DNA of 29,075 nucleotides, taken from IMG/VR virus record IMGVR_UViG_3300037222_000026, positions 1 through 29,075 of that record. One strand, given 5' to 3'. The stretch comes from a virus. Under the pieces are notes generated by a model that did no database searches, had not been told where the DNA came from, and worked only from the letters and a program-made list of their open reading frames with translations. This document shows, piece by piece, positions 1 through 29,075 of the stretch. Position 1 is the first letter of the stretch; every line of letters starts with the position of its first letter. The position numbers were made by a program, and so were the translations under genes.

Positions 1-598
1 CGGCGGTAGCGCCGCCGCAGAAGAAGAAATCCCCGCTGCCCGGGTCGCCGACGGGCCAGTGGCAGGTCTTCTCCGTGAGCTTCAGGATCGTCTTGCGCTG
101 CTCGACCGGGATCGCGAGGTCGTCGGGTGCCGGGGTCCCGTCGAGCCCGTCGACGGCGAACCTCGAATCTTCTTCTGGCTCGCCCGCGCTGTAGCGCGCC
201 GGAAGGTTCGACCGGAATGCGGCGGTTCGCTTGGGGCGTAGCGCGCGGAATGACGGGACCGACTGTCTTGCGGGCTTCTTCAATCCGAGGCGATGCGCCT
301 TGCCGATAACCGCGTTGCGGCTGACGCCTTCGCCAAGTTTAACGGCGATTTCGACCGCCGTCGCTCCGTTATTCCACATCGTCGTCAACGTCGCGAGGCG
401 CTCGTCGGTCCAGTTCGAATCGGGATGATTATTAACTTTTGCGATAACCTTCGCCGGCGCCTGGTGGGCGCGGATCACCGCGTCGCGGATTTGATCGGGC
501 GTCCCGACGAGCCCGAGTTCCTCGCCGCACTCGATCGCGGACAGGCCCGCGTTCCAGAGCTGCTTGAGGCGGGGGACGAGTTCGTCGGGGACGTTCAC
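1..598 (-). CDS. gcrA: GcrA-family cell-cycle regulator, 3' end off the window
   Basis: Read from a GTG at 598 to the window edge (199 residues, no stop reached). Residues 61-106 match the GcrA N-terminal DNA-binding domain (NWTDERL, then SRNAVIGKAHRLGL). Residues 172-194 match its C-terminal conserved block (LKLTEKTCHWPVGDP followed by FFFCGG), which in GcrA precedes the last few residues, so little is missing. GcrA is an alphaproteobacterial factor that binds sigma70-RNA polymerase and acts at promoters carrying GANTC sites methylated by CcrM. Unusually there are about 60 extra N-terminal residues, and residues 4-45 resemble the same helix-turn-helix again (DEL..LKQLWNAGLSA..CGEELG....AVIRAH). 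The GTG overlaps the stop of the next upstream gene as GTGA, which supports this start. Family call is firm; a role in taking over host or phage cell-cycle promoters is inference. Confidence 0.9.
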   Translation of the reverse strand, partial: MNVPDELVPRLKQLWNAGLSAIECGEELGLVGTPDQIRDAVIRAHQAPAKVIAKVNNHPDSNWTDERLATLTTMWNNGATAVEIAVKLGEGVSRNAVIGKAHRLGLKKPARQSVPSFRALRPKRTAAFRSNLPARYSAGEPEEDSRFAVDGLDGTPAPDDLAIPVEQRKTILKLTEKTCHWPVGDPGSGDFFFCGGATA

Positions 599-876
599 GG
601 CGCGTGGTCCTTCGCGAGCTGCTGCGGGACGAACAGGTCGACGACCTCCGGCGGCACGGTCCCGGTCTTCCAGTTCTTCGGGTCGTCGAACCACGCCATC
701 ACTTCGTCGAACTTGCGGACCGTGAACGACCCGCTGCCGTTGGCGAGCCGACCGAAGAACGGGCTGTCGCCGTGGGCCTTCCAGGACGCGGTCGCGAGCT
801 TCGCCCGGTGGGCCTTCGCCCAGGCCCGGGCGGCGGCCAGCATCGCGTCGCGCATGAAGGGTTCGCCGCGGATCAT
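595..876 (-). CDS. small hypothetical protein coupled to gcrA
   Basis: A 93-residue protein I do not recognise. It is basic and helical at the N-terminus (AMLAAARAWAKAHRAK) and has Trp/Phe-rich segments in the second half (EVMAWFDDPKNWKTG). It has no cysteines, signal peptide or membrane segment. Its TGA overlaps the GTG of gcrA, so the two are translationally coupled and form one leftward operon. The start at 876 lacks a clear Shine-Dalgarno; Met8 at 855 is an alternative. Being the first gene of the leftward unit, opposite the early genes, it could be a regulator, but no HTH is evident. Confidence 0.7.
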   Translation of the reverse strand: MIRGEPFMRDAMLAAARAWAKAHRAKLATASWKAHGDSPFFGRLANGSGSFTVRKFDEVMAWFDDPKNWKTGTVPPEVVDLFVPQQLAKDHAP

Positions 877-1043
877 GGCGGCTACAAATCACGAGATTCG
901 CCGCCGCACAAGCCCTATTCTCAGGGTTTCCCCAGGTTCGGGGAAAAATCCGAAACAGGGGCTAGACCCCGACCCCGGCGGCACGCTATATTCGATTCGC
1001 GCCGAACCCCGGCGTTGCGAAGACCCGCGCCCAGGAGGCGTTC
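877..1043. promoter_or_regulatory. divergent intergenic control region
   Basis: The 167-base gap separates the leftward gcrA unit from the rightward early genes, so it should carry promoters for both. It contains an inverted repeat at 927-946 and a smaller one at 958-970 (GGGG-CTAGA-CCCC). A possible rightward -10 (TATATT, 987-992) has a GANTC site (GATTC, 994-998) immediately after it. Another GATTC lies at 895-899, before the leftward start. GANTC is the CcrM methylation site used by GcrA-dependent promoters. No convincing -35 is seen; promoter assignment is inference. Confidence 0.5.
927..946. repeat. 7-bp inverted repeat, operator candidate
   Basis: TTTCCCC (927-933) and GGGGAAA (940-946) form a perfect inverted repeat around a 6-base spacer in the divergent gap. 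Position and symmetry suggest a dimeric repressor site. No U-tract follows, so it is not an intrinsic terminator. Confidence 0.45.
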
Positions 1044-1211
1044 ATGCAGATTTCCCCACAACATCGAATCCACAACTCAGCCGCCCTGCGGCTGCTCGTC
1101 GTCGTCATCGTCGGTGCCGTTATTGTCGCGGCCGCCGTCTTCAGCCAGGCCGACCGGCGCTGCGGCTGGAACGTCGGCGGCGTCCCGGACTACGGATGCG
1201 CCGCACTGTGA
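1044..1211 (+). CDS. small single-pass membrane protein
   Basis: A 55-residue protein preceded by a strong Shine-Dalgarno (AGGAGG, 6 bases before the ATG). Residues 15-33 form one hydrophobic segment rich in Val, Ile and Ala (LRLLVVVIVGAVIVAAAVF), with positive charges before it. A short tail with two cysteines (RRCGW and YGCAAL) follows, probably outside the cytoplasm. It is the first gene of the rightward unit. No family is recognised. A small early membrane protein of this kind could act in exclusion or host takeover, but nothing in the sequence shows it. Confidence 0.75.
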   Translation: MQISPQHRIHNSAALRLLVVVIVGAVIVAAAVFSQADRRCGWNVGGVPDYGCAAL

Positions 1212-1393
1212 GCAAACTTTCGCACTCCGACGACGCCAGCATGGCCGAGATCGAGCGCAACGCAGCGCGCGAGGCGGGCGAACTTTACCGCTGCACCGTT
1301 TGCGAGGCCGAGCAGATCGGCGACCCGCCCGTCTGCCCGACCGATGCAGTTCACTGCAACGTCGTCATCGTCAAACCAAAAAACCGGGAGTGA
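1208..1393 (+). CDS. small zinc-ribbon-like protein
   Basis: A 61-residue protein starting at a GTG that overlaps the previous stop as GTGA. An in-frame ATG at 1196 and another at 1241 are alternatives. The C-terminal half has CTVC, then a single Cys (PPVC) and AVHC, a spacing fit for one small zinc-binding fold. No family is recognised. The open frame extends much further upstream, but that part is antisense to the gcrA unit and is not credible coding. Confidence 0.65.
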   Translation: MSKLSHSDDASMAEIERNAAREAGELYRCTVCEAEQIGDPPVCPTDAVHCNVVIVKPKNRE

Positions 1394-1399
1394 TCCATC

Positions 1400-1798
1400 A
1401 TGAGCGGAGAACTGAAGTTTGACTTCGAAGAACTGCCGATTATCGTCGACCTCGGCTTCGAGGCCGGGCTGGTCAACGGGACCGCGACCATCGGCTACGA
1501 AGACGACTTCGAATGGTTCGTCCGCGAGATCACGCTGGACGGGCACCGGAAGCGCAGCGGCGCGGAACGCGACCTCGACATTAGAGGGTCGGTGTTCGAA
1601 CAGAAGCCAGTCGTCGTCGACCGCGCCAGCTACGCTTGGCTCTACGCCGCGATTTGCGATCAGCTCGAGAACGGGCGGTTCAAGAACCACGTCGTCGACG
1701 CCATAGAAGCCGACCGCGCGGCCTGCCGCCAAGACGCTGCCGACGACCGACGCGACCGGCTTCGCGACGAACGAGTAGAACGAGAGAGGACCGCATGA
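1400..1798 (+). CDS. hypothetical phage protein
   Basis: A 132-residue acidic protein, not recognised. The first 100 residues look like a compact alpha/beta domain (FDFEELPIIVDLGFEAG at the start, YAWLYAAICDQLENGRF near residue 80). The last 35 are highly charged and Arg/Asp-rich, likely helical. GGGAG lies 11 bases before the ATG. Its TGA overlaps the ATG of the exonuclease gene, so the two are probably co-translated. That neighbour suggests a part in recombination or early replication, which is inference. Confidence 0.75.
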   Translation: MSGELKFDFEELPIIVDLGFEAGLVNGTATIGYEDDFEWFVREITLDGHRKRSGAERDLDIRGSVFEQKPVVVDRASYAWLYAAICDQLENGRFKNHVVDAIEADRAACRQDAADDRRDRLRDERVERERTA

Positions 1799-2748
1799 AG
1801 CAGAAGGCGATCAAGTCAATCGACTGGGACGGGAAGAAGATCACGAAGCCGGGCCTCTACGCGGGCGTCCCCATCGGCCTGTACCACTCGGCGCAGATTT
1901 GCGACGGCGATTCCGTTTCGTCGTCGGGGCTGCGCAAGCTGTTCAGCGAATCGCCTGCCGACTTCTACGACGAATGGGCGGGCAACCCGAACCGCGCGCC
2001 GGATGAAGACAAGACGCACTTCGCCATCGGGCGCGCCGTTCACCATCTAATGCTCGGCGAGCCGTTCTTCTCCAAGCTGTTCTGCATCCAGCCCGCCGAA
2101 TACGAGGCCGACCAGGGCGAGATGAAGACGTGGAGCAATAACGCGAAGGCGTGCCGGGAATGGCAGGCGCAGCGCGCGAAGGAAGGCAAGGCGGTCCTGA
2201 CGCTCGACAGTTTCGAATCGATTCGCGGCATGGCGGAAGCCCTGAGCGCCCACCCACTCGTCCGCGCGGGCGCGCTGAACGGCCTGATCGAACGGTCCGG
2301 TTTCTTCAAGGACAAGGCGACGGGCCTGTGGGTCAAGATTCGCCCCGACGCCATCCCGACTGACTCCGGCGATTACACCGACATCAAGACGACGACGTCG
2401 GTCCTCTGGAACGACCTGCGCAAGACGATCTTCGAGCGCGGCTATCACCAGCAGCTCGCGCTGATCCGAACCGGCGTCCGCGAACTCGGATTCCCGTTCA
2501 CGTCGGCGTCGCTAGTCTTCGTCAAGAAGAAACGGCCGTTCTCGGTCCGCGTAGTTACGCTGAAGGACAATACGCTCGACCAGGGCGAGCGCGCGAACCG
2601 CGTCGCGCTGGACGCGATGGCCGACTGCCTGAAGAAGAAGCATTGGCCCGGCCCCGGCGGCGACCGCGAAGACGCGCAGCCGATAGAGCTACCGGAATAT
2701 GCCGAAAAGCAAATTGAGGATCGACTTCGCTACGGCATACCGACATGA
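1795..2748 (+). CDS. RecB/RecE-like PD-(D/E)XK exonuclease
   Basis: A 317-residue protein with the motifs of the phage exonuclease family related to the RecE C-terminal domain. These are GRAVHHLML (79-87, with the family's helix His), PD at 184-185, DIKTT at 196-200 (the D-x-K of the active site) and YHQQLALI (217-224, the family Gln motif). Such enzymes degrade one strand of duplex ends to give 3' single-stranded tails for a partner annealase. The partner is the RecT gene one gene downstream. The ATG at 1795 overlaps the previous stop (ATGA); longer reading frames upstream overlap the preceding gene and are rejected. Confidence 0.88.
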   Translation: MKQKAIKSIDWDGKKITKPGLYAGVPIGLYHSAQICDGDSVSSSGLRKLFSESPADFYDEWAGNPNRAPDEDKTHFAIGRAVHHLMLGEPFFSKLFCIQPAEYEADQGEMKTWSNNAKACREWQAQRAKEGKAVLTLDSFESIRGMAEALSAHPLVRAGALNGLIERSGFFKDKATGLWVKIRPDAIPTDSGDYTDIKTTTSVLWNDLRKTIFERGYHQQLALIRTGVRELGFPFTSASLVFVKKKRPFSVRVVTLKDNTLDQGERANRVALDAMADCLKKKHWPGPGGDREDAQPIELPEYAEKQIEDRLRYGIPT

Positions 2749-3257
2749 GCAACGTGCGCAACCTTATCGATAAACAGTTCGGTCGGCTGACTGTTACCGG
2801 GATTGCCCACGTCGTTAACTATAGGGCGTTTTGGCGCTGCCGGTGTGTCTGCGGCAACGACGTTACAATTCGCGGAGATCATCTGACGTGCGCCCGGGTC
2901 AAGTCGTGCGGCTGCCTCAATAGTGAGATCGTCATAGCCCGTAACCGGGCGATGGCTACGCACCGCAAGACCAATACCATCGAATATCGTGCATGGGCAA
3001 ATATGAAGGATCGCTGCTACCGGAAAACTCATAAACAATTTTCAGATTATGGAGGACGCGGGATTAAGGTTTGTGCTCGATGGCGCAATTCGTTTGAATC
3101 ATTCCTGGCTGATATGGGCCTGCGACCGCCTGGTGTCGCTGGTCGCAAGCCGCTCTACAGCATCGACCGATACCCTAATCCGAATGGGAATTACAAGCCC
3201 ACAAATTGTCGATGGGCGACTAAGTATCAGCAGACTCACAATCGCCGAACCAAGTAA
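2745..3257 (+). CDS. HNH-like mobile phage protein
   Basis: A 170-residue protein of a widespread phage family. It has an N-terminal zinc ribbon (GRLTV, WRCRCVCGN, KSCGCLN at about 13-58). A central block follows (EYRAWANMKDRCY, YGGRGIKVCARWR, FLADMG), then a C-terminal block, SIDRYPNPNGNYKPTNCRWAT, ending QQTHNRR. The last block resembles the H-N-H pattern of homing-type nucleases, though the first His is replaced by Asp-Arg, so nuclease activity is uncertain. Base use differs from its neighbours: 3001-3060 is 42% G+C by hand count. It sits between the exonuclease and annealase genes, which are normally adjacent, consistent with insertion. It keeps the ATGA overlap with the exonuclease gene. 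Confidence 0.8.
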   Translation: MSNVRNLIDKQFGRLTVTGIAHVVNYRAFWRCRCVCGNDVTIRGDHLTCARVKSCGCLNSEIVIARNRAMATHRKTNTIEYRAWANMKDRCYRKTHKQFSDYGGRGIKVCARWRNSFESFLADMGLRPPGVAGRKPLYSIDRYPNPNGNYKPTNCRWATKYQQTHNRRTK

Positions 3258-3277
3258 CCACCCAAGGAGGAAGACCG

Positions 3278-4339
3278 ATGAACGCACCGACTAAGACACT
3301 TACGAAGCGCGACCTGATCGAAGGCGGAGTCGACGTGCTCGACCCAGAGAAGCTCGCGCTCGCGAACGTCGAACACCAGCCCGCGCACGGCATCAGCCAA
3401 GTCAACTTGCCGCAGGTCGTCGAGGTGGCGAAGTTCATGGCGACGTCCGGCCAGGGCGTCCCGCAGCACTGTCGCGGGAACGTCGGCATCTGCCTGCGCA
3501 TAACCTTCCAGGCCGTCGAGTGGCAGATGTCGCCGTTCTCGGTCGCCGACATGTCGTTCATCGTCAACGACCGCATCGCGTACATGAGCCAGCTGATCCA
3601 CGCGGTGATCGAAGCGCGCGCGCCGCTCCAGCACCGGCTCGACGTCAAGTACGAAGGCGAAGGCGCGGACCGGACCTGCACGGTGATCGGTCACTTCACG
3701 AGCGGCGACACGCGCGAATACACGACGCCGAAGTTCAAGGACATTCGCGTCAAGAACTCGCCGCTCTGGAAGGACGACCCCGACCAGCAGTTCTTCTACT
3801 ACGCGAGCCGGTCGTGGGCGCGGAAGTGGTGCCCTGACGTCCTGCTCGGCGTCTACACGCGGGAAGAACTCGCAGAGATTCAGCCGTTCGGCGGCGAAGG
3901 CGAAGCGGGGACCGGGCTTCATGCGCGGCTGTCCGGGTCGAAGACGCCGGAAGAAGGTCACTCGCACGAGCATGCGGTCAACGAGATAAACAAAATCCAG
4001 GGCGGGGGCACGGTGATCGAAGGCGACGCCGTCGTCACCGACGAACCGAAGCCGGACGGCAAGAAGGGCAAAGCGAAGAAGGGCAAAGGCGAAGAAGCGA
4101 AGGCCCCGGCGAAGCCAGACGAAACGCCGCCGACCGACCAGCCGCCGAAGAACCCGACGCAGTATGCGGCATACGCGAAGGCGTGGATCACTGCATCGAC
4201 CGACGCCGCCGTCATGGACAAGCGGTGGAACGCGGAGCGGCCGCTGCGAAACGATTGCGGGCTGACGTCCGAAGACCGGCTTCCAATCGACGAGGTGCTG
4301 ATCGACCAGCGCGAGAAGCTCGTCGGGAAGAAGGACTGA
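3278..4339 (+). CDS. recT: RecT-family single-strand annealing protein
   Basis: A 353-residue protein with the RecT core in residues 1-215, including KNSPLWKDDPDQQFFYYASR and WARKWCPDVLLGVYTREEL, the most conserved part of the family. RecT coats single strands made by a partner exonuclease and anneals them to homologous DNA, here with the product of 1795-2748. Residues 250-300 are a Lys/Pro/Ala-rich linker (KGKAKKGKGEE...), and a small C-terminal helical region follows, as in many phage RecT proteins. A strong Shine-Dalgarno (AAGGAGGAA) precedes the ATG. Confidence 0.93.
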   Translation: MNAPTKTLTKRDLIEGGVDVLDPEKLALANVEHQPAHGISQVNLPQVVEVAKFMATSGQGVPQHCRGNVGICLRITFQAVEWQMSPFSVADMSFIVNDRIAYMSQLIHAVIEARAPLQHRLDVKYEGEGADRTCTVIGHFTSGDTREYTTPKFKDIRVKNSPLWKDDPDQQFFYYASRSWARKWCPDVLLGVYTREELAEIQPFGGEGEAGTGLHARLSGSKTPEEGHSHEHAVNEINKIQGGGTVIEGDAVVTDEPKPDGKKGKAKKGKGEEAKAPAKPDETPPTDQPPKNPTQYAAYAKAWITASTDAAVMDKRWNAERPLRNDCGLTSEDRLPIDEVLIDQREKLVGKKD

Positions 4340-4342
4340 CCG

Positions 4343-4654
4343 ATGAAAACCTACTACGCGAAGACCTTCGGGATGGTGTTTGTGGTTGAAGGCAGCCAAC
4401 GCCGTTCGCTCGAAATCCGGCGCGACCTGCGCCGCCATTCCGAAGGCTTTGCGTGGGGGTGCGACTGGCCTGCATGTGATCAGCTCGCGCTCGCGATTCT
4501 CTGCGACGTCTACGACGACGAGAAGGCACTGCGCTACTACCAGCGATTCAAGGCGGTCTCTGTTACGACGACGAACCGCGACACGCCATTCCGCATGACG
4601 CTCGACGAAGTGCTGGCGGCGGTCGAGAAGATCGAGAAGGAAGCGGCGGCATGA
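4343..4654 (+). CDS. DUF6166-like protein
   Basis: A 103-residue protein resembling the DUF6166 family of phage and plasmid proteins: a short beta-rich N-terminus, then EGFAWGCDWPACDQLALAILCD (37-58), then a Tyr/Phe motif (YYQRFKAV) and a C-terminal helix. The family motif is usually EWGYGGSGPA.LAL; here that loop is altered (WGCDWPACDQLAL). Function is unknown. It begins 3 bases after recT and overlaps the next gene by ATGA, so it belongs to the same operon. Confidence 0.75.
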   Translation: MKTYYAKTFGMVFVVEGSQRRSLEIRRDLRRHSEGFAWGCDWPACDQLALAILCDVYDDEKALRYYQRFKAVSVTTTNRDTPFRMTLDEVLAAVEKIEKEAAA

Positions 4655-5019
4655 GCTTCGGCACCACCAGAAAGCAGGCCGAACTTCTCGCGTTCCTTCG
4701 GGAAAAACAGAACGCCGGAGGCCTATCGCCGTCTTACGATGAGATGGCGGAAGCTGTAGGCCTTCACAGCAAGAGCGGGATCGCCCGTATGGTCGCCGCG
4801 CTCGTCGTGCGCGGCTCACTCCGTCACATGCCGGGCCACGCGCGTTCGATTGAGGTCGTCGAGGTCGATCCGCATTCTGCAATAGACGCCGGGACGGAGC
4901 AGCAGCTTCGCACCTATTGCCACGTCACCGGCTTGACGCGGAGGTCGGTCGTGACCGTCGCGCTGCGCGAATACTTCCGTGCCCATCCAATCCCGCAAGC
5001 CGCCGGAGACAAGCTATGA
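4651..5019 (+). CDS. LexA-type winged-helix regulator without peptidase domain
   Basis: A 122-residue protein. Residues 1-68 match the LexA N-terminal DNA-binding domain: TRKQAELLAFL, then SPSYDEMAEAVGLHSKSGIA, then a wing ending HARSIEVV. The LexA autoprotease domain with its Ser/Lys dyad is absent. Instead residues 84-115 look like a short ribbon-helix-helix-type segment (YCHVTGLTRRSVVTVALREYF). It would bind DNA but not be cleaved in the SOS response. It is coupled on both sides by ATGA overlaps. Confidence 0.82.
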   Translation: MSFGTTRKQAELLAFLREKQNAGGLSPSYDEMAEAVGLHSKSGIARMVAALVVRGSLRHMPGHARSIEVVEVDPHSAIDAGTEQQLRTYCHVTGLTRRSVVTVALREYFRAHPIPQAAGDKL

Positions 5020-5330
5020 GCCGGACCTTCGAGGGCCTAAGTCATTATCCCGACTCGCCGGGGTTCACCGAACCGACGACGTCGCGGGACGCCGCCGAGA
5101 TAATCGCTCGCGACATCAACGCGCGCCAGCGCGAAGTCCTCGACGTCTACCGCATCGCTGGCGACGCGGGCCTGACCGCCGACGAGGCAGCGGCGAAGCT
5201 CGGTCGCAGCGTCCTCGCCGTTCGCCCGCGCGTGACCGAGCTGCGCGCGCTCGGCCTGATCGAGAAGACCAAGGAACGGCGGGCGAACGAGTCCGGCCTT
5301 GCCGCATCCGTATCGCGGTTCAAGAGGTAG
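5016..5330 (+). CDS. winged-helix DNA-binding protein
   Basis: A 104-residue protein. Residues 35-90 form a winged helix: QREVLDVYRIAGDAGLTADE, AAAKLGRSVLAVRPRVTELRALGLI, then a wing with KERRANESG. This pattern (SVLAVRPRVTEL..LGLI) is common in small phage proteins of unknown target. The start at 5016 is chosen because it overlaps the previous stop (ATGA); the open frame continues upstream only as an overlap with the LexA-like gene. Two consecutive HTH genes suggest a regulatory block, but no binding site can be assigned. Confidence 0.8.
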   Translation: MSRTFEGLSHYPDSPGFTEPTTSRDAAEIIARDINARQREVLDVYRIAGDAGLTADEAAAKLGRSVLAVRPRVTELRALGLIEKTKERRANESGLAASVSRFKR

Positions 5331-5334
5331 GACG

Positions 5335-5523
5335 ATGTCGATCACCTTCAACATTGCGGCCGACCTCGAGGCGACTGAAGAAGCCATCGTCGACTGGAAG
5401 AAGCGAGCGCGCGACTACAAGTCGAAGGGCATCGAGGTGCCGGCGTACATTGCCGACCGCATTGCAATGCTCAAGAAGGATGCGTCGTTGCTGCGCCGCC
5501 AGTTGAACGGAGATAATGTATGA
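5335..5523 (+). CDS. small coiled-coil hypothetical protein
   Basis: A 62-residue protein, strongly helical (ADLEATEEAIVDWKKRARDY and RIAMLKKDASLLRRQLNG), probably a coiled coil. It lies 4 bases after the previous stop with a GAGGTAGGA Shine-Dalgarno, and its own TGA overlaps the next ATG. No family is recognised. Confidence 0.7.
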   Translation: MSITFNIAADLEATEEAIVDWKKRARDYKSKGIEVPAYIADRIAMLKKDASLLRRQLNGDNV

Positions 5524-6203
5524 AGATTCAGGACGTCCAGGCCTGCCCGCTCTGCTGGCCCGAGGGCTGGCCGCGAACGCCCGCGCATGTCCAGGAGGCG
5601 GGTAATCAGTTCAAGGTCGCGGGAGACGCGCCGGAAGGGCTAGGGTGGAGGCCGCGCCGGTTCATCACCTTCGAGCGAGCGCGCCGCCTGCTGCGCGACG
5701 AACTCGGACGCCTCGGCGCGACGAACGTCGTACTGTCGACGAACGTGCCCCTGCGCAACGACGGGGAGCCGCGATCAAGTCACGCCGATAAGCGCCAAGC
5801 CGACCCCGGCGTAGCGGTCTACTTCATGCTGAAGGGCCGCCAGATGGTTATGGCGCAGGATTCCTATTCCTGGCTGGCGGCGAATACCCGCTCGCTCGGA
5901 CTCGCCATCGAGGCGCTGCGCTCGCTCGAACGCCACGGTGGCGGCAAGATGATGGAGCGCGCCTTTGCCGGGTTCGCCGCGTTGCCCGCGCCGGACGGCG
6001 TTATGCCAAAGCGCGCGTGGTGGGTCGTCATGAACTACAGCGAAGACCCCGACGAACGACTCGACCTGTCCCCGGACGAGGTCGACGCGCGATTCCGCGT
6101 GCTGGCGAAGCGTCGCCACCCCGACGTCCACGGCGGATCAATCGAAGCCTTCCAAGAACTGCAAGATGCCCGCGACGAAGCCATCAAGGCGCTCGGCGGA
6201 TAA
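5520..6203 (+). CDS. phage J-domain (DnaJ-like) protein
   Basis: A 227-residue protein. Residues 168-226 form a J domain with the essential HPD tripeptide at 200-202 (LAKRRHPDVHGG), a preceding helix (SPDEVDARFRVLAKR) and a following helix (AFQELQDARDEAIKAL). J domains stimulate DnaK/Hsp70 ATPase. The N-terminal 165 residues are a phage-type module (PLCWPEGWPRTPA, then a helical region and a beta-rich AVYFMLKGRQMVMAQDSY). The combination suggests it brings host DnaK to a phage target, perhaps in replication, as is known for host chaperones in lambda. The target here is not known. Confidence 0.87.
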   Translation: MKIQDVQACPLCWPEGWPRTPAHVQEAGNQFKVAGDAPEGLGWRPRRFITFERARRLLRDELGRLGATNVVLSTNVPLRNDGEPRSSHADKRQADPGVAVYFMLKGRQMVMAQDSYSWLAANTRSLGLAIEALRSLERHGGGKMMERAFAGFAALPAPDGVMPKRAWWVVMNYSEDPDERLDLSPDEVDARFRVLAKRRHPDVHGGSIEAFQELQDARDEAIKALGG

Positions 6204-6221
6204 CAACGAAGGGAAGAACCG

Positions 6222-7748
6222 ATGACGACCGAATCCAAAACCGTCAAGCTATCCGAACTGACCATCGACCCGTCGAACGTCCGCAAGACGGGGCGCGGCG
6301 AAGAACCGATGTTCGCCGCGAGCATACGAGCGCGCGGCGTCATCGAACCGCTGATCGTGCGACAGAATCCGAAGGGCGGCTACCTGATCGTCAACGGAGG
6401 CGAACGGTTCACCGCCCTCAAGTTCCTCTACGAGAAGGGCGAGAAGGCCGCTGGTTATGACGTCACCAAGGACTTCCCGGTCCGCGTCGAGGTCGCCGAC
6501 CGCACCGACGACAACGCCCGCGCCACTAGCCTCGCAACGAACCTTGTCCGCGCCGGGATGCACCCCGTCGACGAGTTTGAAGCGTTCGCCGCATTGGTAA
6601 AGGAAGGCGCGCTGATTGAAGTCATCGCGTCCGAATACGCGCGGACGGTTCCCCAGGTCCGGCAGGCGCTTTCGCTCGCGGCCATCGCCCCGGAAATCCG
6701 CAAGGCGTGGCGGGAAGGCAAGATCGACGGCGAAGCCGCCGAGGCCTACGCGCAGACGCGGGACTTAGCGCACCAGGTCCGCACGTTCAAGAAGCTGAAG
6801 GGCCGCGCGTTCGACGCGTGGGCGGTCAACCAAGAGATCGCGGGCGCGCGTGCTCACGAACTCGACAAGTTGCTCAAGCTGGTCGGCAAGAAGGAATACG
6901 AGGCGGCGGGCCATCAGGTCAACCCGTCGCTGTTCGGCGACGACGACCGGGAAACGATCACGGTCAACAACGTGCCCGCGCTCAAGGCGATGGCGCTCCG
7001 CGAGGTTAGCGACGAGTGCGACCGCCTGACGAAGGACGGTTGGGGATGGGCGCTACCGCGCGACGAAGCGCCGAAAGACCTCTACGCGTGGCGCAGGCTG
7101 CCGCACGAAACGCCGAGCAAGGCGCAGAAGGCGCTCGCGGGCTGCACCGTCGACGTCAACTACGAAGGCAAGTTCGAAGTCGAGCGCGGCTACATCAAGC
7201 CGGGCGTGAGCGTCAAGATCGAGAAGACGCCCGCGCAGAAGGCGGCGCGCGCCGCTGCGGGACCGGCAAAGCCGGGCGTCCTTTCCAACGCGCTGGCGCA
7301 ACGGCTGCGCGAGCAGCAGGCGGCGGCGACCAAGATGGCGATCTCCGTCACGGTCCAGGCGCGGTACAAGGATAAGCTGTTCTGCCTGTTCGCTTCCGCC
7401 TGCAACGACCTGATAGACGCCGCGCGCCCGCAGGCGACGGCATCGGCCGTGCGGGACATTCTGGACGACGCGCGCGACCAGATCGACGCAGCCGTCATGA
7501 AAACCGCCCTGCTGAAGCACTTCGACGCGGACGACTACTTCGCGAACGCCCCGCGCGCGATGGCGTTCGCCGCAATGCGCGACATGAAGATCGAACCGCT
7601 TAAGAACGCGAAGAAGGCGGCGCTCGCCAAGCAGGCGACCGACGCCGCGAAGAAGGCCGGATGGCTGCCGCCTCAGTTCCGGACGAAAGGCTACGCGGGG
7701 CCGAAGACGAAGGCCGAGCCGAAGTCGACCCGGAAAAAACGCCTATGA
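6222..7748 (+). CDS. parB: ParB-family CTPase-type DNA-binding protein
   Basis: A 508-residue ParB/Spo0J-family protein. The N-terminal domain shows GVIEPLIVR (39-47), NGGERFTAL (58-66, in place of the usual GERR) and TNLVRAGMHPVDEFEAF (106-122, the conserved ENLxR..M.P.E block). A helix-turn-helix follows at about 130-152 (IEVIASEYARTVPQVRQALSLA). The C-terminal 250 residues are longer than in chromosomal ParB and unrecognised, with a basic tail ending in KKRL. ParB loads at parS sites and slides as a CTP clamp; a parS-like palindrome is at 27114-27129. No ParA is in the window, so it may regulate or condense DNA rather than partition it. GGGAAG precedes the ATG. Confidence 0.88.
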   Translation: MTTESKTVKLSELTIDPSNVRKTGRGEEPMFAASIRARGVIEPLIVRQNPKGGYLIVNGGERFTALKFLYEKGEKAAGYDVTKDFPVRVEVADRTDDNARATSLATNLVRAGMHPVDEFEAFAALVKEGALIEVIASEYARTVPQVRQALSLAAIAPEIRKAWREGKIDGEAAEAYAQTRDLAHQVRTFKKLKGRAFDAWAVNQEIAGARAHELDKLLKLVGKKEYEAAGHQVNPSLFGDDDRETITVNNVPALKAMALREVSDECDRLTKDGWGWALPRDEAPKDLYAWRRLPHETPSKAQKALAGCTVDVNYEGKFEVERGYIKPGVSVKIEKTPAQKAARAAAGPAKPGVLSNALAQRLREQQAAATKMAISVTVQARYKDKLFCLFASACNDLIDAARPQATASAVRDILDDARDQIDAAVMKTALLKHFDADDYFANAPRAMAFAAMRDMKIEPLKNAKKAALAKQATDAAKKAGWLPPQFRTKGYAGPKTKAEPKSTRKKRL

Positions 7749-7942
7749 CCACGCAACGACGCACGCTGGTCCAAGTTAAGGCGCGGCCGAAGGTGACCGG
7801 GTTCATCTACGGCAGCTTGCAGGACCGCATTAGCGCGGGGATGAGATACGTCGAAGTCTATATCCCTCTGCCAGACGAGGTCGGGCACGCCAAGAGTCAG
7901 TACCAGCTCGACGAACTGGAAGAGATCGGAACGTGTCAATGA
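7745..7942 (+). CDS. small hypothetical protein
   Basis: A 65-residue protein coupled to parB by an ATGA overlap and to the next gene by another. It is short and likely beta-rich (TLVQVKARPKVTGF, MRYVEVYIPLP) with an acidic C-terminus. Not recognised. Confidence 0.68.
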   Translation: MTTQRRTLVQVKARPKVTGFIYGSLQDRISAGMRYVEVYIPLPDEVGHAKSQYQLDELEEIGTCQ

Positions 7943-8343
7943 CGACCATCATCCTGCGCGGCGGGGCGATCACCGATACCTGCTTCTCGTTCGACTCTCC
8001 GGATGAAGGGGAAATTACCTGGAACGTGACGCGGTTGCAGGACGCTGCCGACGCTGGGCAGTTCGGGGCGGCTCAGACGTTCGGCATGGACGGCCTAACG
8101 CCGCCCGATTATTCGAAGGGAAACCTCGATCCGGCGCGCATCGCGTGGCTGAAGAAGAACCCGCGCATCCTCGACATTCCCGCCATCGCCATCGCGTCGA
8201 AAGAACCAGGGCGGCTGCGAATCTTCTGCGACGGCCAGCACCGCATGACGGCGCGCTACGAACTGAAGCTGCCGATGTTTTCAACTTACGTCGTTCCGGT
8301 CGACGTCGAACGAAGGTTTCGGATAACCGTGGAGGAACGCTAA
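7939..8343 (+). CDS. small ParB-fold protein
   Basis: A 134-residue protein whose second half carries the ParB/sulfiredoxin-type core: a helix with DPARIAWLKKNPRIL, a strand (IPAIAIASKEPGRLRIF), the motif DGQHRMTARYEL and then FSTYVVPV. DGQHR corresponds to the nucleotide-binding G-x-x-R of ParB. There is no HTH. The start at 7939 (ATGA overlap) is preferred to the GTG at 7933. It may be a regulator or nuclease of the ParB-like fold. Two ParB-fold genes so close together suggest related roles, but substrate and activity are unknown. Confidence 0.72.
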   Translation: MTTIILRGGAITDTCFSFDSPDEGEITWNVTRLQDAADAGQFGAAQTFGMDGLTPPDYSKGNLDPARIAWLKKNPRILDIPAIAIASKEPGRLRIFCDGQHRMTARYELKLPMFSTYVVPVDVERRFRITVEER

Positions 8344-8344
8344 C

Positions 8345-8506
8345 GTGAGCCCGCGCATGGAACGAGCCTGTCAGACGTTAGTGATCATTGCAGCACTCGG
8401 TGTCATCACCAGCGCCGGCTTAGAACTACCGATAGTTACGATGATCTGCGGTCTAGGAGTTATCGTGTTCGCGATGCTCCCAACTGTAATCGGGGTTCGC
8501 TCGTGA
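8345..8506 (+). CDS. tiny two-segment membrane protein
   Basis: A 53-residue protein from a GTG at 8345 (GGAGG lies 10 bases upstream) to TGA 8504-8506. Two hydrophobic segments are visible: TLVIIAALGVITSAGL, and VTMICGLGVIVFAMLPTVIGV. Length and topology are like a small holin, but no lysin gene is adjacent and its place among accessory genes does not prove it. An in-frame ATG four codons in is another start. Its stop overlaps the next GTG. Confidence 0.6.
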   Translation: MSPRMERACQTLVIIAALGVITSAGLELPIVTMICGLGVIVFAMLPTVIGVRS

Positions 8507-9018
8507 GCCGCCTGCTGCGCCCGAACCCGCCCGTCGAAGTCCGTTGCCGCGCAGCCATGCGTCAGCTCGGCGAGATGTTTCCGGAAGCGTTGCTCAGCCT
8601 TTGGCGGTTCGACCTGACCGTTTCGCCGCGCCACCGCAAGCCGGGGCTCGGCAAACTGCTCGACCGGCTTCTAGCCCGGCTCGCGCCGCTGCTCGGCTGC
8701 GAAGTAAAAGACCTCCGGCTCGACCATACCTGGGCGCTGGAGAACCGCCCCAAGCGGTTCAAGAAGGGCGTCCACGTCGACTACTATCCGCCAGCGAACG
8801 ACCCGGAGTGGCTCGGCTACCGCCCGCAGGGGACGCAGTTCGCCGGGAGCCACGACGTCAAGACGCGGATCAGGGGCGACCGCGGGCAACTGTCGGACAA
8901 CGCGCTGGCGAAGAAGGAACGGCGACGCCTGCGGAAGCTAGACCCGAAGCGCCGCAAGGCTAAGATCGCGCAGCCGAAGAACTTCAAGTGGCCGTCGCGG
9001 CCGTTCAGGAGGAAGTGA
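8503..9018 (+). CDS. conserved phage protein, possible HNH-like nuclease
   Basis: A 171-residue basic protein starting at a GTG that overlaps the previous stop. The centre has three conserved pieces: LDHTWALENR (about 75-84), ANDPEWLGYRP and SHDVKTRIRGDRGQLSD. The C-terminus is very Lys/Arg-rich (KKERRRLRKLDPKRRKAK). The DH...NDP...HDxKT pattern recurs in a family of phage proteins often annotated as HNH endonucleases. I cannot show a complete metal site, so the call is tentative. The basic tail suggests nucleic-acid binding. Confidence 0.65.
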   Translation: MSRLLRPNPPVEVRCRAAMRQLGEMFPEALLSLWRFDLTVSPRHRKPGLGKLLDRLLARLAPLLGCEVKDLRLDHTWALENRPKRFKKGVHVDYYPPANDPEWLGYRPQGTQFAGSHDVKTRIRGDRGQLSDNALAKKERRRLRKLDPKRRKAKIAQPKNFKWPSRPFRRK

Positions 9019-9302
9019 TGATGGGAAACGGTAGTCGTGCGGTTCTGCTAGTGATCGCCGTCGTAGCTTTAGGGGCTGGTGGGTTAACAATCTATTCTTC
9101 GTCCCTGTCGCGTCGCGCGCTATTTGACGCTGTGCAGAACAGAAACGACGCCATCGCTGGCGAGGCTTACGCGTGCGGCTATATGGCCGGCATGCGCGGA
9201 ATGTCCACCGCGCTCGGTCATGCAGAAGTCGGTCCGCAAGAACTAGCGTCGTGCCCGCCGTTCAAGGCCAACGCGGCCGCACACGGGTTCAACCAGCCAT
9301 GA
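9018..9302 (+). CDS. membrane-anchored small protein
   Basis: A 94-residue protein from ATG 9018 (ATG 9021 is the adjacent alternative) with an excellent Shine-Dalgarno (AGGAGGAAG). Residues 7-26 form an N-terminal membrane anchor (AVLLVIAVVALGAGGLTIYS). About 65 polar residues follow, with two cysteines (YACGYMAGM and LASCPPF), presumably periplasmic. Spanins share this topology, but there is no second overlapping lipoprotein gene, so I do not assign that role. Confidence 0.7.
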   Translation: MMGNGSRAVLLVIAVVALGAGGLTIYSSSLSRRALFDAVQNRNDAIAGEAYACGYMAGMRGMSTALGHAEVGPQELASCPPFKANAAAHGFNQP

Positions 9303-9496
9303 CCACCGCACGCTCCCCGCTTCGCGTTCTGACGCAGCAAGCGAACAAGATCGCGGCCTTGCTAAAGGCCGTCGAACGCGGTGACAAGACTATGGACGAC
9401 CCGAGCGGGAAGATCGCTGCGGCGTTGAAGACGGATCGCGTCACGTTCGCCGTCGTCATGGACCCCATTTATGGACTCGACTCCACAGACCGCTAG
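9299..9496 (+). CDS. small hypothetical protein
   Basis: A 65-residue protein coupled to the upstream gene by an ATGA overlap. The N-terminal 40 residues are basic and helical (LTQQANKIAALLKAVERGDKT); the rest reads as one short strand-rich segment (DRVTFAVVMDPIYGL). Not recognised. Confidence 0.6.
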   Translation: MTTARSPLRVLTQQANKIAALLKAVERGDKTMDDPSGKIAAALKTDRVTFAVVMDPIYGLDSTDR

Positions 9497-9556
9497 GGGT
9501 AGTAATCCCTGACAGGGCAGCGAAAAGCCTTATTTTACTGGCAATTTGGTGAGGTC

Positions 9557-9760
9557 ATGACCGATACACCTGCACAGGACCTAAATCCTACGGAAATCGA
9601 GGTTACGCCTGAGATGAGGCGGGCGGGGGCTGACTGTCTTGAGGAGTTCTCAGGGCCTGGGGCCCTGACGAATAGCGCAGCTCTTGTGGCAAAGGAGGTC
9701 TATCTGGCCATGGAAAGATCGCGTCTGAAAAAATTGGCGGCTCGAATTTCCGATTATTGA
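9557..9760 (+). CDS. small hypothetical phage protein
   Basis: A 67-residue acidic helical protein (EIEVTPEMRRAGADCLEEF, then AALVAKEVYLAMERSRLKKLA). The TPEM..AG...L..F...VY.AM pattern is familiar from small phage proteins of unknown function. It follows a 60-base gap (9497-9556) holding only an imperfect operator-like palindrome (CCCTG-A-CAGGG, 9507-9517). Its 3' two-thirds is overlapped on the other strand by the antisense gene at 9603-10262. Confidence 0.65.
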   Translation: MTDTPAQDLNPTEIEVTPEMRRAGADCLEEFSGPGALTNSAALVAKEVYLAMERSRLKKLAARISDY

Positions 9761-10262
9761 TGGCATTACCTAATAGCCGTCCATACAAGGAAAAAGCGTA
9801 CATATCGTCGGCGATCTGACGTAATTCTCTAAGAGTTGGAAGCGCGATTTGAGTTTGTCCCTTCTTCGTCGTTTTATAAAGAATTGGTTCGGTGTTCCAC
9901 GCAAAGTTTGAATGCATCAAATGGTTGCGATTTTTTAAGCACAGTTCAAATCCATCCAGAAAATATTCGACATCGGCAATGACGCCCGTAGGCAATCTCG
10001 GAGATTTGAGGATTTCCGCAGACGGCATGGCGCGACGATTTAGATCGAGTACTGCTTCGCTTCCGATTTTGGAAAACATCATTTGACCATGGTCTGATTC
10101 AAGCTGAAAAATGGTGGAAAAGATAAATTCATGGACGACAAGATTCTGAAGATCACGATGCCGTGGATTACGATTCGCGAAACGAGCGAAGCCGGAACCG
10201 CCGAATATATCCTTAAGCAGATGCGGGAAGCGCGTGACCCGATTCAATAAGGAGGAAGACAT
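9603..10262 (-). CDS. antisense AT-rich gene with HEPN-type RNxxxH motif
   Basis: The only minus-strand gene inside the rightward block. The central part (about residues 45-175) looks like a real all-helical protein, with EYFLDGFELCLKNRNHLMHS carrying R112-N113 and H117. This Rx4H arrangement with a polar residue after Arg is the hallmark of HEPN ribonucleases; a second conserved helix is LRELRQIADDMYAFSLYGRL. The matching DNA is AT-rich (9901-9960 is 37% G+C by hand count). Both ends of the frame run into GC-rich DNA that encodes + strand proteins, so the true start may be internal (ATG 10082 or 10079) and the tail may be read-through. It looks like a recently acquired accessory gene, possibly a defence or exclusion toxin (inference). 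Confidence 0.65.
   Translation of the reverse strand: MSSSLLNRVTRFPHLLKDIFGGSGFARFANRNPRHRDLQNLVVHEFIFSTIFQLESDHGQMMFSKIGSEAVLDLNRRAMPSAEILKSPRLPTGVIADVEYFLDGFELCLKNRNHLMHSNFAWNTEPILYKTTKKGQTQIALPTLRELRQIADDMYAFSLYGRLLGNAINNRKFEPPIFSDAIFPWPDRPPLPQELRYSSGPQALRTPQDSQPPPASSQA
10131..10250 (+). CDS. very small hypothetical protein
   Basis: A 39-residue protein (MDDKILKITMPWITIRET start, ARDPIQ end) in GC-rich phage-like DNA directly before the strong ribosome site of the next gene. It is antisense to the 5' part of the AT-rich minus-strand frame. Codon use favours this strand, so I believe it over the opposite reading in this stretch. Not recognised. Confidence 0.5.
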   Translation: MDDKILKITMPWITIRETSEAGTAEYILKQMREARDPIQ

Positions 10263-10485
10263 GAAAGAACTCTACGAAGTCGCCAGCGCGCAATTCCGGT
10301 TGCCGAACGGCACAACCGGCGGCTGGTTCGACGTTGTTCCGCCGAGCCTGTTTGCCCGCTACGTCGAAGAAGTGAAAATGCTTCAGAAGGCCATCGGCGC
10401 GCACCCTGACGGTCTGATCGGCATCGAGACCCGCACGATGGCCGAAAAAATATATCAGCAGCGGCAAAAGAAAACCGGGCCATGA
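10261..10485 (+). CDS. small hypothetical protein
   Basis: A 74-residue protein with an excellent Shine-Dalgarno (AAGGAGGAAG). It combines a strand-rich N-terminus (LYEVASAQFRLPNGTTGGWFDVVPPSL) with a helical C-terminus (VEEVKMLQKAIG, RTMAEKIYQQRQ). Not recognised. Its TGA overlaps the next ATG. Confidence 0.65.
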   Translation: MKELYEVASAQFRLPNGTTGGWFDVVPPSLFARYVEEVKMLQKAIGAHPDGLIGIETRTMAEKIYQQRQKKTGP

Positions 10486-10664
10486 TCGACCGACAGCACG
10501 GTGCCGTCCTGATCGAGTGCGATTCCTGCGATCAAGTCTTCGAGGGCGAGAAGGGCGAATCCTTCGCCGAAGTCTGGGCCCGCGCGAAGGAAGAAGGCTG
10601 GCGGACGCGCAACATCGCGGAGACCTGGCTGCACGGTTGCCCGAAGTGCGGGGTTCCTACCTGA
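10482..10664 (+). CDS. small zinc-ribbon protein
   Basis: A 60-residue protein with two CxxC knuckles, CDSC at 13-16 and CPKC at 53-56, separated by a helix (AEVWARAKEEGWRTR) and a Trp-rich turn. This is a single zinc-ribbon-like domain. It overlaps both neighbours (ATGA upstream, one base downstream) and directly precedes an HNH gene. Specific role unknown. Confidence 0.72.
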   Translation: MIDRQHGAVLIECDSCDQVFEGEKGESFAEVWARAKEEGWRTRNIAETWLHGCPKCGVPT

Positions 10665-11110
10665 TGCCGATCCGCCCGTCAGAAAAAGACCGCTACCCGA
10701 AGGACTGGCCCGCGATTTCGGAACGGATCAGGAAGCGCGCGAACAACCGGTGCGAAGAATGTGGCGTCAGGAACTACGCTGTCGGCGCGCGGGCACCGGA
10801 CGGGTCGTTCATGAAGAACAGGCCGCGCGGCGAGAAGATGCTCGGCCTCGACTGGCCGCAGCCCGGGGAAGACGCGTGGTTCAAGTGGAAGGGCCAAGAC
10901 CTGTTTCTCCGCGTGGTGCGCATCGTCCTGACGGTCGGCCACAGGGATCACCGGCCCGAGAACTGCGCCGACGAGAACCTCGCCGCTTGGTGCCAGCGCT
11001 GCCACAACCGCTACGACGCGGCGACCAGGGCGGCCGGCATCAAGGCGCGGCGTAGGGCCGCGAACGCGCTGTGCGATCTGTTTGATGCGTCTAACGGAGC
11101 GAACGAATGA
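10664..11110 (+). CDS. HNH-type endonuclease-like protein
   Basis: A 148-residue protein. An N-terminal CEEC (35-38) pairs with a C-terminal CQRC (about 114-117) to make the structural zinc site. Between them lie VGHRDHRPEN and then ENLAAWCQRCHNRYD, the H-DH-N-H core of HNH nucleases. Such proteins nick or cut DNA using one metal ion and are frequent in phages both as mobile nucleases and as packaging partners. Start taken at the ATG sharing one base with the preceding TGA. Confidence 0.8.
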   Translation: MPIRPSEKDRYPKDWPAISERIRKRANNRCEECGVRNYAVGARAPDGSFMKNRPRGEKMLGLDWPQPGEDAWFKWKGQDLFLRVVRIVLTVGHRDHRPENCADENLAAWCQRCHNRYDAATRAAGIKARRRAANALCDLFDASNGANE

Positions 11111-11199
11111 TGAGCAACACAAGGTTGGCGTGGGGTTTATTTGGCGGTGTATTCTTAGCCGTCTTCTTGGCGCTTTGGTCGGGAATGCCGATAAACTGA
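11107..11199 (+). CDS. 30-residue single-pass membrane peptide
   Basis: Starts at an ATG that overlaps the HNH gene stop (ATGA). After a short polar N-terminus it is one hydrophobic stretch (LAWGLFGGVFLAVFLALWSG) with a 4-residue tail. The coding looks deliberate because of the coupling and because the next gene begins 4 bases after its stop. Function unknown. Confidence 0.5.
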   Translation: MMSNTRLAWGLFGGVFLAVFLALWSGMPIN

Positions 11200-11202
11200 A
11201 CC

Positions 11203-11490
11203 ATGAAAACATTCCTCGGCCGCCAGGTCATCATGACCACGCTCGACGAAATTCCGCGCGGGCACCGAGCATTGCCCGGCTGCATCGCCATGAACCAGCG
11301 CGAAGTCGACGCGATCAAGCGGAACGCTGAGGACGACAACGCTGTGGTCAGGGATCTGGTCGAGTGCGCCCTGGCCGAAACCGCCGCCGACGCCCGGCTG
11401 ACGATGATCGCGCCCAGGAAGCGGACGCGCCGGCTCGTCCCGTCGACCCGCATGTCTATGCTGCGCACGCTCAATCCGGGGAGACCGTGA
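11203..11490 (+). CDS. hypothetical protein
   Basis: A 95-residue protein, helical in the middle (NQREVDAIKRNAEDDNAVVRDLVECALAE) and Arg-rich toward the end (PRKRTRRLVPSTR), so possibly nucleic-acid binding. Met11 (11233) is an alternative start. Not recognised. Confidence 0.6.
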   Translation: MKTFLGRQVIMTTLDEIPRGHRALPGCIAMNQREVDAIKRNAEDDNAVVRDLVECALAETAADARLTMIAPRKRTRRLVPSTRMSMLRTLNPGRP

Positions 11491-11491
11491 C

Positions 11492-11770
11492 GTGCGGCTC
11501 CGATGCGCCGTCCCCTACTGCGACCGGACCCGCGGCGAACGTAAGGGCCAAGCCAAGATCAGGCGCGGCGACGAGTGGATCTGCCACGTCCACTGGCGCG
11601 GCGTCGACATGAAGACCAAGGTCAGGAAACGATGGTGGGAGAAGCGAGCCCGTCGTCGCGAACTGTACGGGCAGAAGGACAAGGCGAACTTCTGCTGGCG
11701 CCGGGCATGGGAGTGGTGGCTGAAGTGTAAGGTGCAGGCGATAGAACGCGCGGCCGGGATAACAGCGTGA
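11492..11770 (+). CDS. small basic zinc-finger-like protein
   Basis: A 92-residue protein from GTG 11492. Residues 5-35 hold CAVPYCDRT and EWICHVHW, a C-x4-C ... C-x-H arrangement that could bind one zinc. The remainder is Arg/Lys/Trp-rich and helical (RKRWWEKRARRRELYGQK, WRRAWEWWLKCK). It is coupled to the downstream HNH gene through a GTGA overlap. Confidence 0.62.
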   Translation: MRLRCAVPYCDRTRGERKGQAKIRRGDEWICHVHWRGVDMKTKVRKRWWEKRARRRELYGQKDKANFCWRRAWEWWLKCKVQAIERAAGITA

Positions 11771-12279
11771 AGCGGTTCACGCTCGTGTCGGGCCCGATGA
11801 CCTACGTCAACCAGACGGCGATCCTGACGTGGCTCAAATCGATTGGCCACCACGTCTCGTTCGTCCGCGACTACGCCGAAGGCCCGCGGCCGGAACCGCC
11901 GCCGCGACACCGCCGGATCAGCAAGCCGGACCCCGCGCGGCCGAACGGCACGTCGGAGCTGGTCGAATACCTCGGGACGCCGTGCCCGTACTGCGGCGAC
12001 GTCATGACGAGCGAAGGGCAGAGGCGGAAGCGGCCGACCCGGGACCACAAGCACCCCAAGAGCAAGGGCGGAACGCTCGGACGCCGCAACAAGATCATCG
12101 TGTGCCGCGACTGCAACGAAGACAAGAGTTCGCGCACGCTGGAGGCGTGGCACGCCGTCCTGATCGCCCACGGCGACCTTCGTGCCGAGAAGGTCGGCTG
12201 GATCTTGTTCGACGAAATCAAGGGACGCGGGGATATCAAAACCGCCGCGCCCATTTCCATTGCCCCGACAAAGGGGTAG
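11767..12279 (+). CDS. HNH endonuclease
   Basis: A 170-residue protein from a GTG overlapping the previous stop. Residues 74-120 hold a complete HNH site: CPYCGDVM, TRDHKHPKSKGG, NKIIVCRDCNEDKSS, with two CxxC pairs for structural zinc and the catalytic His in RDH. The N-terminal 70 residues are Pro/Arg-rich. HNH proteins encoded near the terminase assist cos cleavage in HK97-type phages; this one lies about 500 bases before the small terminase gene, so a packaging role is plausible but not shown. Confidence 0.87.
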   Translation: MKRFTLVSGPMTYVNQTAILTWLKSIGHHVSFVRDYAEGPRPEPPPRHRRISKPDPARPNGTSELVEYLGTPCPYCGDVMTSEGQRRKRPTRDHKHPKSKGGTLGRRNKIIVCRDCNEDKSSRTLEAWHAVLIAHGDLRAEKVGWILFDEIKGRGDIKTAAPISIAPTKG

Positions 12280-12307
12280 AAGCTAAAACACCGGAAAGGC
12301 AGAACCG

Positions 12308-12484
12308 ATGCGCACTCAGCAAATCCACGAACAGTTCGACGTGATCCGGACGACGATTGAAGAAGCCGCCGTCTCCGAGATGGACGACGCCGGAAAGGCG
12401 AAGATGCTGCCGGTAGTCCGAGCGGGGCTGGCGATCATCGAGCAGCTCGTCGTCGACATTCATAAGCTGGCGGGAGGCGACTGA
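12308..12484 (+). CDS. small acidic helical protein
   Basis: A 58-residue protein after a GGAAAGG ribosome site, almost entirely helical (QIHEQFDVIRTTIEEAAV, RAGLAIIEQLVVDIHKLAG). It is probably a coiled-coil dimer. Its last base begins the next ATG. No family is recognised. Confidence 0.6.
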   Translation: MRTQQIHEQFDVIRTTIEEAAVSEMDDAGKAKMLPVVRAGLAIIEQLVVDIHKLAGGD

Positions 12485-12558
12485 TGACTATCAGCATTGA
12501 TCTAACGCCGAGGCACGGTGGATGGCGCGAACGCGCGCAAGCGGAGGCGCTTCGATGA
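12484..12558 (+). CDS. 24-residue coupled mini-gene
   Basis: Begins at an ATG sharing one base with the previous stop and ends in a TGA that overlaps the next ATG (ATGA). The peptide starts MTISIDLTPRHGGWRER. It may be a true peptide or only a coupling device for the following gene; the overlaps on both sides are the only evidence. Confidence 0.4.
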   Translation: MTISIDLTPRHGGWRERAQAEALR

Positions 12559-12773
12559 CTGACAAGCCAACGCTGGAAGTCGTCGCGACCGGGCAGTCCG
12601 ACGAAGACTTCGCGAAGGAACTGATCGCCAAGATCAAGCCCGCATTCGATCCTATCTGTCACCTGATGGACGTGGCGAAGACGCGCGGGATGACGGTTCA
12701 GTTTAATGTCGTGACGGACGGGTTCGGTCGTTCGGTCGTTCAGAACCTGACCGTCCTCAAGGTCCTGGCCTAA
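12555..12773 (+). CDS. small hypothetical protein before terminase
   Basis: A 72-residue protein (EVVATGQSDEDFAKELIAKI, then MTVQFNVVTDGFG and NLTVLKVLA), an alpha/beta mix. The start at 12555 uses the ATGA overlap. Not recognised; its place just before the terminase genes is the only clue. Confidence 0.62.
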   Translation: MTDKPTLEVVATGQSDEDFAKELIAKIKPAFDPICHLMDVAKTRGMTVQFNVVTDGFGRSVVQNLTVLKVLA

Positions 12774-12775
12774 CG

Positions 12776-13159
12776 ATGGCAGCCCGCAAGACCCCGTCGC
12801 GAGGATCGAAGCCCGACAAGATCATGCGGGACGCGCTTCAGCTCGAGCTGGCGCACGAGATCAAGGCGCAGGACCCGGACAGCGACCCGAAGAAGGGGCC
12901 GAAGCTCATCAAGATCAGGCGGTCGCGGCTCGTCGCCATCGCGCTGGTAAACAAGGCGATCAAGGGCGACGTCGCGGCCATTCGGGAGATCAACGAGCGG
13001 ATGGACGGTCGCGTTCCGCAGGTGGTCAAGGGCGACACGGCGAGCGGGGCAATCCCGATCGACATCACGAACCTGACGACCGCGCAGATCGAGAAGCTGA
13101 AGGAGCGGATCACTGCCGACCTCATCGCAAAAGGACGACTCCGATCTTCTGCTGCTTGA
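12776..13159 (+). CDS. terminase small subunit-like protein
   Basis: A 127-residue basic protein. The middle (LVAIALVNKAIKGDVAAIRE, then INERMDGRVPQVVKG) matches a family found directly before large terminase genes and serves as the small, DNA-recognising subunit of the packaging motor. The C-terminal helix (AQIEKLKERITADLIAKG) would contact the large subunit. It starts 2 bases after the preceding stop. Its 3' end overlaps the large-subunit frame, which has no ordinary start codon of its own. Confidence 0.8.
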   Translation: MAARKTPSRGSKPDKIMRDALQLELAHEIKAQDPDSDPKKGPKLIKIRRSRLVAIALVNKAIKGDVAAIREINERMDGRVPQVVKGDTASGAIPIDITNLTTAQIEKLKERITADLIAKGRLRSSAA

Positions 13160-14882
13160 CGCGTTCAACGATGAACTCGAGCGGCGGCGCAATTCGGTCT
13201 TCGCCCACTACGCTAAGTGGAAGGACGATCCCGTCGGATTCGTCACCGACGGGCTGCTCGGCTTCCTTTGGTCGAAGCAGGTCGAGATATGCCGCAGCGT
13301 CGTCAAGAACCGGCGCACGGCCGTCCAGTCCTGCCACGATATCGGGAAGGACTTCGTCGCCGCGCAGATCGTCGCGTGGTGGCTGTCCTGCAATGACCCG
13401 GGCGAAGCCTTCGCGGTCACGCTGGCGCCGACGCACCACCAGGTTCGCGGCATCCTGTGGCGGGAGATCAACCGCGCGCACGCCGCCGGTGGTCTGCCGG
13501 GGCGGCTGAACCAGACCGAATGGTGGCACGACCCCGAGCTGGTCGGCTTCGGCCGGTCGCCCGCCGATACTGATCCGACGGCGATCCAGGGCATCCACGC
13601 CCGCCGCGTGCTGGTGGTGCTCGATGAGGCTGGCGGCATCGGCAAGGCACTAGTCGACGCCGCCGACACGCTGATCGCGAACGAGGAAAGCCGAATCCTC
13701 GCCATCGGCAACCCGGACGACCCGGCGACCGAGTTCGCCAACCTCTGCAAGCCCGGGTCCGGCTGGAACGTGATCCGCATATCGGCGTTTGAGAGCCCAA
13801 ACTTCACCGGCGAGAAAATCCCAGAATCGCTCAAGCCGCTGCTGATCTCGAAGACGTGGGTCGAGGAGAAGCGGAAGACTTGGGGCGAAGCGTCGATGCT
13901 CTGGACGTCGAAGGTGCTCGGCGAGTTCCCCGAACAGTCCGTCGATTCGCTCATCCCGATCTCGGCTATCCGGGCGGCACACGCCCGCTATGCAGAACCA
14001 CCGCCCGTCGTGGAAGCGATTGCCGAACTTGCCGGAGCGGACACTGCGAACGAGATCGGCGTTGACGTCGCGCGCATGGGCGACGACCGTTCGGTCTTCT
14101 ACCGGCGCAAGGGCTGGCGCGCCTACCTGGAACACAAGCACACTAAGCGCGACCTGATGGAGCTGGTCGGCCACGTCGTCCGGCTCTGCCGGAAGGACAA
14201 GCCGAAGCGGGTTAAGATCGACGACACCGGCATGGGCGGCGGCGTTACGGACCGGCTGCGGGAAATGCAGGCGAACCAGAACCCGGTCAGCCCGGCTGAG
14301 ATCGAAGCGAAAGAAGCGTTGGCTGGCGTCGAGATCGTTCCGATCAACGTCGGCGAAAGCCCGTCGACGGCGCGCGCGGACGAGCGGTTCAAGAACAAGC
14401 GGGCGGAGATCAACTGGATGATGCGCGAGCTGTTCATGGCGGATAATGCGCGAATCGCCATCGAGCCGAACGACGACCTCGACGCCGAGGCGACGCAGGT
14501 CAAATACAAGCCGACGTCGACCGGCGAAATCCAGATCGAGGCGAAGGCCGATATGAAGAAGCGGACAAAGGGGGTCTCGCCCGACCATTGGGACGCGCTC
14601 TGCCTCGCGTTCGCCGAACCGACGTTCCTCGGCTTCGGCATCCTCGAATACTACAAGCGGGAAGCGGCTAAGATGGCCGCGAACCTTCCGGGCGGGAAGC
14701 CGACGCCGAAGCTCGCGACGACGCTCGCGGCGGGCGGCGTTCGATTGAAAGCTCCGGACGGTACGTCAACTGTTTACGGAATGACCGGGCAGGTGTATGT
14801 CGTTACAGCTGGTCACCTGATCGTTGACCCGAAAGACGCAACGCCGTTGCTCGGCCAGGGGTTCGAGCGCGCGCCGGTCTGA
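13149..14882 (+). CDS. terminase large subunit, non-canonical start
   Basis: The packaging ATPase and nuclease. Counted from the CTG at 13149 (577 residues): Walker A-like SCHDIGKDF at 61-69 (GKD in place of GKS/T), Walker B VLDEAGG near 157-163, and RuvC-like nuclease residues D306 (VDVARMGDD), D358 (KIDDTGMGGG) and D479/D482 (DHWDAL). The frame is open only from 13101 and contains no ATG, GTG or TTG until 13608, which would remove the whole ATPase N-terminus. The CTG codons at 13149 or 13152, after AAAAGGA, give a natural-looking start (LLDAFNDELERRR). A shift of frame from the small subunit gene is the alternative. Product call firm; start uncertain. Confidence 0.85.
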   Translation: MLLDAFNDELERRRNSVFAHYAKWKDDPVGFVTDGLLGFLWSKQVEICRSVVKNRRTAVQSCHDIGKDFVAAQIVAWWLSCNDPGEAFAVTLAPTHHQVRGILWREINRAHAAGGLPGRLNQTEWWHDPELVGFGRSPADTDPTAIQGIHARRVLVVLDEAGGIGKALVDAADTLIANEESRILAIGNPDDPATEFANLCKPGSGWNVIRISAFESPNFTGEKIPESLKPLLISKTWVEEKRKTWGEASMLWTSKVLGEFPEQSVDSLIPISAIRAAHARYAEPPPVVEAIAELAGADTANEIGVDVARMGDDRSVFYRRKGWRAYLEHKHTKRDLMELVGHVVRLCRKDKPKRVKIDDTGMGGGVTDRLREMQANQNPVSPAEIEAKEALAGVEIVPINVGESPSTARADERFKNKRAEINWMMRELFMADNARIAIEPNDDLDAEATQVKYKPTSTGEIQIEAKADMKKRTKGVSPDHWDALCLAFAEPTFLGFGILEYYKREAAKMAANLPGGKPTPKLATTLAAGGVRLKAPDGTSTVYGMTGQVYVVTAGHLIVDPKDATPLLGQGFERAPV

Positions 14883-14914
14883 TCCCTCACCCCCGAGAAG
14901 CAGGACCGTCCCCT

Positions 14915-15607
14915 ATGTCGAACAACATCATCAAGCTACAGGCTCCCGCTGGCGTGACCGGCGTCGTCCAGGCTTCAGGCACGCAGCAGACCTACCAAAT
15001 CGGGGCCGACGGCGGCGTGACCGTCGACCCGTTCGACGTCACCGCTCTTTTGCGCGCCGGGTTTACCTACGTCGCGAACAACTTCGGATGGTACGACACG
15101 CTGAAGGGTGTCGCCGCAGCGTCCGTCGCCCTCCTAGTTGCCTCCGCCGCCCTGTCGAACGGCACGAAGTCGGTCGCGGCCCAGGTCGACGTCCCGCGCC
15201 AGGCGCAGGCCGTTATCATCCCGGGAACCCTCGCGATCACGGCCGGCACGCTCACGCTGACCTATATCGCCAACGATGGCACCGTGGTCGCCGATGTCCT
15301 TTCGCTTGTTACCGCGCTATCGACCAACCTCACGCTGACCACGTCGAAGGGCGTCGTTCATTTGACGTCTGCGGTCGTGGCTGGCCTCGTCGGCGGCGCT
15401 TCGCCGACGTTCCAGGTCGGCACGAACGCCACGCTGGCGCTGCCCCTCCGCCCGGGCTTCCAGGACGTCGCCGTCGTCAAGGAGAACACCGACGGCACGG
15501 ACGGGACGGTTGGAACGGTTACGGCGTCCGGGGGCCTGATCGCTCCCACCACCGCGCCGAACGCGACGCACGTCTATAGCTTCGGCTACACCTACGTCGG
15601 CGTGTGA
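14915..15607 (+). CDS. structural-type protein with APAG domain
   Basis: A 230-residue, beta-rich, Ala/Val/Thr-rich protein lacking Cys. Residues 6-54 (KLQAPAGVTGVVQ, IGADGGVTVDPFDVTALLRAGF) form a small domain that recurs at the N-terminus of the protein at 27187. The rest is repetitive strand-forming sequence (TLAITAGTLTLTYIANDGT). Position between TerL and portal and this composition fit a head decoration or fibre-like protein; no homologue is recognised. Confidence 0.7.
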   Translation: MSNNIIKLQAPAGVTGVVQASGTQQTYQIGADGGVTVDPFDVTALLRAGFTYVANNFGWYDTLKGVAAASVALLVASAALSNGTKSVAAQVDVPRQAQAVIIPGTLAITAGTLTLTYIANDGTVVADVLSLVTALSTNLTLTTSKGVVHLTSAVVAGLVGGASPTFQVGTNATLALPLRPGFQDVAVVKENTDGTDGTVGTVTASGGLIAPTTAPNATHVYSFGYTYVGV

Positions 15608-16989
15608 AAACACTAGCCGAAAACACGGTCGGCGCTCCGGAGCTCAACGCCCGGGGCGTCGCCCTTCACCAGCAGCGCGACCTCGTCGGCGCGCGCCTAC
15701 ACTATGCGGCCGCGATTGAGGCCGACCCCGACTGCGCGTCGGCGCTGGCGAACCTCTGCGCGCTCATGCTTGACCTCGAACTGTTCGACGCTGCGGTCGT
15801 CGCAGCGAGTCGGGCCGTCCGCATCAAACCCGACAGCATGTCCTACGCGGAAAACCTCGGAAACGCGCTCTGGCGGTCCGACCGCTACGAGGAAGCCATC
15901 GCCGAGCTGCGCCGGTCCGTTACGATGACCGATACGTTCGGCGCGCGGCACAATCTCGGCCTTTGTTATATCGCGCTCAGCCGGTTCGACGAAGGCATCG
16001 CCGAACTCAAGCGCGCCGCTCACTTGATCAAGCACTCGCGAACCCCCGTTCCAGACCGGTGCAGGATCGACGTCCGCGCCGACCTTTCGTTCGCTCTGCT
16101 CGGGTCCGGACGGCTCGAAGAAGGGTTCACCGCGAACGAAGACCGGTGGGATCGGCTCGCGCCGCATCCCGTCCAGCGTTGCGGCCTTCCCGCGTGGGAC
16201 GGAAAGAACCCGGCGGGCAAGACGATCATCGTGCACCATGAGCAGGGCTTCGGCGACACGCTTCAGTTCTGCCGCTACCTGCCGATGTTGCGCGACGCTG
16301 GCGCCTACGTCGTCTTCGCGGGACCATCGGATCTGATGGGCGTGATCGAAGCGTCGGGTCTCGCCGACCAGGTCCTCGACCACGACAAGATGATGCCGCG
16401 CGCCGACTACCGCTGCGCGCTCATGTCGCTGCCGCACTTCTTCGGAACGAAGCTCGGGACCATCCCGCCGAGCGGCTATCTGCGCGCGCCGTTCGGCAAG
16501 ATCAAGGTCGAGCGGCGGCCGGGCACGAAGGTGGCCGTCGGCATGGTATGGGCGACGAACCGCATTGAACTTGGCGCACAGAAGCGGTGCGTCGGCCTGC
16601 CCAACCTGCTCCGCTTGGCGGAAGCACCGGGCGTCGAACTCTTTTCGCTTCAGTTCGGCGCGGGCCGCGCGGACATCAATAGGTACGGGGCCGAATCGCT
16701 CGTCACGGACCTGGGCGCGCGATTCACCAGCTTCTCGGACACCGCCGACGCCATCGCGCAGCTCGACGCGGTCGTGTCCGTCGACACGTCGGTCCTGCAT
16801 CTAGCCGCTGGTATGGGCAAGCCGACGCTCTGCGCGTTCCCGTTCTCGAACTGCTGGCGCTGGATGGGTCGTGGCAAAGCGCGTTCGCCGTGGTATGACT
16901 CCGCGCGGTTGTTCTGGCAGGACAAGCCGGGCAACTGGACGCCGGTCGTCGACGGCATCGCGAAAGAGGTTGCAACCCTATGCAGATGA
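15604..16989 (+). CDS. TPR glycosyltransferase
   Basis: A 461-residue protein from a GTG coupled to the previous stop (GTGA). Residues 10-150 carry TPR repeats (LNARGVALHQQRDLVGARLHY, YAENLGNALWRSDRYEEAIA, RHNLGLCYIALSRFDEGIA). Residues 205-455 form a GT-B glycosyltransferase domain: EQGFGDTLQFCRYLPML, then SVDTSVLHLAAGMGKPT, then NCWRWM...SPWYDSARLFWQ. This layout is that of bacterial TPR-fused transferases related to O-GlcNAc transferase and GT9 enzymes, which move a sugar from a nucleotide donor to proteins or glycans. It is soluble, with no membrane segment. Its place in the head module suggests virion protein as acceptor (inference). Confidence 0.9.
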   Translation: MKTLAENTVGAPELNARGVALHQQRDLVGARLHYAAAIEADPDCASALANLCALMLDLELFDAAVVAASRAVRIKPDSMSYAENLGNALWRSDRYEEAIAELRRSVTMTDTFGARHNLGLCYIALSRFDEGIAELKRAAHLIKHSRTPVPDRCRIDVRADLSFALLGSGRLEEGFTANEDRWDRLAPHPVQRCGLPAWDGKNPAGKTIIVHHEQGFGDTLQFCRYLPMLRDAGAYVVFAGPSDLMGVIEASGLADQVLDHDKMMPRADYRCALMSLPHFFGTKLGTIPPSGYLRAPFGKIKVERRPGTKVAVGMVWATNRIELGAQKRCVGLPNLLRLAEAPGVELFSLQFGAGRADINRYGAESLVTDLGARFTSFSDTADAIAQLDAVVSVDTSVLHLAAGMGKPTLCAFPFSNCWRWMGRGKARSPWYDSARLFWQDKPGNWTPVVDGIAKEVATLCR

Positions 16990-17447
16990 ACATCGTCGTC
17001 CAGCAAATCATGGGGTTCTTTATCGCGGAGGACGCGAAAACCGTACGGATCGGCGTGCGCAGTGGGCCCGACACGATTGACTTCACGTTTCCGACGCCGG
17101 ACCTCGACGGCGTCATCGACATCCTGACGCAAGCGCGCGATGCGGCGCTCGCGAAAGGCTTGCCGACCGACGCGAAGGTTCAGGTAAGGCAGCCCAAGTC
17201 GATTGCCGTCAGCAGGGCAGAAGACTTTGTCGGCGCGGTGCTAGTCTACTTCGACCGCGCGGAACCGAGCCGCACCATATTCATGATCGGGCACCAGGCG
17301 GCGAAGGACGCGGGCCAGCAGCTTATGAAGGCGGGCCGTGAAGCAGGAGAAGCGGCAGCCATCGTGGCTGCGGCTTCCGGCGAAGCCCGGCGCATGGCGC
17401 AGAAGTCTCCCGTCAACGGGCATCAGACGGCGCTGATCAAGGAATAA
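16986..17447 (+). CDS. hypothetical protein downstream of glycosyltransferase
   Basis: A 153-residue protein starting at the ATG that overlaps the glycosyltransferase stop (ATGA; the ATG at 16980 is two codons longer). The first 110 residues form an alpha/beta domain (DAKTVRIGVRSGPDTIDFTF, VIDILTQARDAALAKG, AVLVYFDRA). A long Ala-rich helix follows (AAKDAGQQLMKAGREAGEAA). Not recognised. Coupling suggests a role with the glycosyltransferase or simple co-expression. Confidence 0.68.
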   Translation: MNIVVQQIMGFFIAEDAKTVRIGVRSGPDTIDFTFPTPDLDGVIDILTQARDAALAKGLPTDAKVQVRQPKSIAVSRAEDFVGAVLVYFDRAEPSRTIFMIGHQAAKDAGQQLMKAGREAGEAAAIVAAASGEARRMAQKSPVNGHQTALIKE

Positions 17448-17469
17448 TCCAACTTAAGGGATCACCATT

Positions 17470-17985
17470 ATGAAAAACCTTCTCCGCGTTCTATCTATCG
17501 CCGCGATGATGCTTTGCGGCGGCTCATTGCTAGCCGAAGCGCAGACTCAATGGCCGACGCCGACGGCCGGTATTCCTGCTGGCGGCGGCACGGCGATGTG
17601 GCTCAATTCATCGGGTCAATCCGTTCCGGTCTCTGCGGCGAATCCATTTCCAATCTCCGGAACATTTTGGCAGGTCACTCAGCCCGTATCGCTCGCTGCC
17701 GTACCGCTGCCTCCCGGGTTTTCGGTTAACAATATCACGACGTCGACGACGACCGTAGTGAAGTCCGGCGCTGGCGTGCTTCATGGGGTGACGATCAACC
17801 TCAAAGGAACCGTGGCATCGACTGTTACGATTTACGATAGCCTCACCGGATCGGGCACCAAGATCGGGACCGTCGATTCGCTCACATTAAGCGGTGCCTT
17901 TTTCTATGATGCGGCTTTCGCGACCGGACTGACTGTCGTCACTACGGGCACCGCCGCGCCCGATGTTTCCATAACGTATCGGTAA
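17470..17985 (+). CDS. signal-peptide-bearing structural-type protein
   Basis: A 171-residue protein. Residues 1-24 are a clear Sec signal peptide: MKNLLRVLS, a hydrophobic core, then LLAEA before Gln, an A-x-A cleavage site. The Cys inside the core is not in a proper lipobox. The mature part is Thr/Ser/Gly-rich and beta-strand forming (GVTINLKGTVASTVTIYDSL, FFYDAAFATGLTVVTTG, PDVSITYR at the end), a pattern common in small phage structural proteins. Base use is somewhat poorer in G+C than neighbours (53% in 17641-17700). Export to the periplasm is odd for a gene in the head cluster. Confidence 0.75.
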   Translation: MKNLLRVLSIAAMMLCGGSLLAEAQTQWPTPTAGIPAGGGTAMWLNSSGQSVPVSAANPFPISGTFWQVTQPVSLAAVPLPPGFSVNNITTSTTTVVKSGAGVLHGVTINLKGTVASTVTIYDSLTGSGTKIGTVDSLTLSGAFFYDAAFATGLTVVTTGTAAPDVSITYR

Positions 17986-17992
17986 GGCGACT

Positions 17993-20440
17993 ATGCCCAA
18001 GAAGCCATTAAAGAAAGCCATCGACACGCCGCGCGGTCCCGGTACTTCGATGGTCCCGGTCTCGCCGTACAACATCAGCGTCAGCGCGGGCGGAATAAAG
18101 ACCGACCCGTCGGCCGGCATCGTGCTTGGGACCGGGGCCGACTGGTTCGGGCCGCTAAACCCGATGACGCCGATCGCGCCGCCCGAAGTCGTAGGCCGCG
18201 CATGGGACTTCCCTCCGGGCTACAACCTGATCACGCGTCCACGGTCCTACGAGATCGTCGACTTCCCAATGATGCGCGCGCTCGCGGATTCCTACGACCT
18301 GCTGCGGCTCGTTATCGAAACGCGCAAGGACCAGATCACGAAGATCAAGTGGAAGATTCGCACGAAGGAAGAAGCGACCGACAAAAAGGCGAAGACGACG
18401 GCGAAGCAGCAGGACCAGATCGACGAGGTCGAAGACTTCCTCGAACGGCCCGACGGTCTAAACCGATGGAAGCCGTGGCTGCGTTCGCTGCTCGAAGATG
18501 TGTTCGTGCTCGACGCCCCGGCGCTTTACATGCAGCGCAACCGTGGCGGCCGCCTGATCGCGCTCAAGCAGGTCGACGGCGCGCTGATCAAGCCTATCAT
18601 CGACGACTGGGGCCGCACGCCGCAGCCGCAAGCGCGCGGGGGCACGATGTTCTACCCGCCCGCCTATCAGGCGACGCTGAAGGGGCTGCCCGCGACGAAC
18701 TACACGACGCGCGATATGATCTATCGCCCCTATAACCGCCGGGCGCAGAAGGCCTACGGCTATTCGCCGGTCGAACAGATCATCATCACGGTCAACATCG
18801 CGCTCCGGCGCCAGATGTACAATCTCGCGTACTACACCGAGGGCAACATTCCCGAAGCGCTGATCGGCACGCCCGACAACTGGACGCCGGAGCAGATCGT
18901 CGCGTTCCAGAACAACTGGGACCAGATGTTTACCGGTAACCTGGCGCAGCGCCGGCACGCCAAGTTCGTCCCCGGCGGCGTCGCGAAGACCTTTATCCCC
19001 ACGAAAGAACCTGACCTTAAGAACCCGATGGACGAGTGGCTCGCGCGCATCGTCTGCTTCGCTTTCTCGATCTCGCCGCAGCCCTTCGTCATTCAGATGA
19101 ACCGCGCAACGGCGGGGACCGCGCAGGAAGTCGCGAAGGAAGAAGGCGTCGAGCCGCTCAAGGAATACATCAAAGAGCTGATCGACGACGTCATCGAGCA
19201 AGAGTTCGAGAACGACGAGCTGGAGTTCGCGTGGGACGAGGAAGTCGAGGTCGACCAGACCGCGCAGACGAACCTGATCGCCAAGCGCGTCGAGGACGGC
19301 CTGATCACGATCAACCAGGGCCGCGAGGCGCTCGGCGAGGAAACGAGCGACGACCCGGCCGCCGACGTCCTGATGGTCAAGACCGCGACGGGCTACGTGC
19401 CGATCGACGCGAACACCATCGACGGCAAGCAGGCGTCTATCGACGCCGGGATCACCGCCGACCCGACGATCCCGAAGACCATCGTGGCCCCGCCAGGTAC
19501 GCCCGGCGCCAACGGAGAGGCACCTGGATCCCCGCCAGCAAAGGGTTCGCCGCAGGAACCGCCTGCGAAGGGCGCAGACAAGCCGAAGGCGTCCGATACG
19601 AAGGGCGCAGCGAAGTCAGCCGCGAAGGCCTACGCGCACGGCACGCGCCGGTTTATGAAGGCAGCCCGGCGGTCCGGGAGGACCGCCCCCGACCCTTTTG
19701 CTCGTAAGGCCCCACGGGCCGCACGTTCCAACGTCAAGAAACTGTTCGCCCAGGCCTTCCGTAAGGCCGCGAAGAAAGTCGCAGCGCAGGTCCGCCGCGC
19801 TGACGTCGGTAAGCTGGCAAAGGCGGACACGCCCGACGACATAGCCCGCGACGCCGAGTTGGACGCTATCGAGCAAATCGTCGTCGATCTCGGAGACGAG
19901 TTCGCGGACGTCGCGACCGACATCGCCGAACAAGTTCTTGCACAGCTCGGCGTCACGGACGCAGCCGACCTTGTCGACCAGGTCAACGAAGCGGCGGTGA
20001 CGGCGGCGCGCGAGCAGGCGGCTGAGCTCGTTACGCAGATCGAAGACACGACGCGCGAAATGATCCGGGGCGTCATCGCCGACGGGCTCGAGCAGAACAT
20101 CGGGACCGATGAGATTGCGCAGAACATCATGGACTCGACGGGGTTTTCCGAAACCCGCGCCGACCTGATCGCGAATACGGAAGTCCGTAACGCGAACAGC
20201 CAAGGCGCGCTCGAAGGCTACCGGGGCGCGAACAGCATGGGCCTGACCGTTCAGAAGGAATGGCTGCTCGGCGACAACCCGTGCGAGATTTGCGAAGCGA
20301 ACGCCGACGACGGTCCCATCGACGTCGACGATGACTTCTCGTCGGGCGACGATGCGCCGCCCGCTCACCCGAACTGCGAGTGCGCGGTCTCGCCCGTCGT
20401 GGTAGACGATGGATCTGACGTCGCCGACGCCGAGGAATAA
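17993..20440 (+). CDS. portal protein fused to MuF-like domain
   Basis: An 815-residue protein. Residues 70-480 are a phage portal: early DLLRLVIETRKDQITKIKWK, LLEDVFVLDAPALYMQRN, YGYSPVEQIIITVNIALRRQ and a C-terminal FSISPQPFVIQMNRATAG, typical of the siphophage portal family. A Pro/Ala/Lys-rich linker covers about 495-570. Residues 590-815 are helical and end in an F-type MuF domain (SETRADLIANTEVRNANSQG, NPCEICEANADDG, PPAHPNCECAV). The portal forms the dodecameric DNA gate; MuF proteins are minor head proteins usually encoded separately just downstream. The fusion accounts for the large size. Confidence 0.9.
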   Translation: MPKKPLKKAIDTPRGPGTSMVPVSPYNISVSAGGIKTDPSAGIVLGTGADWFGPLNPMTPIAPPEVVGRAWDFPPGYNLITRPRSYEIVDFPMMRALADSYDLLRLVIETRKDQITKIKWKIRTKEEATDKKAKTTAKQQDQIDEVEDFLERPDGLNRWKPWLRSLLEDVFVLDAPALYMQRNRGGRLIALKQVDGALIKPIIDDWGRTPQPQARGGTMFYPPAYQATLKGLPATNYTTRDMIYRPYNRRAQKAYGYSPVEQIIITVNIALRRQMYNLAYYTEGNIPEALIGTPDNWTPEQIVAFQNNWDQMFTGNLAQRRHAKFVPGGVAKTFIPTKEPDLKNPMDEWLARIVCFAFSISPQPFVIQMNRATAGTAQEVAKEEGVEPLKEYIKELIDDVIEQEFENDELEFAWDEEVEVDQTAQTNLIAKRVEDGLITINQGREALGEETSDDPAADVLMVKTATGYVPIDANTIDGKQASIDAGITADPTIPKTIVAPPGTPGANGEAPGSPPAKGSPQEPPAKGADKPKASDTKGAAKSAAKAYAHGTRRFMKAARRSGRTAPDPFARKAPRAARSNVKKLFAQAFRKAAKKVAAQVRRADVGKLAKADTPDDIARDAELDAIEQIVVDLGDEFADVATDIAEQVLAQLGVTDAADLVDQVNEAAVTAAREQAAELVTQIEDTTREMIRGVIADGLEQNIGTDEIAQNIMDSTGFSETRADLIANTEVRNANSQGALEGYRGANSMGLTVQKEWLLGDNPCEICEANADDGPIDVDDDFSSGDDAPPAHPNCECAVSPVVVDDGSDVADAEE

Positions 20441-20443
20441 CAG

Positions 20444-21547
20444 ATGTCGATGCACGCCGCGCCAAGATCGTTACCGGAATCGATCCCGTGGTTCGCGCCT
20501 CGCATGACCGGCCGCGAACTGGCGGCGATCAACGACGTGCTGCTCAGCGGCTTCATCAACGAAGGCGACGTGACGAGGAAGTTCGAAAGCCGCGTCGCTG
20601 CGGTATCGGCTCGGCGCTACGGCGTCGCGGTGCCGAACGGCACGTGCGCTATCGCGCTCGCGCTTATGGCCTGCGGGATTGAACATGGCGACGACGTCAT
20701 CGTCCCCGACCTGACCTTCATCGCGACGGCGAACGCTGTGCGGCTGGCGGGCGGCAACGTCATCCTAGCCGACGTCGATCCGACGAACCTGTGCCTGTCG
20801 GCAGACGCGATAGCCGACGTGGTGACGCCACGGAGCCGCTTCGTAATACCGGTCGAGGTCAACGGTCGTCGTCCCGCCTATCGTGCGATCAACGACGTCT
20901 GCGTCGCCTACGACCTGACGATGATCACCGATAGCTGCGAAGCGCTCGGCTCCGCCGATTGCGGGTCGTGGGGCCGGGCGTCGTGCTTCTCGTTCTCGCC
21001 GAACAAGCTGGTGACGACCGGGCAAGGCGGCATGGTGGTGACGAATAGCGCCGAGACCTACGGCGCGTTGAAGCGGCTCAAGTTCCAGGGGATGCCGGAC
21101 CGCGGCAGCGGCGGCAACGACCGGCATCCGGCGCTCGGCTACAATTTCAAGTTCAACGATATTCTGGCGGCCGTCGGCATGGTGCAGCTCGACGCGCTGG
21201 TCGACCGGCTGGCGAAGTGCCGCGAGCGTGACCGGTGGTACCACGACGCCCTGAGCGGCCTTATCGAGTTTCCGACGACCGCGCCGGGCGAGACCTGCCT
21301 ATGGACCGACGCGCTGGTCGATAACCAGGCCACGCTGGCGGCCCACTTCCGCGCGCACGGAGTTGGGATGCGCGGCTTCTGGTTCCCGCTGCACACCCAG
21401 CCGCCCTATTTATTCAGCCGGCCGTTCCCAGCGACGACGTCAATCTCCCGACGTGGTGTATGGTTGCCGTCGAATCACGACATCACGCAGGACCAGGTCG
21501 GCCGTGTGGTGGATCTCATTAAAGCCAAGGTGAAACATGATTCGTGA
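20444..21547 (+). CDS. DegT/DnrJ/EryC1-family sugar aminotransferase
   Basis: A 367-residue PLP enzyme that transfers an amino group (usually from glutamate) to a nucleotide-linked keto-sugar. Signs are the phosphate-binding NGT at 65-67, D163 in ITDSCEALGS (ring nitrogen contact), the PLP-binding lysine K188 in FSFSPNKLVTTGQGG, and LGYNFKFNDILAAVGMVQL at 231-249. Length is typical of the family. It starts 3 bases after the portal stop with GAGGA upstream, and its last 11 bases overlap the acyltransferase gene. No epimerase, dehydratase or nucleotidyltransferase is in the window, so the keto-sugar must come from elsewhere. Confidence 0.93.
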   Translation: MSMHAAPRSLPESIPWFAPRMTGRELAAINDVLLSGFINEGDVTRKFESRVAAVSARRYGVAVPNGTCAIALALMACGIEHGDDVIVPDLTFIATANAVRLAGGNVILADVDPTNLCLSADAIADVVTPRSRFVIPVEVNGRRPAYRAINDVCVAYDLTMITDSCEALGSADCGSWGRASCFSFSPNKLVTTGQGGMVVTNSAETYGALKRLKFQGMPDRGSGGNDRHPALGYNFKFNDILAAVGMVQLDALVDRLAKCRERDRWYHDALSGLIEFPTTAPGETCLWTDALVDNQATLAAHFRAHGVGMRGFWFPLHTQPPYLFSRPFPATTSISRRGVWLPSNHDITQDQVGRVVDLIKAKVKHDS

Positions 21548-22127
21548 ACCGTCGCCCTACCTATCGGTCGATGAGCTAAAGGAGATCGGCTTCAGCGTGG
21601 TCGGCCGAGGCAACAAGATCAGCCGCAACTGCTCGTTCTACGGCGTCAAGGGATTCATCGGCGACAACGTGCGCGTCGACGACTTTTGCATTATCAAGGG
21701 CCACGTCGAACTCCACGACTACTGCCACGTCGCGTCCTACGTCATGATCAGCGGCGCGCACGCCCAGGTCATCGTCGGCGCGTTCTGCGGGCTGGCCGCT
21801 CGGACCACGATATTCACGGGCAGCGACGACTACGGCGCCGACACGCTCGGATGCCCGGAGACGCCCGACATCTATTGCACGCGCATTAAGGGGCCGATCA
21901 CGTTCGGCGTTGGCGCGATGATCGGGGCGCACAGCGTGGTGCTGCCGAACGTCCACGTCGGCGACGGTGCTAGCGCCGGCTGTGGCTGCGTCATATCGAA
22001 CGACCTCCCGGCCGGCGGCATAATGCGGGCGGCTCCCAGCGTCGTCTACGCGCGCCGGCGAAATTGGCAGAAAATCAAGGAGCTGGCGCTGCGCGTCCTT
22101 GAAAACCACGATGGTGGATCATGTTGA
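21537..22127 (+). CDS. left-handed beta-helix acyltransferase
   Basis: A 196-residue hexapeptide-repeat transferase. Repeats run through about residues 28-160 (FIGDNVRVDDFCIIKG, YCHVASYVMISGAH, ITFGVGAMIGAHSVVLPNVHVGDGASAGCG). H132 in IGAHSVVLP is in the position of the catalytic His of acetyltransferases such as galactoside and WbbJ-type enzymes. Coupled to an amino-sugar-forming aminotransferase, it most likely N-acylates that amino sugar with acetyl-CoA. It overlaps genes on both sides (11 and 7 bases), giving a tight three-gene unit. Confidence 0.88.
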   Translation: MIREPSPYLSVDELKEIGFSVVGRGNKISRNCSFYGVKGFIGDNVRVDDFCIIKGHVELHDYCHVASYVMISGAHAQVIVGAFCGLAARTTIFTGSDDYGADTLGCPETPDIYCTRIKGPITFGVGAMIGAHSVVLPNVHVGDGASAGCGCVISNDLPAGGIMRAAPSVVYARRRNWQKIKELALRVLENHDGGSC

Positions 22128-22837
22128 AACTTCCTGACGTTACGCTTGTCGTCGTCGAGACCGTCGCGCACGACCTGGCGCGAATGGCGGTCGAGGACTG
22201 CCTTAAGGCAGCCGAGTTCGGCGACGTCCTCGTCTATTCGGACGACACGAAGGCGATAAACGTGCCCGGCGCACGTCATTTCACCGTCGAGGACTGGCCG
22301 ACCAAGGAGGGCTGCGGCGAGTTCTGCACGTTCGAGGCCGCCGCCGCTGTGGTCACGTCTCATGTTCTTTTCACGGAATGGGACGGCTGGATCGTTAGGC
22401 CCGATATGTGGAACGACGAGTTCCTGGCCTACGATTACGTCGGCGCGCCGTGGTGGTATACCGACGGGCTTAACGTCGGGAACGGCGGGTTCTCGCTGCG
22501 GTCGAAGCGCCTCGCCGACTTCCTCGCCGAACATAGGTATCGTTTCCCCGCCGTCACGGACGACCTGCTTTGTCGCCGCTACCGCCGCGCGATTGAAGCG
22601 GAAGGTGGGTTCAAGTGGGCACCCGACGAAGTCGCGCACAGATTCTCGTTCGAATGCTGCCCACCTCACGCTGCGTTCGGTTTCCACGCGATGCGCAACT
22701 GGGTCCACGTCCTCGACCGGCGGCGATTGATCGAGCGCGCGAAGGCGGCGGCGAAATATCCCTACGTCTGCGGCCCGTCGCACATGGGCCAGCTTTTGAA
22801 CGCCGTGCCGTGGCTGCGCCAGGAGATAGGCCTTTGA
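22121..22837 (+). CDS. DUF5672-like glycosyltransferase
   Basis: A 238-residue protein. It begins with PDVTLVVVETVAHDLARMAV and a DVLVYSDDTKAI strand-loop. Then come TEWDGWIVRPDMWNDEFL, YDYVGAPWWY and VGNGGFSLRSKRLADF, with FGFHAMRNW near residue 185. This is the signature of the DUF5672 family, predicted GT-A-type glycosyltransferases found in polysaccharide clusters and some phages. The usual metal-binding DxD is not obvious; EWD may serve. It is fully coupled to the acyltransferase gene and so probably uses or attaches the same sugar. Confidence 0.85.
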   Translation: MLKLPDVTLVVVETVAHDLARMAVEDCLKAAEFGDVLVYSDDTKAINVPGARHFTVEDWPTKEGCGEFCTFEAAAAVVTSHVLFTEWDGWIVRPDMWNDEFLAYDYVGAPWWYTDGLNVGNGGFSLRSKRLADFLAEHRYRFPAVTDDLLCRRYRRAIEAEGGFKWAPDEVAHRFSFECCPPHAAFGFHAMRNWVHVLDRRRLIERAKAAAKYPYVCGPSHMGQLLNAVPWLRQEIGL

Positions 22838-23046
22838 AGCTATGGATCGTCACTAAGGCCCCGATCGACCTCGGCGACGCCTACGCTATCGTCGGCGTCT
22901 TCACGCACCCGGTCCTGGCGAACAACGCGGTCGCGATGGGTGGGGCGGGAAACTACCTAATCGCACCGGTCACGCACGATACGGCCTACAAGGACGGCGA
23001 GCTGCTCGACGTGCGCATGATTTCAAAGATAGGCGTCAAGCGATGA
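22834..23046 (+). CDS. small hypothetical protein, TTG start
   Basis: A 70-residue alpha/beta protein (KLWIVTKAPIDLGDAYAIVG, then GNYLIAPVTHDTAY). The TTG at 22834 overlaps the stop of the previous gene (TTGA) and is preceded by AGGAGAT at good spacing, so it is preferred to anything longer. Not recognised. It links the sugar genes to the protease gene by a further ATGA overlap. Confidence 0.7.
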   Translation: MKLWIVTKAPIDLGDAYAIVGVFTHPVLANNAVAMGGAGNYLIAPVTHDTAYKDGELLDVRMISKIGVKR

Positions 23047-25316
23047 CGACGTTTTCGGCACCAGGATCGGCAACGTCGGGTCTCCAAGGCTACGATCTGG
23101 AAGGCGCGCGGCGTCGAAAGAGGCGTCGCCCCTTGTGGAGAAAGAAATCTGGGCGTAAAAGCGTCACACCCGCGTCCACCATTGGCGCCGTCCACGACCG
23201 CGCCGACCAGGAGCCACCGATGGACAAGCTCGTCGTTTTCGTTCCCATCTCCAAGATCGACGCGAAGAAGCAGATCATCTACGGCACGGCGGCCGACGAA
23301 ACGCCCGACAGGGCGGGCGAGATTTTCGACTACGACACGTCCAAACCATACTTCAAGACGTGGTCCGATTCAGCCGCGAAGGCGACGAACGGAAAGAGCG
23401 TCGGCAACGTGCGCGCGATGCACGGCGCGGTCGCGGCTGGCAAGCTCTCGGACATCGGCTTCGACGACGCGGCCAAGAAGATCCAGGTCGCCGCCCACAT
23501 CGTCGACGCGAACGAGTGGCAGAAGGTCGAGCAGGGCGTCTACACCGGGCTTTCCATCGCGGGCAAATACATCAAACGGTGGGACGACGGCGACCTGAAG
23601 CGGTACACGGCCGACCCGGTCGAAGTCTCGCTGGTCGACCTGCCATGCAACCCGGGCGCGACGTTCGAGGTCGTCAAGGCGGACGGCACGACCGAGATGC
23701 GCAAGTTCCACGTCGCGGCCGACGAGCCGGTTCCCGAGCCGACCAACGACGAAGTCGCCGCCGAAGCGAAAGTTCTGGCGAAGGCCGCCGGAGACGAGTC
23801 AAAGTGGATGGACCAGGTCGAGCCGGCGCGCGAAGCCCTTAAGGCAGCGAAGAAGAAGCCGAAGGCGGACGCGAAACCCGGCGACAAGAAGCCGGACGCG
23901 AAGGCGAAAGACGGCGAAGACGACGGCGACGGTGACGAGCCCGCCAAGGGCGCCGACGGTGACTGGGAGCAGGTGTGGCAGAGCCCGCGGCTCGCCGGTC
24001 AGACCTTCAAAAAGAAGGCCGCGCTGATCGCCGCGCTGACGGAACTCGACGCCAACGAGGCCGCAAAAGCCGGTGCGGCCCCGGCACTCGACGCGCTGAA
24101 GGGCCTGACCGACGCGCTCGACGCGAAGGACGGCGGACAGACGCGTCTTCCGCTCGGCGACATCGTCGTTGGCGGGAAATACGACGAAGCGATCTCGAAG
24201 GCCTGCGCGCTCAACGCCGTCGTCAAGCTGGCGGACAATTGCAGCCCCGAAATGATCGCGGACCTCAACAAGACCGTGGTCGTCGTTGCCAAGGACGGCG
24301 CGATCGACTTCTCCGCCGTCAAGGCGGCGCTCGCGCCGATCATCCTGGCGACCGTCGAAAAGAAGGAGTTCTCGGCCGACGAACGAAAGAAGCTCGCGGG
24401 CGAAGGCAAGGCGATGAAGGACGGCTCCTACCCCATCGCCAGCAAGGCCGACTTGAAGAACGCGGTGCAGGCCTACGGCCGCGCCAAGAACAAGGCGGCG
24501 GCGAAGCGTCACATCATCCGGCGCGCGAAGGCGCTCGGCGCGACGTCGATGCTGCCCGAAGACTGGAACATCAAGTCTGTCCAGCCGGTCGACATGACGA
24601 AGTTCGCCACCGACGAGCTCAAGACCGACCTGAAGAAGGCGGCGACGCTCTACGGCGTGGCGTGCCTGGTTCAGCTTCTCGCGCAGATCGACAGCGCCGA
24701 GGAAGGACTCGAGTCGCCCGACTACGGCTACGGCACGATGGTGCCGAAGGACCTGTGCACGCGGTTCGGCGCGCTGCTTGTCGAGTTCGGCGACATCGTC
24801 GCGGAGGTTCTCGACGAGTGCTTGCAGGCGATCCGTGAAGAGGAAAGCGAAGAGGCCGGCGACATGGTTGCGCGCTGCGACGCGGCAGCCGAGCTGTCGA
24901 AGATCGTGACCGACTACCCGCTGGTCAAGGTCGGCGCGCGCCACTCAAAGCTCGACCAGACGCGGCTCAACGACGCGCACGACCTGCTGGTCGACGCCGG
25001 CGCCCAGTGCGACGCCGTCGGCGACGACGAAGGGGCCGAGAAGGGGACGGCGGCCGATCTGCGCAAGCAGCTCTCCGCCCGCGACAGGGCCTTCGCCAAG
25101 ACGATGGACGGCGTCGTCGACACGATCAAGGACATCGCCGACCGCGTGAAGCGGATTGAAGCGCAGCCGCTTCCCGAAGGGACGACGCACTACCGCACCG
25201 TCGAAAAGGGCGGCGACGTCGACGTTGCTGAAACTGGCGACAAGGCGATGCCGGCCCACCTGCGGACGATCGAAGTCGCGTCCGACATGGCGCGGCTGGC
25301 GGCAACGCGCCGCTGA
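23043..25316 (+). CDS. prohead protease with scaffold-like C-terminal region
   Basis: A 757-residue frame. The head-maturation protease domain covers about residues 60-230: VVFVPISKIDAKKQIIYGTA, VRAMHGAVAAGKLSDI (with the likely catalytic His), GVYTGLSIAGKYI and VEVSLVDLPCNPGATFEVV, as in XkdF-type phage proteases. A Lys/Asp/Ala-rich linker follows. Then comes a DUF6582-like segment near 455-510 (MKDGSYPIASKADLKNAVQA, KRHIIRRAKALG) and a long helical tail that could be scaffold. Two starts compete: 23043 (ATGA overlap) and 23220 (ATG with AGGAG before it). The extra 59 residues are Arg-rich and include TSGLQGYDLE, a motif also found in the capsid protein. Confidence 0.85.
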   Translation: MTTFSAPGSATSGLQGYDLEGARRRKRRRPLWRKKSGRKSVTPASTIGAVHDRADQEPPMDKLVVFVPISKIDAKKQIIYGTAADETPDRAGEIFDYDTSKPYFKTWSDSAAKATNGKSVGNVRAMHGAVAAGKLSDIGFDDAAKKIQVAAHIVDANEWQKVEQGVYTGLSIAGKYIKRWDDGDLKRYTADPVEVSLVDLPCNPGATFEVVKADGTTEMRKFHVAADEPVPEPTNDEVAAEAKVLAKAAGDESKWMDQVEPAREALKAAKKKPKADAKPGDKKPDAKAKDGEDDGDGDEPAKGADGDWEQVWQSPRLAGQTFKKKAALIAALTELDANEAAKAGAAPALDALKGLTDALDAKDGGQTRLPLGDIVVGGKYDEAISKACALNAVVKLADNCSPEMIADLNKTVVVVAKDGAIDFSAVKAALAPIILATVEKKEFSADERKKLAGEGKAMKDGSYPIASKADLKNAVQAYGRAKNKAAAKRHIIRRAKALGATSMLPEDWNIKSVQPVDMTKFATDELKTDLKKAATLYGVACLVQLLAQIDSAEEGLESPDYGYGTMVPKDLCTRFGALLVEFGDIVAEVLDECLQAIREEESEEAGDMVARCDAAAELSKIVTDYPLVKVGARHSKLDQTRLNDAHDLLVDAGAQCDAVGDDEGAEKGTAADLRKQLSARDRAFAKTMDGVVDTIKDIADRVKRIEAQPLPEGTTHYRTVEKGGDVDVAETGDKAMPAHLRTIEVASDMARLAATRR

Positions 25317-25357
25317 CGTCACTGCTGGCCGGGGACGGCCAAGGGTAGTGACGTCGG
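25313..25357 (+). repeat. long hairpin 1 with GGGGAC loop
   Basis: GACGTCACT (25315-25323) pairs perfectly with AGTGACGTC (25347-25355), extended outward by one U-G and one C-G pair to 25313/25357. Inside, TGGCC (25326-25330) pairs with GGCCA (25337-25341) around loop GGGGAC (25331-25336). The outer arm overlaps the protease stop codon. Confidence 0.8.
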
Positions 25358-25383
25358 GAAAGGAACGTGGTAAGGCGTGATCT

Positions 25384-25399
25384 CCGTCGGGGACGGCGG
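25384..25399 (+). repeat. hairpin 2 with GGGGAC loop
   Basis: CCGTC (25384-25388) pairs with GGCGG (25395-25399), including one U-G pair, around loop GGGGAC (25389-25394). GGTA (25369-25372) and TACC (25402-25405) could add a short outer stem. Confidence 0.65.
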
Positions 25400-25422
25400 G
25401 CTACCCTGAAAGCATGAACGGC

Positions 25423-25436
25423 CACCGGGGACGGTG
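25423..25436 (+). repeat. hairpin 3 with GGGGAC loop
   Basis: CACC (25423-25426) pairs with GGTG (25433-25436) around loop GGGGAC (25427-25432). One C-C mismatch separates it from a further G-C pair (25421/25438). Confidence 0.6.
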
Positions 25437-25447
25437 CCGATAGCAAG

Positions 25448-25469
25448 GCGCGGAGGATTCCTTCCGCGC
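25448..25469 (+). repeat. hairpin 4 before capsid gene
   Basis: GCGCGGA (25448-25454) and TCCGCGC (25463-25469) form a perfect 7-bp stem around an 8-base loop that contains a GATTC (GANTC) site. It lacks the GGGGAC loop of the other three. Confidence 0.65.
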
Positions 25470-25497
25470 GCGCAATCGACGCAACCCGGAGAGTGCC

Positions 25498-27099
25498 ATG
25501 ACCGCACGCCAGCCTGAATTTCATCCGCGACTCCAGCCGATGCTGGCGAAGTCGTTCAACCCGAGCACGCCCGAAGCCTACACCGCCGCGCTCGCCGCGA
25601 TGGGGAGCTTCCTCGGCGAAGTCGGGAAAGCCCAATCGCACAAGGATTTCGTGCCGGAAGGCCTGCCCGCGTGGCTCGCCAAGTCCAGCACGTTCGGCCA
25701 GTCCGGCTCGCCCACGTCGGGCCTGACGTACTACGACCTCGAGCTGGGCGCGAAGTTCCTCTACCCGGTCCTGACGCCGCTCCGTAACGAGATTCCGCGC
25801 GTCAGCGGCAAGGGCGGCATCCAGGCCGCGTGGCGCGCCGTCATCGGCATCAACACGTCCGGGATGCGGATCGGCGTCTCCGGCGGGCACCGCGGCGGCG
25901 TCCAGGCGGTCACCACCGCCGACTACACGGCGGCCTACAAGGGCATCGGCCTGGAGACCTCGGTCGACTTCGAGGCGCAGTACGCCGGCATGGGCTTCGA
26001 CGACGTCAAGGCGATCGGCGCCAAGGTCGGCCTCGAAGCCACGATGATCGGCGAAGAACTGCTCATCCTCGGCGGCAACACGTCCATCCAGCTCGGCCAG
26101 GGCGTCACCCCGACCGTGACCGGCTCGACGCTTGGCGGCACGCTCGGAACGCTGACGCTGTCCGTCATCGTCGTCCCGCTCTCGCTCGACGCCATGGTCA
26201 ACGGCTCGGTCGCCGGCGGCGTCCAGGGCTCGATCACCCGGACCAACGCCGACGGGTCGTCCGACACGTTCGGCGGCGGGGCCGGCAAGCAATCGGCGGC
26301 GGGGACCGCTTCGCTCACCGGCAATACGGCTTCGGCCACGGCCACGACCACCGCCGTTAACGGCGCGGTCGGCTACGCCTGGTTCTGGGGCCTCGGCGGT
26401 GCCGAGCTGCTCGGAGCGATCACCACGATCAACAGCGTCGCGATTTTGGCCACCGCGACCGGGACGCAGACGGCGGCTTCCCTCGGGACGGCCGACAACT
26501 CGACGAACGCGCTGATCTTCGACGGCCTGCTCACCCAGGCGTTCAAGTCCGGGTCGAACGCCTACGTCGTGTCGCTCGCGACCGGCGTCGCCGGAACGGG
26601 CACGCCTCTGACCGGGGACGGTTACGGCGGCATCGTCGAGATCGACGCGATGCTGAAGAACCGGTGGGACCTCTACCGGCTCTCGCCCGACACGATGTGG
26701 GTCTCCTCGCAGGAAGCGAACAACCTGTCGAAGAAGATCCTCGCGGGTCAGGCCAACGCGGCGCAGCGGTTCGTCTTCGAATCGGTGCAGGCGGCGGTCG
26801 GCGGCGGCGTCATGGTCCGCACCTACCTGAACAAGTTCTCGATGGCCGGACCGAAGGACATCGAGATCAGGATCCACCCGAACATGCCTGCGGGGACGAT
26901 CCTGTTCACGTCGAAGACGCTGCCCTACCCGATCTCGAACGTCGGCAACGTGCTTCAGATCCGCACGCGGCAGGACTACTACCAGATCGAATGGCCGCTG
27001 GTCACCCGCAGCTACCAGTCGGGCGTCTACGCCGACGAAGTGCTGCAGAACTACTTCCCGCCGTCGATGGCGGTGATCACAAACATCGGCAACGGCTGA
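25498..27099 (+). CDS. major capsid protein
   Basis: A 533-residue HK97-type capsid protein. The N-terminal part (1-75) is helical and may be removed on maturation. The shell domain begins near SGLTYYDLELGAKFLYPVLTPLRNEIPRV (76-104), followed by KGIGLETSVDFEAQYAGMGF and EATMIGEELLILGGN. It resumes with IVEIDAMLKNRWDLY, MWVSSQEANNLSKKIL and a C-terminal YPISNVGNVLQIRTRQDYYQIEWPL. Between about 200 and 355 lies a Gly/Ala/Ser/Thr-rich, beta-forming insertion (GTASLTGNTASATATTTAV), probably a surface domain, which could be decorated by the sugar genes nearby (inference). Start at 25498 has GGAGAG before it. Confidence 0.9.
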   Translation: MTARQPEFHPRLQPMLAKSFNPSTPEAYTAALAAMGSFLGEVGKAQSHKDFVPEGLPAWLAKSSTFGQSGSPTSGLTYYDLELGAKFLYPVLTPLRNEIPRVSGKGGIQAAWRAVIGINTSGMRIGVSGGHRGGVQAVTTADYTAAYKGIGLETSVDFEAQYAGMGFDDVKAIGAKVGLEATMIGEELLILGGNTSIQLGQGVTPTVTGSTLGGTLGTLTLSVIVVPLSLDAMVNGSVAGGVQGSITRTNADGSSDTFGGGAGKQSAAGTASLTGNTASATATTTAVNGAVGYAWFWGLGGAELLGAITTINSVAILATATGTQTAASLGTADNSTNALIFDGLLTQAFKSGSNAYVVSLATGVAGTGTPLTGDGYGGIVEIDAMLKNRWDLYRLSPDTMWVSSQEANNLSKKILAGQANAAQRFVFESVQAAVGGGVMVRTYLNKFSMAGPKDIEIRIHPNMPAGTILFTSKTLPYPISNVGNVLQIRTRQDYYQIEWPLVTRSYQSGVYADEVLQNYFPPSMAVITNIGNG

Positions 27100-27113
27100 T
27101 AATCCGCCGCCGA

Positions 27114-27129
27114 CGTTTCACGTGAAACA
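27114..27129. promoter_or_regulatory. parS-like ParB-binding palindrome
   Basis: CGTTTCACGTGAAACA matches the widely conserved chromosomal parS consensus TGTTTCACGTGAAACA at 15 of 16 bases. The inner 14 bases are a perfect palindrome. It lies in the gap after the capsid gene. A ParB gene is at 6222-7748, but the canonical site is also what the host chromosomal ParB would bind. Confidence 0.85.
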
Positions 27130-27130
27130 C

Positions 27131-27154
27131 GCGCGCCGCCCTGAGGCGGCGCGC
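27131..27154 (+). terminator. strong GC hairpin after capsid gene
   Basis: GCGCGCCGCC (27131-27140) and GGCGGCGCGC (27145-27154) form a perfect 10-bp stem with loop CTGA. Only a weak pyrimidine run (TCTACC) follows, so it may be a partial terminator or an RNA-stabilising 3' end for the abundant capsid message. Confidence 0.6.
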
Positions 27155-27186
27155 TCTACCGGAAGACACCGAAGCAGGAGCCCGCC

Positions 27187-27684
27187 ATGATCCGCCTCAA
27201 AGCGCCCGCCGGAGCATCATCGTTCAGCCACGACGGCCACGAGGCCCCAATCCCTGCTGACGGAATAGTGGAAGTGCCGGAGCACGTCGGTGCCGTCCTG
27301 CTTTCCCACGGTTTCACGCCGCACGATGCCAAAGCCGAACGGCTCGGCGAAGGCGGCGACGCGCTCGCGCGCGAAGCGATCGACAACCTCGACGGGCGCG
27401 TGCGCAAGCTCGAAGGCGGTCTCGCTGAGTTCGACAAGGAGGGACGCCTGGTCGGCGGCCTGGCCGAAAAGGTCGACGCGCTCGACCGCAAGGGACTCTT
27501 CCGCGCGCTCAAGATGATGGGCGTGGCCGCGTCGGCCACGCTCAAGACCGAGGAACTCGAAGCGACTTACGAAGCCGAAGCGAAGAAGCGCGACGACGCG
27601 GCGGTGGCTGCCGCGCAACCGGCCGCCGAACCTGCCGCGCCCGCAGCGGCCGCCGAAGCCGGTCAGAAGCCTGCGGAGGGCTGA
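27187..27684 (+). CDS. hypothetical head-region protein with APAG domain
   Basis: A 165-residue protein. Residues 2-46 (RLKAPAGASSF, IPADGIVEVPEHVGAVLLSHGF) repeat the small domain seen at the start of the 14915 protein. The middle is a coiled coil (EAIDNLDGRVRKLEGGLAEF, GLAEKVDALDRKGLFRAL) and the tail is Ala/Pro/Glu-rich low complexity. It sits between capsid and head-tail adaptor; a minor head or assembly protein is likely. AGCAGGAG precedes the ATG. Confidence 0.75.
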   Translation: MIRLKAPAGASSFSHDGHEAPIPADGIVEVPEHVGAVLLSHGFTPHDAKAERLGEGGDALAREAIDNLDGRVRKLEGGLAEFDKEGRLVGGLAEKVDALDRKGLFRALKMMGVAASATLKTEELEATYEAEAKKRDDAAVAAAQPAAEPAAPAAAAEAGQKPAEG

Positions 27685-27688
27685 ATGA

Positions 27689-28525
27689 ATGGCCGCGGCA
27701 GACCTCACGACGCTCGCGGCCGTCAACGCGTGGCTCGGTCTCACCGGGACCAACAATGACGCCGTCGTCAAGCCGCTGATTTCGGCGGCTTCCCGGTTCG
27801 TCCTTAACTACCTGAGCCGCCCGTCCGTCCTGCCGACGTCGTTCACCGACCGGCTCGACGGCTACGGCTGGCAGCAGCAGCAGTTCACGCTCCGCAACTG
27901 GCCGGTCCTTTCGATCTCGTCGCTGCTGCTCGGCAGCGTGGCCGTCCTTCCTTCCACGCCGGCGGTCTCGGGCAGCCCGCCGTCGAACGGCTACCTGATC
28001 GAGCCGTGGGACGGGCAGCCGCCCGGGCGGCCCCAGAACGTCGACCTCTACGGCTACTGCGTACCGAAGGGCCGCCAGGTCGTCAGCGTGACCTACACGG
28101 CGGGCTATCAGGTCACGGCGGAACCGCAGACCGTCCCGGCGTCCGGAACGCTCACGCTGTCCGCTGGCGCGCCCTACGGCCCCTTCGCGGCCGACGGCGG
28201 GGTGACGCTGGCAGACGGGACGGCGCTGACGAAGGTCCCGGGGACGCCTGCTGCATCGCAGTATTCCGTGGACGGCACCGGAACCTACACGTTCAACGCC
28301 GCGCAGGCGTCGGCGGCCGTCCTGCTGACCTACGGCTACGTGCCGTTCGACCTCGACCAGGCGACGAAGGAACTGGTCGGCGAACGGTTCAAATACAAGG
28401 ACCGGATCGGGGAAATGTCGAAGTCGCTCGGCGGCCAAGAAACTATTTCGTATTCGATCAAGGACATGCCCGACGCGATGAAGCTGATCCTGCAGAACTA
28501 CAAGAACGTGGTGCCGTTCCAATGA
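27689..28525 (+). CDS. head-tail adaptor (HK97 gp6-like) with insertion
   Basis: A 278-residue protein. The N-terminal helical part (TTLAAVNAWLGLTGTNNDAVV, SAASRFVLNYLSRP) and the C-terminal block (LDQATKELVGERFKYKDRIG, ISYSIKDMPDAMKLILQNYK) are typical of HK97 gp6/SPP1 gp15-type adaptors that bind the portal. The family is usually near 100-180 residues. About 120 residues of beta-rich, Gly/Pro/Thr-rich sequence (roughly 95-215) sit between the two parts, with FTDRLDGYG and VVSVTYTAGY at its borders, as in longer family members. GGAGG precedes the ATG at 27689. Confidence 0.82.
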   Translation: MAAADLTTLAAVNAWLGLTGTNNDAVVKPLISAASRFVLNYLSRPSVLPTSFTDRLDGYGWQQQQFTLRNWPVLSISSLLLGSVAVLPSTPAVSGSPPSNGYLIEPWDGQPPGRPQNVDLYGYCVPKGRQVVSVTYTAGYQVTAEPQTVPASGTLTLSAGAPYGPFAADGGVTLADGTALTKVPGTPAASQYSVDGTGTYTFNAAQASAAVLLTYGYVPFDLDQATKELVGERFKYKDRIGEMSKSLGGQETISYSIKDMPDAMKLILQNYKNVVPFQ

Positions 28526-28539
28526 GCCGTCCATGCTGA
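28522..28539 (+). other. five-codon mini-ORF coupling two head genes
   Basis: ATG 28522 overlaps the adaptor stop (ATGA) and reads Met-Ser-Arg-Pro-Cys before TGA 28537-28539. The ATG of the next gene (28533) lies inside it in another frame. It probably delivers ribosomes from the adaptor gene to the next start rather than making a functional peptide. Confidence 0.4.
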
Positions 28540-29018
28540 ACATCCAGCTCGTCGGAGACCGCGAACTGATCGCCCGCTTCCAGGCGATGCCGTCGAAGGT
28601 GCGCGCCGCCCTGCTGCGCAAGGTGACGGCGCTTCGGTTGAAGCTCGAGGCCCACATCAAGGCTGACAAGCTGTCCGGCCAGGTCTTGAAGGTTCAGACG
28701 GGCAACCTGCGCGCCAGCATCTTTTCGCAGACCATCGACGAGGGCGACACGATCATCGGCCGCGCCGCGTCGTCGGGCGACGTCAAGTATGCCGGAATCC
28801 ACGAGTTCGGCGGGAAGACCGCGCCTCACGTCATCGAGGCGAAGGGGAAGGCGCTCGCCTTCATGTTCCAGGGCAAGCAGGCGTTCTTCAAGCGCGTCAA
28901 CCATCCGGGTTCGACGATGCCCGAACGCTCGTTCATGCGCTCGTCGCTCGCCGACATGCGCACCGAGATCGTCGACGGCATGACGGAAGCGGTCAAAACA
29001 GCGGCGGCGCAAAAATGA
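28533..29018 (+). CDS. HK97 gp10-like head-tail/tail completion protein
   Basis: A 161-residue protein with the gp10 family pattern: LNIQLVGDRELIARFQAMPSK at the start, then QTGNLRASIFSQ, SGDVKYAGIHEFGGKTAPHVI and a C-terminal PERSFMRSSLADM. The family forms a ring at the head-tail interface in siphophages. Length is typical. Its stop overlaps the next ATG. Confidence 0.88.
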   Translation: MLNIQLVGDRELIARFQAMPSKVRAALLRKVTALRLKLEAHIKADKLSGQVLKVQTGNLRASIFSQTIDEGDTIIGRAASSGDVKYAGIHEFGGKTAPHVIEAKGKALAFMFQGKQAFFKRVNHPGSTMPERSFMRSSLADMRTEIVDGMTEAVKTAAAQK

Positions 29019-29075
29019 CGACCGGCACCCGCGAGCAGATCATGGCGGCGCTGTTCACGCTCGGGTGCGGAGCCT
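29015..29075 (+). CDS. tail-terminator-type protein, 3' end off the window
   Basis: Only 20 codons are present (MTTGTREQIMAALFTLGCGA). The start overlaps the gp10-like stop (ATGA). The TREQIMAALF opening and the gene order (adaptor, gp10-like, this) fit the tail-terminator or neck protein of HK97-type siphophages, but the fragment is too short to be sure. Confidence 0.55.
   Translation, partial: MTTGTREQIMAALFTLGCGA

Follow-up and report, generated by a model that had tools for sequence, protein, structure and literature searches.

A phage large terminase frame that has apparently lost its embedded start codon and may now begin at CTG

The DNA described here is a single metagenomic IMG/VR virus record of 29,075 bases, which we refer to as the window. 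Within it, a gene for a small terminase subunit (TerS) runs into a reading frame for the large subunit (TerL); the two share an overlap of 59 bases, and moving from the TerS frame into the TerL frame takes a +1 shift. The features on which the argument depends are the following (SD, Shine-Dalgarno).

12776..13159, plus strand: open reading frame for a TerS-like small terminase subunit, with an ATG start and a TGA stop at 13157-13159
13073..13090, plus strand: TerS motif LTTAQI, where relatives have LSDAQL, LTDAQL and similar sequences with an embedded TerL start
13098..13100, plus strand: TGA stop closing the TerL frame, 3′ of the position of the ancestral start
13100..13105, plus strand: AAGGAG, SD-like, 7 bases before CTG 13113; anti-SD duplex of -8.0 kcal/mol
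13101..14882, plus strand: TerL reading frame, recognized by phrog_2, tblastn, a PDB profile match and a codon-usage score
13113..13115, plus strand: CTG formed by the TerS codon ACT; putative and most likely TerL start
13149..13154, plus strand: CTG CTG, candidate alternative starts, with a weaker and distant SD at 13130-13135, near the TerL beginnings of relatives L117 and L086
13329..13352, plus strand: Walker A, SCHDIGKD, with Asp encoded by GAC at 13350-13352
13608..13610, plus strand: GTG, the first ATG, GTG or TTG in the TerL frame, 3′ of Walker A and just 5′ of the Walker B DE
17993: portal/head-morphogenesis fusion, downstream of TerL with other genes intervening
23043: protease, downstream of the portal gene
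25498: likely capsid, a head gene
27689 and 28533: connectors, also head genes

The identity of the large terminase is clear from several directions. The protein matches phrog_2 over residues 34-511 (E 1.1e-27), a tblastn search with it found matches in 229 phage records, and a profile built from alignment A4 matched solved large-terminase chains in the PDB through the C-terminal domain ("Gene 2 protein" entries, 8dkr); the similarity takes in both the ATPase and the nuclease domains. The Walker B acidic pair is present (VLVVLDEA, with the DE codons at 13623-13628), and the nuclease segments GVDVAR, KIDDTG and SPDHWDA retain the Asp columns that are invariant, or nearly so, in A4. Gene order agrees, the frame lying 3′ of TerS and 5′ of the portal and capsid genes. 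The upstream protein is only weakly similar to DUF5681, under the curated cut-off, and its C-terminus can be aligned with the TerS-like proteins encoded before TerL in relatives. By the codon-usage score, coding signal in the TerS frame extends to about 13127 and passes into the TerL frame around 13128-13134.

Two other features of the head-gene region deserve mention. Sugar-related genes are scattered through it (15604-22127): a TPR/glycosyltransferase-9 protein (15604) lies between TerL and the portal, and a DegT aminotransferase (20444) and a hexapeptide transferase (21537) lie between the portal and the protease. Positions 27114-27129, in the gap that separates the likely capsid gene from the one after it, read CGTTTCACGTGAAACA, one mismatch from TGTTTCACGTGAAACA, which we take to be the bacterial parS consensus; the chance expectation is 0.06, and the phage encodes a ParB_N protein (6222-7748).

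An earlier note on this DNA had drawn attention to the absence of an ordinary start codon from the TerL frame, and the sequence bears it out: the stop that it placed at 13098-13100 is there, a TGA, the frame then runs uninterrupted for 593 codons and a stop, and the first in-frame GTG, at 13608, falls past Walker A, too late for a functional ATPase. Also as that note had it, the in-frame CTG codons are those at 13113, 13149 and 13152, and TerS overlaps in the +1 relation. From 13101 up to the conserved N-terminal helix, these CTGs are accompanied by no in-frame ATT, ATC or ATA. The 169 codons 5′ of 13608 carry a TerL coding signal of +72 nats. Across the whole window, the other plus-strand frames reach at most about 12 nats before their first canonical start, and the runner-up, at about 12 nats, is a frame that opens at the window edge. 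We considered whether CTG starts might be used throughout this phage and rejected the possibility, since its other plus-strand genes have no comparable signal ahead of their starts.

When TerS bases 13061-13156 were recoded synonymously according to the codon usage of the window (20,000 trials), a canonical start appeared in the TerL frame in 17% of trials; taken alone, the absence of such a start is not rare. A broader comparison is more telling. Among 168 TerLs, 166 either have a canonical start 5′ of the WSKQ motif or lie in a frame cut by the contig end, and only the window and L107 combine a closed frame with the lack of a canonical start 14 or more residues ahead of WSKQ. Together with the strong signal upstream of 13608, this indicates that the absence is a real, lineage-specific anomaly. 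L107 is an actinobacterial locus (Trebonia kvetii) whose TerL is 35% identical to that of the window. At 2938-2960 it too has no ATG, GTG or TTG before the ATPase core; a GTA there overlaps the TAA stop of the upstream gene (GTAA) and is preceded by an SD-like GAGGG.

The origin of the anomaly is suggested by related phages. Alignment-based searches twice gave 80 viral loci and also gave 30 bacterial loci; a single-protein query (P0001) matched nothing among the viral contigs, whereas alignment queries A2 and A3 did, and an exact search with 24 bases of the junction found no second contig. The nearest relative of the window TerL is only about 64% identical. In ten members of the clade, the TerL start is embedded in a C-terminal TerS motif, L(S/T/N)(D/N)(A/V)QL, whose Asp/Asn-Ala codons (e.g., GAT GCC) give ATG in the +1 frame. 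That ATG is found in L116, L118, L119, L121, L124, L125, L126 and L127; in L122 and L123 a GTG stands one codon before that position, and in L118 and L119 the embedded codon is the sole canonical start. Where it comes first in frame, TerS and TerL overlap by 59-137 bases. Because these starts lie within TerS and their SDs are weak or lacking (0 to -5.9 kcal/mol), translation of TerL in this clade probably depends on translation of TerS.

In the phylogenetic tree, the window is sister to L117 (100/97) and then to L116 (95/83), with L118 also in the well supported clade. The TerLs of these three and of L119, all on IMG/VR contigs, belong to the same family as that of the window (56-64% identity). 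L116, L118 and L119 share with the window the TerS-TerL order, the overlapping +1 frames and the TerS C-terminal motif; unlike the window, they keep the embedded ATG, with weak or no SD. L117 likewise retains a canonical start, a GTG, and has a different gene upstream of TerL. When the junction was compared in relatives, as had been proposed for this locus, the triplet occupying the position of their embedded start proved to be CCG in the window (13080-13082), and the TGA at 13098 then follows in the TerL frame. The ancestral TerL start has therefore been lost, and by more than one change.

These comparisons bear directly on the possibility that the record is misleading, whether through a substitution error, through capture of a minority or defective variant of a virus that usually has a canonical start, or because TerL is truly broken here. 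An insertion or deletion is argued against by the TerS-to-TerL frame relation, which is the same in the window and in its relatives, so that the sequencing error raised at the outset is weakened in that form but not as a substitution; with CCG in place and the TGA beyond it, regaining the ancestral start would take more than one base change. What gives the idea force is that the window is one metagenomic record, that CUG starts are rare a priori, and that Walker A ends in GKD rather than GK[S/T]: an Asp occupies the position that is Ser or Thr in 167 of 167 relatives, L116-L119 among them. Against it, the frame is otherwise intact and conserved. TerL keeps 70 of the 72 columns whose conservation is at least 90%, the exceptions being that Asp and an Ile at residue 162; an intact 593-codon frame with this degree of conservation must have been under selection, and the head genes 3′ of TerL look intact as well. 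A scan for SCHxxGKDF found GKD in two other full-length IMG/VR TerLs, L172 (1580-1606) and L174 (3547-3573), at 27-30% identity. Since both are intact, we do not accept GKD as proof of a dead gene, and we treat it as a rare natural variant within a TerL family in which Ser or Thr is usual but not strictly defining. An erroneous record or a broken gene seems to us unlikely.

If the gene is functional, where would translation begin? In its ribosome-binding site, CTG 13113 far surpasses the other two CTGs. The AAGGAG before it is suitably placed, and of the 31 gene starts on the window's list, 28 have a weaker SD. Only 5 of 498 plus-strand CTGs have an SD as strong at a spacing of 4-9 bases (1%), and synonymous recoding of TerS (20,000 trials) produced a CTG with such an SD in 1% of trials. 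The 1% chance figure applies per site, and AAG GAG are common Lys-Glu codons. The ACT that supplies the CTG is a rare Thr codon in the window (13 of 332). In the predicted fold, SD and CTG are both partly hidden, with unpaired probabilities of 0.27 and 0.31. The pairing of poor start codons with stronger SDs is a known tendency (PMC5622118). CUG itself is a poor and rare start: initiation at CUG reaches about 0.86% of that at AUG in E. coli, CUG accounts for about 0.024% of bacterial starts (PMC11497404), and AUG-to-CUG switches numbered 2 in 61,358 (PMC5622118). CTG 13113 is nevertheless the most likely start codon for TerL, judged from the sequence. The earlier note had left open a CTG start, a frameshift or an error, and had listed this codon last of the three CTGs; a CTG start is the best supported of these.

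TerL might instead begin at CTG 13149 or 13152, beside the TerS stop and coupled to TerS termination, with the SD-like AAAGGA at 13130-13135. Phages often place a start beside the stop of the preceding gene, the TerL coding signal starts at about 13131, and the TerLs of L086 and L117 begin close by. The SD is weaker here, however (-5.3 kcal/mol), and at 12-15 bases it lies too far away, and pairing predictions put the codons themselves in paired stretches (unpaired probability 0.04). We regard these positions as improbable primary starts.

A +1 ribosomal frameshift yielding a TerS-TerL fusion, also proposed in the earlier note, finds little in the sequence to recommend it. The 59-base overlap could indeed be joined by a +1 shift, and the TGAC at the TerS stop is a poor context for termination. 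Positions 13050-13300 contain no X XXY YYZ heptamer, however, and the junction sequence contains no prfB-like SD-CUU-UGA arrangement; neither a slippery site or stimulator nor conservation in relatives could be found. An alignment of the relatives revealed no common sequence at their TerS stops, and in most relatives that share the frame relation TerL has a canonical start. A fusion made in this way seems very improbable. A variant in which ribosomes would begin out of frame, at TTG 13156 or ATG 13171, and then shift was also rejected: neither codon has an SD, their frame carries little or no coding signal, and there is no slip site.

We therefore return to initiation at CTG 13113 as part of our preferred account, held with middling confidence, in which an ordinary large terminase has lost its ancestral start and is now translated most likely from that codon. 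The ancestral start of TerL, an ATG or GTG, lay within TerS and overlapped the codons for L(S/T/N)(D/N)(A/V)QL. With the change of the TerS motif to LTTAQI that start became CCG, a TGA arose farther downstream in the TerL frame, and initiation would have relocated about 33 bases downstream to CTG 13113, where the strong SD 7 bases upstream may offset the poor codon. The product would be a TerL of 589 residues, made in low amounts from the TerS-TerL message, with CTG 13149 or 13152 as fallback starts. We infer that a low yield would be sufficient. It is tempting to speculate further that the exchange of an embedded AUG or GUG for CUG backed by a strong SD, in an essential packaging gene, was a selected switch that keeps TerL low, although we consider this doubtful.

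Partial parallels exist. The combination of a poor codon with a strong SD seen in the window resembles the non-AUG starts analyzed by Belinky et al. 2017 (PMC5622118), whose evidence for compensation comes from GUG and UUG, CUG switches being few. The account of sigR of Streptomyces (PMC5472188) describes a functional bacterial gene without an ATG, GTG or TTG start, as TerL would be; unlike TerL, it is a non-phage gene that begins with GTC and is reported there to be subject to IF3-mediated regulation. In Bacteroides phage phiB124-14, ORF10 is annotated with a CTG start (PMC3338817); that start is predicted, and the passage describing the ORF does not call it a terminase. A TerL with a CTG start is a curiosity and does not constitute a new type of system.

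If our preferred account is correct, gene callers restricted to ATG, GTG and TTG would cut this TerL back to 13608, losing the ATPase, and the locus would record how an amino-acid change in an overlapping gene abolished the start embedded there, a new start taking its place close by. The occurrence of Asp in the Walker A of at least three TerLs raises a separate question, that of magnesium binding by packaging motors. Should the switch prove to have been selected, the window would offer a worked example of start-site relocation in an overlapping gene, in a motor with a Walker A Asp.
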